Shown here: in pieces, positions 1-64,000 of the stretch
Position numbering within the stretch: the first letter of the stretch is position 1
How the letters are laid out: each line of letters starts with the position of its first letter
Assembly (NCBI GenBank): GCA_013388755.1
Contig: JACAEQ010000032.1
Coordinates: 62,001-126,000, forward strand
DNA: 64,000 nt
Reading direction: 5' to 3'
Origin: Chloroflexota bacterium
GTDB lineage: Bacteria > Chloroflexota > Chloroflexia > Chloroflexales > Roseiflexaceae
Position numbers and translations under genes: made by a program
Notes under the pieces: model-generated
Database searches by the model: none
Seen by the model: the letters and a program-made list of their open reading frames with translations, nothing else
What the model was told of the DNA's origin: nothing

Positions 1-307
1 TACGTTGTTCGGCGGCGCGACGCGCTTCCTCGGCGCGCGCTTCATCAATTTCATCGGCACGCTCGGCAGTATCGGCCAGGATCGTCACCCGGGTCGGCAG
101 CACTTCCATAAATCCGCCTGAGATGGCGAATGGCATGGTCACGCCATCCTTGATAATATCAAGTTCGCCGACCTCAAGTATCGTCAGCAGCGGGGCGTGG
201 CGTGGCAAAATACCAACACGACCGTCTTTCGTCGGCGCATTGATCATGTCAACATCATCAGAGAGCACAACCCGTTCTGCCGTCACGATTTCGAGATGGA
301 TGGGCAT
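1..307 (-). CDS. atpC: ATP synthase F1 epsilon subunit, partial (C-terminus beyond left edge)
   Basis: Central-stalk epsilon subunit of the F1 sector, which couples rotation to catalysis and can inhibit ATP hydrolysis. The visible 102 residues begin MPIHLEIVTAERVVLSDDVD and carry the beta-sandwich features of the family (GRVGILPRHAPLLT, then FAISGGFMEVLP), followed by the start of the Ala/Glu/Arg-rich C-terminal helical hairpin. The start is the ATG at 307, chosen because a perfect GGAGGTAG ribosome site lies just upstream and overlaps the atpD stop codon. It is the last gene of the atp operon, only 6 bases from atpD, so translational coupling is likely. The 3' end is outside the window. Confidence 0.95.
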   Translation of the reverse strand, partial: MPIHLEIVTAERVVLSDDVDMINAPTKDGRVGILPRHAPLLTILEVGELDIIKDGVTMPFAISGGFMEVLPTRVTILADTAERADEIDEARAEEARRAAEQR

Positions 308-313
308 GGTGTG

Positions 314-1789
<1,476 letters not shown>

Positions 1790-1820
1790 TCAAAACCTGG
1801 TACTCGTCAATCGCCAACGA

Positions 1821-2693
1821 TCACATCTCGGCCAGGGCTGCTGCTCCTGAAGCAATTTCCGATACTTCCTTGGTAATATTCGCCTGGCGCGTTTTATTGT
1901 ACGAAAGGGTCAGATCACGTTGCAGATCTTTGGCATTATCCGTCGCGTTGCGCATGGCCACCATGCGTGCACTATGTTCGCTGGCAATCGCTTCCAGCAC
2001 CGCCTGGTAGAGCTGTACTTCGACGAATCGCGGCAACAACTCGTGCAGCACCTCTTCCTGGCTTGGCTCATAGGTATAATCAACCATACGATCGGCCGGT
2101 TCGTGCGGCGGTTCGATCGGCAGGAGTCGCCTGGTGGTGGGCCGCTGTACCAGCGTATTGACGAACTGGCTGTACAGCACGTGCACTTCGTCGTAGCGAC
2201 CGGTCAGAAAGCCATTGACCACGTGCGTCGCGATACCAAGGATATCTGTCAGGCGCGGATAATCACCGAGCTTGATTTTCTCCGCCACCAGTCGCTGGTG
2301 GGTGCGAACCATGAAATCGCGCCCTTTTTTGCCGATCGCCACGATTTCGACCATGCGGCCCTTCTCTTGCTCCTCGAGCGTAAAACGGGCGGCACGTCGG
2401 AGCACGTTGGTAACAAGGCTACCGGCCAGGCCGCGATCCGGCGTCACCACAATCAGCGCGACCCCTTTGACATTCGGTCGCACCTCCAGTAACGTACCGC
2501 GCCGCATACCTACCGCGCGCCCGGTCAATTCACCCATGACATCGAGCAACCGATCGGCATAAGGCCGTGTTGCCAGCACATTACGCTGTGCGCGACGCAT
2601 TTTCGACGCCGAGACCATCTCCATCGCGCGCGTGATCTGCGCCAGGTTCTTGACCGAGCGAATGCGTCGCCGGATCTCGCGTGTACTTGGCAT
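1821..2693 (-). CDS. atpG: ATP synthase F1 gamma subunit
   Basis: Rotating central shaft of F1. The 290-residue product has the conserved N-terminal coiled-coil helix [20 protein letters not shown] followed by [16 protein letters not shown]. The C-terminal helix contains [16 protein letters not shown] and [20 protein letters not shown], which are signatures of the family. AAGAGG lies upstream of the ATG. Length is normal for a bacterial gamma subunit (about 285-290). It lies between atpA (83-base gap) and atpD in the operon. No redox-regulatory cysteine insert of the chloroplast type is seen. Confidence 0.97.
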
Positions 2694-2776
2694 ATGTGCC
2701 TCTTATGGGCCAGGGTCAGGGGGTCAACCCCTCCCATTCATCGTACTGGTTTCATTGAGCCCTGAACCCGCAACCC

Positions 2777-4351
<1,575 letters not shown>

Positions 4352-4399
4352 GCTCTCTACCCTTTCAGCGGCCATGCGCAATGCACGTACCGCTCTGTG

Positions 4400-4882
4400 T
4401 CATCCAGCCATCATATTGCGTTGCACCGCAGCCATGCGCGTACGCAGGCTCGTGTCGAGCACCTGATCGCCGACACGAATGATCAGGCCACCAATCAGCG
4501 ACTCATCCACGCTGAAGCGCAGTTCCAGTTCGGAGCCGTACCGCGCCACCAGTTGCGCGGTAATGCGCTCCCGCTGCTGCGGGTTCAGGTCGGTCGCACT
4601 GATCACCTCGCCAGTCAGCGGGCGTGCACCGGCGCGGCGGGTCATCTGCTCAAAAGCTGCGGCAACCGCCGGCAGGCGGTCAAGGCGCCGCTCCTGGCCC
4701 AGCGCAAGCACCAGGTTCTTCACCTCGCGCGAGACATCCGCTGGAAGCGCAGCCAGCACGCGTTCTGTCGTGTGTTCACCCTCGACACTTGCAGCGGCGC
4801 GCAATGCCTGCACTGCCGCGCCCGTCAGCGAGTCGAACAGCGCTCGCGCAATCACCTGAGCCTCAGATGCACTCACGGCCAT
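4400..4882 (-). CDS. atpH: ATP synthase F1 delta subunit
   Basis: Peripheral-stalk subunit joining the top of F1 to subunit b. The 160-residue product is short for the family (about 175-185). It keeps the C-terminal core [20 protein letters not shown] followed by [20 protein letters not shown], the most conserved stretch of OSCP/delta proteins. The N-terminal helical domain is recognisable by position only. The ATG at 4882 is preceded by GATGAGGA. Its position between atpF and atpA supports the assignment strongly. Confidence 0.93.
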
Positions 4883-4932
4883 TCCTCATCTATGTGCTGC
4901 ATGGCACGACACCGCAAATCCAGCATCGCACC

Positions 4933-5424
4933 TCAGTTATTCTTGCCAAGTTGTGCCAGCGACTCCTCGATCAGGCGATCGTGGTTCGACTTCAGTTCGG
5001 CGCCGAGCACGCGTTCAGCCGTCAACGTCACCAGTTCCGCCATGCGGCCCTTCAATTCGCCGAGCATGCGCTGGCGTTCCTGTTCCGCCTGGAGCAGCGC
5101 ATCGCTTTTGATCTTCTCAGCATCGCGCTGCGCCTGCGCAACAATCTCCGCAGCCTGCGCGCGCGCGCGCTCTTGCGCCTGAGCCAGTATGCCGGCCGCC
5201 TCCTGGCGCGCCTTCGCCAGTTCGGCATCATAATCGCGTCGGGCGTTGGCAAGCTGCTCCTTCACCTTTTCCGCATCCTGCAATCCTTCCTGAATACGGC
5301 TCGTTCGCTGATTGAGCATATTCAGAATCGGCCGATACAGAAACATCGTCAGCAACCAGACGACGAAGATGACGTTGAGAAGCTGTGCGATCAGCAAACC
5401 CCAGTTAATACCCAGCTTTTCCAC
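4933..5424 (-). CDS. atpF: ATP synthase F0 subunit b
   Basis: Membrane-anchored peripheral stalk. One N-terminal membrane helix ([20 protein letters not shown]) is followed by a long charged, Ala/Glu/Arg/Gln-rich helix typical of the b dimer. I prefer the GTG at 5424 (VEKLGINWG), which has GAGGAG at good spacing and gives 163 residues. An ATG at 5439 (MRRTAVEK) would add five residues and would overlap that ribosome site. A single b gene is present rather than a b/b' pair. Located between atpE and atpH. Confidence 0.93.
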
Positions 5425-5472
5425 TGCCGTTCTCCTCATCCCCACACAGCGCCGTTCCGGCGCCGGCATGCG

Positions 5473-6812
<1,340 letters not shown>

Positions 6813-6857
6813 AGAGGCGCTCCCCCCGCATAATACTTTGAGAACTCTTTCACAATG

Positions 6858-6886
6858 ATTGTACCAGAACAGGCATAAAAATTCAA
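6858..6886 (-). promoter_or_regulatory. Probable atp operon promoter
   Basis: Reading the minus strand, TTGAAT (6881-6886) and TACAAT (6858-6863) are separated by exactly 17 bases, and the -10 is extended by TGG. Transcription would start near 6851, leaving a leader of about 38 bases before atpB. A second, weaker candidate lies upstream: TGCTATACT at 6951-6959 with TTGCGC 17 bases before it. Confidence 0.65.
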
Positions 6887-6998
6887 CCTGCTGTTGAGGT
6901 TGAACAGGCGCAGCACGCGCGCGTTGCACTACATGGGGTTCACCGGTGCGAGTATAGCATAGGTGAATTGAACGCGCAAACACCGAACGTCGGGTCAG

Positions 6999-7104
6999 TG
7001 TTCACACCTGGGGTCACACACGCGCCTGGGAGCGAGGGCGTCCCGCCCTCGGCGCGTCTACGCGGGCAAGATGCCCGCGCTCCCAGGAGACATGTGACCA
7101 CTTA
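6999..7104 (+). repeat. Dispersed cruciform repeat, family A, copy 1
   Basis: An approximately 106-base element also found at 40164-40270 (same strand) and 51855-51960 (opposite strand). An outer stem CCTGGGAGCG/CGCTCCCAGG encloses two smaller hairpins (GAGGGCG...CGCCCTC and GCGGGCA...TGCCCGC), and the ends carry TGTTCAC and an inverted TGTGACCAC/TGAACAC-like arm. It would fold as a three-way junction in DNA or RNA. It fills much of the gap between the atp promoter region and the next gene; nothing else coding is seen in 6887-7182. Confidence 0.9.
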
Positions 7105-7182
7105 CAACGTCGGAACGCTGGACGTTGCAACGTGAGGAGGGGTGAACAGCCCTGACCTGTTCCAGGCCAGGCGCCCGGCGCG

Positions 7183-8121
7183 TCAACCGAGCAGCTCCTG
7201 AATGTCGCGGATGGCGCGCTTGGCATACACCCACACAGAGCCGATCTTTGCCGGCGTCCCCGATTTATCGAAGACAATCACCAGCATAAAACGCTGCACG
7301 ATATCGAAGCAGTACAGATCGTAGTGACTACCCTCGTGCACATACAGCGCCGACGACTCGGTTTCGCGCAGCATCTGCGTGATCTGCCCGGCCGTTGAGA
7401 AACTCGTCGACAACAACGGCAGCAGCACCATCGTCGGCAACCCGACCGTCAGGCCGGTTTCAGCCAGCACCATGCCGGCCCGATCGGCGAGGAGGATGCA
7501 TTTTGACCCGACATCGCGATCGAGCGCTTCCATGCGCAACCGGATCGCGCGCTGATCTTCAGCGGTCAGCACCAGGGCACCTTCACGCCTTCGCGCCGGG
7601 CGCGGAGTTGCGGGCTCCGCTGCGCGTGCGGGTGGTTGCGCCGGCGTACGTGTCGGGCGCGCCGCTGCGGGTTGCGCGGGGCGGGGCGCCGGTTCCGGCT
7701 TCGGGCGCGGCGCTTCGGGTTCCGGCGCTGGCGCTTCGGGTTCCGGCGCCGGCGCGTTCAGCGCCTCACGCAACTCGGCATACAGCAAGTCGCGCAACTC
7801 ATCAGGCGGCACCGTACCATTCACAAACCGCTGCACGCCAAAGCCGGCCGCCTGCTGCGCCACCTGTGGATCAGGGTGACGACTCCAGAGCACCAGGCGG
7901 GTTGGCACGCCGAAATTCGGCAAGATCTCGGCCATCTCAACACCGCTCATGCCCGGCAATTGAACATTCGCGATAATCACGCCAGGAGGCGTATTGCGCA
8001 CTTCCCACAACGCATCATTCGCGGTCTCGAGCACCTGCACCTCAACATCACCGGAGAACTGGCCCGGCAGTGCGCGGAGTTCGTCGCTATCGCCTGGCAC
8101 GACCAGGAGTCGGTACGCCAT
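7183..8121 (-). CDS. Receiver-roadblock/LC7 (MglB-like) two-domain protein
   Basis: About 312 residues in three parts. Residues 1-120 resemble a response-regulator receiver (YRLLVVPGDSDEL, VIIANVQLPGMSG), but the phosphoacceptor position reads N in IIANVQLPG rather than Asp, and the acidic pair near the N-terminus is altered. A long Pro/Ala/Glu/Arg linker follows (about 120-205). The C-terminal 100 residues (ALDRDVGSKCILLADRAGMV, then a long beta-rich stretch) match roadblock/LC7 proteins, which regulate small GTPases. Start at 8121 gives MAYRLLVVPG; longer starts overlap the kinase gene 20 bases upstream. Probably the output partner of that kinase. No small GTPase gene is in view. Confidence 0.8.
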   Translation of the reverse strand: MAYRLLVVPGDSDELRALPGQFSGDVEVQVLETANDALWEVRNTPPGVIIANVQLPGMSGVEMAEILPNFGVPTRLVLWSRHPDPQVAQQAAGFGVQRFVNGTVPPDELRDLLYAELREALNAPAPEPEAPAPEPEAPRPKPEPAPRPAQPAAARPTRTPAQPPARAAEPATPRPARRREGALVLTAEDQRAIRLRMEALDRDVGSKCILLADRAGMVLAETGLTVGLPTMVLLPLLSTSFSTAGQITQMLRETESSALYVHEGSHYDLYCFDIVQRFMLVIVFDKSGTPAKIGSVWVYAKRAIRDIQELLG

Positions 8122-8141
8122 GAGACTGCTTCGCTTTCCCA

Positions 8142-9812
8142 CTAAGTTCGACGGAACGGCAGCGCAAACGAGAAGGTACTTCCCTGACCTTCGCTGCTCG
8201 CCACCCACACGGCTCCACCAAGCGAGGCGATCAACTCGCGCACCAGCGCCAGGCCAAGCCCGGCGCCACCACGCTCACGGGTAAGCGAGTCAGCGACCTG
8301 GTAGAATCGATCAAAGATCCGCGTTCGCTCATGCGCGGGGATGCCAATACCCGTATCATGCACCTCAACGACGACCCAGGGCAACGCGCGTAATACCAGC
8401 TGCGGCTGGATGATCGACTCATGCAACTCGACAAGCTCCTCGTACGAGCGCACATCAGCGGTCACAGTAATGCGCCCGTTCGACGGTGTGAACTTCATTG
8501 CGTTTGAGAGCAGGTGATTCAGCACCAGCAGTATTTTCTCACGGTCGCTGAGAAACAGAAGCTGTGTATCCGGCAGGGACACATCAAGCGTTTGCCCGGC
8601 CATTGCCGCCGACCCTCGAAGGTGGTTGATGGTCTGGTGGATCAGGTCGCCGAGATCGAGTGGCGCCAGCAGCGGCTGGGACTCACCCGTTTCGATATGG
8701 CGCAAGCTCACCATATCGTCCACAATTTCCTTGATACGCTGCGCACTCTCCATCACACGCTGCAGGTAATCACGCTGGTCGCCATCCACCTGATCGCGCA
8801 CCATCATGGTATAGCCCAGCACGATCGACAGTGGCGTGCGCAATTCATGGGATGCGATGGCGATGAACTCGCTCTTGAGCCGATCGAGTTCCTGGCGGCG
8901 CTGATAGGCATCATCAAGTTGACGATACAGGACGGCATTTCGCAGCGCAGCGCCGGCATGGTTTGCCAGCAACATCAACCCCTGTTGCACTCCCGGCAGC
9001 AGGATGCCCTCCTGTTCATCACACAGCAGCACGACGCCATTCATGTGCCCCTGGGCTCGCAACGGCACGGCAAGCGCCGCGCGTAACTCACGACCGCGGT
9101 ACGCGCCATACTGCTCTACGCCCCCTTGCAGGGCCTGCCTGGACACCAGGGCCCGCGCCGCCAGTTGCCGCCCCGGTTCGGTCAGTTCCGCCTCCGCCGG
9201 CATCGTTGCCGCCTGCACCAGTGCATCCCCATCGTCACCGAGCAACAGAAAGCCAAAACGGAAGCCGCTACGCTGGATCATCGCCTCGAGTACAATCCGC
9301 ACCAGTTCCGGCAGTTCCAGCGTCGTACTCAGCACTTCACTGATCGACAGCAACTGCTCGAGGGTGCGCAGGCGAAGATTATCTTGCAGAATGGAGCGCT
9401 TATGCAGCGCCTGGTCAACTGCCAGGCGCAACTGCTCAAGCTCGAACGGCTTCGACAGAAAGTCGGCGACACCGCGCCGCACCGACTGGTGCAGGTTCTC
9501 GAGCGACGCATAGCCGGTCATGATAATGATTGCGATCTCAGGATCAGCCTCGCGTGCAACTCGCGCCAGGTCGAGACCACTCATTGCCGGCATTTTGATG
9601 TCGGTCAGCAGCAGATCAAAGTGCTGGCCGCTATTGAACGCCGCAATCGCCACATGTGGATCGCTGGTGGCCATCACATCGTACCCGGCGCGTTGCAGGG
9701 TACGCGCACATACGTCGCACATGTGCTGTTCATCATCCACAATCAGCAAACGCGGCGACATACTGTTGTCGGCAAATGTTCCCGGAACGGCTGGATCGAT
9801 GGCCTGACTCAT
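8142..9812 (-). CDS. Hybrid sensor histidine kinase: receiver-GAF-HisKA-HATPase
   Basis: 556 residues. The receiver domain is N-terminal (LLIVDDEQ; phosphoacceptor D71 in LLLTDIKMP; KPF motif at about 121). A GAF domain spans about 150-300. The dimerisation box FIAIASHELRTPLS carries His322. The ATPase domain has the N box LNHLLSNAMKFT and the G boxes DTGIGIP and GGAGLGLALV. No membrane helix is seen, so it is cytoplasmic. Having the receiver in front of the kinase suggests that phosphorylation by another kinase tunes it. It lies 10 bases from the gene upstream and 20 bases from the receiver-roadblock gene downstream, implying a three-gene operon. Confidence 0.93.
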   Translation of the reverse strand: MSQAIDPAVPGTFADNSMSPRLLIVDDEQHMCDVCARTLQRAGYDVMATSDPHVAIAAFNSGQHFDLLLTDIKMPAMSGLDLARVAREADPEIAIIIMTGYASLENLHQSVRRGVADFLSKPFELEQLRLAVDQALHKRSILQDNLRLRTLEQLLSISEVLSTTLELPELVRIVLEAMIQRSGFRFGFLLLGDDGDALVQAATMPAEAELTEPGRQLAARALVSRQALQGGVEQYGAYRGRELRAALAVPLRAQGHMNGVVLLCDEQEGILLPGVQQGLMLLANHAGAALRNAVLYRQLDDAYQRRQELDRLKSEFIAIASHELRTPLSIVLGYTMMVRDQVDGDQRDYLQRVMESAQRIKEIVDDMVSLRHIETGESQPLLAPLDLGDLIHQTINHLRGSAAMAGQTLDVSLPDTQLLFLSDREKILLVLNHLLSNAMKFTPSNGRITVTADVRSYEELVELHESIIQPQLVLRALPWVVVEVHDTGIGIPAHERTRIFDRFYQVADSLTRERGGAGLGLALVRELIASLGGAVWVASSEGQGSTFSFALPFRRT

Positions 9813-9822
9813 AGGCAGGGGG

Positions 9823-10968
9823 TCAACTCAACACCTCAGCGGCGGACGTTGCCGCTACTACGACCGTCCCATCCTCAAGCAGAACGTCGGCGGCTGTCGT
9901 GCGCACACGCGACGCCAGGCGGCGCGGCGCCGAAGATACCGTACGCACCTGCCCTACCTGGCCAAGGTATGCCTGGTGGAGCAGGCGCACCATTGCGCCG
10001 GGGCGCAATGACGGTTGCGGCGCCTCTATCTGCAACCCCGCCGTGCGTGCCGATAGCGGGATAACCACTCGTGGTCGCCGCACACCACCCCACAACCCGG
10101 TCACCCCCTCGACAAGCGCCTCTTTCCCATGATGTGACGCGAGCAACTCAAACAACGGCTCTGACATCGGGCGCTGACCAAACCCTTCGGTCACGATCAA
10201 TGTCAGATCTGCAGGCTGTGCCACTGCTACCGGCACCTGCCAGTCAGGCGGGCCGACTTCCCAGGCGGCATAGCCGTCAACACCAAGGAAGGCACGCAAT
10301 TCCGCCTCGTCAATACTGCCGACGATCACGCCACGCACCTGTTCCTGCACCGCGCGCTGCAACGCAGCGGCGCTGATACCGCTGCCGCCAATCACGATCG
10401 CATAGGCGCTGCGTGGATTGATCATCTCGGTCACGATCGGCTCCGACGGGTCAGTTACCAGGAGACGCAGCACACCGGACTGACTGGCGCCAAGGCCAAA
10501 CACGCCGTGGACCTGCGCCGCGGGGGTTTCAATCCGCACCCCTTCGTACGGCATCACATCCATCACGACGCCCCGCACCGTCGCGAACAACTCATGGCGC
10601 ACCGGGTCGGGCATGATTGTGACATAACCGGTTTCACCGTCAACAGCTGCAATCACGCCGCCGATCGGCGCCCGGCAGACGCGCCCGCCGATACGTCCGG
10701 CGCGTGCGAGCAGATCGCCCTGGGCAACTGTGGCGCCAACCTCGCGACTCAGCGCGCGTTCGACGCGCGACGGCGGGATCATGAGTTCGCGCGCCAGGTT
10801 CAGGATCTGCGGCGTCGCCGGCACAAACGCACGAGCAACGACATCGTCGGGTTCGACCCGCTGGCCAACCCGCACGGTCACCTCGCCCGGCGCCGGCAGG
10901 CGGCGCTCGATCCGGGCCAGCGCGCCTGCAACCAGCGGTGGCGTACCCGTGGGAACATACAACGACAT
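9823..10968 (-). CDS. Conserved hypothetical protein with barrel-sandwich and KOW-like segments
   Basis: I do not recognise the family. The 381-residue soluble protein has two stretches shaped like barrel-sandwich hybrid folds: VTVRVGQRVEPDDVVARAFV near residue 35, and VCRAPIGGVIAAVDGETGYV near residue 105; neither shows an obvious lipoyl or biotin lysine. A KOW-like segment lies near the C-terminus (GAMVRLLHQAYLGQVGQVRT). The centre has a Rossmann-like pattern (AYAIVIGGSGISAAALQ). The start MSLYVPTG at 10968 has GTGAGG upstream. It is the first gene of an operon with a hybrid kinase and a receiver-roadblock protein, so a role in signalling is possible but unproven. Confidence 0.75.
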   Translation of the reverse strand: MSLYVPTGTPPLVAGALARIERRLPAPGEVTVRVGQRVEPDDVVARAFVPATPQILNLARELMIPPSRVERALSREVGATVAQGDLLARAGRIGGRVCRAPIGGVIAAVDGETGYVTIMPDPVRHELFATVRGVVMDVMPYEGVRIETPAAQVHGVFGLGASQSGVLRLLVTDPSEPIVTEMINPRSAYAIVIGGSGISAAALQRAVQEQVRGVIVGSIDEAELRAFLGVDGYAAWEVGPPDWQVPVAVAQPADLTLIVTEGFGQRPMSEPLFELLASHHGKEALVEGVTGLWGGVRRPRVVIPLSARTAGLQIEAPQPSLRPGAMVRLLHQAYLGQVGQVRTVSSAPRRLASRVRTTAADVLLEDGTVVVAATSAAEVLS

Positions 10969-11005
10969 GGTAGCCTCACTCGCCGCGTCTGAAACGGCAC
11001 GATCC

Positions 11006-11014
11006 ATTATAGCA
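11006..11014 (-). promoter_or_regulatory. Extended -10 promoter of the signalling operon
   Basis: On the minus strand the sequence TGCTATAAT occurs 38 bases before the ATG at 10968. No good -35 is seen at 16-18 bases, as expected when the TGn extension is used. The transcription start would be near 10999, giving a leader of about 31 bases. Confidence 0.5.
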
Positions 11015-11149
11015 TACACTTACGATAGCTATTTGTCGTCGCGGGTCGCAGTGGCGAAGAGGGACCGCAACAAACCGGGCGATGCGACCGTCTGAAGGGT
11101 AGGTGCGGCAAAGGATGCCGCAGATCGCACGTAGCGATGGGAGAAGAGC

Positions 11150-11701
11150 ATGACGACGCCTACGAACCGGCTGATGCGCAGCCGAAGCGATACCATCATT
11201 GCAGGTGTGGCTGGTGGAATAGCACGGTACCTGGGTATTGACCCCACGATCGTCCGGCTCCTGTTTGTGGTGCTGGTCTTCACAGGAGTTGGCGTGCTGC
11301 TGTACCCGCTCCTCTGGATTATTATGCCACTTGAGGGAACGGCCAGAGCCACGCCGGCACAGGCTTTCGACGAGATGCGGCAACAGGCGACCAGGGTTGG
11401 GACAGAGATGCGCGAGGTCTTCGTCAGTGGCGGAAGCGCGCGACGGCCACGCTATGATCCGATGACCGGCGCACCGGTCGATCCGGAGGCAGAGATCCCG
11501 ATCAACAATCTGAACGACGGCGAACGCGCCAGCAGCCCGACGGCGCAATCGAATCGTCATCGCCAGCTCGGCATGGTGCTCATCGGTGTCGGAGTGTTCA
11601 TTCTGTTGAGTATCGTGCTTGGCCCGGCGTTTGGCAAGTTTCTGTTTCCGCTGGCGCTGATTGCCGCAGGCGCGGTTGTGCTGTTGCGCAGCCGGCGATG
11701 A
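11150..11701 (+). CDS. PspC-domain membrane protein
   Basis: 183 residues. An N-terminal PspC domain (RSRSDTIIAGVAGGIARYLG, then the membrane helix LLFVVLVFTGVGVLLYPLLW) is followed by a polar linker of about 75 residues and two further hydrophobic helices (GMVLIGVGVFILLSIVLG and FLFPLALIAAGAVVLL). PspC proteins are linked to envelope stress sensing in other bacteria; no pspA or pspB is nearby. The ATG at 11150 is preceded by GGGAGAAGAG. It is divergent from the signalling operon. Confidence 0.9.
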   Translation: MTTPTNRLMRSRSDTIIAGVAGGIARYLGIDPTIVRLLFVVLVFTGVGVLLYPLLWIIMPLEGTARATPAQAFDEMRQQATRVGTEMREVFVSGGSARRPRYDPMTGAPVDPEAEIPINNLNDGERASSPTAQSNRHRQLGMVLIGVGVFILLSIVLGPAFGKFLFPLALIAAGAVVLLRSRR

Positions 11702-11745
11702 TGACCCGGGTGCCGGCTGCACCTGTGACGAGTGATGGCGCCTTA

Positions 11746-11900
11746 GAGCCTTTCCGAATAACGGACTGGATGTCATTGCGAGCGAAGCGAAGCAATCTCC
11801 TCTCGGGCCGGTCAATGGCGTCAGCCACGCTGCGCTCGCTGCAGGCGGTCGCTGGCGCTCCGCGCAATGACCGCATGCCCAGGGGTTTTCGGATAGGCAC
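11746..11900 (+). repeat. MITE-like element, family B, copy 1
   Basis: A 155-base element bounded by inverted ends (GAGCCTTTCCGAA on the left; TTCGGATAGGCAC on the right) and flanked on both sides by TTA (11743-11745 and 11901-11903), consistent with a target duplication. Inside are oppositely oriented copies of the motif ATTGCGAGCGAAGCGAAGCA that would form a long hairpin. Other copies lie near 22.7, 27.4, 32.4, 39.2, 43.0, 44.3, 48.7 and 55.5 kb. Confidence 0.88.
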
Positions 11901-11945
11901 TTACCGGCGCCGTCGTTATTCCCCTCGGCAGCGCGATATGTGTGA

Positions 11946-12006
11946 TTGACAAACCTCACACCCTGCGCTATACTCCGCTTAATCGTTTCACCGCTTAAAC
12001 GTTTCA
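11946..12006 (+). promoter_or_regulatory. Consensus promoter with tandem operators for the LacI-type regulator
   Basis: TTGACA (11946-11951) and TATACT (11969-11974) are 17 bases apart, a near-perfect housekeeping promoter. Immediately after the -10 come two abutting 16-base direct repeats (11975-11990 and 11991-12006) that differ at one base. Each contains a CG-centred palindrome, with AAACGTTT in the second, as in LacI-family operators. The repeats cover the expected transcription start and occupy the place where a ribosome site would be. Autorepression is inferred. Confidence 0.75.
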
Positions 12007-12008
12007 CC

Positions 12009-13028
12009 ATGCACGTGACAATCAAACAGGTGGCACTGCGTGCCGGCGTGTCGGTTGCCACGGTGTCGTATGTGCTCAATGGTACCGGCGTCGTCACGAA
12101 TGATACGCGGCAGCGGGTGCTCGACGCGGTTGCAGAGCTGAACTACCAGCCACGTCATGCGGCGCGCAACATGCGTGGCCGTAGCTATACGCTGGGGCTG
12201 ACCCTCCCCGCCACACCTGGGCGCCTGGCGGAGCCCGGGCTCTCGGAGGTGCTGGCAGGGTTGGCCGATGCGGCTGCACCGCGTGGTTATTTCGTGTTGC
12301 TGGCGACAGCCGGCGCTGAACAGGACGAAACGGAACTCTGCCTGAGCCTTGCACGCACCGGGCGCGTGGACGGCCTGATCCTGCTGGATATGCTGGTCAA
12401 CGACCGGCGGGCGCTCACGCTTGCTGAAGCGGGCGTGCCGCATGTGTGCGCCGGTCCAGCGCCGGCAGGCAGCGCCAGCCCTTCGGTCGCAGTTGACGCA
12501 TATGCGGCTGCCACTGAGGCAGTGAGGCACCTGCTGGCGCTCGGGCATCACCGGATCGGGATGATCCAGTTGCCATCCGACATGGCGCAAAGCGAGCCCA
12601 GTTTCAGCGGCTACCAGAAGGCGCTTGCCGATGCCGGCATATCTCTCGATCCGACGCTGGTCGTCGAGTCGGGTCGCACCGAGGAGGATGGATACGAGGC
12701 CATGAACGAATTGCTGGTAGCGCCTGATCCACCAACAGCCGTTCTGGCAGGAAGCGATGAACTGGCGTTCGGCGCAATGCATGCACTCCATGACGCACGG
12801 CTGATCGTCGGTCACGATATGTCGCTGGTAGGGTTCGACGATCTGCCGCTTGCCGCGCATGTCAACCCGCCGCTCACCACGATTCGCCAGCCGCGGCGTG
12901 CGCTGGGGGCACATCTCGCGGCATTGCTCGATGATACTATTGCAGGACGTGTGGCCGGGCCGCAGACGGTGGTTCTCGATGCCCGCCTGGTGATCCGGCG
13001 ATCGAGCGGCCCGGTTTCGCGCATGTAG
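12009..13028 (+). CDS. LacI-family transcriptional regulator
   Basis: 339 residues. The helix-turn-helix and hinge are at the N-terminus (TIKQVALRAGVSVATVSYVL, then YQPRHAARNMRG), followed by a periplasmic-binding-protein-like effector domain with typical blocks (GHHRIGMIQLPSD, PTAVLAGSDELAFGAMHALH, SLVGFDDLPLAAHVNPPLTT). It would bind a sugar or similar ligand and repress transcription. The ATG at 12009 follows directly on the operator repeats and lacks a Shine-Dalgarno sequence; upstream in-frame codons lie inside the promoter. The neighbouring sugar-ABC ATPase gene is a plausible second target. Confidence 0.93.
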   Translation: MHVTIKQVALRAGVSVATVSYVLNGTGVVTNDTRQRVLDAVAELNYQPRHAARNMRGRSYTLGLTLPATPGRLAEPGLSEVLAGLADAAAPRGYFVLLATAGAEQDETELCLSLARTGRVDGLILLDMLVNDRRALTLAEAGVPHVCAGPAPAGSASPSVAVDAYAAATEAVRHLLALGHHRIGMIQLPSDMAQSEPSFSGYQKALADAGISLDPTLVVESGRTEEDGYEAMNELLVAPDPPTAVLAGSDELAFGAMHALHDARLIVGHDMSLVGFDDLPLAAHVNPPLTTIRQPRRALGAHLAALLDDTIAGRVAGPQTVVLDARLVIRRSSGPVSRM

Positions 13029-13246
13029 GAGCAACTTGCGCCTGTGAGGGGTGATCTCGCGATCGGCGCTGTAGCGAAGTGCAGGATCATCGAACCATGT
13101 GCGTGCTGGAAGTACGGGCGTCTCACCCACACGCGCGCGATCCTGGCGATTACCGGTTCTGGACGTCGCTGTAGCGTTTACGACACCATCACCGGGTGTA
13201 TTTGCCTGCGGCAGGATGGTACCGGACGAAACTCATCCGAAGTGGT

Positions 13247-13263
13247 GCGACAACTGGTGTCGC
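13247..13263 (+). promoter_or_regulatory. Possible operator (inverted repeat) before the ABC ATPase
   Basis: GCGACA and TGTCGC form a 6-base inverted repeat around a 5-base centre, 33 bases upstream of the ATPase start. It differs from the AAACGTTT-type operators in front of the LacI gene, so a shared regulator is not supported by sequence. No convincing promoter was found in 13029-13296. Confidence 0.25.
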
Positions 13264-13296
13264 GTCCAGGATAACAATGCAAAGGAGCAGGGACGT

Positions 13297-14400
13297 ATGG
13301 CATCGATCAAGTACGATCACGTCTGGAAGCGCTTTGGCGATTTTGCCGCTCTCAAGGATCTGAATCTTGACATTGCCGATCAGGAGTTCCTGGTGCTTGT
13401 CGGGCCGTCGGGGTGCGGCAAAACAACCGCGCTGCGTTGCCTCGCTGGCCTCGAGGAGATCACCGAGGGCAATATCATGATTGGCGACCGCGTGGTGAAC
13501 GATGTGCCGCCGAAGGATCGTGATATTGCGATGGTGTTCCAGAGCTACGCACTCTACCCCCATATGAGCGTGTACGATAATATGGCATTTGGCCTCAAGC
13601 TGCGCAAAACGCCGAGAGCGGAAATCGATGCGCGCGTCAAAGAAGCAGCCGAGATGCTGGGCATTGGCCAGTTGCTCGATCGGAAGCCGAAAGCGCTTTC
13701 GGGTGGCCAGCGACAGCGCGTGGCCCTTGGTCGCGCGATCGTGCGCCACCCGTCCGTCTTCCTCATGGATGAGCCACTATCGAACCTTGACGCGAAACTG
13801 CGTGTCCAGACGCGCGCTGAGATCTCGAAGCTGCACCAGCGCCTGAAGACAACCTTCATCTATGTGACCCACGACCAGACCGAGGCGATGACCATGGGCA
13901 CCCGCATCGCGGTGATGCGCGATGGCGTGCTGCAGCAACTTGATACGCCACAGACGCTGTATGACCATCCGGCAAATATGTTTGTTGCTGGCTTCATCGG
14001 CTCACCGGCGATGAACTTCTTCGAGGCGACGCTGGTACGCGGCGATGGTAAGGTGCTGGTCGATTTTGGACCGTTCCAGTTACCGGTACCGCCATCGCGA
14101 ATTGATATGATTGCCGATCATATTGGGATGCCGATCTTTTTCGGTGTGCGCCCCGAGGATATTCACGATACGCACTATGTGCCGCGTGGGGTGGATGATA
14201 CCGCGCGCTTGATGACGATGGTCAACGTCGTTGAGCCGCTCGGCTCAGAAGTGTATGCATACGTCGAAAATGGCGGGAAGGAAATGGTCGGGCGCCTCGA
14301 CCCCCGCACCTCAGCGCGTACCGGCCAGCCATTCGAGGTGGTCATTGATATGACCAAGATGCATATTTTTGACCGTGACACCGAGAGGGCATTGATCTGA
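13297..14400 (+). CDS. ugpC: ABC transporter ATP-binding protein, UgpC/MalK/MsmK type
   Basis: ATPase of carbohydrate (CUT1) importers, 367 residues. Walker A GPSGCGKTT (about 36-44), Q-loop VFQSYALYPHM, signature LSGGQRQR (134-141), Walker B FLMDEP (D158, E159) and H-loop THDQTEAMT (H192) are all present. A C-terminal TOBE/MalK regulatory region of about 130 residues follows. The start MASIKYDHVW has AAAGGAG 10 bases upstream. No permease or binding-protein gene is adjacent, so it is probably a shared ATPase energising several sugar importers encoded elsewhere; this is inferred from context. A LacI regulator lies just upstream. Confidence 0.95.
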   Translation: MASIKYDHVWKRFGDFAALKDLNLDIADQEFLVLVGPSGCGKTTALRCLAGLEEITEGNIMIGDRVVNDVPPKDRDIAMVFQSYALYPHMSVYDNMAFGLKLRKTPRAEIDARVKEAAEMLGIGQLLDRKPKALSGGQRQRVALGRAIVRHPSVFLMDEPLSNLDAKLRVQTRAEISKLHQRLKTTFIYVTHDQTEAMTMGTRIAVMRDGVLQQLDTPQTLYDHPANMFVAGFIGSPAMNFFEATLVRGDGKVLVDFGPFQLPVPPSRIDMIADHIGMPIFFGVRPEDIHDTHYVPRGVDDTARLMTMVNVVEPLGSEVYAYVENGGKEMVGRLDPRTSARTGQPFEVVIDMTKMHIFDRDTERALI

Positions 14401-14434
14401 GCGCCACTGGCGCTCCGCCGGCAATATCGCTCCC

Positions 14435-14466
14435 GGAGGGTCGTCGGGTTGATCCTGCGACCCTCC
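14435..14466 (+). terminator. Stem-loop terminator after the ABC ATPase gene
   Basis: GGAGGGTCG (14435-14443) pairs perfectly with CGACCCTCC (14458-14466) across a 14-base loop, 34 bases after the stop codon. There is no U-tract, as for other hairpins in this window. Confidence 0.6.
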
Positions 14467-14485
14467 AGACCTCACTACCTATGCT

Positions 14486-14860
14486 ATGCAATCCCAGCAT
14501 CCATCCTATGACCTCGCCGCACTGGCGTCGCTTGATTTCTGCTACCTGACGACTACTGGCCGGGTCTCCGGGAAGCCGCATACGATCGAGATCTGGTTTG
14601 CCCTCGACGGCCACACCATCTACATGCTGGCCGGCAACCCCGGGTCCGACTGGGTGAAAAATGCCCGTCGCACCCCGGGCGTCACGCTGCGAGTCGGCGG
14701 CGTATCGTTTGCCGGCACGGCGCGCATGGTTGACCAGCCAGACGAAGACACACTGGCGCGACGCCTCGTCCTGGCAAAGTATCAGCCCGGCTACGACGAC
14801 GATCTTTCCGATTGGGGGCGCACATCTCTCGCTGTCGCCGTTGATCTCGACGTTCCCTGA
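14486..14860 (+). CDS. Nitroreductase/F420H2-dependent (DDN-like) family protein
   Basis: 124 residues with the split-barrel fold pattern of the deazaflavin-dependent nitroreductase family: LTTTGRVSGKPHTIEIWF near the N-terminus, then YMLAGNPGSDWVKNARRTPG, a cofactor-contacting block in this family. Such proteins use F420H2 or related deazaflavin/flavin cofactors to reduce quinones or other small molecules; the true substrate is unknown. No clear ribosome site precedes the ATG. A hairpin lies on each side of the gene, so it is likely a single-gene unit. Confidence 0.8.
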   Translation: MQSQHPSYDLAALASLDFCYLTTTGRVSGKPHTIEIWFALDGHTIYMLAGNPGSDWVKNARRTPGVTLRVGGVSFAGTARMVDQPDEDTLARRLVLAKYQPGYDDDLSDWGRTSLAVAVDLDVP

Positions 14861-14861
14861 G

Positions 14862-14884
14862 GCCATGCGCCGCTGGCGCATGGC
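14862..14884. terminator. Bidirectional hairpin between convergent genes
   Basis: GCCATGCGCC (14862-14871), a 3-base loop, and GGCGCATGGC (14875-14884) form a perfect 10-base stem between the end of the DDN-like gene and the end of ggt. No T-tract is seen on either side. Confidence 0.65.
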
Positions 14885-14889
14885 TCTAC

Positions 14890-16503
14890 TCACACCTCAA
14901 GTGCCATTCCGGCGCCGCCGGTATCCGAGCCGCCACGCAGTGTGCCGCGTTCCGGGTCAATGCTGATGACCTGGACCAACCCAAATGCGCCATGGCTCTG
15001 CGGCACGCGCACGATAGGATGCCGCTCGCGAACGTCAGCACACACATACTCCGGGATGCGATTCTGGACGACGATCCGCTCCCCCTGGCAATCAAAGCGC
15101 GGTGCCAGCACCGCCTCCGCCGGGCTCATACCGAAGTCGATAATATTCAACAGCACCTGCAGAACACCGCTGATGATCCGGTTCGCGCCAGGCGCGCCAA
15201 CCACCAGCACCGGGCGGTTATCGGCATAGACGATCGTCGGCGCCATGCCGGTGGCGCGGCCCTTGCGCGGCGCGATCGAGTTACGATGACCGGGCAACGG
15301 GTTGAAGTTGATCATCGAGTTGTTGTACATGAAACCCAGCCCCGGCGTGATAACCCCCGACGACATGCCGAGCGAGTGGGTCAGGGCGACGCAGTTGCCG
15401 GCGGCGTCAACAACGCTGACGTGAGTCGTATCCGGCGGGCCGCCAGGGACCGCATCCACCTCAATCGGATGATCGGCGTCAATCTGTGCGCGCCATCGGG
15501 CCGCTCGTTCCTTGGCCGTCAGCCATGCGACCGGAACATCGTTAAATGCCGGGTCACCAATGTACCGGTTGCGATCGGCGAATGCGGCTTTCATCGCCAT
15601 GGCGACCGTGTAGATGTAATCGGCGCTGTTATGCCCCAGCGTCGGGAGATCATACCCTTCGAGGATGTGCAAGGCCTCGATCAGCGTCGGGCCACCATGC
15701 GGCGCCTGTGATGAAACGATGGTATAGCCACGGTACGTCCCAACAGCTGGCGCTTCCTCGCGGATCGCATATTCAGCGAGATCGGTGGCTGTGACAAAGC
15801 CATCATTGGCGGCCAGGTCGCTGGCCATAGCATGCGCCAGGTCGCCATGATAGAAATCATCGGCGCCAGCGCTTGCCAGGCGTCGCAGGGTGGCGGCATA
15901 GTCCGGGTTGCGAAGCGTCATACCTTCATCATATGGCTGCCCGTCAGCTGTCAGGTAGATCCGGCGCGCCTCTGCATTCGCCAGGATATAGTCGAGCAAG
16001 GAACAGGCTTCTGGATAGACACTGCGGGTCTTCCAGCGCGCCGCAAGGACACTGTCGACCATGAACCCGTCGTCGGCGATGCGCGCCGCGGGTTCTATCG
16101 CCTGCTCCCAGCTCACACTGCCCCAGCGATCGAGCAGCGTTGCCAGCGCCTTGACCGTTCCAGGGGTACATACTGCCTGATAGCCTGCGTCATTGACCTT
16201 GCCGGTCAGGAAATATCCCCACCCGTCCGGGTTCATACGAATGAGTCGATCAACCCACATATCGGGGCGCACGCGCGAGCCAGCGAGCGCCGGTGCATCG
16301 AGCAACATGGTCTGACCGGCTGGATCGCCGGCCAGGCGCAGAACAGCAAGTGCATATCCGCCAAGCCCGCACATCTGCGGATTGACGACCATCTGGACAA
16401 ACGCGCAGGTGACGGCGGCGTCAATCGCATTACCGCCGGCCATGAGCACCCGCGCACCAGCCTCGACCGCTATCGGTTCAGGCGCGACAATCATTCCTGC
16501 CAT
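14890..16503 (-). CDS. ggt: Gamma-glutamyltranspeptidase family protein
   Basis: 537-residue N-terminal-nucleophile hydrolase of the GGT family, which transfers or hydrolyses gamma-glutamyl groups such as that of glutathione. The autocleavage and nucleophile motif is DTTHVSVVDAAGN (Thr359), and the binding-loop motif GAPGANRIISG corresponds to the GSPGGSRI region. The N-terminal block is GGNAIDAAVTCAFVQMVVNP. Unlike periplasmic GGTs it starts directly with the mature fold (MAGMIVAPEPIAVEAG) and has no signal peptide, so it is probably cytoplasmic. GAGG precedes the ATG. The exact substrate cannot be read from sequence. Confidence 0.92.
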   Translation of the reverse strand: MAGMIVAPEPIAVEAGARVLMAGGNAIDAAVTCAFVQMVVNPQMCGLGGYALAVLRLAGDPAGQTMLLDAPALAGSRVRPDMWVDRLIRMNPDGWGYFLTGKVNDAGYQAVCTPGTVKALATLLDRWGSVSWEQAIEPAARIADDGFMVDSVLAARWKTRSVYPEACSLLDYILANAEARRIYLTADGQPYDEGMTLRNPDYAATLRRLASAGADDFYHGDLAHAMASDLAANDGFVTATDLAEYAIREEAPAVGTYRGYTIVSSQAPHGGPTLIEALHILEGYDLPTLGHNSADYIYTVAMAMKAAFADRNRYIGDPAFNDVPVAWLTAKERAARWRAQIDADHPIEVDAVPGGPPDTTHVSVVDAAGNCVALTHSLGMSSGVITPGLGFMYNNSMINFNPLPGHRNSIAPRKGRATGMAPTIVYADNRPVLVVGAPGANRIISGVLQVLLNIIDFGMSPAEAVLAPRFDCQGERIVVQNRIPEYVCADVRERHPIVRVPQSHGAFGLVQVISIDPERGTLRGGSDTGGAGMALEV

Positions 16504-16544
16504 AGGTGGCCTCTTTCACATCTGGACATGTTACGGCGCAGTAT

Positions 16545-16572
16545 ACTATACGCGGGCAAAGCGCAGGCGCAA
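16545..16572 (-). promoter_or_regulatory. Possible ggt promoter
   Basis: Minus-strand TTGCGC (16567-16572) and TATAGT (16545-16550) are 16 bases apart in the gap between the divergent ggt and hydrolase genes. An overlapping TATACT (16540-16545) is also present. No equally good plus-strand promoter was found for the hydrolase. Confidence 0.35.
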
Positions 16573-16759
16573 CGTGGGTGGGGGTCATGTTATGTGGGCA
16601 ATGCCATATGTGCCTTCGGCAGAGCGGAAATACCGGTGCATACTGGCGGTTGCGCCGCCGCAACTGACCATCCTGTTCCGCAGGATCATGCTGCCATAGA
16701 CGGACGCAAGAATACATGCCTCACCTGCGCTACAGGCGTGTATGGATGGGAGGAGCAGG

Positions 16760-17719
16760 ATGGTTCGTGAGCGTTTGAGGCGCATGGCGCCCTTCATGCT
16801 TGGGCTGGGACTCGGCACCCTGGCTGGCCCGACCGTCTTCCGCGCGATAGAGGCGTTGCGTCTGATGCTGGTCGGGCAACGTCAGCCATTATGGCGTTAC
16901 CCGGCAGATCTGCAGTTGCACGCAGAAGATGTGACGTTTGCGTCGCCGGACGGCGTGACCTTACGCGGATGGTTTATTCACCGCACCGGCGACGACGGTC
17001 GGCCGGCCCCGGCGATCGTCTTCATCCACGGCTGGCCGTGGAATCGTTGTGGTAATCGTGCCGGTGCGACGATACTGCCGGACCGCACGGTCGATTTTCT
17101 CGGGCCAGCGGCTGCCTTCAGCCAGGCCGGCTTTCACGTTTTGCTGTTCGATGTGCGCAATCACGGCGTCAGCGATGCCCGACCGCCGGTGACATTCGGT
17201 GTGAACGAGGCGCATGATGTTCGGGGTGCGGTGGCCATGCTCCGCACGCGCCCCGATGTGGATGGTGAGCGGATCGGCCTGATTGGCTATTCAATGGGGG
17301 CCAATGCCGCGCTGCGCGCCGCCCCCGATTGCGCGCCGATCCGTGGCATCGTAGCCGTACAACCAACCAGCGCCAGCATCTTCGCGCCCAATGCCGCGCG
17401 CGATGTGCTCGGACCGGCCGGGCCGGCGCTGATCCGGATAGGCGGGCTGGTGCATCGCGCCGCCGGTTCGCCGCCGTTTTCAGCGATTGCGCCCACTGCA
17501 TGGGTGCACCGCCTGCACGATAATGATGTACTGTATGTCCAGGGCGGCGGTGATCGCTGGGGATCGCTGGCCGATGTCGAGGCAATGGTCGCGAATACCC
17601 CGCGTGCGCATCCACTGATCGTCGCGCCCAGCAGCGAGCGCTACGGAGGCTACCTGTACGTGGCTGAGCATACTGACGAATTCATCGCATTCTTTCGCGA
17701 AACGCTGGGATGCGCGTGA
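16760..17719 (+). CDS. Alpha/beta-hydrolase, membrane-anchored
   Basis: 319 residues. A weak N-terminal hydrophobic segment (APFMLGLGLGTLAGPTVF) may anchor the protein. The hydrolase fold has the oxyanion-type motif IHGWPWN (about 89-95) and the nucleophile elbow GYSMGA with Ser178. The C-terminal strand leads to a probable catalytic His in YVAEHTDEF, and DVRNHG is also present. I prefer the ATG at 16760 because GGGAGGAGCAGG precedes it; an ATG six codons upstream is possible. Esterase or peptidase activity is likely but the substrate is unknown. Confidence 0.85.
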   Translation: MVRERLRRMAPFMLGLGLGTLAGPTVFRAIEALRLMLVGQRQPLWRYPADLQLHAEDVTFASPDGVTLRGWFIHRTGDDGRPAPAIVFIHGWPWNRCGNRAGATILPDRTVDFLGPAAAFSQAGFHVLLFDVRNHGVSDARPPVTFGVNEAHDVRGAVAMLRTRPDVDGERIGLIGYSMGANAALRAAPDCAPIRGIVAVQPTSASIFAPNAARDVLGPAGPALIRIGGLVHRAAGSPPFSAIAPTAWVHRLHDNDVLYVQGGGDRWGSLADVEAMVANTPRAHPLIVAPSSERYGGYLYVAEHTDEFIAFFRETLGCA

Positions 17720-17785
17720 ACGCGGCACCTGAACGATGCCGATCTTCACACTGACTTTCGTTTCGTTCGTACTGAGAGTGCCTTC

Positions 17786-18304
17786 ATGAGCAACGTCTTC
17801 GAATTCCCCGATCTCACTGATCGGCTCGACATTCACCCGACCGCCTATGTATCACCGCATGCGTATGTGCGGGGCACTGTGACCATCGGTGCCGACTCGT
17901 CCGTCTGGCCAATGGTGGTCATCCGTGGCGACAATGGCGTTATTCGAATCGGCGCACGGTGCAACATTCAGGATGGCAGTGTGCTGCATGCCGATCCAGA
18001 TGCCTATCTCACGATCGGCGACGGGGTCAGTATTGGCCATGCGGCTGTCGTCCATGGCTGTACCGTTGAAGACGACGTGCTGATCGGCATCGGCGCAGTG
18101 GTGCTGAATCATGCACGGATCGGCGCCGGTAGCCTGATCGCCGCGCGGGCGCTGGTCACCGAAGGTATGGATATACCACCGGGATCGCTGGTTATTGGTG
18201 TACCGGGGGTCGTCCGGCCGCTGGGCGCGGGGTTGCTAGAGCGCATTCGGCGCACTGCTCTGCGCTATGTCGCGCTGAAGGAGCGCTACCGCTCCGGCGG
18301 CTGA
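17786..18304 (+). CDS. Gamma-class carbonic anhydrase family protein
   Basis: 172-residue left-handed beta-helix protein with hexapeptide repeats (VTIGADSSVWPMVVIRGD, IRIGARCNIQDGSVLH, LTIGDGVSIGHAAVVHGC). The three zinc histidines are in place: His68, His85 and His90, with the family's 5-residue spacing of the last two. Homologues either hydrate CO2 or act as metal-binding acyl-CoA accessory proteins. It follows the hydrolase by 66 bases. Its last 19 bases overlap the end of the convergent membrane-protein gene. Confidence 0.93.
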   Translation: MSNVFEFPDLTDRLDIHPTAYVSPHAYVRGTVTIGADSSVWPMVVIRGDNGVIRIGARCNIQDGSVLHADPDAYLTIGDGVSIGHAAVVHGCTVEDDVLIGIGAVVLNHARIGAGSLIAARALVTEGMDIPPGSLVIGVPGVVRPLGAGLLERIRRTALRYVALKERYRSGG

Positions 18305-19113
18305 TCGGTGAGCTGCCGTTCGACCTGATCGTCAGCAGAACTCGTGGTCGCCGGCGGCGACATCCGATCCGGTGCGGTATGGTTTCCGCTACCGGCGCCG
18401 GCAGGGGGAAACACATCGGGCGCTTGCGGCGCGACTTCCAGCGAGGAGCTGGCCGGTGCTTCCACGCCGGTTGCTGCAGCACCCGGTTCGGCGGAAGCGG
18501 GCGCCGGCGTCTCGCTGGCAGCAGGTGGCTGTTCTATGGCTGGAGACGTATGCGCCGGCGATAGGGCCGGCACACCGGCCGGAGCAGGCACCGGCGATGC
18601 CTGCGAAAGAAGATCGTGCCGCACCATGCGCCCGGCCAGCGGATAGATGAACAACTGGCCACGGTAGACCTGATAGGCGCCATAGATGGCGTACAGCACC
18701 GCCGCGATACCATATCCGATCGGCAGCAACAACCCCGACAGCGCAAACCAGAATGTGTCCGGCAACGATCCGTCGCGGTAGAGATCTGGCCGCAGCGCGG
18801 CGGGCAACAACGAGAGCAGCAGGCACCCCGACCAGAACAGCATCAGTATGACCGTAACCAGGAACGTGCCCCCCTGGTAGACCAGCGCCTGCATCACATG
18901 GGCGCGAATAAAACGCGACTTCTCACGTTGTGTCGCCCACAGGACGACAACCAGCGCCAGGCCCATCAGGCCGGCGACGTTGGCCACGATACTGGCGTGT
19001 GCCACGGCAGCGGTCAACCGCTCATCTTCGTCAGGTATACTGTGCGCTGCTGCTGGAGATGTCATCATACACTGGGCGTACGCGGCCACGTTACCATGCG
19101 TCGCATAAGTCAT
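18286..19113 (-). CDS. DUF4870-like membrane protein with Pro/Ala-rich tail
   Basis: About 275 residues. The first 150 contain four hydrophobic helices in the DUF4870 arrangement (RLTAAVAHASIVANVAGLMG, then VVVLWATQREKSRFIRAHVM, then two helices and VLYAIYGAYQVYRGQLF). The last 110 residues are disordered and rich in Pro, Ala, Ser and Glu. Start is uncertain: ATG at 19113 (MTYATHG) lies only about 4 bases after the predicted transcription start and would be nearly leaderless; ATGs at 19068 and 19065 are alternatives. No ribosome site precedes any of them. Function unknown. Confidence 0.75.
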   Translation of the reverse strand: MTYATHGNVAAYAQCMMTSPAAAHSIPDEDERLTAAVAHASIVANVAGLMGLALVVVLWATQREKSRFIRAHVMQALVYQGGTFLVTVILMLFWSGCLLLSLLPAALRPDLYRDGSLPDTFWFALSGLLLPIGYGIAAVLYAIYGAYQVYRGQLFIYPLAGRMVRHDLLSQASPVPAPAGVPALSPAHTSPAIEQPPAASETPAPASAEPGAAATGVEAPASSSLEVAPQAPDVFPPAGAGSGNHTAPDRMSPPATTSSADDQVERQLTDQPPER

Positions 19114-19123
19114 ATCGTTAACG

Positions 19124-19132
19124 ATTATAACA
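19124..19132 (-). promoter_or_regulatory. Extended -10 promoter of the DUF4870-like gene
   Basis: TGTTATAAT on the minus strand, with a weak TTGTAG 16 bases upstream. The predicted start of transcription (about 19117) is almost at the first candidate ATG (19113). The divergent MoxR gene has a possible TACAAT at 19146-19151. Confidence 0.5.
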
Positions 19133-19183
19133 TATGCGGCCTGTGCTACAATGCAGTGTGCCCGAACACGACAGGATTCACCC

Positions 19184-20074
19184 ATGCAATTCGCGACGAT
19201 TGACGACCTGCAACAGGCGCTCGCCACCCACGACTATGTTGCCGATCGGCCGCTGGCGACGGCGATCTTCCTTGCGCTGAAGCTGCAAAAACCGCTGCTG
19301 CTTGAGGGGGAAGCAGGCGTCGGCAAAACGGAAATCGCCAAGACCCTGGCACGCATGCAGGAACGCCACCTGATCCGGTTGCAATGCTACGAGGGCCTTG
19401 ACGTCAACACAACGATCTATGAATGGAACTACACCCGCCAGATGCTACAGATCCGGTTGATCGAGGCGCTTGGCGCAGCCGACACCCACGCCGCCCTGAA
19501 CGAAATCTTCGGCCCCGAATTTCTGATCAAGCGCCCACTGTTGCAGGCGATCGAGGAAAGCTGGGATCGTCCGCCGGTCCTGCTGATCGACGAAATCGAC
19601 CGTGCCGATGAGGAGTTCGAGGCATTTCTGCTCGAACTACTCTCTGACTGGCAGATCAGCATTCCGGAGATTGGCACCATCCGTGCTGGCCAGCCGCCAA
19701 CGGTCATTATCACCAGTAATCGTACTCGCGAGATTCACGATGCGTTGAAACGCCGGTGCCTCTTCCACTGGATCGACTATCCGTCGCTCGAAAAAGAACA
19801 GCGGATCGTCAGCATGCGCGTGCCCGGCGCATCCGAGCGTCTCTCGCGTCAGGTGGTGGCGTTCGTGCAAGAACTTCGCAAGCTGGATCTGTTCAAACTG
19901 CCGGGCGTCGCCGAGACGCTCGACTGGGCGACTGCGCTGGCGACACTCGACGCACGCGAACTGACAGCCAGCATGGTTGAAGATACGCTCGGCGCGATCC
20001 TGAAGTACCAGGATGACATCGCCCGGGTGCGCGGCCAGGGTGTGCGGTCATTGCTGGAGAAAGTGCAGGGCTGA
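19184..20074 (+). CDS. MoxR-family AAA+ ATPase (CoxD-like)
   Basis: 296 residues. Walker A GEAGVGKTE (about 42-50), Walker B LLIDEIDRADEEF, and sensor TSNRTREIHDALKRRC place it among MoxR ATPases. It is followed 32 bases later by a VWA-domain gene; this ATPase/VWA pairing is the standard MoxR arrangement and, in the CoxD/CoxE branch, matures the Mo/Cu site of aerobic CO dehydrogenases. I chose the ATG at 19184 (MQFATIDDLQQ); an upstream ATG overlaps the possible -10. No CO dehydrogenase subunit genes are visible, so its client is unknown. Confidence 0.92.
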   Translation: MQFATIDDLQQALATHDYVADRPLATAIFLALKLQKPLLLEGEAGVGKTEIAKTLARMQERHLIRLQCYEGLDVNTTIYEWNYTRQMLQIRLIEALGAADTHAALNEIFGPEFLIKRPLLQAIEESWDRPPVLLIDEIDRADEEFEAFLLELLSDWQISIPEIGTIRAGQPPTVIITSNRTREIHDALKRRCLFHWIDYPSLEKEQRIVSMRVPGASERLSRQVVAFVQELRKLDLFKLPGVAETLDWATALATLDARELTASMVEDTLGAILKYQDDIARVRGQGVRSLLEKVQG

Positions 20075-20106
20075 AGGGTCGCCCCATCCCATCCGATGTA
20101 CACGCT

Positions 20107-21318
20107 ATGAAGATACCTGAACAGCCGGTACCGCACGGTCACCTGACGACCCATGTCCTGGCGTTTGTGCACCTGTTGCGGAGCGCTGGGATCAAGGTCA
20201 GTACGGAACAGACGCTGGATCTGGTGCGGGCGCTGGAGCATGTCCCGATCATGTCGCGCGGTGACTTTCGCGCGGCAGCATGCTGTACTCTAATCTACCG
20301 GCGCGAGGACCTGCCGGTGTTCGATGCCGCCTTCGAGTTTTACTGGCGCACCGGGTCGGGCCTCGATCCCCTGATCATGGCACTTCCTGTTGTCAGGACT
20401 CCACCGAAGTTGCTACGTCTGCCGCGTCGGCCTCGTCAACAGGGGAACGGCCCGGATCAGGAGCGCAGCGAGGAGGAACGCGAGGAGAAGGTCGGGTTGA
20501 CACTCACCTTTACCGCAGCCGAAACATTGCGCACCAGGGACTTTGGCAGCTTCAGCTTTGAAGAAGTCCAGGCATGCAAGCAATTCTTGCGCAACCTGGA
20601 ATGGCGGATCGAACCGCGCCGGACGCGCCGCCGCCGCCCCGCAGCGCGCCCTGGAGTGATTGATATGCGTCGCCTGCTACGTCGCAATCTGCGCCACGGC
20701 GGCGATCCCGTCGAACTGGCCTTCCGCGAACCACGCCAGCGCCAGCGCCCGCTCGTCGTCCTGTGCGACATCAGTGGCTCAATGGATCGCTACAGCCGCA
20801 TCCTGCTGCAGTTTGTTCACACTATCTCAAATGGCCTGCGCAACGTTGAGGCGTTTGTCTTCGGTACGCGGCTGACGCGCATCACGCGCCTCCTGCGCGA
20901 ACGCGACATTGACGAAGCGATCGCCGCGGTCAGCAAGCAGGTGGTTGACTGGTCAGGCGGGACACGCATTGGCGAGGCAGTGAAGAACTTCAACTACTCC
21001 TGGTCACGGCGCGTACTGGGGAAGGGCGCGGTTGTGTTGTTGATCAGCGATGGCTGGGATCGTGGCGATCCACAGCTCCTGGAGCGAGAAATGGCGCGCC
21101 TGCAACGTTCCACGTACCGGTTGATCTGGCTCAACCCGTTGCTGGGCAACCCGCGCTACCAGCCGTTGACCCGGGGGATGCAGGCAGCGTTGCCGCATGT
21201 AGACGACTTTCTGCCAGTGCATAACCTGTTGAGCCTGGAGCAACTCGGCGAGAAACTGGCAACGCTGGGTGAACGACGCCCGGAACGACGCCAGCGACGG
21301 ATTCCTGCCACGTCGTGA
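20107..21318 (+). CDS. VWA-domain protein, CoxE-like
   Basis: 403 residues. The N-terminal half is helical and charged (a very basic run near 168-182), and the C-terminal half is a von Willebrand A domain with an intact MIDAS metal site: DISGSMDRYS (D221) and SGGTRIGEA; LLISDGWDRGDP lies further on. The pattern of N-terminal VHLLRSAGIKVSTEQTLDLV fits CoxE-like proteins. It is co-transcribed with the MoxR ATPase and likely works with it as a chaperone complex for inserting a metal cofactor; two MoeA-type genes and a MobA-like gene occur later in the window. This pathway link is inference. Confidence 0.9.
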   Translation: MKIPEQPVPHGHLTTHVLAFVHLLRSAGIKVSTEQTLDLVRALEHVPIMSRGDFRAAACCTLIYRREDLPVFDAAFEFYWRTGSGLDPLIMALPVVRTPPKLLRLPRRPRQQGNGPDQERSEEEREEKVGLTLTFTAAETLRTRDFGSFSFEEVQACKQFLRNLEWRIEPRRTRRRRPAARPGVIDMRRLLRRNLRHGGDPVELAFREPRQRQRPLVVLCDISGSMDRYSRILLQFVHTISNGLRNVEAFVFGTRLTRITRLLRERDIDEAIAAVSKQVVDWSGGTRIGEAVKNFNYSWSRRVLGKGAVVLLISDGWDRGDPQLLEREMARLQRSTYRLIWLNPLLGNPRYQPLTRGMQAALPHVDDFLPVHNLLSLEQLGEKLATLGERRPERRQRRIPATS

Positions 21319-21358
21319 TGTGGTCGAACGACCTGCTGCATGGCTGCCCGGTTCGCGG

Positions 21359-22561
21359 TCAGCGGGGCCGTTGCCCATCGAGTGTTCGCTCGAGGAGTGC
21401 CAGTGCATCGCGCAATTCACGCGTACCGCTGTGGCGACGCCTGGTATTGACATCATGCGCGACATGCGCGAGGCGATCGGCGGCATGGTGTGGCTCGATC
21501 ACAATGCCATGGCGCGCGAAGATCTGCGCATAACTCTCGTAGCGTTCCGCCAGGTACGTCGCCACCGTCTCGAAGCCATGGCGTGCAACCTCCGTACGAC
21601 TGGCGTACCGCATCGGCATTTCGGAGAACATGCGAATATCGTCACGCGCTGGTTCGATCAACACAACATCCACGTCAGGATGCCGCCGGTGGATCTGTTT
21701 CAGGTGATAGTGCAACGCCGAATGAAACAGGGTGCGGAAGACCTGGTTGACAATGCCTGGCGCGCCCATGTCGCGAATATGAAACGGTTCGGACGCCCTG
21801 GCCAGATCGTAGGGAACAAGCGGATTCACACATACGATCAACCGGGCACCGCGTTCAATCGCCAGATCCAGGCTGGCGTTGCCGCGCACGCCACCATCGA
21901 CGTAGTCGCGATCACCAATTCGCACCGGCCGATACACCAGGGGCATCGCCGAGGAGGCAGCGACTGCGCGTGAGATTGGTACATTGTCGTAGGGGGGAGC
22001 GCCGAAAACCACACGTGCACCGGTATCGAGGTCTGTGGCGATAATTGCCAGATCACGATCCAGGCAGCGGAAGTCGTTGGTCAGGCCAGGTCGCGAAAGC
22101 ACGGCAGCGAGATAACGATCGAGCGAGTTACTATCATACAGGCCGCCGGGCAGAACCAGAGCCAGCGTCTCGAGCACATCAAGCAGCGACAGGTGCTTAC
22201 GCGAAAAAAAGAGCGACTGCGCCGCGTGCAACAGCACCTGCGGCAGGTGCAGCCCGTGCGCCATCAGGCTGCCCCCATCGAGCGTGAACAGATCACCCAT
22301 GCTCAGCGGCGCAATGCCATCAAGCGGCACTTCGAGATGGCGCATCATCTCACGCGGCTTCAATCCGTTGGCCAGGCATGCTGCCACAAGTGCGCCGGCG
22401 CTGGTGCCGATGTAGATGTCGAAATCGTTGATGCTCAGGTTCTTCAGGAGGTCGTCGAGTGCACGCAGCGCACCAATTTCATAGACGGCGCCGGTAACCC
22501 CGCCACCGGCCAGCACGAGTGCGGTTTTGCTGCGTTGCGTTCTGACGGCAGTGTCGCCCAT
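21359..22561 (-). CDS. Patatin-like phospholipase
   Basis: 400 residues. The oxyanion hole motif is GGGVTGAVYEIGALRAL (from about 19), the nucleophile elbow IGTSAGA carries Ser54, and the catalytic aspartate is in VDGGVRGN. These complete the Ser-Asp dyad of patatin lipases. The enzyme would hydrolyse acyl esters of membrane or storage lipids. The ATG at 22561 has GGGAGCGAG upstream. The C-terminal 130 residues extend beyond the patatin core without a recognisable domain. It is convergent with the VWA gene. Confidence 0.92.
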   Translation of the reverse strand: MGDTAVRTQRSKTALVLAGGGVTGAVYEIGALRALDDLLKNLSINDFDIYIGTSAGALVAACLANGLKPREMMRHLEVPLDGIAPLSMGDLFTLDGGSLMAHGLHLPQVLLHAAQSLFFSRKHLSLLDVLETLALVLPGGLYDSNSLDRYLAAVLSRPGLTNDFRCLDRDLAIIATDLDTGARVVFGAPPYDNVPISRAVAASSAMPLVYRPVRIGDRDYVDGGVRGNASLDLAIERGARLIVCVNPLVPYDLARASEPFHIRDMGAPGIVNQVFRTLFHSALHYHLKQIHRRHPDVDVVLIEPARDDIRMFSEMPMRYASRTEVARHGFETVATYLAERYESYAQIFARHGIVIEPHHAADRLAHVAHDVNTRRRHSGTRELRDALALLERTLDGQRPR

Positions 22562-22650
22562 ACTCGCTCCCGATCCCTATGGCGCCGACGACCGTGGCGG
22601 CATTCCAGGCCAACATCACTCGCGCAAGGCAGTCGCTCCGCTACACCGCT

Positions 22651-22754
22651 GGTCATTGCGAGGAGCGTGAGCGACGAAGCAATCTACCGGCACGAGAGGA
22701 GATTGCGTCGCTTCGCTCGCAATGACATTGACCATCTGGTGTTCGGATAGGCAC
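22651..22754 (+). repeat. MITE-like element, family B, copy 2 (left end lost)
   Basis: Contains the inverted ATTGCGAGG.../...CGCTCGCAATGAC pair and the right terminus TTCGGATAGGCAC. The next three bases, TTA (22755-22757), are on the other strand the stop codon TAA of the PhaR-like gene. No left terminus is visible. Confidence 0.8.
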
Positions 22755-23270
22755 TTACTGCTTTCGTTGTGCCAGTATCTGCTCAACGACTTCTGCCAGG
22801 GCATCGACCTGCTCGTGGAGCCGATCAACATCACTTTTGCTCGGCAGGGCCGTACCAGATGAAGGAGGCGTTTCGTTGTCATCAAGCAGGAGCTTGCGCA
22901 ACCGCTGAACCTCATTGTCGTCGAGCTTGCCTGTCTCGCGCAAATACTCAAGACGACGGCTGATCTCGGCGTTGGCAAAACCAATGCCGCCAAGCGCCCC
23001 CCACAACGAACGCTGTAACCCGCTCAGCGTCCCTTCACCGGCACGGATCAACCCCGTCAGCACCGACGTCGGCAACTTCCCTTGATCGCCACGCGTCTGC
23101 AGAGCGACCTGCGCCAGGATGTGCGCAGTAATATCGTCGCCGCTTTCGTTGTCAACCACCCGTACCTGCTCGCCTGCCTGCACCAGCGCTGCGATACCGT
23201 CGAGGGTAATGTACTGCTTACGGTCAATGTGGTACAGTTTACGATTGGCGTATTTTTTGATCGTCTGCAT
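22755..23270 (-). CDS. PHA-accumulation-regulator (PhaR_N) DNA-binding-domain protein
   Basis: 171 residues. The N-terminus MQTIKKYANRKLYHIDRKQY followed by ITLDGIAALVQAGEQVRVVD is the polyhydroxyalkanoate regulator DNA-binding domain, and DITAHILAQVALQ continues it. The C-terminal third is a probable coiled coil (SDVDRLHEQVDALAEVVEQI). In proteobacteria such proteins repress phasin genes; no PHA genes are in view here. The start at 23270 is chosen for GGAGAG upstream and homology. The stop codon abuts a family B repeat. Confidence 0.85.
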   Translation of the reverse strand: MQTIKKYANRKLYHIDRKQYITLDGIAALVQAGEQVRVVDNESGDDITAHILAQVALQTRGDQGKLPTSVLTGLIRAGEGTLSGLQRSLWGALGGIGFANAEISRRLEYLRETGKLDDNEVQRLRKLLLDDNETPPSSGTALPSKSDVDRLHEQVDALAEVVEQILAQRKQ

Positions 23271-23296
23271 AGGAGCTCTCCGGGCCATACGTTATC

Positions 23297-23305
23297 ATTA
23301 TAACA
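23297..23305 (-). promoter_or_regulatory. Extended -10 promoter of the PhaR-like gene
   Basis: TGTTATAAT on the minus strand, 27 bases before the ATG at 23270. No convincing -35. Confidence 0.5.
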
Positions 23306-23441
23306 CGCCGCGTCAGAAACGCCGCAACTGTCACGCCAGGACCTGGTCACACTGGACATGGTGTGGTTCTATCGGCAAGGCAAGGTGCAATGTCGCCTGC
23401 GGAAGCCTTCCCGCCACCGATGTATCACCGACTGTGACCAG

Positions 23442-26400
23442 TTACTCGCGCTGTGCCATGCCAACGCGCGCGATGACGAGCATGGTCACATCATCATAGA
23501 GTGCACCGTCGGCATGGCGGTTGAGCGCACTGGTCACGGCATCGAGGATCATGGGAGCTCCACCGCCACGATTGGCTTGAACGACGTCGATCAGTCGCTC
23601 GACACCAAACGGTTCCTGTGCCGCATTGATCGCCTCGGTCACGCCATCGGTATAGCACACCAGTATGTCACCGGTAGCGATCTGCACCTCAGCTTCAGCG
23701 AGGTGCACCTCTTCGAGGACACCCAGGGCAATGCCAGGCGTTCTCAATGCCTCCACACCGCCGGTGCCGCGGAGCAGCAACGGTGGATTGTGACCGGCAC
23801 AACAGTAGCGTAAACGGCCAGTCTGCGGTTCAAGGATACCGTAGAATACCGTGACAAACATCCCGGCCTCAGTGTCGCGCGTGATCCAGCGATTGGCGCG
23901 CGTGAGCGCTATGGCCGGCGCTGATCCATCCAGCGCAGCAGCACGCACAAGGCTCCGCGCAAGCGCCATGAACAGCGCAGCGGGTACGCCTTTATCGCTG
24001 ACATCAGCAATGACGAAGCCGAGCGGTTGAGATACGGCATCATCGGGTGCCACACCCTGTCCCGGCCACCGGCCAGCGCCGGGGGTCACGGCGGTCAGAT
24101 CGCGTACCGGCAGATACCAGTAGTCATAGAAATCGCCACCAACAATCCGCGCCGAGCGCCAGTCGGCAGCCGTATCCCAACCTGGCAGATGGGGTGCGCG
24201 CGCCGGCAACAACGTGCGCTGGATGTCGCGCGCAACACGCAACTCCTCTTCAAGGCGCGCCGCCAGCGCTGCGTCCTGCGCCAGCAACGCGCTTTCGAGC
24301 GAGCCGGCCATCTGCGCGGCGAAGCCATTGGCCAGCGTGAAGTCGCGCACAGTGAACTGGTGGTGCGGTGGGCCATAATCCAGAACCAGCACACCCAGGG
24401 TTGCGCCCCGCGTCCAGAGCGGCGTCACCAGCAATGATGCTCCGCCAAAACGTTCAATGATCGGCGTGCAGAGATGGCCGTGATCCGTTGCCGTATCGAG
24501 CGCAATCGGCGCAACCGTTCGCACGACTTCGGCCAGAAGCGGCGCATCACGTTCAGCAATGGGCTGTCCCACAAATGTCGCGCGATCAGCGGCGGCCAGG
24601 CCATACGCTGCCAGCGGAGTGAATGTCGCTTCATCACGATCCCATATCAGGCAATAACACCGATCGCACCCGAGCAGCAGCGCCGGCAGACGTACGGTTA
24701 CCGGCAGCAGCGCATCAAGCGACGTGGCACGCGACATGTTCTCCGCCACCTGTAATAGTGCATTCAATGTCCAGGCTTCTTCGCGTTGCGCTGTGAATGC
24801 GCGCGCACTCTCCACCGCGACCGCCACCTGGTCAGCCAGGGTCCGGGTCACAAACAGATCGCTTTGCTGGAACCGGCCCGGTTCAGCACTCTGAATGTCC
24901 AGCACACCGATCACCTGATCGGCATAACGCAACGGCACGGCAAGCTCAGCGCGCGTATTCGGATCGTAGGGCACATACCGCGCATCGGCAGCGACATCAT
25001 TGATCAACGCAGGCTGGCCGGTCAGTGCAACGCTGCCGACGATACCTTCGCCAAGTTGCAGCGTCAGCTGGCGCAAGCCATCGAGCGCCTGGCCTTCGAC
25101 CGTGCTGGCGCCGAAACGCAACCGCTCACGCGCTTCCAGCAGGAAGATATGCACCGTGTGATACCCAAAGCGCTCCCGGATCAGGCGCACCACCGATGCA
25201 AGCAACTGATCGAGATCGAGAATGGCAGCAATACGCTCACTAACATCCTGGATGGCCTGCAACTGGATGGCGCGTTCATTTGCCGCGGCAAAAGCGCGCG
25301 CCTTTGATATCGCTACAGCCGCCTGGTCGGCAAGGAGCGAGAGCATCCGCATGTCGTCGGCATCGAATACATAGGGATGATAACTCTGAATCGAGATGGT
25401 GCCGATCACTTTGCCGCCATCAATCAGCGGCACATAGATCCCGGAGCGCGGCGGGCGTTCGCTCTGGTACCGTGGTCGCGCGGGCAGCCGATCCATCTCG
25501 ACGGCAAAATCCTCAACCAGCAACGAGCGACCAGTCTCACGCATCCAGCCAACAATGCCGTCGCCCGCCGGCAGGTCAACCATCAGCGGCGGCAGGCGAA
25601 CGCGGTCCTGCACGCGCACCACCAGCGTATAGCGATCGCTGTCCGGGTCGAACAGGCCAAGGTGGAACGATGACGTATCCACCACTTTGCTTGCGGCGCG
25701 ATAGATCAGTTCGCTCAGGGCGACGACATCGAGTTCGGCGCGAATAATCTCGCGGCTTGCCTCGTTCAGTACCCCCAGTTCACGGATCGAGGCGCCCTGG
25801 TTGCGCAAGTTCATCGTGGCCCGGCGCAGCGCCAGGCTGGCGGCGAGCAGACCGGCCGCCGCAAACACGAAGTAGCCGATGCCAAGCCGTCCATAGATGG
25901 CGGCGAACAGCGCCGCCACTGGAAGAGGAGCAATCTCGGCGGCCAGCACCGGACGCCACGCGGACTGCCACCAGGTTAACACACCGGTAACACCACCCTG
26001 CAGATACTCACGTATTGCGCGGTTGAACTGAATGAACAACGGGTAGCAGAGGATGTATGCGACGAGCGACAGCATCTCGCCGGGAGTATCGCCGCCGAGC
26101 GCATGCGCCAGTGCACCACCCGCCAGTACGGCTCCGGCGCGCACCCCACTCCGGAGCAACGGCCTGGCCGCCAGAATGTAAACCGTGCGCGGACGACGAT
26201 AGACGAGGGGCAACACCATACCAAATATCAACCCGGATAACCCGGCGATGAAAGCACCGTCAACTGGTCCAAGCGCCAGCGCCGCGGCCAGAATAATGAT
26301 CCCTGCCAGGCTATGCGGATCGGCCGGAGGAACACGAAATGCAGCCGCCTCAATCAGCAACGCCAGCACCAGAAATGGCGCCAGCGTGCTCCATGGCGCA

Positions 26401-26486
26401 GCGCCTGGACCATTGAAGATGAGCACGGCCCAGCCGGCCGCGCCCACGACAAAACAGTACAGTATGAGCCACTGCTCACGGTTCAC
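23442..26486 (-). CDS. Membrane RsbU-like PP2C phosphatase with three GAF domains
   Basis: 1014 residues. The N-terminal 220 residues hold several membrane helices; then come three GAF-type sensory domains (roughly 250-400, 405-560, 565-720), a helical linker (LEEELRVARDIQRTLLPARA) and a C-terminal SpoIIE/RsbU-type PP2C domain. The Mn2+ ligands are present in VGGDFYDY, IADVSDKGVPAALFM, CYTDGVTEA and LYDDVTMLV. Such phosphatases dephosphorylate STAS antagonists. Its start overlaps the end of the RsbW-RsbV fusion by 4 bases, so the two are translationally coupled and probably act on each other. Confidence 0.94.
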   Translation of the reverse strand: MNREQWLILYCFVVGAAGWAVLIFNGPGAAPWSTLAPFLVLALLIEAAAFRVPPADPHSLAGIIILAAALALGPVDGAFIAGLSGLIFGMVLPLVYRRPRTVYILAARPLLRSGVRAGAVLAGGALAHALGGDTPGEMLSLVAYILCYPLFIQFNRAIREYLQGGVTGVLTWWQSAWRPVLAAEIAPLPVAALFAAIYGRLGIGYFVFAAAGLLAASLALRRATMNLRNQGASIRELGVLNEASREIIRAELDVVALSELIYRAASKVVDTSSFHLGLFDPDSDRYTLVVRVQDRVRLPPLMVDLPAGDGIVGWMRETGRSLLVEDFAVEMDRLPARPRYQSERPPRSGIYVPLIDGGKVIGTISIQSYHPYVFDADDMRMLSLLADQAAVAISKARAFAAANERAIQLQAIQDVSERIAAILDLDQLLASVVRLIRERFGYHTVHIFLLEARERLRFGASTVEGQALDGLRQLTLQLGEGIVGSVALTGQPALINDVAADARYVPYDPNTRAELAVPLRYADQVIGVLDIQSAEPGRFQQSDLFVTRTLADQVAVAVESARAFTAQREEAWTLNALLQVAENMSRATSLDALLPVTVRLPALLLGCDRCYCLIWDRDEATFTPLAAYGLAAADRATFVGQPIAERDAPLLAEVVRTVAPIALDTATDHGHLCTPIIERFGGASLLVTPLWTRGATLGVLVLDYGPPHHQFTVRDFTLANGFAAQMAGSLESALLAQDAALAARLEEELRVARDIQRTLLPARAPHLPGWDTAADWRSARIVGGDFYDYWYLPVRDLTAVTPGAGRWPGQGVAPDDAVSQPLGFVIADVSDKGVPAALFMALARSLVRAAALDGSAPAIALTRANRWITRDTEAGMFVTVFYGILEPQTGRLRYCCAGHNPPLLLRGTGGVEALRTPGIALGVLEEVHLAEAEVQIATGDILVCYTDGVTEAINAAQEPFGVERLIDVVQANRGGGAPMILDAVTSALNRHADGALYDDVTMLVIARVGMAQRE

Positions 26487-27220
26487 GCGTGTCCCTGGCC
26501 GAATGCCGCCAGCGCTTCGTCACGGGTGTGATGGATCGCGAACACCTGAGTGAATCCGGTCAGTTCGAACACTTCCCGAACCTGAGGGCGCAAATTGCAC
26601 AGACGCAATTCACCATCGCGCGCCAGCAAATCTTTGCGTGCCAGCAAGAACGATCGCAATGCGGTACTGCTGAGGAAAGTAACTGCGTCGAGATCGAGCA
26701 GTATATAGCGGGCACCATCCGCAATGGCGCGGTTGACCGGCAGAAGCGCTGCCGCTGTACCTACCGCATCGAGCCTGCCCGCCAGGGCAAATACCTGCGC
26801 CTGCGTCTGCAACGATAGCCGCTTCACCATGGTCAGCAGATTACCCTGCTGATCATCAAAATCGAACCGCACCCGATCCATCAGCCGGCTCATCAGGTAG
26901 AGACCCAGACCGCCTGCCTGACGTTCCTCCAACGGCGACGTCAGGTCGGGTGGGGGCACATCGTCAGGATTGAACCGCCGGCCATAGTCACGCAATGTTA
27001 CCACCAGTTCGCCCCCCTGGATTCGCCATGTCAGTTCGATCGTACCGGGGCTGCCAGGATCATACCCGTGTTGGATAATATTGGTTGCCGCCTCATCAAC
27101 CGCCAGTTCGACCTGCCAGGCCGTATGCGCATCAAGGCCGGCGCGCTGCGTCGCACCGGTGATGAATGAACTGATCAACGCCAGCGAATCGAGCGTAGCC
27201 GGAACGGTGAGGGACTCCAT
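26483..27220 (-). CDS. RsbW-RsbV fusion: anti-sigma kinase domain plus STAS domain
   Basis: 245 residues. Residues 1-133 form an RsbW/SpoIIAB-type GHKL ATPase: N box VDEAATNIIQHGY (N47), G1 RDYGRRFNP, G2 GGLGLYLMSRLMDRV. Residues 137-245 form a STAS domain with FLSSTALRSFLLARKDL, the serine pair (S184, S185) being the expected phosphorylation site. Normally kinase and antagonist are separate, opposing proteins. The start is uncertain: ATG 27220 (MESLTVPATL) gives the family N-terminus, while a GTG at 27247 is also open; neither has a ribosome site. Followed by the RsbU-like phosphatase. Confidence 0.9.
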   Translation of the reverse strand: MESLTVPATLDSLALISSFITGATQRAGLDAHTAWQVELAVDEAATNIIQHGYDPGSPGTIELTWRIQGGELVVTLRDYGRRFNPDDVPPPDLTSPLEERQAGGLGLYLMSRLMDRVRFDFDDQQGNLLTMVKRLSLQTQAQVFALAGRLDAVGTAAALLPVNRAIADGARYILLDLDAVTFLSSTALRSFLLARKDLLARDGELRLCNLRPQVREVFELTGFTQVFAIHHTRDEALAAFGQGHA

Positions 27221-27296
27221 AGTCACTTGCCAATCGTTGGGCGTCACGCATCATCGTGTGCGCGGCACGCTGCGGCGGCGGGGCATATTGAGGATG

Positions 27297-27435
27297 CTAC
27301 GCCTCCTGTCATTGCGAGGAGCGCCAGCGACAGCCTGCAGCGAGCGCAGCGTGGCTGAAGCACTCTACCGGTGCGAGAGGAGATTGCTTCGCTTCGCTCG
27401 CAATGACAGTGACCATCTGGTTTTCGGATAGGCAC
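27297..27435 (+). repeat. MITE-like element, family B, copy 3
   Basis: Inverted internal arms and the right terminus TTCGGATAGGCAC are intact; the left end is shortened to GCTACGCCTCCTG. The adjoining TTA (27436-27438) is the stop codon of the STAS gene on the other strand. The element separates the STAS gene from the RsbW-RsbV gene. Confidence 0.85.
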
Positions 27436-27786
27436 TTAGAACGATCCCACCGCCTCGGTGGTATCAGAGAAAATCTCGAAGAGTGATGTGAAACCCGTCA
27501 GGTCAAACACCTCTTTGATCCGTGGCGGCAGGTTCGCAATTCGCACGTCTCCACCTTCGAGATCGGTAAGCTTCCAGTCGCGCGCGCGTTTTCGCGCTTC
27601 GATCAGCACACGCAGGCCAGGGCTTGCGACGTATTCCAGTTCTGCCAGATCAAGGACAACACGATAGCGATTCTGGTCAAAGAGCGTATCGAACTGCTGC
27701 TTGAGCTGGGGTGCATTCATTGCATCCAGCCGGCCCTTGATAGTCAAGAGATCGACGCGATTGAAACGCTTGTGCACAATCTCCAT
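27436..27786 (-). CDS. STAS-domain anti-sigma factor antagonist (RsbV-like)
   Basis: 116 residues forming one STAS domain: VDLLTIKGRLDAMNAPQLKQ, then LDLAELEYVASPGLRVLIEA. The serine aligned with SpoIIAA Ser58 is kept (ASPG), although the usual flanking Asp and Ser are Ala and Pro. It would bind the RsbW-type kinase when unphosphorylated and be recycled by the RsbU-like phosphatase two genes downstream. GGAGGTCAGGG precedes the ATG. It is separated from those genes by a family B repeat, but all are on the same strand. Confidence 0.92.
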   Translation of the reverse strand: MEIVHKRFNRVDLLTIKGRLDAMNAPQLKQQFDTLFDQNRYRVVLDLAELEYVASPGLRVLIEARKRARDWKLTDLEGGDVRIANLPPRIKEVFDLTGFTSLFEIFSDTTEAVGSF

Positions 27787-27943
27787 AATCCCTGACCTCC
27801 TTTACACTGCAGGCGGGTCCTCAACCATCCGGCACTCCCTGAAAGCAACGCTCGGGCAAGAACGGGCCCCTTCTGATCCGGGAACAGGTGAGCGAAGCGG
27901 CTCCACTCATATCTCTGGCGATGGCGCGGCGAAAACGTAGCGC

Positions 27944-27952
27944 ATTATAGCA
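27944..27952 (-). promoter_or_regulatory. Extended -10 promoter of the STAS gene
   Basis: TGCTATAAT on the minus strand. The predicted transcript would have a leader of about 150 bases before the STAS start at 27786. No -35 match. Confidence 0.45.
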
Positions 27953-28038
27953 CAGCGTTCGACTTCGCACCTTGCAACCGATGCGAACATATGTTACTGT
28001 AACGTTGCCATATGCTGCCGTCTCTCTAAAGATACGCC

Positions 28039-30462
28039 ATGGCCAGAGCGAAGCAATCGTCCTCCAGCCGTAAATCAACCGGCGCACGGCGCAAGCGAGC
28101 GGCTGTCACGCCCGCAATCCAGTTGCGCCCGGAGCACCAGCGTGAGTTGTTTGCGCTCGGGTTGATTGCCGTTGCGGCAATCACTATCATTTTCTATGTC
28201 ACGGGCGCTGCCGGCGTGCTTGGCGCTTCCTGGGTGGAGTTGACCCGGCGGCTGCTGGGCTGGGGCGCGCTGATTGTGCCGCTATCGCTCGGTTTGCTCG
28301 GCCTGGCGATCCTGCTCCAGGAACGCTACGAAGATGTGCGTTTCACCGGCGCGACGGTGCTTGGCACACTGTTCGTGCTGACCGCGCTGCTGATCCTGCT
28401 CGAGTTCTCGATTGGCGCACGCGCCGGCATTGATGAGCGCAGCGGCGAAGGCGGCGGGGTGGCCGGCTATGCGCTGCTCTCGCTTCTGTCGCAGGCGATT
28501 GGCCGGCCAGCGGCATTTGTGATCGCATGTGTTCTGGGTCTGGCCGGGGTGTTGTTAACATTCGATATCACGCTTCACGAGCTGATCTCGTCACTGCGCG
28601 ACAATTTCGCCCGTTTCTGGCTGACAGTGTGGAGCGCCGGGCCGCGGCGGCCTCCCACCGGCGCTTCCCCCACGCCGCGCCAGCCGCCACTATCCGCCCC
28701 CGCCACGACCTGCGTCCCGCCGCCCGATGCGCCGCCGCGGCCCGATGACGATATTGTGCCGACGCCAATCGCCGAACGGCCAACACGCGCCAGCCTGTTT
28801 CAACGTCCGGAGACGCGCGCGCCGCGCCCCTCTCCCGTCGGTACCGCGCCACCTGCGCCCGAAGGTGGCGCAACGCCGGCTGACAGAGGCGCATCCAGCA
28901 ATACAACGTTGCTCAACGACCTGCTGGCAGCGCCAACCACTCACGATTCGCCGTCGGCTCAGGTCGTCCAGTCAGCGCTGGAAGGCTTTGAGGTCTCGCC
29001 GGTTCATCGTGCCTGGCCGCTCCCATCTCTGGATCTGCTCGATACGTATCCGGAAGGAACGGTGACGGACGAAGAAAAGCGCGTCCGTTCACGGCTGATT
29101 GAAGAGACGCTGGCCAGTTTCAAGGTCGAGGCGCAGGTTGTCGGCGTCAATACCGGCCCGGCAGTGACCCAGTTTGAGCTCCAACCGGCCGTCGGCGTGA
29201 AGGTCTCCAAGATTACCACGCTGGAGAAAGACCTGGCGCTGGCGCTGGCAGCGACCTCCATCCGGATCGAGGCGCCGATTCCCGGTAAGAATGTGATCGG
29301 CATCGAGATCCCCAACTCAGCCATCTCGCTCGTTGGCATGCGCGAGGTGATCGAGAGTGAGGAGTTTGAGAAAGCAAAAGGGCGCCTGAAGTGGCCGCTC
29401 GGCAAAGATGTCTCTGGAACGCCAATCGTCGCCGGCCTGGATCGCATGCCGCACCTCCTGATGGCCGGAGCAACCGGCACCGGCAAGAGCGCCGGCATCA
29501 ATGCTTTCGTCTGTTCGTTGCTCCTGAAACATACCCCCGACGAATTGAAGTTCATCATGGTCGACCCGAAGATGGTGGAGCTGATTATCTACAACCGCAT
29601 CCCGCATATGCTCTCGCCGGTCGTGACCGAACTCGAACGGGTGGTGCCGACACTCAAGTGGGCGACGCGTGAGATGGAACGGCGCTACAAAGTATTTGCG
29701 CGTTACGGTTTCCGCAACATCGAGGGCTACAAGGTTGCGGCGCGCCGCCGGGCGGATCTGGAGCCGCTGCCGTATATTGTCATTATCGTTGATGAACTGG
29801 CCGACTTGATGATGATGGCGCCCGACGAGGTGGAGACCCTGATCTGCCGCCTGGCGCAGATGGCGCGTGCGACCGGTATCCACCTGGTTCTCGCAACACA
29901 GCGCCCCTCGGTTGATGTCGTCACCGGGCTGATCAAAGCCAACTTCCCGTCACGGATCGCGTTCGCCGTGACATCACAGATCGACTCGCGCGTGATTCTT
30001 GACATGAACGGCGCCGAGCAATTGCTCGGGCGTGGCGATATGCTCTACATGGCTGCTGATGCTGCGCGACCGGTTCGCCTCCAGGGTACATGGGTGGCTG
30101 AGAGCGAAGTTGAGCGGATCGTTCAGTTCTGGCGCGATGCCGTGCCGCCAGAGCACGAGCGCGACGTGCACAAGGGGAGCGCCAGAGAAGGGGAAGGCGC
30201 CACGCACCATGCGCCGCTCCAGGGGCCGGCAGAGTTTCTCAGCGCCGAGGAACAGGATTCCCTTCTGCCGGAGGCGATCAAACTGGTGCAGCAGCACGCA
30301 CGCGCGTCGGCGTCGTTACTGCAGCGCCGCCTGCGCATCGGATACAGCAAAGCTGCCCAGCTGATCGACCTGCTTGAACAACAGGGATTTGTCGGTCCTG
30401 CGGAAGATGGCCGTAGCCGCGAGGTATTAAAACGCAACGAGAACGACGCTGTTGAATATTGA
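28039..30462 (+). CDS. ftsK: DNA translocase FtsK/SpoIIIE
   Basis: 807 residues. A basic N-terminus leads to about four membrane helices (35-190), then a Pro/Arg-rich linker (about 195-310), the alpha/beta motor with Walker A GATGTGKSAG (about 477-486) and Walker B YIVIIVDELADLMM, and a C-terminal winged-helix gamma domain (ASASLLQRRLRIGYSKAAQL). It pumps chromosome DNA at the division septum for dimer resolution and segregation; the gamma domain reads polar KOPS-type sequences. Length is typical. It is convergent with the ppx gene, with only 10 bases between the stops. Confidence 0.96.
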   Translation: MARAKQSSSSRKSTGARRKRAAVTPAIQLRPEHQRELFALGLIAVAAITIIFYVTGAAGVLGASWVELTRRLLGWGALIVPLSLGLLGLAILLQERYEDVRFTGATVLGTLFVLTALLILLEFSIGARAGIDERSGEGGGVAGYALLSLLSQAIGRPAAFVIACVLGLAGVLLTFDITLHELISSLRDNFARFWLTVWSAGPRRPPTGASPTPRQPPLSAPATTCVPPPDAPPRPDDDIVPTPIAERPTRASLFQRPETRAPRPSPVGTAPPAPEGGATPADRGASSNTTLLNDLLAAPTTHDSPSAQVVQSALEGFEVSPVHRAWPLPSLDLLDTYPEGTVTDEEKRVRSRLIEETLASFKVEAQVVGVNTGPAVTQFELQPAVGVKVSKITTLEKDLALALAATSIRIEAPIPGKNVIGIEIPNSAISLVGMREVIESEEFEKAKGRLKWPLGKDVSGTPIVAGLDRMPHLLMAGATGTGKSAGINAFVCSLLLKHTPDELKFIMVDPKMVELIIYNRIPHMLSPVVTELERVVPTLKWATREMERRYKVFARYGFRNIEGYKVAARRRADLEPLPYIVIIVDELADLMMMAPDEVETLICRLAQMARATGIHLVLATQRPSVDVVTGLIKANFPSRIAFAVTSQIDSRVILDMNGAEQLLGRGDMLYMAADAARPVRLQGTWVAESEVERIVQFWRDAVPPEHERDVHKGSAREGEGATHHAPLQGPAEFLSAEEQDSLLPEAIKLVQQHARASASLLQRRLRIGYSKAAQLIDLLEQQGFVGPAEDGRSREVLKRNENDAVEY

Positions 30463-30472
30463 ACGCCACTGG

Positions 30473-32002
30473 CTACACAATCTCTACGTCGCGCCCATAC
30501 GCCTTGCGAAACAACCCTGCACCGCGATTTGCATCCCAGATCTCCACGGTCGCATCGCCAACCGTGCGCGTTACCAGGCGTATCGTGCCATTGAGCTCAA
30601 CCGTGATCCCCTGCACCACCTGGCTCTTGCGTCGCTCCAGGTACTCGGCAATCCGTAGCAACGCCGCCAGCCGCATAACACGCAGGTCGTCGCCGGGCGA
30701 TAGTACATCGCGCAGTGACTCGACCGAAACTTCCCCTTTGCGATGGAACCGCACCAGCAACGCAATCAGCGCGACCTCACGATGACTGAAGCCTTGCAGC
30801 GTTCCGTTGAGCACCAGATACGCACCATGCTTATGGTGATCATAATAGTTGACCGCCAGGCCAATGTCGTGCAGCGTTGCTGCATACCCGAGCAATGTGC
30901 GCTCCCAGTCGCCGTAGCCATGGAACTGGCGCAACTGGTCGAACATGGAGAATGACAACTCGCGTACCTTGGCGGCATGTAATGCTTCGTAATTGTAGAT
31001 TCGCGCCAGGTTCTGGACGCTAAAGCCACGCATGTCAGCGAACAGTGGCGGGTGCTCGCCCACCAGGAAATGCTCGTAGAAGATTCCTTCGCGCAGGCCC
31101 TGGCCGCCGACCATGATGGTGTCAAAACCGCCACGTCGCATCAAATGCGCCAGGATGACGCCACCCGCAAGGATAAGATCGGCCCGATCGCGGCTGAGAC
31201 CAGGAAGATCCTCGCGTTGCCGCTGGTTCATACCGCGCAATTGCTCGATCAACGACTCGAGCCGATCGCGCGACAGAACGTATCCATGAACCCGATCGAG
31301 CGGATAATTGCACAATTTCTGGTCCACCTCGGCGAGGGTGCGGATCGTACCGCCGATACCGGCCAACATCGGGCCGCGATCGGAGGCGAACCAGTCGAGC
31401 CCGGCAAACCGCTCGGCCACACCTGTTTCGAGCGCGCGGAAATCCTTGTTGCTGATCGGGTCGGAACGCACATAGTGCTCACTGGCGCGTAGCGCACCAA
31501 CTGGCTGGCTGTACCAGCGCACGAAGCCGCGCCCACGCACCATGGAGACCTGCGTACTGCCACCACCGATGTCGATCACGAAGCCGTCACGAATATCAAG
31601 TGAGTTGGCGACCCCCAGATAGCCGTAGTAGGCTTCCTCGTGGGCGCTGAGCACGCGCATCGTCAAACCTGCTTCAGCGGCAATACGCGCGACAAAGTGC
31701 GCCTGGTTGCTGGCTTCGCGTGTCGCACTGGTCGCCACCGGCACAATCATCTTCACATTGGCCGAACGACACAGCGTATGAAACAGGCGCATCGTCGCAA
31801 TGGCACGCTCCATCGGCGCCGCCTGAAGCTGGCCGTCGGCGCCAATCCCTTCAGCCAGGCGCACACTTTCACGCACTTCATCAAGCAGGCGGAATGAATG
31901 ATGTGGCGTGTAGCCCATCACAATCAGGCGGGTCGTGTTTGATCCAAGATCAATGACCCCGATGCGCTCTTGCACAGGCGCAGCTCCAATTGCCATTGTC
32001 AT
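30473..32002 (-). CDS. ppx: Ppx/GppA phosphatase family protein
   Basis: 509 residues of the exopolyphosphatase / pppGpp phosphohydrolase family. The actin-like phosphatase core has GVIDLGSNTTRLIVMGYT, the conserved glutamate in AHEEAYYGYLG, and the phosphate loop FVIDIGGGSTQVSMV. The C-terminal region is an HD-type domain (GYAATLHDIGLAVNYYDHHKHG), as in E. coli Ppx. It would remove phosphate from polyphosphate or pppGpp. ATGs at 32002 and 31996 are both possible. A small membrane protein gene lies 23 bases upstream and is probably co-transcribed. Confidence 0.93.
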   Translation of the reverse strand: MTMAIGAAPVQERIGVIDLGSNTTRLIVMGYTPHHSFRLLDEVRESVRLAEGIGADGQLQAAPMERAIATMRLFHTLCRSANVKMIVPVATSATREASNQAHFVARIAAEAGLTMRVLSAHEEAYYGYLGVANSLDIRDGFVIDIGGGSTQVSMVRGRGFVRWYSQPVGALRASEHYVRSDPISNKDFRALETGVAERFAGLDWFASDRGPMLAGIGGTIRTLAEVDQKLCNYPLDRVHGYVLSRDRLESLIEQLRGMNQRQREDLPGLSRDRADLILAGGVILAHLMRRGGFDTIMVGGQGLREGIFYEHFLVGEHPPLFADMRGFSVQNLARIYNYEALHAAKVRELSFSMFDQLRQFHGYGDWERTLLGYAATLHDIGLAVNYYDHHKHGAYLVLNGTLQGFSHREVALIALLVRFHRKGEVSVESLRDVLSPGDDLRVMRLAALLRIAEYLERRKSQVVQGITVELNGTIRLVTRTVGDATVEIWDANRGAGLFRKAYGRDVEIV

Positions 32003-32025
32003 AGGATGCGACCGTGGCTGGCATG

Positions 32026-32190
32026 CTACGACGACTGCGACCGGGTCAGGTCGTCAATGCGCCGTTCCATGCGCGTGGCGGCGTCGCGATACATGTCGCC
32101 GCGCCTGCGAGCCGCCGCGAGCTGGCGCTGCAGGAAGATCGCCCACAGTATGAGACCGAGTGTTATGCCAATCCAGAACGTTGTGCGCAT
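32026..32190 (-). CDS. Small single-pass membrane protein
   Basis: 54 residues: a membrane helix (TTFWIGITLGLILWAIFLQR) followed by a charged Arg-rich tail with probable coiled-coil character (QLAAARRRGDMYRDAATRME). I recognise no family. The ATG at 32190 is preceded by GAGAAGAG. A much longer open frame in the same phase runs upstream into a family B repeat and is not credible. It sits 23 bases before ppx, suggesting one transcription unit. Confidence 0.65.
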   Translation of the reverse strand: MRTTFWIGITLGLILWAIFLQRQLAAARRRGDMYRDAATRMERRIDDLTRSQSS

Positions 32191-32360
32191 TGCTCTTCTC
32201 CGTACTGGCGGCAGCATCGCCACGAACCATCTGTATTGTACCTGATCCTTTTGCGACAAACAACGCAGGATTCTCCGGGTGCCACGAGGTGCCGTGCCTG
32301 CACCTGCCAGGAGCAGGTTTTCGGGAAGCTCCACCTGATGGGTAGATGGGTTTGACCCTG

Positions 32361-32483
32361 CGCGCCGAGCGTCAGCAACAGCGTGCAGCGAGCGACGCGT
32401 GGCTGAAGCAATCGAGCGGCGCGAGAGGGGATGGCTTCGCTTCGCTCGCAATGACATTGACCATCTGGTGTTCGGACAGGCTC
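32361..32483 (+). repeat. MITE-like element, family B, copy 4 (degenerate)
   Basis: Retains the internal AGCGTGGCTGAAGCAATC-like block, the CTTCGCTTCGCTCGCAATGA arm and a right end TTCGGACAGGCTC. The left terminus and flanking TTA are not recognisable. Confidence 0.75.
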
Positions 32484-32622
32484 CTGGCAAGACGCAACGC
32501 ATGCCATGGATTGGTGGTAAGATAATCGGCGTTCACACAATGGTCACGACACGCGGCTCTGCCCGATGAGCGGCAGGCGCCGCGGCTGCTGGCCCACCAG
32601 GAATCAGAAAGGAAAGAGTGCC

Positions 32623-33714
32623 ATGTCAGCTCCCATCCGCATCGGCGTCGTCGGCGCCGGCGCGGTCGTCGTCCACGGCCACGTTCCATCGCTCCAGGCA
32701 ATCCCTGGCGTACAGGTGACCGCAATCTGCGACACCAACCTGGCGCGCGCGCAGGAAGCAGCGACAAAGTTCAACATTCCGCACGCTTTCGCCGATTATC
32801 ACGATTTGATCGCGCGCGATGACATTGACGCCATCACGGTGGCCGTGCCGAATGCGCTCCACGCGCCGGTTGCCATTGCCGCGCTGAATATGGGCAAACA
32901 TGTGTTGTGCGAAAAGCCGCTGGCAACCAGCGTCGCCGATGGCGAAGCAATGGTGGCCGCCGCTGAAAAAGCCGGCAAGGTGCTGGCGATCAATATGAGT
33001 AATCGCCCACGTCCTGAAGTGGTGCTATTGCGCGAAATGGTGCAGGCTGGCCGCTTCGGCACAATCACCTATGCCTATGGTCGCCTGTTGCGCCGCCACG
33101 GCATCCCCGGCTATGGTTCATGGTTCACACGCAAGGAACTGGCGGGTGGCGGCGCAACTATGGATATTGGCGTTCACATGCTCGACATGGTGTACTGGAT
33201 TCTCGGATTTCCCCCGGTGAGCGCGGTGCGCGGCGAGATCCAGGCCGTCCATGGCCCGCATGAACGCGGCCTCGGCGGCTGGGGCGCAGACCGGGTCACA
33301 GGCGGCGTATTCGATGTGGATGATCTGGCGGCGATCCATCTGCGCCTGGCGAATGGCGGCCTGGTGACCATCGAAGTGACCTGGGCGATCCACGCCCGCA
33401 ATGAGGAGCGTATCCAGTTCGCCGGCGACCGGGCGGGCGCTGACTATTTCCCCGATCTGTATGGCAAGGACCAGCCACTGCGGATCTTCCGCGTTGATGA
33501 TGGCGTCCCCGTGGAAATTGCGCCCGAAGTTCCGAAAAAAGAGTGGGCCTGGGCCGAAGGTTTCCGTCACTTCGTGGACGCCTGCCGTGGGACGGGCCAG
33601 CCCGTGGCGACCGGCGCGGAAGGCCTGAGCATCCTGCGCCTGCTTGACGCCGCTTACCGCTCGGCAGCAGCAGGCAGCGAGATTCGCTTCTCCAGCGAAG
33701 CGCAAAACAGTTGA
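32623..33714 (+). CDS. Gfo/Idh/MocA-family oxidoreductase
   Basis: 363 residues. The N-terminal Rossmann domain has IRIGVVGAGAVVVHGHVPSL, a D in AICDTNL that favours NAD(H), and the conserved EKPLATS block (about 100-106). The C-terminal alpha/beta domain has GGGATMDIGVHMLDMVYWIL with the catalytic-type DxxxH. Members oxidise sugars, inositols or related polyols; the substrate cannot be told. GGAAAGAG lies upstream of the ATG at 32623. It stands alone between a family B repeat and convergent moeA. Confidence 0.92.
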   Translation: MSAPIRIGVVGAGAVVVHGHVPSLQAIPGVQVTAICDTNLARAQEAATKFNIPHAFADYHDLIARDDIDAITVAVPNALHAPVAIAALNMGKHVLCEKPLATSVADGEAMVAAAEKAGKVLAINMSNRPRPEVVLLREMVQAGRFGTITYAYGRLLRRHGIPGYGSWFTRKELAGGGATMDIGVHMLDMVYWILGFPPVSAVRGEIQAVHGPHERGLGGWGADRVTGGVFDVDDLAAIHLRLANGGLVTIEVTWAIHARNEERIQFAGDRAGADYFPDLYGKDQPLRIFRVDDGVPVEIAPEVPKKEWAWAEGFRHFVDACRGTGQPVATGAEGLSILRLLDAAYRSAAAGSEIRFSSEAQNS

Positions 33715-33898
33715 TCGCCGGAGTCGCGCACATTAACGCCCGCGCCTCCAGCACGTACATGGTTCAGTGATACTGCACTTCCCCAGAGAGGCAATACCGT
33801 GTCACGTTAACTCGCGCAAACGTGTAATGGCAGGCACCGGTACATCGCTTTGCGGCCTGGCGCGAACCATCCAGGCTGCGGTTGCGCGGCGATGCAGC

Positions 33899-35155
33899 TT
33901 ACCGTAGCGGCCCGGTGAGGAGCGCCTCAAGTTCGGCGCCGGCCGCATATGATTGTGTGCCGGGCGGAACCAGCAACAGGCCATTCGCGCCAAGCAACGA
34001 CAACAACCGGCTACTTCCCTGGCGACCGGTGCTGCGCGCCACAAGACGGCCCTCCTCCCAGCTAACGATCGCCCGCTGATATTCCGGACGATCAGGCGCA
34101 GGATGAATGGGATCGCGCAACGTCACCCGCACACGCGGCCGATCCGGATGCGCATCGCCCTGGAGTCGGCGCAACGCCGGTCGCACGAACACCTCGAACG
34201 ATACCAGCGAGGAGACAGGGAAGCCCGGCAGACCAAACACCAGCAGCGGCAATCCATGCGTCGCCGTCCGGCGCGCAATTGTCGCAAACGTCGTCGGCTT
34301 CCCTGGCTTAAAGGCAATCCGGCCGAAATGGATCGTACCGAGTTCCTCCAGTAATGGCTTGACCAGGTCGCGCGTTCCCATTGAGACGCCGCCACTGGTT
34401 AGCAACACATCTGCGCGACCGGCCGCATCGAGGATCGCCGCCCGTTGCACCGCCATGTCATCACGCGCAATACCCAGCGAGACAGCGACGCAGCCGGCTT
34501 CGCGCGCCGCCGCCATCAGCGCATAGCGATTACTGTCGCGTACGCCGCCGGCAAAGATCGGACCGTCCGGTTCAAACACCTCATCGCCGGTCGCCAGCAC
34601 CGCAACGACCGGCCGGCGAAAGACACGTACCCGGCGCCGTCCGGCAGTTGCCAGCAGGCCAATCTCTGCCACGCCCAGAGATGTTCCACGAGCAAGGATC
34701 AACTGGCCAGCAGCAACATCCTGGCCAGTGGTGTGGATGTTATCTCCGGCGCCGGGAGCATGCAGCACAAACAGCAGACCATCGCGCTCCTCAGCCTGCT
34801 CCACCATAACGACGGCATCCGCGCCGGACGGCAGCGGAGCGCCGGTCATGATCCGTACGGCAGCACCACGATCAATGTGCAACCCGGCCATCGCACCGGC
34901 GGTAATTTCAGCAATCACCCGGCGCGGTGTGACACCATCGGCGCTGCACAGCGCATACCCGTCAACAGCAGCTTTCGGCACATCGGGCAGGTTCTCCTCA
35001 CTGAACACATCTTCAGCCAGAACCCTGCCGTCCGCGGCGTCGCGGAGCACATCAAGCTCCTCGACATCCAGCGGCACAACGTGCAGGTTGATGATGCGCA
35101 ATGCATCATCAACCGCAACCATCGGGTAGCGCGATTCACGTCGCATCACATTCAT
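33899..35155 (-). CDS. moeA: Molybdopterin molybdenumtransferase MoeA
   Basis: 418 residues. MoeA inserts molybdate into adenylylated molybdopterin to make active Moco. Domain blocks are in order: VDGYALCSADGV, the MTGAPLPSGADAVVMVEQAE segment, VLATGDEVFEPDG, DVLLTSGGVSMGTRDLVKPL and VFGLPGFPVSSLVSFEVFVR. The ATG at 35155 directly abuts the trxB stop codon; a later ATG (MVAVDDALRI) is an alternative. A second, divergent MoeA-type gene occurs at 41.7-42.7 kb. Confidence 0.95.
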   Translation of the reverse strand: MNVMRRESRYPMVAVDDALRIINLHVVPLDVEELDVLRDAADGRVLAEDVFSEENLPDVPKAAVDGYALCSADGVTPRRVIAEITAGAMAGLHIDRGAAVRIMTGAPLPSGADAVVMVEQAEERDGLLFVLHAPGAGDNIHTTGQDVAAGQLILARGTSLGVAEIGLLATAGRRRVRVFRRPVVAVLATGDEVFEPDGPIFAGGVRDSNRYALMAAAREAGCVAVSLGIARDDMAVQRAAILDAAGRADVLLTSGGVSMGTRDLVKPLLEELGTIHFGRIAFKPGKPTTFATIARRTATHGLPLLVFGLPGFPVSSLVSFEVFVRPALRRLQGDAHPDRPRVRVTLRDPIHPAPDRPEYQRAIVSWEEGRLVARSTGRQGSSRLLSLLGANGLLLVPPGTQSYAAGAELEALLTGPLR

Positions 35156-36118
35156 CTAGGCCAGTGCCGCCACGGACTCGGCAGCCTTCTTTGCCGCGTG
35201 CTCCTGCTCGCCAAGGAACCACACCGCCTCCATCGCCGCCTTGCACCCCTCACCGGCAGCAGTGATCGCCTGGCGGTAGACATGGTCCACCACGTCGCCG
35301 GCGGCAAACACGCCAGGGATCTGTGTGCGCGTGCGATGGTCGGCAATGATATAGCCATTTGCATCAAGCTCGAGCTGACCCTTGAACAACCAGGTGTTCG
35401 GGATGTGGCCAATATATGGGAAGACGCCATCGGTCGCGATGACGGACGTCTCGCCGCTCTTGACGTTCCGCACGCGTACCCCCGTCACTTTATCATCACC
35501 CAGAATCTCTTCGACGACCGAATCCCACACGAAGTTGACTTTCGGATTGGCAAAGATGCGTTCCTGCAGAATCGGATCGGCGCGCAGCGCGTCACGCCGG
35601 TGGACAATGGTCAATTCAGATACGTAGCGCGTCAGGAAGAGGCTCTCATCGAGCGCACTATTACCGCCGCCAACCACCACAACTTTCTTGCCGCGGAAAA
35701 AGAACCCGTCACATGTGGCACAGTATGAAACGCCGCGATTTGCCAGCTTCTCCTCGCCAGGTACTCCCAGTTTGCGCGGCGATGCCCCGGTCGAGATAAT
35801 CAGCGTTTCAGCCGTCACTTCTTCGCCACCATCGGTCAACAGGCGAAATGGCCGCTGCGACAGATCAACCTTCTCTACCAGCGCATCCATATAGCGCGCG
35901 CCGAAGCGCGCGGCTTGCTTTTCCATGTTATCAGCCAGCTCAAAGCCACCAATCGCCTCCACAAAGCCAGGATAGTTTTCCACCTCGCTTGTGGTTGCGA
36001 TCAGACCGCCCGGCTGCAACCCGCGAATCACCAGGGGTTCGAGGTTGGCACGCGCCGCGTAGAGTGCGGCGGTCAGCCCTGCCGGCCCCGACCCGATAAT
36101 AACGACCTTGCTGTGCAT
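35156..36118 (-). CDS. trxB: Thioredoxin reductase
   Basis: 320-residue flavoenzyme that reduces thioredoxin with NADPH. The FAD motif GSGPAGLTAALYAA is at 9-22, the redox-active CATC is at 133-136, the second dinucleotide motif is VVGGGNSALDE, and the HRRDALRAD segment indicates NADPH preference. The C-terminal FAD motif is GVFAAGDVVDHVYRQ. The ATG at 36118 has GAGGAG upstream. It immediately precedes moeA without a gap, suggesting co-transcription. Confidence 0.97.
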   Translation of the reverse strand: MHSKVVIIGSGPAGLTAALYAARANLEPLVIRGLQPGGLIATTSEVENYPGFVEAIGGFELADNMEKQAARFGARYMDALVEKVDLSQRPFRLLTDGGEEVTAETLIISTGASPRKLGVPGEEKLANRGVSYCATCDGFFFRGKKVVVVGGGNSALDESLFLTRYVSELTIVHRRDALRADPILQERIFANPKVNFVWDSVVEEILGDDKVTGVRVRNVKSGETSVIATDGVFPYIGHIPNTWLFKGQLELDANGYIIADHRTRTQIPGVFAAGDVVDHVYRQAITAAGEGCKAAMEAVWFLGEQEHAAKKAAESVAALA

Positions 36119-36172
36119 GTCGCAGTCTCCTCAGATCGAATTGACGGCCACCTGCGTGCCGTCGCTCTTATG

Positions 36173-36181
36173 ATGATACCA
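36173..36181 (-). promoter_or_regulatory. Extended -10 candidate for trxB-moeA
   Basis: TGGTATCAT on the minus strand, 55 bases before the trxB ATG. No -35 is evident. Nothing else was recognised in 36182-36356. Confidence 0.35.
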
Positions 36182-36356
36182 CAGATAAAAAGGTTACACA
36201 GCCGACAGATTCGCCTCACCGCCGGGATGTGAGTACCGGCGCGCACTGTTGCCGCCACACGCTGCAACAAGGACGATTGGATGGCTTTCGTGGATGACGC
36301 GACCATGGCACCATCGGCATAGCGCAACCGTCTGCGCGTAGAACACAGGCGCCGCC

Positions 36357-37880
36357 ATGCGATCATCCTTCGTTCCATTCACGCTGCTGCTTGCATGTCT
36401 GGCAATCGGCGGCACCGCCATCACAACAGCGACACCGATCGCTCTGATCAATGAGATCATGCCCGCTCCCGCCACCGGCCCCGAGTGGATCGAGATCATC
36501 AATCTACGCGATACGCCGCTTGATGTCAGTGGCTGGAAGCTTGACGACGATACGCCGGGCGGTGCGCAGACAATTATTGCAGCCGGAACCATCGTACCGC
36601 CTCAAGGGTTACTCATTGTTGAGTTAAGCACCAACATCCTCAATAATAGTGGCGCCGATGCGGCGCTCCTCCTGGATGCATCCGGCACCTTGGTTGATAG
36701 TGCACCATACAGTGCCGCAACGATCGGTCAGAGCTTCGCGCGTGTACCGGATGGTGGCACACCATGGATCAAGGGTGCACCATCGCCCGGCGCGTGGAAC
36801 GTTCCGCCGGTAGTGAACACGGAGACACCTTCATCGATTCCCACGTCGACGCCGACCAGCACCCCGATCCTTGAAGCATCGCCGTCACCTACGGAGATTC
36901 TTACTGAGACCATCACCATAACCGTGACGCCAGACGATCCACCTGCAACTATTGAGCCTGTGCCATCCGGTCCAGCCACTGCCACGCCATCACCGGCAGC
37001 GAGCGCAACCACATCACTTCCATCTTGCACATGTACGCCGGAAACCGGCACCCCGGCCTCGACTGCAACCCTACAGTCATCAACAACACCCGAAGATTCC
37101 GCAACGCGAACGCCAACACCCTCCAGAACACCCTCACCCTCCAGGACACCGACGCCCTCCAGAACACCCTCACCCTCCAGAACACCATCGCCAACCGACG
37201 AACCGGAGCCAACCGACGAGCCATCCCCCACCCGCACACCATCGGCAACCAGAACGCCAACCTTCACAAAGACACCAACTGCCACACGCACACCATCACC
37301 AACCGACGAACCGGAGCCAACCGACGAGCCATCCCCCACCCGCACACCGTCGCCGTCGAAGACGCCATCACCCAGCCGCACGCCGTCGCCATCGAAGACG
37401 CCATCGCCCACCCGCACGCCCTCACCCTCTCAAACGGCCCATGCAGGGAGTACCACCGATACACCTGCAACACCTCACCCGGGCACAACCGCGACCACAG
37501 AAGCCGCGCGCACCATGAGCGCGACAGCGTGTTCCAGTGCTGCATACCACCCGGAGCGTCTACCGGCATGGGCACCAGACGGCCTCCCGACCATGGTCCC
37601 TTTTCTTTCCGATGGCACTGCTATGCGTTATGACACCCTGCCAGCACAACCCTCGCCTTCACACATCACTGCCACCGGTACAGGCTTGCCAGTGCCCACG
37701 ATCGCCACCGGCGCCTCGTCGACAACCATCACAGCCATGGAAACGGTGGTCAGGGCAACATTCGGCGTATTAGCATTGCTCGCCGCCCTGACGTACGGCA
37801 TTGCAGCGCAGCGACGCTATGAGCCGCGCAACGACCGTGAGAGCGGCGGCGCCGACCCGGACATATCGTATGACATATGA
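36357..37880 (+). CDS. Secreted lamin-tail-domain protein with Ser/Thr-Pro repeat stalk and C-terminal membrane anchor
   Basis: 507 residues. A signal peptide (FVPFTLLLACLAIGGTAITT) is followed by a lamin-tail-type beta domain (ALINEIMPAPATGPEWIEII, then DVSGWKLDDDTPGG, then IVPPQGLLIVELS) to about residue 145. A long low-complexity stalk of P-S-x-T-P and P-T-D-E-P units then reaches about residue 360. Near the C-terminus one hydrophobic helix (ATFGVLALLAALTYGIAA) precedes a charged tail. This is a typical cell-surface stalk protein; lamin-tail domains in bacteria often accompany secreted nucleases or adhesins, but no enzyme domain is present. Function unknown. Confidence 0.85.
   Translation: MRSSFVPFTLLLACLAIGGTAITTATPIALINEIMPAPATGPEWIEIINLRDTPLDVSGWKLDDDTPGGAQTIIAAGTIVPPQGLLIVELSTNILNNSGADAALLLDASGTLVDSAPYSAATIGQSFARVPDGGTPWIKGAPSPGAWNVPPVVNTETPSSIPTSTPTSTPILEASPSPTEILTETITITVTPDDPPATIEPVPSGPATATPSPAASATTSLPSCTCTPETGTPASTATLQSSTTPEDSATRTPTPSRTPSPSRTPTPSRTPSPSRTPSPTDEPEPTDEPSPTRTPSATRTPTFTKTPTATRTPSPTDEPEPTDEPSPTRTPSPSKTPSPSRTPSPSKTPSPTRTPSPSQTAHAGSTTDTPATPHPGTTATTEAARTMSATACSSAAYHPERLPAWAPDGLPTMVPFLSDGTAMRYDTLPAQPSPSHITATGTGLPVPTIATGASSTTITAMETVVRATFGVLALLAALTYGIAAQRRYEPRNDRESGGADPDISYDI
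37100..37430 (+). repeat. Minisatellite coding the Ser-Pro-Arg-Thr-Pro stalk
   Basis: Degenerate tandem repeats (CCCTCCAGAACACC-like units) encode repeated P-S-R-T-P and P-S-K-T-P. A larger unit coding PTDEPEPTDEPSPTRTPS occurs twice (near 37189-37242 and 37297-37350). Length variation by slippage is expected here. Confidence 0.85.
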
Positions 37881-37896
37881 TGGTGGCAAGGTGGTG

Positions 37897-37905
37897 TGCT
37901 ATAAT
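37897..37905 (+). promoter_or_regulatory. Extended -10 promoter of the ROK gene
   Basis: TGCTATAAT, 58 bases before the ATG at 37964 and just after the end of the preceding gene. No -35 match at 16-18 bases. Confidence 0.55.
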
Positions 37906-37963
37906 GGCAGTTCCGGAGCGTGCCGGTCTATCTCGACGCTCTGTCACAGAGAGGAGGCGTGCC

Positions 37964-38938
37964 ATGATCGACCCGACGACCCTCATCCAGGAGAGATTGA
38001 CACAGAACCGCTGGGGGCTGCTCGGTGGCCAGGGGTGCGTTCTCGGGCTCGACGTCGGCAGCTATGGCTTGCGCGCTGCACTGGTCGATCTGAACAATCA
38101 CGTCTTCTACAGTGCGCACCGTGAACCGGAAGCGGAAACGCCCCAGGAACTTGTCGGCGGGGCAATCGAACTGGGGCGCGCACTCATGGCCGAACATGGC
38201 ATAGCGAACGCGCACCTTGTGCGGGTTGGCGCCGGCTTCGGCGGCCCGGTTGATGTGCGGCACGGTATTGTGCTCCTTTCGCCACGGATTCCCGGCTGGG
38301 AGCGCTATCCATTACGCGAAGCGCTGGAGGATGCATTCGGGGCCTCGTGCGTGGTAGACAACGACGCCAACCTGATAGCCCTGGCCGAGGCGACCTTCGG
38401 TGTAGGACGCGAGACGCAGCACCTGGTCTACATTCATTTGAGCACCGGCGTTGGCGCCGGGCTCGTGCTGGATGGGCGCCTGTACCACGGCGCCACAACG
38501 ACGGCTGGCGAAATCGGCCACGCGGTTGTCGGCCCGATTGACCCTCTCCGCCCTGGAAAAGCCCCCGGGACGCTCGAACAGCACGTGTCAATCAAGGGGT
38601 TACTGAACCGGGCCGCCGAGCTTGGATTGCACACCACACTGTTGAGCGACATTTTCGGTGAGCGTCACGAAGCACGCCAGGTAGTCAGCGAGGCGATCGA
38701 CCTTCTGGCCGTTCGCATTGCGCAGATCGTCGCGCTCCTCGACCCGCAGATGGTCGTCATTGGCGGCGTCGTGGCACGCAACGGCGGCGATCCGTTCATC
38801 AACGCAATTGCTGATCGCATGCAGATCTATGTTGGCGGGATGGTTGAACGGCAGACCCGGCTTGTCGGGGCGATCCTTGGTGCTGATAGCGTTGCGATCG
38901 GCGCTGTGGCCCTGGCGCTCGAAAGCATGCGCGACTAG
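37964..38938 (+). CDS. ROK-family protein (sugar kinase-like) lacking the zinc cysteines
   Basis: 324 residues. The ATP/sugar-kinase fold has the phosphate-1 motif VLGLDVGSYGLRAALVD, the catalytic aspartate D134 in VDNDANLIALAEATFG, and GEIGHAVV (His186). In most ROK proteins this histidine and the three cysteines of a following CxCGxxGCxE motif bind zinc; here the same position reads PIDPLRPGKAPGTLEQ with no cysteine. There is no N-terminal DNA-binding domain, so a kinase-like role is more likely than a repressor. The start has AGAGAGGAGG upstream. The stop codon lies inside one copy of a 12-base direct repeat flanking a small mobile element. Confidence 0.88.
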   Translation: MIDPTTLIQERLTQNRWGLLGGQGCVLGLDVGSYGLRAALVDLNNHVFYSAHREPEAETPQELVGGAIELGRALMAEHGIANAHLVRVGAGFGGPVDVRHGIVLLSPRIPGWERYPLREALEDAFGASCVVDNDANLIALAEATFGVGRETQHLVYIHLSTGVGAGLVLDGRLYHGATTTAGEIGHAVVGPIDPLRPGKAPGTLEQHVSIKGLLNRAAELGLHTTLLSDIFGERHEARQVVSEAIDLLAVRIAQIVALLDPQMVVIGGVVARNGGDPFINAIADRMQIYVGGMVERQTRLVGAILGADSVAIGAVALALESMRD

Positions 38939-38942
38939 ACCC

Positions 38943-39066
38943 AATACCTTGCAAATAAGGCGCGATACACCCCCTCCCAACCTCCCCCCACTGGGTGAGG
39001 AGCCGGACTCCCGCCCCCAGCGGGGGCGGGCTGGGGTGGGGGCGAAGAGCTTAGGTGCAACGTATT
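38943..39066 (+). mobile_element. MITE-like element, family C, with inverted ends and 12-base direct repeats
   Basis: The 124-base element begins AATACCTTGCAAATAAG and ends with the inverted version of AATACGTTGCACCTAAG (14 of 17 match). It is flanked by GCGACTAGACCC at 38931-38942 and 39067-39078. The interior is extremely C-rich then G-rich (CCCCCTCCC..., GCGGGGGCGGG...), giving a strong foldback. The left flanking copy contains the last codons and stop of the ROK gene, so the insertion duplicated the gene's end. Confidence 0.8.
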
Positions 39067-39107
39067 GCGACTAGACCCGCTACCCTGGATGGATAAAGTC
39101 GAGCTTA

Positions 39108-39265
39108 GTGCCTATCCGAACACCCATGAGCATGCGGTCATGGCGCGGAGCGCCAGCGACCGCGTGCAGCGAGCGCAGCGTGGCTGAAGCAATCGAGCGG
39201 CGCGAGCGGAGAGTGCTTCGCGCGCGCTCGCCATGACAGTGACCATCTGGTGTTCGGATAGGCTC
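39108..39265 (+). repeat. MITE-like element, family B, copy 5 (most complete)
   Basis: A 158-base element with termini GTGCCTATCCGAACACC and the inverted GAGCCTATCCGAACACC, flanked by TTA at 39105-39107 and 39266-39268. Internal arms resemble those of the other copies, with several substitutions in the CGCAATGA arms (CGCCATGAC). Confidence 0.9.
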
Positions 39266-39322
39266 TTAGTCACCACACACCATCTGTCACACACGCCTGG
39301 ATACAGTCGCAACAACCCTCGT

Positions 39323-39351
39323 TTGCATGGCCTGCGCCCACACGGTATAAT
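39323..39351 (+). promoter_or_regulatory. Promoter of the SRP RNA gene
   Basis: TTGCAT (39323-39328) and TATAAT (39346-39351) with a 17-base spacer. Transcription would start near 39358, which is the 5' strand of the closing helix of the RNA. Confidence 0.75.
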
Positions 39352-39357
39352 AGACCT

Positions 39358-39447
39358 ACACCGCGGGGCGGCAGATACTTGCCAAACCCCGCCAGGACCG
39401 AGAGGTAGCAACGGTAGGTGGGTTCCTCTGGGTGTCCCGCGGTGGTA
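39358..39447 (+). ncRNA. ffs: Signal recognition particle 4.5S RNA
   Basis: About 90 bases that fit the short bacterial SRP RNA. ACCGCGGG near the 5' end pairs with CCCGCGGT near the 3' end (39360-39367 with 39436-39443). The domain IV core is present: GCCAAACCCCGCCAGGACCG, then the GNRA tetraloop GAGA in place of the usual GGAA, then GGTAGCAACGGTAGG, which supplies the 3' side of the symmetric loop (AGCA) that Ffh binds. Ends are approximate. The RNA partners with Ffh to deliver membrane proteins co-translationally. It has its own promoter. Confidence 0.9.
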
Positions 39448-39563
39448 CCTCGTCAACTGGCGCGCAGGCGTCGGTTGTTCCGTTTTCTACCAGAACACGC
39501 TTGTAGATGAGCTGAACGGCGCCGATCGGCGAGCGACATACGTGTTGCCAACAGTGCAGCTCC

Positions 39564-39995
39564 TCAACCGCACAACTCAATCGCGCGACGCCCCAGTTCA
39601 CGAATATCGTCGGCCACTTCGGGATCAGCCAGCTCCTCCCACGTCAGCCAGCGCGCCGCATGCGCCTCGCGTTCGGCAAATGCAAGTGTACCACCGCGCA
39701 CCCGGGCGAAATAGATCAGGTCAATGTGCTGGTGATCATCCGAAATATCCTCGAGCAAGATACAGTATGGTTGCGGCAACACACGCACTTCCCCGATCAT
39801 GCCGCCGGCCGTCAGCAGTTCGACCTCAAGGCCTGACTCTTCACGCACTTCACGCACTGCGGCTTCATCTGGCAACTCGTGCGGATCAATATGCCCGCCG
39901 GGTGGAAACCATTTGCCCAGCTTACGATGGAGCAAGAGCAGCGTGCGTTGCTCGTGAACGACGAAGGTGGTAGCGGTGAAATCACGGGTGATCAC
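39564..39995 (-). CDS. Nudix hydrolase
   Basis: 143 residues with a complete Nudix box GX5EX7REUXEEXGU at residues 34-56 (GHIDPHE, LPDEAAV, REVREESGL). Nudix enzymes hydrolyse nucleoside diphosphates linked to another group; the block GKWFPPGGHIDPHE is common in MutT-like members, but the substrate is unknown. The start is a GTG at 39995 with AAAGGA upstream. It is convergent with the SRP RNA. Confidence 0.92.
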   Translation of the reverse strand: MITRDFTATTFVVHEQRTLLLLHRKLGKWFPPGGHIDPHELPDEAAVREVREESGLEVELLTAGGMIGEVRVLPQPYCILLEDISDDHQHIDLIYFARVRGGTLAFAEREAHAARWLTWEELADPEVADDIRELGRRAIELCG

Positions 39996-40163
39996 TGGTA
40001 TCCTTTCTGTGTCTGGCTACGACGCCACGCCGCGTGCGCCGGTGCGCAGGGCCCCTGTCATACCATTTCTCCTTCCCCCGGTGGCGCAGGCGTCCTCCGG
40101 CCCACCCATGTCGAGTAGTCGCCAGAATCGTATGCTCCAACGATGAATAGTCGTCCACGTAAC

Positions 40164-40270
40164 TGTTCACACTGGGGTAACACATGCGCCTGGGAGCGAG
40201 GGCGTCCCGCGCCCTCATCGCATCTACGCGGGCAAGATGCCCGCGCTCCCAGGAGAAACATGAACACTTA
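40164..40270 (+). repeat. Dispersed cruciform repeat, family A, copy 2
   Basis: Same orientation as copy 1, with TGTTCAC and GAACACTTA ends, outer stem CCTGGGAGCG/GCTCCCAGG and two inner hairpins. One inner arm differs (GCGCCCTCATCGCATC). It lies in the gap between the Nudix gene and the rsbS-like gene; apart from it and the promoter below, nothing is recognised in 39996-40478. Confidence 0.88.
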
Positions 40271-40364
40271 CTCGTCCACTGCCATGCACACGGCGCCTGA
40301 ATGCGTAGTATACTATGCTGACACCTGCGCGGTATTCCTACGCTACCATAGGACCGTCAGCGCA

Positions 40365-40393
40365 TGGACGAATTGGTTGTGGTTACCTATAAT
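40365..40393 (+). promoter_or_regulatory. Possible promoter of the rsbS-rsbT pair
   Basis: TGGACG (40365-40370) and TATAAT (40388-40393) with a 17-base spacer. A leader of about 80 bases would precede the TTG start at 40479. Confidence 0.5.
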
Positions 40394-40478
40394 CAGTTCG
40401 TATGGTGTCATCCTGACATCCTCCCGCGCTGAACGCACCCTCGGGCCAGGTCTGGTTTCAGGGGATGAGGAGGTTTCG

Positions 40479-40862
40479 TTGGAGAGTCTTAGAATACCTA
40501 TCCTGAAGATCGGCGACGTCTTGATTGCGTCAATTCAGGTGGCATTGCACGACGCATCAGCGGTACAGTTCAAAGACGATCTACTGCAGAAGATCTACGA
40601 TACCAAGGCGCGTGGGTTGATCGTCGATCTTACTGCTGTCGACGTTGTTGACAGTTTCATCGGTCGCCTGATCAGCGATATTGCGTCAATGGCTGGTCTG
40701 ATGGGGACGAAAGTAGTAATTACTGGCCTCCAGCCCGCAGTGGCTATCACACTGGTCGAGTTGGGATTGGAGTTGACCGGTGTCATGACGGCTCTCAATC
40801 TTGAGAAGGGTCTGGCAATGCTCCGCCGACAGGCTGGGGAGGGCGCCGATGGCACAGGCTAA
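40479..40862 (+). CDS. rsbS: RsbS-like STAS protein
   Basis: 127 residues beginning at a TTG codon with GAGGAGGT seven bases upstream (MESLRIPILKIGDVLIASIQ). It is a STAS domain in which DVVDSFIGRLISDI places a serine at position 59, the residue phosphorylated by RsbT in Bacillus RsbS. RsbS is the core scaffold of stressosomes. An open frame continues upstream through the repeat but has no ribosome site. It overlaps the rsbT-like gene by 14 bases. Confidence 0.92.
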   Translation: MESLRIPILKIGDVLIASIQVALHDASAVQFKDDLLQKIYDTKARGLIVDLTAVDVVDSFIGRLISDIASMAGLMGTKVVITGLQPAVAITLVELGLELTGVMTALNLEKGLAMLRRQAGEGADGTG

Positions 40863-41250
40863 GGTTGCGCCGATCCGTAGCGACCTCGATATCGTGATCG
40901 CTCGCACCCTGGCCCGTGATACTGCAAAGACTCTCGGCTTCGGTGCGATTGATCAGGCACGGATTGCGACAGCGGTGAGCGAACTGGCGCGCAATGTGTT
41001 TCTTTACGCTGGAACCGGAACGGTGACAGTACGGGAGATCGAGCGCGCCGGGCGCAAAGGCATCGAGATCATCTGTGAGGACCAGGGGCCGGGCATTGCC
41101 GACGTCGAACTTGTCATGCAGGATGGCTACAGTACGTCGCGCGGCATGGGCATGGGCCTGCCCGGCGCAAAACGCCTTATGGATGAGTTTGACATCAAGT
41201 CGGTCGAAGGCCAGGGAACTTTGATTCAATGCCGCAAGTGGCGCACGTGA
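40849..41250 (+). CDS. rsbT: RsbT-like serine kinase (GHKL ATPase)
   Basis: 133 residues. N box AVSELARNVFLYA (N49), G1 CEDQGPGI (D78) and G2 TSRGMGMGLPGAKRLMDEF define an RsbT-type switch kinase, which phosphorylates RsbS and then activates an RsbU phosphatase. The ATG at 40849 has GGGGAGG upstream, inside the rsbS-like gene, so translation is coupled. No RsbR-type partner is adjacent; the three-GAF RsbU-like protein at 23-26 kb could be a downstream partner (inference). Confidence 0.93.
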   Translation: MAQAKVAPIRSDLDIVIARTLARDTAKTLGFGAIDQARIATAVSELARNVFLYAGTGTVTVREIERAGRKGIEIICEDQGPGIADVELVMQDGYSTSRGMGMGLPGAKRLMDEFDIKSVEGQGTLIQCRKWRT

Positions 41251-41330
41251 GCGCCGGGGGTTGGGAGTCACGGTGATTGCCATCCTACCACTACGATCAG
41301 CCGGTCACGCCCAACCCCCTGACCTCTTGC

Positions 41331-41690
41331 TCATCCCCTCATTGATGTCAACCGCGCAATACGGTTGAGCAAATCACCAATCTCAAACGGCTTGGGGACG
41401 TGGTCATCGGCGCCAACGCTCCGGCTGTGTTCGATATCGGTGGCTTCAGCGCGCACCGTCAGCAGAATGATCGGAACAGTGCGGCGCTCTTTGATCTGCC
41501 GGCAGACTTCCCAACCATCAACATACGGCAGGTTAATGTCGAGAATGATCAGATCCGGCGTATGCTCACGCTCACGCTGCAGTGCATCCAGACCGTCTCG
41601 CGCAGTGATCACTTCGTGACCTTCGGCCACCAGCACACGCTGTACGAGATCGAGGATGTCGCGGTTATCGTCAACGACGAGGATACGCAT
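41331..41690 (-). CDS. Single-domain response regulator
   Basis: 119 residues: one receiver domain with ILVVDDNRDILDLVQ, phosphoacceptor D51 in LIILDINLP, the switch threonine in LLTVRAEA and the lysine in HVPKPFEIGDLLNRI. There is no output domain, so it probably acts by protein contact. It is convergent with the rsbS-rsbT pair. The ATG at 41690 gives the standard N-terminus; no strong ribosome site. Confidence 0.94.
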   Translation of the reverse strand: MRILVVDDNRDILDLVQRVLVAEGHEVITARDGLDALQREREHTPDLIILDINLPYVDGWEVCRQIKERRTVPIILLTVRAEATDIEHSRSVGADDHVPKPFEIGDLLNRIARLTSMRG

Positions 41691-41746
41691 AGCATTTTTC
41701 TGGCCTTGTTCAGCGCAGTTGATTATAGCCGTATGGCGCGCCCCGG

Positions 41747-42736
41747 TCAACCAAGCAACCCGCCATGCCCCAGGGCGATGATGTCGCGCCGCGTGACGCG
41801 CTCACCAGCCAGCAGGCGCGGCAGCAGCAGGTCAACAATGTTGGTGTCGCGTGAACGCACGCAACCTGGCGCGCCCAGAACGGGCACCACATGCTCCGGC
41901 GTCACATCAAGATAGGCCAGCAACAGGAGATTCCCCGGCTCCACCGGCGCGCCATAGTGCTCGATACGCCCGCCTGCCATGCGAATGCCCTGGGGGGTCA
42001 CGTCGTCACGGTCCATAATGGACGTCTCACCAGCGATGATGATCAATTCGCTCCCCGCCGCGCACAATGCGCTGATTCCGTCAGCAACCGCGCCCTCATC
42101 CGGCAATGCATAGCGCACTGCCCCTACAACCGAGCCAGGTTCCGTCACACGCCCCTCAATTGCCGCCAGGACGCTACGCGTAATGCGCTCTTGAGCCTCC
42201 CGACCTGCCACCAGCAGAACGCCGACATTGACACGGCGTAATGGTCGCACACCCACCACACCGCCTGCCTGCGATCCGATCCGCTCTGCACACGCCAGTG
42301 TCTCCTCAGGCAGCGCAAATGGAATAACCTTGATTGTCGCAATGCGCTTGCGCGCACGCACCGGTGTATGCTCCGGCAACGTTGCGATGGTCACGCCGTC
42401 AATCTCGTTGATGGCGAACAATGCCGCAACATCTACTTCCACCACGCCATCAGTTGCAGCCAGTAGATTGACCCGGCTATGCACCGCCCCGGTGGTTGTG
42501 ACGCCCGGGCGTACCACTGCCACCGCAAGCCGGCGCGCGGCTTCATCCTCGTGCACATCACCCGGCTCCAGCACCGCGACGCGCACCACCTCAACCCCCA
42601 GTGCTCTCAGGTGCACCGTGTCGGCCTCGCTCAGGCGTCGCCCTTTCGCCAGCGCTTTGCGCCCGGAGGCATCAGCAACGTTGTGACGCAGGATATGTCC
42701 AACAGCCTGTTCAATTGGCAGTGTTGCCAGATACAT
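41747..42736 (-). CDS. MoeA-like molybdopterin-binding protein
   Basis: 329 residues with a C-terminal MoCF-type molybdopterin-binding fold (ELIIIAGETSIMDRDDVTPQ, then GNLLLLAYLDVTPEHVVPVL) and an N-terminal segment like the start of MoeA (LPIEQAVGHILRHNVADASG). The SGGxSxG loop of true MoeA is replaced by AGETSIMDRDD, so activity is probably different. Similar genes accompany Mo-hydroxylase clusters. The neighbour beyond the repeat block is a MobA-like transferase on the same strand, consistent with a Moco-modification unit. Confidence 0.82.
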   Translation of the reverse strand: MYLATLPIEQAVGHILRHNVADASGRKALAKGRRLSEADTVHLRALGVEVVRVAVLEPGDVHEDEAARRLAVAVVRPGVTTTGAVHSRVNLLAATDGVVEVDVAALFAINEIDGVTIATLPEHTPVRARKRIATIKVIPFALPEETLACAERIGSQAGGVVGVRPLRRVNVGVLLVAGREAQERITRSVLAAIEGRVTEPGSVVGAVRYALPDEGAVADGISALCAAGSELIIIAGETSIMDRDDVTPQGIRMAGGRIEHYGAPVEPGNLLLLAYLDVTPEHVVPVLGAPGCVRSRDTNIVDLLLPRLLAGERVTRRDIIALGHGGLLG

Positions 42737-42756
42737 GGTCGGGTGTCCTGTAATGA

Positions 42757-43213
42757 GAGTCTATCCGAACAACGCTACGCCACCTGTCATTGCGCGGAGC
42801 GTCAGCGACCGCCTGCAGCGAGCGCCGCGTGGCTGAAGTAATCTACCGGCGCGAGAGGAGATTGCGTCGCTGCGCTCGCAATGACCCGAAAGATGGGCGA
42901 TTGCGTCGCTGCGCTCGCAATGACCCGAAAGATGGGCGATTGCGTCGCTGCGCTCGCAATGACATCCAGGCGTCTCCTGTCATTGCGAGGAGCGTCAGCG
43001 ACGAAGCAATCTCAGCGTGTACTGGTAGATTGCGTCGCTGCGCTCGCAATGACCCGAAAGATGGGCGATTGCGTCGCTGCACTCGCACTAACAGCCAGAC
43101 GCCCCCTGTCATTGCGCGGAGCGCGAGCGACCGCCTGCAGCGAGCGCCGCGTGGCTGAAGCAATCTCCTTGCTGCGCTCGCAATGACATCCAATCCGTCA
43201 TTCGGACAGCCTC
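42757..43213 (+). repeat. Expanded family B element with 39-base tandem units, copy 6
   Basis: A 457-base block ending in GAGTCTATCCGAAC on the left and TTCGGACAGCCTC on the right. The right-arm motif has been amplified: units of exactly 39 bases (ATTGCGTCGCTGCGCTCGCA plus ATGACCCGAAAGATGGGCG) start at 42861, 42900, 42939, and again at 43029 and 43068. Left-arm motifs near 42790, 42980 and 43108 alternate with them, so several nested foldbacks are possible. Confidence 0.92.
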
Positions 43214-43222
43214 TTCATGCGG

Positions 43223-43816
43223 CTACTGGCGCGCAAGGAGGGCGCGAGCGTGTGCATACGCCTCAGGCGTATCAATATCGAGCAGCGGGCGATCATCATC
43301 AAACGCCACACACTGAACACGCGCCGGATCGCGCGCAACAACGGCCCGCGCTCCCTGATCGCCTGTGACGGCCAGCAACTCATTGAATACGGTGCGATCG
43401 AAGAGCACGGGGTGACCGCGCACACCATTATAGACCGGCGCAACAATCGGTGCACGGCATGCGCGCCACGCGGTGGTCAACGCTTCAATGATGGCAACGG
43501 TAACGAACGGCTGATCGCCAAGGCACACGAGCGCGGCGGCGGCATCGGCCGGCAGTGCGCTCACCCCGGCGCGTAACGACGAACTGAGGCCGCCGGCAAA
43601 TCCTGGATTATGCACGATGCGCAAGCGCAGGTCGTGTAGCGCATCTGTGACTGCCGCCGCCGCGCTGCCAGTGACGACGATTACCTCGTCAAGTGCTGCC
43701 GCGAGCGTAGCTTCAGCCACAACGCGTACCAGCGGGCGCCCGTTCCAGTCCAGTAGTTGTTTTGGCCGGCCCATGCGTGATGAGGAGCCGGCAGCAAGCA
43801 CAATTCCGCAGATCAT
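43223..43816 (-). CDS. MobA-like nucleotidyltransferase (Moco cytidylyltransferase type)
   Basis: 197 residues. The NTP-transferase signature LAAGSSSRMGRPKQLLDW is at 7-24, followed by VVTGSAAAAV, NPGFAGGLSSSLRAGVSALP and CLGDQPFV, then GVRGHPVLFD, all typical of MocA/MobA-like proteins that attach CMP (or GMP) to molybdopterin. The GG-L-S-SSLRAG pattern favours the cytidylyl (MocA/xanthine-dehydrogenase-type) branch. Its ATG overlaps the last codon of the upstream P-type ATPase remnant (TGATG). Mo-hydroxylase genes that would need it are not in the window. Confidence 0.9.
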   Translation of the reverse strand: MICGIVLAAGSSSRMGRPKQLLDWNGRPLVRVVAEATLAAALDEVIVVTGSAAAAVTDALHDLRLRIVHNPGFAGGLSSSLRAGVSALPADAAAALVCLGDQPFVTVAIIEALTTAWRACRAPIVAPVYNGVRGHPVLFDRTVFNELLAVTGDQGARAVVARDPARVQCVAFDDDRPLLDIDTPEAYAHARALLARQ

Positions 43817-44226
43817 CACTGTCTCCACCCATCGGCATGGCGCAGCCACTTGTAGATCTCCATCACAACCAGGATGACAGAGCCCAGTGCACCGAAGATC
43901 AACCAGTCCTGCAGCTGCGGCGACGTTGTACGCAGCAGCGCCTGCACTGGCGGGAAATACATCGCAATCAGGTGTATACCGAACGCAACTGCCATGCCAA
44001 TCATCAGAAGAGTATTATTGCGCAACGGCACCCGGAACGCAGAGCGGTATTCCGAGCGGCAGTTCAGGACATGATAGAACTGCATCAGCACCAGCAAGTT
44101 GAACAGCATCGTCCGGGCGATCCCTTCCTCGACCCCGTTATTGCCATGTGCCAGGGCAGAGCAGGCCGATCGCCAGCACACTGATGATAGCGATCCGGCC
44201 ATCACCGGCATTCTACCGGTTAGAAC
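43816..44226 (-). pseudogene. Remnant of a cation-transporting P-type ATPase (C-terminal end)
   Basis: The last 100 codons match the C-terminal membrane region of Ca2+-type P-ATPases: GVEEGIARTMLFNLLVLMQF, then YHVLNCRSEYRSAFRVPLRN and two or three membrane helices to the stop. Upstream of about 44160 the homologous reading continues in another frame (RIAIISVLAIGLLCPG) and runs into a stop, so there is a frameshift. At about 44226 homology ends at a family B repeat. The pump body, phosphorylation site and ATP-binding domains are missing. The gene is dead unless this tail serves to couple translation of the MobA-like gene. Confidence 0.85.
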
Positions 44227-44326
44227 AAAGCGAGCGACGCGTGGCTGAAGCATGCGCCGCTTGCGCCGCTCGATTGCGTCGCTTCGCGTGCAATGCCATC
44301 CAACCATCCGTTGTTCGGCCAGGCAC
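44227..44326 (+). repeat. MITE-like element, family B, copy 7 (degenerate)
   Basis: Retains AGCGACGCGTGGCTGAAGCA, the CGATTGCGTCGCTTCGC arm and a right end TTGTTCGGCCAGGCAC. It borders the truncated ATPase. In 44327-44582 I see only a possible extended -10 (below). Confidence 0.75.
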
Positions 44327-44506
44327 AGAACAGCTTCCGGGAAGCGTGCAACGCGGCGCCCAACCCGGCTCACGGACACTCAGCACGCAATCGGGTCCAC
44401 AGACTCATCAGGCGGAGCCTCTCGGAAGCTCGCTCGTGGCAGGTTCACGCGTACTCTTTCGTAACACCTGTAGGGCGATCCGGCGCTGCCGTCGGCAGAT
44501 AAATCA

Positions 44507-44515
44507 TGGTATAGT
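44507..44515 (+). promoter_or_regulatory. Possible extended -10 for the histidine phosphatase gene
   Basis: TGGTATAGT, 68 bases before the GTG start at 44583; no -35. Confidence 0.4.
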
Positions 44516-44582
44516 ACAGGAGAAATGACTGTCGGCCTGCCGAACGGAAGCGGAACTGTGGCCTGTATATCAAGGATCGCGT

Positions 44583-45341
44583 GTGACAACACTACTACTG
44601 GTTCGTCATGGTGCAAACGACTGGGTTCATGGCCGCCTCGCGGGTCGCATTCCGGGTGTGCATCTGAACGACGAAGGACGCCGCCAGGCCGCCAATGTCG
44701 CGGCGCGGCTCGCGGATCTGCCGATTGAAGCGGTTTATGCCAGCCCGCTGGATCGTACCGTCGAGACGGCACAGGCGATCGCCGGGCCACGTGGCCTGCC
44801 GCTACGCCTCGTCGAGGCGCTGCAGGAGGTCGACTATGGCGAGTGGCAGGGCGCTGAGCTCAAAGAGTTGTACAAGCATGAACTCTGGCCCGGCGTACAA
44901 CATTACCCCAGTGGTACGCGCTTCCCAAACGGCGAGACGCTTGGCGAGACGCAGATACGCATCGTAACGGCGCTCGACGCATTACGGGTGCGCCATCCAA
45001 AAGGGTTGATCGTCGTTGTGTCGCACGCCGACGCAATACGCCTTGCGATTGCCTACTACGTTGGGATCCACGTCGATCTTTTTCAGCGCCTCGAAGTGGC
45101 GACATGTTCGGTGACGGCGATTGGTTTTACTCGCATGGGCCCGCGATTGCTCGCGTACAACGACACCGGATCGCTGGCGCACCTGAAACCGAAGCCGGAG
45201 GAAGCAAAGGCCACGGAGCAGGAGCAGGCGGCGCAGACCGGCCCGGCGCCTGGCGCAACGCCGGAGCAGAACTCGGTAGAGTCGACCAATGGGGTTGAGG
45301 CGCCGCTGGCCACTGCGCCAGGCGAGGCGGCGCAGCAGTAG
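44583..45341 (+). CDS. Histidine phosphatase (phosphoglycerate-mutase-like), MSMEG_4193-type
   Basis: 252 residues. The RHG motif (His9) is in LLLVRHGANDW, the second catalytic histidine in VVVSHADAI, and the conserved block YASPLDRTVETAQAIAG between. The last 60 residues are a disordered Glu/Ala/Gln/Pro-rich tail. It starts with GTG at 44583 with AAGGA upstream. It is followed by DUF3090 and SCO1664-family genes; from memory the same trio is found in actinobacteria, where its role is unresolved. Substrate unknown; phosphatase rather than mutase is likely. Confidence 0.9.
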   Translation: MTTLLLVRHGANDWVHGRLAGRIPGVHLNDEGRRQAANVAARLADLPIEAVYASPLDRTVETAQAIAGPRGLPLRLVEALQEVDYGEWQGAELKELYKHELWPGVQHYPSGTRFPNGETLGETQIRIVTALDALRVRHPKGLIVVVSHADAIRLAIAYYVGIHVDLFQRLEVATCSVTAIGFTRMGPRLLAYNDTGSLAHLKPKPEEAKATEQEQAAQTGPAPGATPEQNSVESTNGVEAPLATAPGEAAQQ

Positions 45342-45384
45342 CGCCGGCGCGCATTCGTCGCACCGGCACAGACAATCGAACCAT

Positions 45385-45897
45385 ATGGCAAAGTTTACCT
45401 ACGACCTTGATCCCGTGACGCGCATCACAGCAAGCGCAGTCGGCGCCCCTGGCCAGCGCGTCTTCTACATCCAGGCGCGGCGCGGTCGTGAGCTGGTTTC
45501 ATTAACAGCCGAGAAAGAACAGGTACGAGCGCTGGCCCAGGCAATCGACCGGTTACTGGAGGAACTGGCCGAAAAAAACCCGCTGCTCTCGTCGTCGGAC
45601 GATCTGTTGCTGGCAAGTGACATGAACCTGGAAGAACCGATCGAGTCACGTTTCCGTATTGCTCAGATGGGGATCGGGTACGACGCCGATCGTGATATGG
45701 TCATTCTGGTGATGCAAGGGTACCGCGACGACGACGAGGGCACTGAGGCACCGACGGCACGGTTTGGCGCTTCGCGGCAGCAGATGCGCGCGTTGAGCGA
45801 GCATGCCGCCAATGTGGTGGCGCGCGGTCGCAGGATCTGCGGCAATTGTGGCCGCCCTATGGATCCTGGCGGTCACTTCTGCCCCCAGATGAACTGA
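45385..45897 (+). CDS. DUF3090 family protein with C-terminal zinc motif
   Basis: 170 residues. The family core YDLDPVTRITASAVGAPGQR, FYIQARRGRELVSLTAEKEQ and FRIAQMGIGYDADRDMVILV is clear. The C-terminus carries CGNCGRPMDPGGHFCPQMN, a probable small zinc site (C, C, H, C). No catalytic function is known. It follows the histidine phosphatase by 43 bases and precedes the SCO1664-type gene by 163 bases on the same strand. The ATG at 45385 lacks a strong ribosome site. Confidence 0.9.
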   Translation: MAKFTYDLDPVTRITASAVGAPGQRVFYIQARRGRELVSLTAEKEQVRALAQAIDRLLEELAEKNPLLSSSDDLLLASDMNLEEPIESRFRIAQMGIGYDADRDMVILVMQGYRDDDEGTEAPTARFGASRQQMRALSEHAANVVARGRRICGNCGRPMDPGGHFCPQMN

Positions 45898-46060
45898 GAT
45901 CAACTCAGGCGCAAGGCGCAACACGATCCATGCGAGGGGCGCCGTGCGGTGGAGCGGTGGAGCCGTATGGAGCAGCCAATATCAGTGCAGATCGCCGTAC
46001 ACGGCATCCTGATGCGCTTGAGTAAGCCGACACATGCGGTGTTCTCAAAGGGAATGTGAC

Positions 46061-46801
46061 ATGAGCGATCACCGTCATGACCTGGGCATTGGTGAAGTAC
46101 TGGCACTGCTTGCCAGCGGGCACATGGAGATACAGGGCATGATGCCCTGGAGCAGCAACTACACCTTGCTGGTCACCGTGCGCGAGGGTGACGTGCAGGG
46201 CCTCGCCGTCTACAAACCACGTCGCGGCGAACGACCATTGTGGGATTTCCCGCGCGGCACGTTGTGCCAGCGCGAGTTCGCTGCGTTCCTGCTCAGCGAC
46301 GCGCTGGGCTGGTCGCTTGTTCCGCCAACCGTTCTGCGCGACGGGCCATATGGCATGGGGTCGGTGCAGCTCTATGTCGACTGCGATCAGGAAGCACACC
46401 TGTTTACCATGCAAAAAGAAGGCGGCTACGACGATCAGCTCGCGCGCCTGGCCGCTTTTGACGTGCTCTCGAATAACGCCGATCGCAAGAGTGGTCATTG
46501 CCTCAAAGGCGTTGATGGCCGGCTATGGGCAATTGATCACGGTATCTGTTTTCATGCCGAACCAAAGCTGCGTACCGTTCTGTGGGATTACGCTGGCGAG
46601 GCGATCTGTGATGACATCATGGCTGACCTGCGCACGTTGCGTGATGATGTTCGCGCAGGTGGGCGTTTCATTCGGGCGCTCGAAGGATTACTCGCGCCCG
46701 ATGAGGTGCGCGCGTTTCGTCGCCGCCTCGATCGCCTGATCGACTCTGGATGCTATCCCGATCCAGGGTCCGGGCGCAATATCCCCTGGCCTCCCGTATA
46801 G
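46061..46801 (+). CDS. SCO1664-family protein (PI3/4-kinase-like fold)
   Basis: 246 residues. Kinase-like features can be followed: a candidate ATP lysine in LAVYKPRRGERPLWDFP, a catalytic-loop-like NNADRKSGHCLKG, and a metal-loop-like WAIDHGICF. This matches the PI3/4-kinase-like SCO1664 family. Whether it phosphorylates lipid, protein or nothing is unknown. AAAGGGA precedes the ATG at 46061. Third gene of the trio with the histidine phosphatase and DUF3090; a kinase-like protein beside a phosphatase suggests a reversible phosphorylation circuit (inference). Confidence 0.9.
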   Translation: MSDHRHDLGIGEVLALLASGHMEIQGMMPWSSNYTLLVTVREGDVQGLAVYKPRRGERPLWDFPRGTLCQREFAAFLLSDALGWSLVPPTVLRDGPYGMGSVQLYVDCDQEAHLFTMQKEGGYDDQLARLAAFDVLSNNADRKSGHCLKGVDGRLWAIDHGICFHAEPKLRTVLWDYAGEAICDDIMADLRTLRDDVRAGGRFIRALEGLLAPDEVRAFRRRLDRLIDSGCYPDPGSGRNIPWPPV

Positions 46802-46853
46802 GTCGTGACACGACTTTCCTCTCCAAACGAACGATCATCCGGTCAAATGATCG

Positions 46854-46862
46854 TGGTATAAT
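46854..46862 (+). promoter_or_regulatory. Extended -10 promoter of the ferredoxin reductase gene
   Basis: TGGTATAAT, about 128 bases before the preferred GTG start. An imperfect inverted repeat (ACGATCATCCGGTCAAATGATCGT, shown here as its arms ACGATCAT/ATGATCGT, 46831-46854) sits immediately upstream and could bind a regulator or take the place of the -35. Confidence 0.5.
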
Positions 46863-46989
46863 CGCCGACAAACCTGTTCCATCCATCACAATCCTGATCT
46901 GCGACCGACGATGACGCGGCCGCCGATTGATGCTGAGCCGCGTCGATGCCATCGCTGGCTGAATGCTGGAAGAAAGAGGAGAATGCAGA

Positions 46990-48393
46990 GTGGATGCTCA
47001 CCTGGGAACCGAGGCGCGCCCTGTGCGCGTCGCAATTGTTGGCGCCGGCCCGGCTGGTTTTTATGCTGCGGAGGCACTGCTCAAACAATCCAGTATTGTG
47101 TGTACGATTGACATGTTCAATCGCTTCCCAACTCCGTTCGGCCTGGTGCGCGAGGGTGTTGCGCCCGACCACCAGTCAATCAAGGCCGTCACCCGCATCT
47201 ACGATCGCATTGCTTCTCACCCACGTGTGCGCTACTTCGGCAATGTGACCTTTGGTAGCGATATTGTTCGCGAGGATCTGAAACTCTACTACGACCAGAT
47301 CGTGTATGCGGTCGGTGCGCAGGCCGATCGCCGCATGGGGATACCAGGCGAGGACCTGACAGGAAGCTACCCGGCGACAGTGTTCGTCGGCTGGTACAAC
47401 GGCCATCCAGACTATTGTGACATGGAGTTTGACCTGTCACACGAGCGCGCGGTGGTCGTGGGCAATGGTAATGTGGCAATCGACGTGGCGCGCATCCTGG
47501 TCACTGACCCGGACGAACTGGCGAAGACCGACATTGCTGATTATGCGCTGGCTACCCTGCGCCGCAGCAAGATTCGTGAAGTGGTGATGCTTGGACGTCG
47601 CGGACCGGCCCAGGCAGCATTCACAAACGCAGAAATCAAAGAACTGGGAGAGCTTGCAGGCGTCGATGTGATTGTCGATCCTGCCGACCTGGAACTCGAT
47701 AAACTGAGCCAGGCGCAGGTTGCCGATGACAAATCGGTTGCGCGCAATGTTGAGATTCTGCGCGCCTATGCCGCGCGCAGCGAGCATACGGCACCGCGGC
47801 GTATCCGGATGCGTTTCCTCACATCGCCGGTCGAACTGATCGGCGACAATAACCGCGTGGCGCTGGTGAAAGTCGAACGCAACGAACTGGTGGTTGACAG
47901 GCAAGGTGGATTGCGCGCCAGGGGCATTGGTGTCTACGATACAATTGAGGCGGGGCTGGTGCTCCGCTCCGTCGGCTATCGTGGCGTACCGCTGCCTGGT
48001 GTGCCGTTCGAGGAAGGCACCTTTATCATCCCGAACATCAATGGGCGGGTGATCGGCGCGCGTGATGGTGAACCCGTCTCTGGCGAATATGTGGTAGGCT
48101 GGGCAAAGCGTGGCCCTTCAGGCGTGATTGGCACAAACAAGCCCGACGCAGTTGCCACGGTCGCATCAATGATGGAGGATCTGCCCACGCTGGTGGGCAT
48201 TCCGGACGGTAACCGCGATCCGGAGCGCATCGTTGCGTTGCTGCACGAGCGCAAACCCGACTTTGTCACCTATGCCGACTGGAAACGGCTCGATGCGTAT
48301 GAAACGGCGCGCGGGGCCGAACAGGGTCGCCCTCGCGTGAAAGTGACAACCGTTCCTGAGATGCTGGCGGTCATCCACGATCGCGCATCATAG
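46990..48393 (+). CDS. Ferredoxin/adrenodoxin-NADP+ reductase (FprA type)
   Basis: 467 residues of the adrenodoxin-reductase-like flavoprotein family, which moves electrons between NADPH and ferredoxin. The FAD motif VAIVGAGPAGFYAAEALL, the family signature NRFPTPFGLVREGVAPDHQ, the NADP motif VVGNGNVAIDVARIL and the C-terminal GWAKRGPSGVIGTNK are present. I prefer the GTG at 46990, which follows AGGAG; an ATG nine codons upstream is open but lacks a ribosome site. A stem-loop follows the stop. It likely supplies reductant to ferredoxin-dependent reactions. Confidence 0.93.
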   Translation: MDAHLGTEARPVRVAIVGAGPAGFYAAEALLKQSSIVCTIDMFNRFPTPFGLVREGVAPDHQSIKAVTRIYDRIASHPRVRYFGNVTFGSDIVREDLKLYYDQIVYAVGAQADRRMGIPGEDLTGSYPATVFVGWYNGHPDYCDMEFDLSHERAVVVGNGNVAIDVARILVTDPDELAKTDIADYALATLRRSKIREVVMLGRRGPAQAAFTNAEIKELGELAGVDVIVDPADLELDKLSQAQVADDKSVARNVEILRAYAARSEHTAPRRIRMRFLTSPVELIGDNNRVALVKVERNELVVDRQGGLRARGIGVYDTIEAGLVLRSVGYRGVPLPGVPFEEGTFIIPNINGRVIGARDGEPVSGEYVVGWAKRGPSGVIGTNKPDAVATVASMMEDLPTLVGIPDGNRDPERIVALLHERKPDFVTYADWKRLDAYETARGAEQGRPRVKVTTVPEMLAVIHDRAS

Positions 48394-48420
48394 CAGATGC
48401 CACGCCGGCCGCTACCCGAC

Positions 48421-48446
48421 GATGCCAGGGGCTTTCCCCTGGCATC
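48421..48446 (+). terminator. Stem-loop terminator after the ferredoxin reductase gene
   Basis: GATGCCAGGGG (48421-48431) pairs perfectly with CCCCTGGCATC (48436-48446) around the loop CTTT. No U-tract follows. The rest of 48447-48686 shows no gene, tRNA or other feature I recognise. Confidence 0.7.
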
Positions 48447-48686
48447 ACGATTCCTCACCGAATCCTTATCTCTGGCTTGCATCAATATAGGCGCGGAGAA
48501 CGTATCAGTTCCATGACAGGAGTTGCGCGGTCGTCTCGCAGACGACTCGCGTAGCAGCCGATCTTGCCTGCGGCAGAGCGGTCCTTCGTCTGGGCGGCTC
48601 GCACGCTGCCCGTATGGGCGAGTAGATGCTGCCGCAGAAATACGAATGAGGGGGGCACACCACTGCGTCACTGTTCACAGTCGAGG

Positions 48687-48811
48687 GTTCGCGGAGCGTG
48701 AGCGACTGCCTGCGGCGAGCCCAGCGTGGCTAAAGTAATCTCCTCTCGCGCAGGTAGATTGCTTCGCTTCGCTCGCAATGACATCCAACCATCCGTCATT
48801 CGGACAGGCTT
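48687..48811 (+). repeat. MITE-like element, family B, copy 8
   Basis: Contains GCGGAGCGTGAGCGACTGCC, the arm AGATTGCTTCGCTTCGCTCG and a right end TTCGGACAGGCT. The left terminus and TTA flanks are not visible. Confidence 0.8.
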
Positions 48812-48963
48812 TCGACGTTGTCCATTTGTCCTGGGGCAGATAACCCGAACGTATGAATCGCAGGCATCTGCACATCACTTTGCGGTGAGTACCATACGCA
48901 CCAGGCGCTGCAGCGCAGTTATAATGCAAGAAAGAAATCACCATGCAGGCGACCGAGGAACCC

Positions 48964-49833
48964 ATGACCGAGTCGATTGCCGCAGAAGTGCAGCAGCTTA
49001 TTATGGAGGGCCGTGCAGCAGCGCTGGCTGGCGACACATTCACTGCGCGCACGCGTTTTCGACGTGCCGTTGAACTTGATAGCGACAATGCAGAAGCCTG
49101 GCTCGGCTTGAGTGGTGTCGTACCGATTCTTGCCGAGAAACGTGAGTACTTGCAGCGCGTACTCGCGCTCGATCCAGCCAACGCCGAGGCTGCGGCCAGC
49201 CTGACATATGTCGAGCAGTTGCAGGCCGAAGGGTTACAGATTGCGCCGTCGCAGCGGCGCCAGGAACGCCGCGCCAGCGGCGACGCCTCGCCATTGCTCG
49301 CCGCACCCGACCCGCCCGTCACGGCAGCGGTTGAAGTGACGTACTGCTATAACCATCCTGACCGTGAGACGGGGTTACGGTGCGTGCAGTGTAACCGGCC
49401 AATCTGCGGCTCCTGCGCCCAGATCACACCCACCGGCCAGCTCTGCCCGCAATGCCGTAAGGCGCGCCGCCCGCCACAATACCAGGCCGAAGCCTCGCAT
49501 ATGCTGATTGGCGGCATCACTGGCCTGTTCGCCGCCTTGCTCGGTTCGATCGTCGTGCTGTTTCTCAGCAGCATTCCGTTTCTGGGGCTGTTCCTGGCGT
49601 TGATGGCCGGACCGCTCACCGGTGAACTGACGGTGCGCATTGTCGAGCAGTTGACCCGCAAGCGCGGTCGCGCAATGCAGGCGGCAGTCGGTACCGGCCT
49701 GGCACTCGGCGGGTTACCGTTACTCGGGTTCGGTGTGATGGCGCTCCTGGTTGGCGGCGCATTCCTGCAGGTACTGCTGCTTGGCCTCTGGTTGACGCTC
49801 ATGACGATTACCGCAGTTGCACGCCTGCGGTAA
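48964..49833 (+). CDS. TPR / zinc-ribbon / membrane protein
   Basis: 289 residues in three parts. Residues 1-75 are a TPR-like pair (GRAAALAGDTFTARTRFRRA, ALDPANAEAAASLTYVEQL). Residues about 120-165 are a B-box-like zinc module with Cys/His pairs (CYNHPDRETGLRCVQCNRP, then ICGSC and LCPQC). The remaining 115 residues are three to four membrane helices. Similar zinc-plus-membrane proteins occur in Chloroflexota; function unknown. The ATG at 48964 has GAGGA just upstream; an ATG at 48943 is an alternative. Confidence 0.82.
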   Translation: MTESIAAEVQQLIMEGRAAALAGDTFTARTRFRRAVELDSDNAEAWLGLSGVVPILAEKREYLQRVLALDPANAEAAASLTYVEQLQAEGLQIAPSQRRQERRASGDASPLLAAPDPPVTAAVEVTYCYNHPDRETGLRCVQCNRPICGSCAQITPTGQLCPQCRKARRPPQYQAEASHMLIGGITGLFAALLGSIVVLFLSSIPFLGLFLALMAGPLTGELTVRIVEQLTRKRGRAMQAAVGTGLALGGLPLLGFGVMALLVGGAFLQVLLLGLWLTLMTITAVARLR

Positions 49834-49846
49834 TCGTACGGAGCCG

Positions 49847-50560
49847 TCATGCCTTGCCATAGACCGGTATTGCCGCGCCACTAATAATGCGCGCATCCGG
49901 GCCAACGAGGAAGAGCACAACGCGCGCAATCGCCTCCGGAGCAACCCAGCGGCCATGATCGGCATTCGGATCGCCGGCCCGGTTGGCGGGAGTATCGATC
50001 ACGCTCGGCAGAATGGCATTGGCAGTAATGTCGCGATCGCGCAACTCGGCGGCCAGCGCCTCGGTAAGCTGAAGCAGGGCACGCTTTGCTGCGCCATACG
50101 CCGCTACATACTTCGCAGACTGGGTCGCCGTGCGGCTGCTCACATTCACGATTGCCCCACCACCGCGCTCCAGCATATGCGGTATGGCCGCAGCACAGGA
50201 GATCACGGCCGTTTTGAGGTTAATGTCGAGCTGGGTTTGCCAGAGCGACCAGGGCGTGCGATGAACCGGCTCACCGCCGGCGAAGCCACCTGCAACATTG
50301 ACCAGGATGTCAATGCCAGCATATGTCGCAGCAACCTGACCATAGGCACCGTGCACGGCTGCCTCGTCCGTCAGGTCCACCACGGCACCGGCCAGGGAGG
50401 CGCCATCCGGAAGGCCAGGGAGGCGCCGTAACCGCTCAATCTCGCCGTCCACGCGGTATGGAACCCATACCACTGCACCTGCAGCGAGCAATGCCTGAAC
50501 GACGGCTGCTCCGAGCGCACCGGTACCACCGGTCACAATCGCGATCTTCCCCTCAAGCAT
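49847..50560 (-). CDS. Short-chain dehydrogenase/reductase
   Basis: 237-residue SDR. The cofactor motif TGGTGALG is at 10-17, NVAGG follows strand 4, the catalytic serine is in NVSSRTATQSAK, and the YxxxK pair is in AAYGAAKRALLQL. Basic R36 after strand 2 (VPYRVDGE) would allow NADP(H). The gene starts 12 bases after the class II aldolase-domain gene and is probably co-transcribed; separate aldolase and SDR genes here resemble the two halves of the fused RhaD-type aldolase/dehydrogenase, but the substrate is not known. Confidence 0.9.
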   Translation of the reverse strand: MLEGKIAIVTGGTGALGAAVVQALLAAGAVVWVPYRVDGEIERLRRLPGLPDGASLAGAVVDLTDEAAVHGAYGQVAATYAGIDILVNVAGGFAGGEPVHRTPWSLWQTQLDINLKTAVISCAAAIPHMLERGGGAIVNVSSRTATQSAKYVAAYGAAKRALLQLTEALAAELRDRDITANAILPSVIDTPANRAGDPNADHGRWVAPEAIARVVLFLVGPDARIISGAAIPVYGKA

Positions 50561-50572
50561 ATCATCCTGTAG

Positions 50573-51748
50573 CTATGACATCGGTACCTGCGGCACAATC
50601 ATCCCATCAATGCGCTGGAAAATCTCGGCAATCGAGTGCCCCGTGATCGTCAGGCCATGGTTCTTCAGCCCGATAACCGCCCGCGACGGATCTGGCGCCT
50701 GACGCACCAGTTCGGCCACTTCGGATGCCAGTTCATAGGTGCCACACGGATAGTTGACCTCAGTCGAAACGATCGGGTCACGCCACCAGGCGTGAATATG
50801 AATGATCGCCTGAACCTGTGGATGCTCTCGATAGATCATGTAATGTTCAATCGCATCAACCGATACCCGGCGCGGCTCAACATGCGGCGGCACACTCAGG
50901 TTGATCTGCAGATTCTGTGGCTCGTAGCCTGTCACCAGCAGAATGTCACGCCCGATCGTATGCAATCGCCCTTTGTCCACTCCCGAGGCCGACATCCAGA
51001 AATAGCGCGGGTCGTGCAGCGCACGTGCGCTCAGGTTGCCATAGCTGAGGCCACCAATACCGTACAGGCGTTTAACATGGCGGAGTTCGCGCTCCGACAG
51101 ATATTCCTGGATCGGAATCGCCGCTGGCAACAGGCCCATGCCGTCAAGTTGCTTCCCGGCCCAGCTAATCTGGCGCGTGGCTTCGTCACCTTCCCACAGA
51201 TAATCCGGCAGGTCAGGCGTGAACTGGTTGTTGATCACCAGGTGGCTACAGGCAAGCGGCTGAATACGCCGGTAGATGTGATCGAAAAACGTCTCCTCAT
51301 CGCTATCAAGCCGGATGGTATAGTGTCCTTGCTCGATCGTGACGAAATGACTCTCAAGCACGCCATTGACCCGGGTATTGTATATCACCATATTTGCCAG
51401 CGAACGCACAATCAGCGGGTACGCCGCCTTCATCACATCACGCCGATTATCTTCACCTTCCACAATCGTGACGACAAACGTCCCCTGGCCACGGCGGTGA
51501 ATCGGGCGCGGGCGATCGATATCGCACAGATTCAGCACCAGGCGCGCCGGCGGCGACTCCGGCTCACCCTCAACAGGCGGCGTATCAGGCGCCAGGAACG
51601 TATGGCCCTGTCGTTCCAGCGCCACACGCAGCCCACGCGCAAACCAGGCAACAAATGCGCTCTGCGAGTCGCCAGCAGTTGTGAAGGTCAGGTGTTCATC
51701 AGGGGCGAGTCGCGGCCCCATCAGTGGTGTCCAGGTATCCTGATGCAT
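50573..51748 (-). CDS. Class II aldolase/adducin-domain protein with long N-terminal extension
   Basis: 391 residues. The C-terminal 200 residues are a class II aldolase/adducin domain: YGIGGLSYGNLSARALHDPR, the zinc-type histidines in IIHIHAWW, and the later VIGLKNHGLTITG. About 180 N-terminal residues form a separate domain I do not recognise (LVLNLCDIDRPRPIHRRGQG, FVVTIVEGEDNRRDVMKAAY). A longer frame reaching 51979 passes through the family A repeat and is rejected: the ATG at 51748 has AAGGAAA upstream. Operon with the SDR. Likely carbohydrate or phosphosugar metabolism (inference). Confidence 0.82.
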   Translation of the reverse strand: MHQDTWTPLMGPRLAPDEHLTFTTAGDSQSAFVAWFARGLRVALERQGHTFLAPDTPPVEGEPESPPARLVLNLCDIDRPRPIHRRGQGTFVVTIVEGEDNRRDVMKAAYPLIVRSLANMVIYNTRVNGVLESHFVTIEQGHYTIRLDSDEETFFDHIYRRIQPLACSHLVINNQFTPDLPDYLWEGDEATRQISWAGKQLDGMGLLPAAIPIQEYLSERELRHVKRLYGIGGLSYGNLSARALHDPRYFWMSASGVDKGRLHTIGRDILLVTGYEPQNLQINLSVPPHVEPRRVSVDAIEHYMIYREHPQVQAIIHIHAWWRDPIVSTEVNYPCGTYELASEVAELVRQAPDPSRAVIGLKNHGLTITGHSIAEIFQRIDGMIVPQVPMS

Positions 51749-51854
51749 CGAGGTTTCCTTGGCGTTGTTGTACTTCATCCCGGTGACAGATCTCCAACCG
51801 GGAACGCCTGACAGCATAGCCGCAGCCGCCGCGACTGTCAAGTTCGGTGTCCAG

Positions 51855-51960
51855 TAAGTGTTCACATGTCTCCTGGGAGCGCGGGCATCTTGCCCGCGTA
51901 GACGCGCCGAGGGCGGGACGCCCTCGCTCCCAGGCGCGTGTGTTACCCCAGGCGTGAACA
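51855..51960 (-). repeat. Dispersed cruciform repeat, family A, copy 3
   Basis: Reverse orientation to copies 1 and 2, nearly identical to copy 1. Flanked inside by TGTTCACATGTC and GTGAACA ends. A degenerate family B arm (ATGTCATTGCAGATGCAACG) lies at 52021-52048 before the dnaA stop. Nothing else is recognised in 51749-52088. Confidence 0.9.
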
Positions 51961-52088
51961 CGTACGATGTCCAATACATGTTCAGGTACGATTCAGATCA
52001 CATGGGTAACCGGTGGCCGGATGTCATTGCAGATGCAACGCAGCAATCATCCCATCTGAAATGCAGGAGCTTCTTCAGGAGTCTGGGA

Positions 52089-53546
52089 TTACTGGGCGCC
52101 GCCGTGCAACAACTTCTCACGAATGGTTGCGACTTCCTGGCGCAGGCGCGCATCGGAATTCAAGTCGTCCGTGATCTTTTCGCAGCCATACATCACCGTC
52201 GTATGGTCACGGCCACCAAGCAGCTGGCCGATCTCAACCAGGCTGCAATCCGTTTCCTCGCGTAGCAAATACATCGAGACCTGGCGCGGCACGACGATAT
52301 TGCGGCTGCGCCCGCGCCCCTGGAGCGCACGCAGATCGACGCCATAGAATGCCGCGACCTCGCGCAGGATCGCATCGGGCGTAACGCGCTTGCGCCGGCT
52401 GGTATCGAGCAGTTCACTCAGCGCGGCGGTCGCAACCTCAATCGTGATCGGGGCATTATACATTTGCGCATAGGCTGCCACACGATTGAGGCACCCCTCA
52501 AGCTCACGGATATGGCTCTGGATGCGCTGGGCAAGGAAATCGATCACCTGCTGCGGCACGGGCATTGGCGCCTGTTCAGCTTTAGCGCGCAGAATAGCAG
52601 TACGCGTCTCGAGATCGGGCATCTGCACATCAACGATCAACCCCCATTCGAAGCGCGAACGTAGCCGTTCTTCGAGGGTCAGGATCGCCTTGGGCGGGCG
52701 ATCGGAGGAGATGATAATCTGTTTGCCGGCCGAGTGCAGCGTATTGAAGGTATGAAAAAACTCCTCCTGCGTTTGTTCCTTGCCGGCGATGAACTGAATA
52801 TCATCGATCAGCAAGATATCAATATTCCGATAGCGGATGCGAAACTCCTCCGTCTGCTGGCGACGAATGGAATTGATCAGATCGTTGGTGAACTTCTCCG
52901 AAGAGACATAAAGCACATTGATCTCGGGGTCGCGATCGAGGGCGAAATTGCCAATGGCATGGAGCAGGTGAGTCTTGCCAAGGCCAACCCCACCATAGAG
53001 AAACAGCGGGTTATAGGCCTGCGCCGGATGTTCGGCCACGGCCATGCATGCGGCGCTGGCAAGGCGGTTACTTGGCCCGACGATAAACCGGTCGAATGTA
53101 TAGCGCGGATTGAGCATACTGGAGCGCACTGCGCCACTCAGTTCGAGTTGCTGCGGTCCAGGCCGGTCGCCGGTTCCATTCAGCCCGGCCAGACCATTGA
53201 TATACCCGCCGGTATGCGCCGGTGCAATCACAGGCTCGCCCTGATACTCCGGCTCACCGCGCACATCGCGGCCCGTTGCACCATCGAATCGCCCCATCCC
53301 CTGTGACGGTAGCACAACGCGCACCTCAACCGGAAACCCGACAACGGAACCGAGCTGTTCCCGCAATGCCGTACTGTACCGGCCTTCCAGACCTTCCTTG
53401 ATGAACGCATTCGGTGCTCTGACCGTCGCCACCCCATTGTCAATGTTCAGGAGCATCGCGCCACGCACCCAGGTGTTGAATTCCTGACGCGGCAACTGGA
53501 GTTGGAGCGTGCCGAGCGTGGTATTCCAGACTTTGGTGAGGTTCAC
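52089..53546 (-). CDS. dnaA: Chromosomal replication initiator DnaA
   Basis: 485 residues. N-terminal DnaB/self-interaction domain ([20 protein letters not shown]), a variable linker (about 85-145), the AAA+ domain with Walker A GGVGLGKT (185-192) and Walker [21 protein letters not shown], and the C-terminal box-binding domain with [20 protein letters not shown]. The start is GTG at 53546 with GGGAGGT upstream. DnaA opens the origin; DnaA boxes lie in the adjoining upstream gap, so it is probably autoregulated. Confidence 0.98.
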
Positions 53547-54000
53547 AAAGACCTCCCTATTTTGGACAGACGCAAACCCTCTGGAGTACAGCCACTGAAC
53601 TCCAGTTCGGCGCGCCGCATCGAACGCATATATATGAGTGCGCGAGGGCCGTCGTGTACGCTGTTGCTGTGCACCCGATCATACTCCATGCTCACCTGCT
53701 TTTCAAGTCGAAAGGTGCCCTCAATCTATTGCACTTCCTTATAGTCTGCTATCTCCGATCAGCGGTCGTGATTGCAGGATCCGGCATGCTGAACCCTCCC
53801 TATGTCGAGCACGGCTGATCATACATGTGGATAACCTCAAACACGATCCTGATCCCGCGCGAATATTATCGCTTGTTAATGAGCCATGGAACAACCGGTG
53901 CATTTGTCAAGCGTTATCCACAATGAGGTGTGGATAATCGCCGCCCGGTGTGGAAAAAGTGGCGATCCTATCACACACAGATAACAATCGCAGGTGGACC
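53547..54000. other. Probable chromosomal replication origin (oriC)
   Basis: A 490-base non-coding gap upstream of dnaA contains DnaA boxes: TGTGGATAA at 53826-53834, TTATCCACA at 53914-53922, TGTGGATAA at 53929-53937, and the one-off TGTGGAAAA at 53949-53957. Three cluster in 44 bases. An AT-rich patch (about 53860-53882, GAATATTATCGCTTGTTAAT) lies between the boxes and could be the unwinding element. The placement next to dnaA is the usual bacterial arrangement. Confidence 0.85.
53678..53706 (-). promoter_or_regulatory. dnaA: dnaA promoter
   Basis: Minus strand TTGAAA (53701-53706), 17-base spacer, TATGAT (53678-53683). Transcription would start near 53671, with a leader of about 125 bases to the GTG at 53546. 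The clustered DnaA boxes are 120-280 bases upstream of it. Confidence 0.7.
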
Positions 54001-54020
54001 GGCGGGTTGCATGGCGCACG

Positions 54021-54029
54021 TGATATACT
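54021..54029 (+). promoter_or_regulatory. Extended -10 promoter of the TlpA-like gene
   Basis: TGATATACT ends 7 bases before the ATG at 54037. The expected transcription start falls at or one base before the ATG, so the mRNA would be leaderless or nearly so. Confidence 0.5.
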
Positions 54030-54036
54030 GGAGTAC

Positions 54037-54609
54037 ATGCCAATCATACACCTGCGACGAACCTGGGATGCGTTCCTCATCACCACAGTGGTGCTCGGAA
54101 GTGCATTCATCTGGATGACGCGCGCGACGCCTGGCGGCACAGTCGTTGCACCGCCGGCCGCAGCAGCGACGCTACCTGCGCCATTCACCAACCACCCGGC
54201 GCCCGATTTCACGCTGACCACGATCGACGGAACGCGCGTCAGGTTGAGCGACCTGCGTGGCCAGGTAGTGCTCATCAACATCTGGGCGACATGGTGCCCG
54301 CCATGTCGTGCCGAGATGCCAGTGATCCAGGCGGCCTACGAACGCTTCCACAGCCGGGGTTTTACGGTGCTGGCGGTTAATCAGCAGGAGGACGCAACCA
54401 CGATACAGGCGTATCTGCGCGAGAACGGCCTGACGTTCCCGGCACTGCTGGATGGCGCTGCCGAGGTAGGCGTTGCGTACCAGGCGCGGGCATTACCTTC
54501 CAGCTTCTTTGTGGATCGGCGCGGCATCATTCGCGCCATCTATCGCGGGCCGATGTCGCGCGGCGTCATTGATGGAACAATCGAGCACCTTGTTGCGGAA
54601 ACGCCATAA
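54037..54609 (+). CDS. TlpA/ResA-like thioredoxin, membrane-anchored
   Basis: 190 residues. An N-terminal membrane anchor (TWDAFLITTVVLGSAFIWMT), a short Ala/Pro linker, then a thioredoxin fold with the redox site ATWCPPCRAEMPVIQ (CPPC) and the cis-proline segment RALPSSFFVDRRGIIRAIY. It faces outward and reduces or isomerises disulfides, for example during cytochrome c maturation. The start gives the anchor directly; an upstream ATG in the origin region is rejected. The Lgt-like gene begins 3 bases after its stop. Confidence 0.93.
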   Translation: MPIIHLRRTWDAFLITTVVLGSAFIWMTRATPGGTVVAPPAAAATLPAPFTNHPAPDFTLTTIDGTRVRLSDLRGQVVLINIWATWCPPCRAEMPVIQAAYERFHSRGFTVLAVNQQEDATTIQAYLRENGLTFPALLDGAAEVGVAYQARALPSSFFVDRRGIIRAIYRGPMSRGVIDGTIEHLVAETP

Positions 54610-54612
54610 CCT

Positions 54613-55350
54613 ATGTATCCACTCCTTGAACTCGGGCCGGTGCGCCTCAGTAGCGGCGGGTTGCTCCTCATCATAGCCGTACTGATCGGCACCTGGCTGT
54701 TCGAACGGCACGCCCGACAGCGTGGCGGTGAGCAACTGGTGGAACTGGCCGGACGGTGCGCGTCGGTGGCGCTGCTGGGTGCGCTGGTAGGCGCGCGACT
54801 CTGGTACGGTATGTTCAGCTGGGATGTGTATGGCCGGTCGCCGGGATTGTTTCTGGCGTTCCGCATCGGCGATTTCGCCTGGCCAGGCGCACTGGCCGGC
54901 GGCGCACTGGCCGGATATCTCTGGTGCCGTCACTTCGGCATTTCAGCCGTCGAACTGGCCGATGCCGCTGCGCTGGCGTTGCCGATCGCGCAGGTCGTGG
55001 CATCGATCGGCCTGTTGCTGAGCGGCGAGGCACTGGGTGCACCGACCGTTCTGCCATGGGCAGTGTACCTTTCTGGTGTGGCACGCCATCCAACCCAGCT
55101 CTATTTCGCTGCTGCCGCACTGGTGAGCCGGGCGCTGCTGGCATGGGGGGCGCGATCTGCAGCGCGCCCGGGCATGCTCACGGCGTTCTACCTGGGATTC
55201 CAGGGCATCGCCATGCTCCTGATCGAAGCATTACGCGTCGACTCACTCGTCGTGGCCGGCGGCATACGCGTTGCACAGGTGTCCGGCCTGCTCCTGCTCC
55301 TGGCCGCACTCTGGTGGCAACGATCACACGTTGTCGCGGCGCCATCATGA
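54613..55350 (+). CDS. Lgt-like (prolipoprotein diacylglyceryl transferase family) protein with altered active site
   Basis: 245-residue polytopic membrane protein with the Lgt layout: an early FAWPGALAGGALAGYLWCRH corresponding to the GGL/GG motif, and HPTQLYFA matching the HPSQLYE block. But the signature GRIGNFLNGELYGRPT is here ASIGLLLSGEALGAPT: the Arg and Asn that are essential or important in E. coli Lgt (R143, N146) are replaced, while the Glu and second Gly are kept. It may be a non-canonical or inactive homologue. It is tightly coupled to the TlpA-like gene, not to lipoprotein genes. Confidence 0.8.
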   Translation: MYPLLELGPVRLSSGGLLLIIAVLIGTWLFERHARQRGGEQLVELAGRCASVALLGALVGARLWYGMFSWDVYGRSPGLFLAFRIGDFAWPGALAGGALAGYLWCRHFGISAVELADAAALALPIAQVVASIGLLLSGEALGAPTVLPWAVYLSGVARHPTQLYFAAAALVSRALLAWGARSAARPGMLTAFYLGFQGIAMLLIEALRVDSLVVAGGIRVAQVSGLLLLLAALWWQRSHVVAAPS

Positions 55351-55436
55351 TCCGGTCCCTTGCACATACATCCGGATACGCCAGGCCGCAACAACGTACT
55401 CCATCAGGCGTGTACACGCCAGAATCTGGCGGCTTC

Positions 55437-55525
55437 GTGTCTATCCGAACAACGCTACGCCTCCTGTCATTGCGCACGGCGCGAGCGACAGCCTGTAGCG
55501 CGCGATCCGTTATGCGGATAGGCTC
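55437..55525 (+). repeat. MITE-like element, family B, copy 9 (internal deletion)
   Basis: Short form with GTGTCTATCCGAACAACGCT at the left and ATGCGGATAGGCTC at the right, retaining CTCCTGTCATTGCGCACGGC. The interior hairpin arm is largely deleted. Confidence 0.8.
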
Positions 55526-55529
55526 TCAG

Positions 55530-55705
55530 CCCGTCGCCCCCACCCCGGCCCTTCCCAGCCGGAGGAGGGAGTCAGGTGCAGGCTTTTCTGTCGTATCAGG
55601 AAGCAGCATTTTCGCCCCCAAACCTGGCAGGGGAGGGGGTACGGGGAGGGGTAGACGAGTTCCTGCCCGCCGCAGGCGAAAACCCTACACTTGAGGGGGA
55701 GTAAA
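55530..55705 (+). repeat. GC-rich foldback region related to family C
   Basis: C-rich (GTCGCCCCCACCCCGGCCC) followed by G-rich stretches (GGCAGGGGAGGGGGTACGGG) and a later TACACTTGAGGGGGAG. It resembles the interior of the family C element at 38.9-39.1 kb but lacks its inverted ends. Together with copy 9 it fills the gap 55351-55749; no gene is seen there. Confidence 0.6.
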
Positions 55706-55749
55706 TCCGACCCCGGCGGCGGGGGAGCCGTGCGGTGCGTTGAGCCTGA

Positions 55750-56541
55750 ATGGACATGTATTGCATCATGAACGACATTCGCGAACCAGACGCAGATACA
55801 GCGCTGTTACACGTCTATGGTGATCTGAACGATTTCTTACCCGCTGACCGGCGTGAGACCTGGTTCATGCGTGCCTGCAAAGGGCATGAGACGATCAAGA
55901 ATGTTGTCGAGGCATGCGGTGTGCCGCATCCCGAGATCGCCGAGTTGCGCGTCAACGGGCAACCAGTGGGCTTTGACTACCTGGTGCGCCCGGGCGATAG
56001 AATCGAGGTACTTCCCGCGCCACTCGTGGCAACGGCAACGCTTGCGCTGCGACCTCCACTGGCAGAACGGCGTTTTGTGCTTGACACGCACCTGGGACGC
56101 CTGGCAGCCTACCTGCGTATGCTCGGTTATGATAGCCTGTACCGCAATGACGCCGAAGACGCCGCGCTTGCGCGGCTGGCTGGCGACGAGCAGCGGATTC
56201 TGCTGACACGCGACATGGGGTTGCTCAAGCGCAGTGCCGTCATTTATGGCTCATTCGTGCGCGAGGTGATACCCTCGCACCAGATTGTCGAAGTGGCGCG
56301 TCGTTACAACCTGTCCCCCGCGCCGACGGCGTTCCAGCGATGCATGCGCTGCAATGGCCTGACGGCACCGGTTGACAAAGCAGCAATTGAGCACCTGCTC
56401 GAGCCAAAGACGCGGCTCTACTTTGATTCGTTTCGCCGCTGCACAACATGCGGCAAGATCTACTGGCAGGGCTCGCACTATGCCCGGATGCTGGCGTTGC
56501 TGGCGCGTGTAATCCAGCATATCCAGGGAGCGACGATATAG
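55750..56541 (+). CDS. Mut7-C RNase-domain protein with N-terminal ubiquitin-like domain
   Basis: 263 residues. The first 90 residues are a Mut7-C ubiquitin-type beta-grasp domain (VYGDLNDFLPADRRETWFMR, VRPGDRIEVLP). The rest is the Mut7-C PIN-like RNase domain (FVLDTHLGRLAAYLRMLGYD, LLTRDMGLLKR with the acidic residues) plus a four-cysteine zinc ribbon (CMRCNG ... CTTCGK). The domain is named after nematode Mut-7; in bacteria its RNA target is unknown. ATGs at 55750 and 55768 are both plausible. Confidence 0.9.
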   Translation: MDMYCIMNDIREPDADTALLHVYGDLNDFLPADRRETWFMRACKGHETIKNVVEACGVPHPEIAELRVNGQPVGFDYLVRPGDRIEVLPAPLVATATLALRPPLAERRFVLDTHLGRLAAYLRMLGYDSLYRNDAEDAALARLAGDEQRILLTRDMGLLKRSAVIYGSFVREVIPSHQIVEVARRYNLSPAPTAFQRCMRCNGLTAPVDKAAIEHLLEPKTRLYFDSFRRCTTCGKIYWQGSHYARMLALLARVIQHIQGATI

Positions 56542-56569
56542 CACATTGCGGCGAAAGAGGGGGGAGACC

Positions 56570-57520
56570 ATGCACATCGCAATCGTCGGTGCCGGCGGAG
56601 TGGGCGGGTATTTCGGTGGGCGACTGGCGCAGGCCGGAGCCCGTGTGACCTTCATCGCTCGCGGCGCGCACCTTGCGGCGCTGCGCGAGCACGGCCTCAG
56701 GATCGAAAGCTTCCTTGGCGACAGTCATATCGCGCCGGTTCGCGCCACCGACGATCCAGCCAGCGTCGGGCCGGTCGACATGGTGCTGGTAGCGACGAAG
56801 AGCTGGCAGCTTGACGAGGCCATCAGCGCCATGACTGCGTTGATCGGGCCGGAGACAGGTGTCGTTCCGTTGCTCAACGGCGTCGAGGCCTCGGATCGCC
56901 TGGCAGCGGCGCTTGGCGCCGAGCACGCGTTGAACGGTATGTGCTACATTTTCGCCTACCGCACAGCACCGGGCGCCATTCGCCACATGGGCATTCAGCC
57001 GTCGATTACCTTCGGCGAGCGCGATAACCGGCGCACCCCGCGGGTAGCGGCGCTGCGCGACTGGCTGGAGCGTGCCGGCGTACGTGCCACTGTTCCGCCG
57101 GACATTACGGCTGCTGTGTGGGGCAAATTCGTGTTTGGTGCGACGACCAGCGGCCTTGGGGCGGTGACGCGTGCGCCGATGGGGTTGTTGCGCGCATTGC
57201 CGGAAACGCGACCACTGTTCGTCGAGGGAATGCGCGAAATCGTCCTGGTCGCGCAGGCGCGCGGCATCGCGCTCGATGAATCGGCCATTAACGGGGCGAT
57301 GGCGCAACTTGACGCCCTGCCCTACGAAACGACCGCATCCATGCAGCGCGACATTATGGAAGGGCGGCCATCCGAGCTGGAAGCGCAGAATGGGGCAGTG
57401 GTGCGCCTGGGGAGAGAAGCGGGCGTTCCGACGCCGCTTCACGACTTCATCTATCACGCACTCCTGCCCCAGGAAGTGAGTGCGCGCCGTACCGCCGGAA
57501 TACCGGCGATCAGTGGCTGA
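56570..57520 (+). CDS. panE: 2-dehydropantoate 2-reductase (ketopantoate reductase)
   Basis: 316 residues. The Rossmann motif IAIVGAGGVGGYFGGRLAQA, MVLVATKSWQLDEAISA and PLLNGVE, and the C-terminal ApbA domain with the catalytic-type lysine in AAVWGKFVFGATTSGLGAVT and the block PYETTASMQRDIMEGRPSEL are typical. It reduces ketopantoate to pantoate for coenzyme A. The ATG at 56570 has GGGGGGAG upstream, 28 bases after the Mut7-C gene. Its last 11 bases overlap the convergent beta-helix gene. Confidence 0.92.
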   Translation: MHIAIVGAGGVGGYFGGRLAQAGARVTFIARGAHLAALREHGLRIESFLGDSHIAPVRATDDPASVGPVDMVLVATKSWQLDEAISAMTALIGPETGVVPLLNGVEASDRLAAALGAEHALNGMCYIFAYRTAPGAIRHMGIQPSITFGERDNRRTPRVAALRDWLERAGVRATVPPDITAAVWGKFVFGATTSGLGAVTRAPMGLLRALPETRPLFVEGMREIVLVAQARGIALDESAINGAMAQLDALPYETTASMQRDIMEGRPSELEAQNGAVVRLGREAGVPTPLHDFIYHALLPQEVSARRTAGIPAISG

Positions 57521-59645
57521 TCGCTGGCAGATACACCAGATATGTCGAGACCTCCGGCACATTGACGGCGGAAGCGAAACTGGACGTATTGCCATTTTCA
57601 TCCGTGTTCGTGGCCGTGATGTTCCGTTCGGTCGTATCGCCTGCTACGAAGGCGAAGGAGAACGTCCCATCATCTCTGGCCGTCGTGGAGCCGAGGTAGA
57701 GCCCGCCCTGATTGTCGGCATCGGCAAAGATCTCGACGCGACACTGGCGGCAGCCAATACCACGAACCTCCGTCGGCTCAACAGCGAGGAGCAATGGCGC
57801 GGCGATCCCATTATTGCCATTCTGCGTCAACACAATGCCCCCGCTCACATTGGCAGTGATGCGGTTGCTGAGCACACGGTTACGCTGCCCGCCCTGGATC
57901 GTCACACCGGGGGCCAGATTATTCTCAATATCATTACTGCTGATGAGCGTCTGGAACGAGTTGATCACACTCACGCCACTCGTAATCGGGCATTCGTCCC
58001 ATGGAGCATCGGCACCGCCGTTACTCGTGATCGTGTTGTTGATAATGGTCGATCCCGGGCCGGTGGTGCAGATACCGGAGCGCTGGTTGTTGCGAATCAG
58101 ATTATCCTGCACAACATTGTTATTGCCATTGATCAATATGCCCGACAGCTGATTATGCGCCAGCAGGTTGTCCGGCCCGACGACATTGCCATCTCCGGTG
58201 ATACGGACCCCATGCTTCTGATTTCCGAGCGGCGTGCTGCCATCGGCACCAACGCCGATCAGATTGCGCATCACCCGATTGGCGGTGCCGACGAGATGGA
58301 CTCCGCTCAAGCCGTTATAGGTAATCACATTGCCCATGCGATGATCATCGCCGCCGATCGTGTTACTTTCGGCCTTTTCACTCAGGAGCACCCCCTGGCG
58401 ATAATTGCCGCGCGGCAGAATACCCGACGCATCAACGCCGATATAGTTGCCCTGGATGCGGTTAAGACGCGCGGCATCAGCATCGGCGGCATAGTACTTG
58501 CCAACAAAAACGCCCTGACCAAATGCGGAGGGGGGAACACCGTTGCCAGAAATGATATTGCGTTCAGCCTCGCTGACACCGCCCACCATGTTGTTGCTTG
58601 CGCCGTCAACCAGGAACACGCCGCCGTCGCGGTTACCGACGCTCGTCAGGTTATCGGGCGCCAGGCCAATCGTATTGCCCTGGATGGTGTTAGCATTCGA
58701 TCCGGTAACCATCACGCCAATACCATTGCCCGATATGACGTTCCCCTGTCCGGCGCGCCCGACGGCATTGTTGCGTGCACCGCCACTGATCTGCACACCA
58801 TAGTATGTATTGCCGATCGCCGTCACGCCAGCAGGATCGAGGCCGATCCAGTTGCCGGTAATCGTGTTGCTCACCGTGGCGCTGCCATCAATGCGAATGC
58901 CGGCATTATCATTGCCGCTGATAATGTTGCGATCGCGTACCTGATCGCCACCCACCAGATTATTGCTTGCACCGCCGCGGATTTCGATGCCATAGTAGTT
59001 GGGCTGACGCCCTGCGGCGCCGGTGTGCACACCGATGAAGCAGCCGGCAATGGTATTGGCGGTGGCGACACTGCCACTCATGACCACGCCGGTATCCCAG
59101 AACGAAACCACCGCAATACCGCGTACCGTATTGCGGGCAGACGCAAGCGTCAGGCCATTGCTCAGACCAAGATCTTCATAGACATTGATCCCGTCGAGGA
59201 GTATTGCCGGATACGGCAACCCACTAGCACCGGGTTGCGTCGTGCCATCAATAGTAATGTCGCCGCGCGTGAGTGGCGGGAGCGCGCCTGGCCCGGGCTG
59301 GATACGCCAGAACCCACTACTGGCGGCATACCCGGGATCAGAGGTGGGGATCGCAAACGCAATAACCAACCGTGGGCCGGGAGGCATACGGTTGGCGGCA
59401 GTGATCGCTTCGCGCAGCGAGATTCCAGCGCCACCCGGCGCCGCAATCAACGCCTCGAACGAGGCGGTATCGCCATTGAGCTCATCAAGGGTTGTGGTAA
59501 CGGTAACGCTGCTCTCACCGACAGCAAGTACTCGCGGGGTGTCAGCCGGTGTGCCACCAGGCAAGCACTGGAGCACAATCAAAACGATCGTGGCCAGCAC
59601 CACTGGCACAACCCTCACGCGGCACGATGGATACCAGCGCGTCAT
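57510..59645 (-). CDS. Secreted right-handed beta-helix protein (PbH1/NosD-type repeats)
   Basis: 711 residues. A signal peptide (VRVVPVVLATIVLIVLQCLP) is followed by a first domain with ISLREAITAANRMPPGPRLV, the start block of choice-of-anchor/CSLREAI-type surface proteins, and then many parallel beta-helix repeats of the form N-x-I-x-G-N-x-I-G (NTITGNWIGLDPAGVTAIGN, NTIQGNTIGLAPDNLTSVGN). The final 80 residues look like an immunoglobulin-like domain. The start at 59645 has GGAG ten bases upstream; ATG at 59660 is possible. Probably a cell-surface or extracellular carbohydrate-binding or adhesive protein. Confidence 0.85.
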   Translation of the reverse strand: MTRWYPSCRVRVVPVVLATIVLIVLQCLPGGTPADTPRVLAVGESSVTVTTTLDELNGDTASFEALIAAPGGAGISLREAITAANRMPPGPRLVIAFAIPTSDPGYAASSGFWRIQPGPGALPPLTRGDITIDGTTQPGASGLPYPAILLDGINVYEDLGLSNGLTLASARNTVRGIAVVSFWDTGVVMSGSVATANTIAGCFIGVHTGAAGRQPNYYGIEIRGGASNNLVGGDQVRDRNIISGNDNAGIRIDGSATVSNTITGNWIGLDPAGVTAIGNTYYGVQISGGARNNAVGRAGQGNVISGNGIGVMVTGSNANTIQGNTIGLAPDNLTSVGNRDGGVFLVDGASNNMVGGVSEAERNIISGNGVPPSAFGQGVFVGKYYAADADAARLNRIQGNYIGVDASGILPRGNYRQGVLLSEKAESNTIGGDDHRMGNVITYNGLSGVHLVGTANRVMRNLIGVGADGSTPLGNQKHGVRITGDGNVVGPDNLLAHNQLSGILINGNNNVVQDNLIRNNQRSGICTTGPGSTIINNTITSNGGADAPWDECPITSGVSVINSFQTLISSNDIENNLAPGVTIQGGQRNRVLSNRITANVSGGIVLTQNGNNGIAAPLLLAVEPTEVRGIGCRQCRVEIFADADNQGGLYLGSTTARDDGTFSFAFVAGDTTERNITATNTDENGNTSSFASAVNVPEVSTYLVYLPAISH

Positions 59646-59838
59646 AGACGCGATCTCCACACAACGCTGCCATCACTCACATGCACACACTCTTGCTGCG
59701 ACCTGAGCAGCACGGCTTGACCACATATAAAGGAATGAGTACTGGGACGGGTCTTCAATGGCATTATATGAGAGTGCGGGGCGTAGTTCAAGTCAAAAAA
59801 CAGTTAGCAGGGCCAGCAGTATTGCGCATGAAGAAGCC

Positions 59839-59847
59839 TGTTATAAT
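59839..59847 (+). promoter_or_regulatory. icd: Extended -10 promoter of icd
   Basis: TGTTATAAT, 42 bases before the icd ATG. TTGCGC lies 14 bases before the TATAAT, too close for an ideal -35. Confidence 0.5.
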
Positions 59848-59889
59848 GGTGCGAACGCAAGGGCGACGACACGGGGAGGATCAGACCTT

Positions 59890-61248
59890 ATGACTGCGAC
59901 GCGCAACCGGACGCCCGACGGTGATCCGATCTCGATCCAGCATGGGCGCTTACATGTGCCGGACATGCCCATCATTCCATATGTGGAGGGTGATGGCACC
60001 GGCCCTGATATCTGGCGGGCGAGCGTGCGCGTCTTTGACGCGGCGGTCGAGCGCGCATACGGCGGGCGGCGGAAGCTGATGTGGCACGAAGTGCTGGCAG
60101 GTGAGAAAGCCTTCAATCTGACCGGCAACTGGTTGCCCGACGAAACGGTTGAAGACTTCAAGCGCTACCTGGTTGGTATCAAGGGTCCATTGACGACTCC
60201 TGTCGGCAAAGGGATCCGCAGCCTGAACGTTGCACTTCGCCAGTTGCTCGATCTGTATGTCTGTCTGCGCCCGGTGCGCTACTTTCAGGGCGTGCCCTCG
60301 CCGGTCAAGCGGCCTGAACTGGTCGACATGGTCATATTCCGTGAGAACACGGAAGATATCTATGCCGGGATCGAGTATGCTGCCGGAACACCCGAGGCGC
60401 AGCAGGTGCTCGATTTCCTTCGCACGACCTTCCCGAAGGATTTCGACAAGATCCGGTTCGGCACCATGGCCAGGGCACGCGAGTTTCTCGATCTGCTGGG
60501 TGACGGCGAGGCAGAGGCGGAGGTGGAGGTCGGTATCGGCATCAAGCCGGTCAGCCGGATGGGAACCGAGCGCCTGGTAGCGGCCGCCATCCAATATGCG
60601 ATCACACACCGGCGCAAGAGTGTGACGTTCGTTCACAAGGGCAACATCATGAAGTTCACCGAAGGCGCATTCCGCGACTGGGGATATGCGCTTGCCGAGC
60701 GGGCCTTCGGCGAACATGTCTACACCTGGGCACAGTGGGAACGCACCAGAGCGGCACAGGGTGAGGCTGCCGCGAATGCCGAGCAGAAAGCGGCCCTGGC
60801 ATCCGGAAGTATCCTCATCAAGGATGCGATCGCCGACATTACGCTCCAGCAGGTGCTCACGCGCCCCGACGAATTCGATGTGATTGCGACCCTCAATCTG
60901 AACGGCGACTACCTGAGCGATGCGCTTGCCGCGCAAGTGGGTGGTATCGGCATTGCACCCGGCGGGAACATTAACTACATCACCGGTCATGCGATCTTTG
61001 AAGCAACGCACGGCACCGCACCGAAGTATGCCAACCTGGATCGCGTCAACCCTGGGAGCGTTATCCTCAGTGGCGACATGATGCTGCGTTATATGGGATG
61101 GACGGAAGCAGCCGATCTGATTATCAGTGCGCTTGAGAAGACGATTGCGCAAAAGGTGGTCACCTATGATTTTGCCCGGCTCATGAGCGGCGCAAAAGAA
61201 GTCAGGACCTCGCAGTTCGCCGATGCCATGATCGAGAACATGGGGTAG
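59890..61248 (+). CDS. icd: NADP+-dependent isocitrate dehydrogenase
   Basis: 452 residues; converts isocitrate to 2-oxoglutarate with NADP+. The phosphate-serine and substrate loop [20 protein letters not shown] is conserved, as are [34 protein letters not shown] and the NADP-selective [17 protein letters not shown]. It is longer than the E. coli enzyme because of an insert of about 35 residues ([20 protein letters not shown]). GGGGAGG lies 12 bases before the ATG at 59890. Stands alone, with a hairpin after it. Confidence 0.97.
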
Positions 61249-61253
61249 AGCAA

Positions 61254-61291
61254 ACGCGGTAGCGGAGCCGCGTGCCATACCGCTACCGCGT
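61254..61291. terminator. Hairpin between convergent icd and CBS genes
   Basis: ACGCGGTAGCGG (61254-61265) pairs perfectly with CCGCTACCGCGT (61280-61291) across a 14-base loop. It lies 5 bases after the icd stop and 22 bases before the CBS-gene stop, so it can end both transcripts. No T-tract. Confidence 0.7.
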
Positions 61292-61313
61292 CTGTATCCA
61301 GACCGCGCAATCG

Positions 61314-61952
61314 TCACCTGATCTCGGGCATCGGGCCCCAGCCGCGATCCTCTACGACCTGGAAGATATCGGTGTCGCTGATGATGCCGATAATCTGATC
61401 CTTCTCACGCACAGCCGCGCGCCGGATGTTCGCATCAATCATCAGCTTGCTGCAGTCGCGCAACGACATATCTGGTGCAACATAGACCAGCGGGCGCGAT
61501 GCAAGCGCGTTCGCTGTGACGTCATCGGGGGAGCGATCCGCAGCCACGATCTTACGTAAGACGTCGCGCATGGTAACGATGCCCCACTGGCTACTTTCAT
61601 CAGGTTCCACCAGGACACTGGTGATGCCGTGCCGGTTCATGATCTGGATCGCTTCGGCAGCGGTGGCATCGGGTGCAACGCTGATAACCTTACGCGTCAT
61701 GATCTCGCCGACGGTGAATGGGCGCGACTCGCTGGCGGCGGACTGGCCGGCGCGCAGGCGTTGTTTGAGCGGGCCGGCATAGCGATCCAGCGAGAACATG
61801 GCAACGCTCACGGCGCGGCGGTTATCGCGCGCCGCGGCGGTCTCCAGGCTGCCTTCGAGGAACGTGACAAGGACAAACGCTTCGTCATCAACGGGAGGGG
61901 TTTCAAGCAACTCGATTGATTTTCCGTCAAAGCGGCCGCGCACGGTAAACAT
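61314..61952 (-). CDS. CBS-domain pair protein
   Basis: 212 residues. The N-terminal 75 residues (FTVRGRFDGKSIELLETPPV) form a small domain I do not recognise, followed by a Bateman pair: VGEIMTRKVISVAPDATAAE with GIVTMRDVLRKIV, then RPLVYVAPDMSLRDCSKLMI with IGIISDTDIFQVV. CBS pairs sense adenosine nucleotides or SAM; no fused enzyme is present, so it is a stand-alone sensor. AGGAG precedes the ATG at 61952. Confidence 0.9.
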   Translation of the reverse strand: MFTVRGRFDGKSIELLETPPVDDEAFVLVTFLEGSLETAAARDNRRAVSVAMFSLDRYAGPLKQRLRAGQSAASESRPFTVGEIMTRKVISVAPDATAAEAIQIMNRHGITSVLVEPDESSQWGIVTMRDVLRKIVAADRSPDDVTANALASRPLVYVAPDMSLRDCSKLMIDANIRRAAVREKDQIIGIISDTDIFQVVEDRGWGPMPEIR

Positions 61953-61987
61953 CGCCTCATCTCCTTTCGCTGCGCCGTTGCCTGATG

Positions 61988-61996
61988 ATTGTACCA
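61988..61996 (-). promoter_or_regulatory. Extended -10 promoter of the CBS gene
   Basis: TGGTACAAT on the minus strand, 35 bases before the ATG at 61952; CAGATT at the -35 position is not a match. Confidence 0.45.
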
Positions 61997-62084
61997 TACG
62001 GCGATGAGCGAATCTGCCAGTTTGTGCGGCGCTGCCCCGAATAGCCGGTGCCGCCGCGCGTCGCAGCGCGCCGTTCGCCTCGCT

Positions 62085-62489
62085 TCAACCACGCAAGTCG
62101 AGGCGTTGCGGGTCAGCATTGATCATGAATGTCGCCGTACGCTCGAAATAGTTGAGCAGCGCCTGGCGTACCTCACCGCTGAACCCGGCTTCGTCAATCG
62201 CGGCACGCATGTGGCCGGCCCACGCGTCACGTTCTGCCTGTCCTATGACAAATGGCAGGTGACGCGCCCGTAGCCGGGGATGCCCGCGCAACTCGGTGTA
62301 TCGTGGCGGCCCGCCAAAATACTGGGTGATGAAAAGAAACTGGTGCAGCTTTCCCGGTTCGAGATCGGCGGGGAACATCGGGCGCAGCAGCGGGTCGCGC
62401 TCGATGCGGGCGTAGAATGCATCAACCAGGCGGCGAAACGGTTCATCGCCGCCGGCAAGCTCGTAGATGGTTGGTGTTCTATCGTTCAT
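62085..62489 (-). CDS. Truncated haemoglobin, group II
   Basis: 134 residues. The 2-on-2 globin pattern is clear: Tyr26 at B10, a conserved FLFITQYFGGPPRYTELRGH with the E-helix region, proximal His77 at F8 in LRARHLPF, and Trp90 at G8 in DAWAGHM, which is diagnostic of group II. It binds O2, NO or CO at haem and is used in NO detoxification or redox chemistry. No clear ribosome site precedes the ATG. A gene for the phosphodiesterase lies 120 bases upstream on the same strand. Confidence 0.94.
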   Translation of the reverse strand: MNDRTPTIYELAGGDEPFRRLVDAFYARIERDPLLRPMFPADLEPGKLHQFLFITQYFGGPPRYTELRGHPRLRARHLPFVIGQAERDAWAGHMRAAIDEAGFSGEVRQALLNYFERTATFMINADPQRLDLRG

Positions 62490-62609
62490 GGTGCTTGCGG
62501 GTTATGTTCGCGCCCTGCCCGGCACTTCGCGAGCCACCCTTCCGCGGAGTACCACGCTGCCACAGGCCGGCAAGAAGCGGCATTCGTGCCACCGCGTCAG
62601 TCCTGTCAC

Positions 62610-63392
62610 TCAGAGATAGATCTCCTCAACGACCCGTCCCTCCCAGGCTGGATGCGCCGCGACCTCCAGAGCGCGCGCCAGGATCGGCGCGGTATCGAGC
62701 AGGCCGATCGGCGCACTGATGGTGTGGCCGCGCCGGATGGCAGGGCCTGCGGCAATCCAGGGAATCGTCATGTCTTCGGGCATGTCGGTGCCGTGGCTGC
62801 GCTCGTGACCGCCGTGATCAGCCTGCACCACAATGGTCGCGTCATTCGGCGCCGCATCGAGTACTCGCCCCAGTAATCCATCAACCCGCTGCAACTGCCC
62901 GAGATATTCTGCCGACATCCAGCCATAGGCATGGCCGGCGGCGTCAACCGATCCAAAATAGATGAACACAAAATCGAAGCTGTCGTGCTCGTCGCGTAGC
63001 AACCGTACCGACTCAGCACCAACGGCATCGTCGTACTCGGCGTTCAGTGGTGGTTCGCGGTAATAGCTATACACCACCTGCTCAGGGCGGCTCAGGTCGC
63101 GCAGTGGCTCCCAGTTGTGAACGAATGCGACGCGCTTACCGGCAGCACGCGCCTGCTCAACCAGCCCGGGGAGCGGCCGTGCCATGGGAACGAACAGATT
63201 GGTCGTAATCCCATGGCGTGCCGGCGGAACGCTGTGAAAGATCGACATGTGGCAGGGCAGTGTGACCGACGGCATGACACTGTGCGCCTGCATGCTGGAC
63301 GCTCCGGCAGCGCGCAATGCGTCAAGATTCGGGCAGCGAACGGCATTGAGCGCGTCGGGGCGCGCGCCATCGATCATGATGAAGAGTACCAT
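62610..63392 (-). CDS. Alkaline-phosphatase-superfamily phosphodiesterase/nucleotide pyrophosphatase
   Basis: 260 residues. The metal ligands expected in this superfamily are visible: D8 in FIMIDGARPDAL, the nucleophile threonine in PSVTLPCHMS, D and H in FGSVDAAGHAYG, and D and H in VQADHGGHERSHG. This fits the ENPP-type phosphodiesterases, which hydrolyse nucleotide or phospholipid esters. There is no signal peptide in the chosen start (ATG 63392, GAGGGG upstream); a longer frame to 63443 lacks support. Confidence 0.88.
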   Translation of the reverse strand: MVLFIMIDGARPDALNAVRCPNLDALRAAGASSMQAHSVMPSVTLPCHMSIFHSVPPARHGITTNLFVPMARPLPGLVEQARAAGKRVAFVHNWEPLRDLSRPEQVVYSYYREPPLNAEYDDAVGAESVRLLRDEHDSFDFVFIYFGSVDAAGHAYGWMSAEYLGQLQRVDGLLGRVLDAAPNDATIVVQADHGGHERSHGTDMPEDMTIPWIAAGPAIRRGHTISAPIGLLDTAPILARALEVAAHPAWEGRVVEEIYL

Positions 63393-63530
63393 GGGCCCCT
63401 CAATCTGCAGACTACGTGCGTACTCCAGGCCGAAGCACGCCACGATGAGTGTCCATCACAGGTAACGGTTCACACGTCTCCTCCAGCGGCGATCAGCAAC
63501 GGTGATCCGCGGACGCACCGCCGTTCCTGC

Positions 63531-63547
63531 GCGCCCCACCGGGGCGC
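63531..63547 (-). terminator. Short hairpin after the beta-lactamase-type gene
   Basis: GCGCCCC (63531-63537), loop ACC, GGGGCGC (63541-63547). Perfect 7-base stem about 70 bases after the stop of the partial gene; no T-tract. Confidence 0.4.
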
Positions 63548-63618
63548 AAGGTTGTTGCACGTAGCAGGTACCTGATGATTTCCACAGGCTATTGTACGGG
63601 AAAACCGCCGGCGCGCAA

Positions 63619-64000
63619 TCAGGCCATGCGTCCGGTCAGTATCGCGCCGCTGATAGCGCCTGAGCGACGCAGCAACCAGCCGTTGTCGGCGGTGCGCGCG
63701 CCGAGGATGGTCCACGCGACACCCGCGGCGGGCGCCGCCCAGGCGATGCAGCCCGATGCGCCGGTATGGCCGAACGAGTCGCGTCCAGCCATCGGCGGGA
63801 CCCAGTATGGTTCCTTGTCACCGCGCACTTCAGGACCGAGGCCCCACGGGCAGGGATTCCAGCGCAGTGGATCAATGAAACCACCGGCAAGGTCGCCCGT
63901 CTGGCTGGCGCTGGCGGCCGTTCGCAGCGGTGGGCTGAGGAAGCCGGGCGGATGACCACGGAATGCGCGCACGAGTGCCAGCACACCCTCGGCATTCGTC
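63619..64000 (-). CDS. Class C beta-lactamase-family serine hydrolase, partial (N-terminus beyond right edge)
   Basis: About 127 C-terminal residues. The motif GHTGASGCIAWAAPAAGVAW corresponds to the KTG-box strand (here HTG) of serine beta-lactamase/penicillin-binding-type hydrolases, and WGLGPEVRGDKEPYW precedes it in the typical place. The SxxK and YxN motifs would be upstream, outside the window. In such environments these are usually esterases or peptidases rather than resistance enzymes. Confidence 0.8.
   Translation of the reverse strand, partial: TNAEGVLALVRAFRGHPPGFLSPPLRTAASASQTGDLAGGFIDPLRWNPCPWGLGPEVRGDKEPYWVPPMAGRDSFGHTGASGCIAWAAPAAGVAWTILGARTADNGWLLRRSGAISGAILTGRMA

Follow-up and report, generated by a model that had tools for sequence, protein, structure and literature searches.

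The question raised by this locus is what three genes of different families, lying in a row and in one direction at positions 44583-46801 of the window (the whole 64,000-nucleotide stretch of DNA analysed), might do together. The gaps between them are about 43 bases (phosphatase to DUF3090) and about 163 bases (DUF3090 to SCO1664), and an in-frame ATG at 46034 is a possible alternative start for the last gene. The window's genome (G000) has a single SCO1664 gene and carries the trio on contig C7.

44583..45341, + strand: histidine phosphatase of the MSMEG_4193/Rv2135c family (TIGR03848); GTG start, 252 aa
45385..45897, + strand: DUF3090 protein (PF11290/TIGR03847) with a predicted PUR/Whirly-fold core and a C-terminal CxxC...GHxC zinc-type tail; 170 aa
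46061..46801, + strand: SCO1664-family probable kinase (TIGR03843) with a predicted PI4K-type-II/Fam20/HipA-like fold; 246 aa

Family membership was assigned to proteins scoring above the curated NCBIfam cut-off, as all three do: 262 bits against 203.85 for the phosphatase (TIGR03848), 201.6 against 117.25 for the DUF3090 protein (TIGR03847) and 306.6 against 172.4 for the SCO1664 protein (TIGR03843). The corresponding Pfam scores are 178 bits to PF00300 for the phosphatase and 159 bits, against 27, to PF11290 for the DUF3090 protein. This confirms that the trio is genuine, and that the phosphatase, zinc-tailed DUF3090 and SCO1664-type identities given in the first-pass annotation were correct for each gene. 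Its description of the genome as Chloroflexota-like also fits, as the nearest relatives of the window's SCO1664 gene in our tree are those of Chloroflexaceae and Oscillochloridaceae.

The surroundings of the trio have features of their own. Imperfect dispersed repeats of about 90-110 bases (42793-43207, 44230-44324 and 48690-48809) flank it outside its coding genes, in several copies having 69-89% identity to the reference copy. Just upstream, on the opposite strand, 43816-44379 (-) encodes a stand-alone 187-aa protein that matches P-type cation ATPases in the C-terminal membrane domain only (PF00689, 99.9 bits). Directly 3' of the trio, 46963-48393 (+) encodes an FAD-NAD(P) oxidoreductase resembling the glutamate synthase small subunit and ferredoxin-NADP reductase, which was not seen as a conserved neighbour.

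The SCO1664 protein was modelled by AlphaFold2 with 61 sequences (pLDDT 92.9) and the model compared with solved structures by VIA-align. The top match was PI4K-II-alpha (Z 19.7, rmsd 3.4, 225 residues), a fold shared over nearly the whole protein at 18% identity, and the sequence profile has a weak but significant match to PI4K-II-beta (E 1.9e-4). The same atypical kinase fold is found at lower Z in Fam20 (about 16), CtkA (14.5) and HipA (11.5), which act mostly on proteins, and also on sugars. Unlike HipA-type systems, no toxin-antitoxin partner gene was seen. The catalytic Lys and Glu, the catalytic-loop Asp and the metal-binding Asp are invariant in 61/61 sequences of the family, and in the window's gene the motifs are placed as follows.

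46214..46216, + strand: codon for the nucleotide-binding Lys of the VYKP motif, numbered K53 in alignment A3; unchanged in 61/61 sequences
46460..46489, + strand: catalytic loop DVLSNNADRK (D135-K144 in alignment A3), with D, N, N, D, R and K invariant in 61/61
46532..46543, + strand: metal-binding motif IDHG (DFG-like), with the Asp numbered D160 in alignment A3 unchanged in 61/61 sequences

The protein thus combines the kinase fold (Z 19.7) and the catalytic residues of the PI3/PI4-kinase-like superfamily, but since its score to Pfam PI3_PI4_kinase (PF00454) is 14.1 bits, under the gathering score of 27.1, we term it PI4K-like and not a PF00454 member. No membrane-like segment was detected in any of the 61 family members, which are acidic (mean net charge -7.6). 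Judged by the predicted fold, the invariant catalytic residues and the absence of a membrane-like segment, SCO1664 is very probably a soluble kinase with catalytic activity. The window's protein has about 50% identity to the actinobacterial kinases, while those of Chloroflexota often align to the profile in two pieces, split near positions 105-130.

For the phosphatase, the motifs RHG (residues 8-10), SPLDR (54-58), EVDYGEW (82-88) and SHAD (147-150) support a complete set of catalytic residues; a C-terminal tail of low complexity spans about residues 200-252. Phosphoserine phosphatase 1 is among its nearest solved structures. The Mycobacterium tuberculosis member of the family, Rv2135c, is an acid phosphatase without phosphoglycerate mutase activity (PMC3866925); it has RHA where the window's protein has RHG. 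The first-pass annotation had proposed that the kinase-like/phosphatase pairing serves a reversible modification of a small molecule or protein. Complete catalytic residues in both enzymes bear out that part of the proposal, and its overall interpretation is partly supported.

If the modification is reversible phosphorylation, its target might be a lipid or its soluble headgroup, with SCO1664 acting as a kinase on phosphatidylinositol or on a soluble inositol phosphate, a step that the histidine phosphatase would reverse. The best fold match and the profile match, both to PI4K type II, favour such a switch, as could the myo-inositol-1-phosphate synthase found in 166/181 Chloroflexota genomes. 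However, almost all genomes have the synthase, whether or not they carry the trio, so that its presence does not discriminate, and we set aside an inositol dependence of the trio on this ground. Three genomes that are 98-100% complete (G012, G024 and G142) have trio genes and no synthase match. The likeness to a lipid kinase is one of predicted fold, in a protein of about 246 aa that has no hydrophobic segment, and Fam20, CtkA and HipA use the same fold on proteins or sugars. We therefore consider an inositol-directed switch unlikely, though the strongest of the competing explanations.

The DUF3090 model (pLDDT 85.4) has a core topology of bbbb-a-bbb-a and, by VIA-align, is most similar to PURA (PUR-alpha; Z 9.5, 112 residues, rmsd 3.2), followed at lower values by two cyanobacterial proteins without known function (Z 6.7-6.8), Whirly (Z 6.0) and MRP1/2 (Z 5.8). 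Almost all of the top matches belong to the PUR, Whirly or MRP proteins, with the first match outside this group at Z 4.4, and DUF3090 accordingly models as a PUR/Whirly fold plus a zinc-type tail (residues 152-166: C152, C155, H164, C166). At the sequence level it has no detectable similarity to these proteins: its profile found no relative and no PUR protein among the sequences of solved structures, and Foldseek with the model returned no match under E 0.001. Five residues (G20, G23, R25, F27 and E43) show no variation among 106 relatives. Position 39 is Ser or Thr in 86/94 copies at kinase-bearing loci compared to 5/12 elsewhere; we keep it only as a lead to a phosphosite because the pattern is confounded by ancestry and the residue is not invariant.

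PUR proteins bind nucleic acid (PMC4764581), which raises the possibility that DUF3090 holds an RNA or DNA that is phosphorylated by the kinase and dephosphorylated by the phosphatase. In addition to the fold and the zinc-type tail, the invariant R25-x-F27, which starts strand 2, is near the R65/F68 motif of Pur-alpha (PMC4764581) by topology, not by residue superposition. Against this, DUF3090 is strongly acidic (mean net charge -11.4) and positive in 0/107 copies, all being neutral or acidic; the kinase is acidic too, and the fold likeness is the one for which both Foldseek and the sequence comparison were negative. While the fold agrees with a plain nucleic-acid binder, the charge speaks against it. 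As DUF3090 is never basic, a role as an adaptor seems more likely for it, and we regard a nucleic-acid switch as improbable.

Whether the three genes belong together at all was addressed by their distribution in an evenly drawn sample of 149 Actinomycetota genomes and a sample of 181 Chloroflexota genomes. In Actinomycetota, the same 68/149 genomes carry SCO1664 and DUF3090, with zero discordance, and all 68 carriers have a TIGR03848-type phosphatase, adjoining DUF3090 in 68/68. The association is total in that sample and looser in Chloroflexota, where SCO1664 is present in 100 genomes and DUF3090 in 117 (both 94, SCO1664 only 6, DUF3090 only 23, neither 58; Fisher p 1.6e-21, shared ancestry ignored). 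TIGR03848 phosphatases above the cut-off are found in 28/181 Chloroflexota, all 28 of which have both other genes. Some members of this phylum have DUF3090 by itself or beside another type of phosphatase, and five of the six SCO1664-only genomes are from one family; the single-gene occurrences are mostly clade-wise and so represent few independent events. Conversely, G055 (97% complete) and G176 (99%) have neither gene while their family mates carry both, which makes two within-family co-losses. The first-pass annotation had described the trio as conserved as a set and had named independent occurrence as the outcome that would count against it; the profiles, uncorrected for shared ancestry, proved dependent in both phyla.

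Gene order agrees with this distribution. A scan with one genome per species gave at least 587 SCO1664 relatives, and the best 80 of these at least 587 loci, which we compared, were from Chloroflexota, Actinomycetota, three Rokubacteria MAGs, one Tectomicrobia MAG (phosphatase not adjacent) and one unclassified MAG. The presence of the set in two phyla, as the first-pass annotation had it, thus holds, and extends to Rokubacteria and Tectomicrobia MAGs. The order phosphatase, DUF3090, SCO1664 on one strand is shared by 59 of the best 80 loci, far beyond chance; in another 17 of the 80, DUF3090 and SCO1664 adjoin, and four lack an adjacent DUF3090, three of them having it elsewhere in the genome. 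The SCO1664 tree has four label changes for four phyla, against a minimum of three, and inheritance therefore looks mostly vertical; the Rokubacteria nest among Actinomycetota, where a binning error is possible. DUF3090 is dispensable at some loci and hence not obligatory, because kinase and phosphatase are paired without it in an actinobacterium that also has a complete trio (G199, second pair at L161 5943-7263) and at L086, where DUF3090 lies elsewhere in the genome, and because our control genome, Corynebacterium glutamicum, has matches for kinase and phosphatase and none for DUF3090.

The wider neighbours differ freely between lineages. Those that recur are CysRS/MshC and PAC2 and, judged by eye, UppP-, RarA/MgsA-, uracil-DNA-glycosylase-, FrhB- and thioredoxin-reductase-like genes; as they recur in sublineages only, we set them aside as a clue to function.

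Such free variation, and the clades with DUF3090 or SCO1664 alone, would be expected if these were three unrelated housekeeping genes held together by operon inertia and common ancestry. Yet the zero discordance among 149 Actinomycetota argues for a functional tie, as do the Chloroflexota genomes with both genes: these are adjacent in 63/94, and in the other 31/94 both are kept though distant or on different contigs (contig splits may mask some adjacency). Open reading frames that fuse the phosphatase to DUF3090 also speak against separate functions, so we give this explanation little weight.

Those fusions (L103, 8702-9883, Pfam-confirmed; L090, 8287-9405) bear on the role of DUF3090 itself. 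In L090 the fused DUF3090 part is without the zinc tail, and a complete second DUF3090 comes next. Five genomes from a single Chloroflexota family, all lacking SCO1664 (G021, G040, G083, G099 and G107), have a Cys-based DSP/PTP phosphatase gene directly 3' of DUF3090, and G065 has two DUF3090 genes, one with a DSP/PTP-type Cys phosphatase in the same position. Pfam assigned PTP-SAK/CDKN3 to three of these phosphatases, whose best solved relatives are the protein phosphatases SsoPTP, CDKN3 and DUSP23. As a Cys phosphatase here takes the place of the histidine phosphatase, DUF3090 keeps a phosphatase partner while the superfamily of that partner changes. A helix-turn-helix regulator-like gene (by eye) was seen upstream of the DUF3090-DSP pair in L141 (5297-8715), L143 (6221-9506) and L144 (3660-6347). 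In two other loci from SCO1664-less genomes (L145, 6230-8220; L146, 6968-8638), a divergent DUF3090 that does not keep Ser/Thr39 directly follows a D-2-hydroxyacid dehydrogenase gene; Pfam confirms the dehydrogenase in L145, and in L146 it was identified by eye.

The remaining explanation is that the trio is an accessory to mycothiol synthesis, for example for an unassigned phosphatase step. The actinobacterial mshC region has the same three families in the same order of phosphatase, DUF3090 and kinase (Rv2135c-Rv2134c-Rv2133c); we take Rv2134c and Rv2133c to be members of the two uncharacterised families (TIGR03847 and TIGR03843, respectively). SCO1664 adjoins mshC there, and a link to mycothiol has been proposed (PMC4255298). 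Consistent with that proposal, MshC is above its cut-off in 12/149 Actinomycetota, all 12 being trio carriers, and is beside SCO1664 in 11/12. As a general explanation the link is very improbable and we reject it, because MshC above the cut-off is absent from 56/68 trio carriers in Actinomycetota, making the link local to mycothiol makers. There is no mshC beside the window's trio: the best MshC-like match of its genome is below the MshC cut-off of 485, lies on a different contig (L181 6218-7369 (-), G000:C54:8217-9368) and is matched equally well by the models for CysRS (360 bits) and MshC (358 bits). This genome has two CysRS-like genes. An ordinary CysRS-type gene is near the trio in four related Chloroflexota (L070, L071, L072 and L078; about 6700-8180, -), a placement reminiscent of mshC in Actinomycetota and probably due to one ancestral event.

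The reading we favour, with a probability of about 45%, is that the trio is a reversible-phosphorylation module in which DUF3090 serves as phosphatase adaptor; three genes travelling together through two phyla point to an uncharacterised on/off switch. The soluble SCO1664-type kinase would phosphorylate a target that is more likely to be a protein than a phosphoinositide, and the MSMEG_4193-type histidine phosphatase would take the phosphate off again. DUF3090, acidic and with no recognisable catalytic site, may be a non-enzymatic adaptor, possibly phosphorylated itself, which would bind the phosphatase and so bring both enzymes to the same target. Co-occurrence, gene order, fusions, the Cys-phosphatase neighbour, intact motifs and predicted folds were each obtained computationally here; from them we infer a common substrate of kinase and phosphatase, contact between DUF3090 and the phosphatase, and a protein as the substrate. 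The fold matches to Fam20, CtkA and HipA, mostly protein kinases, are in favour of the module, whereas the closest fold, PI4K-II, is that of a lipid kinase and argues against a protein target. Also against the module are the 17 of the best 80 loci (of at least 587) that are without an adjacent phosphatase, and the 23 Chloroflexota genomes with DUF3090 and no SCO1664 and six with the reverse. The more specific proposal of a new signalling module common to Chloroflexota and Actinomycetota, with a PI4K-type-II-like, protein-directed kinase and a DUF3090 zinc adaptor that recruits either a histidine or a Cys-based DSP phosphatase, is possible but doubtful.

The families themselves are already catalogued (NCBIfam TIGR03848, TIGR03847 and TIGR03843), and the window's trio adds a copy. 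The NCBIfam descriptions presumably already group the three as a trio, with Chloroflexi mentioned under TIGR03843. In the literature on SCO1664, DUF3090, Rv2133c/34c/35c and MSMEG_419x we found no functional study of the kinase or of DUF3090, nor any measurement of activity, interaction or substrate for either protein. MSMEG_4192 and Rv2134c are, we assume, the DUF3090 gene. Rv2134c came up as a hit when BCG mutants were screened with rifampicin (PMC11329110), and MSMEG_4192 appears in a dibucaine transposon screen and in a ClpC1 interactome (PMC10127668, PMC10433963). The novelty suggested for an uncharacterised set therefore does not stand as such, each family being curated and SCO1664 being a published actinobacterial signature protein (PMC4255298). 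The present analysis adds the exact co-occurrence, the second type of phosphatase beside DUF3090, the phosphatase-DUF3090 fusions, fold assignments for two of the proteins and a weakening of the mycothiol lead.

These results assign DUF3090 a fold, weaken a misleading mycothiol lead and name concrete pairs for testing. The trio occurs in roughly half of the genomes sampled from two large phyla, and its members include Streptomyces and mycobacterial genes. If it does act as a phosphorylation switch, bacteria would have a further conserved signalling system, whose kinase belongs to a class so far represented among them mainly by HipA-type and effector kinases.
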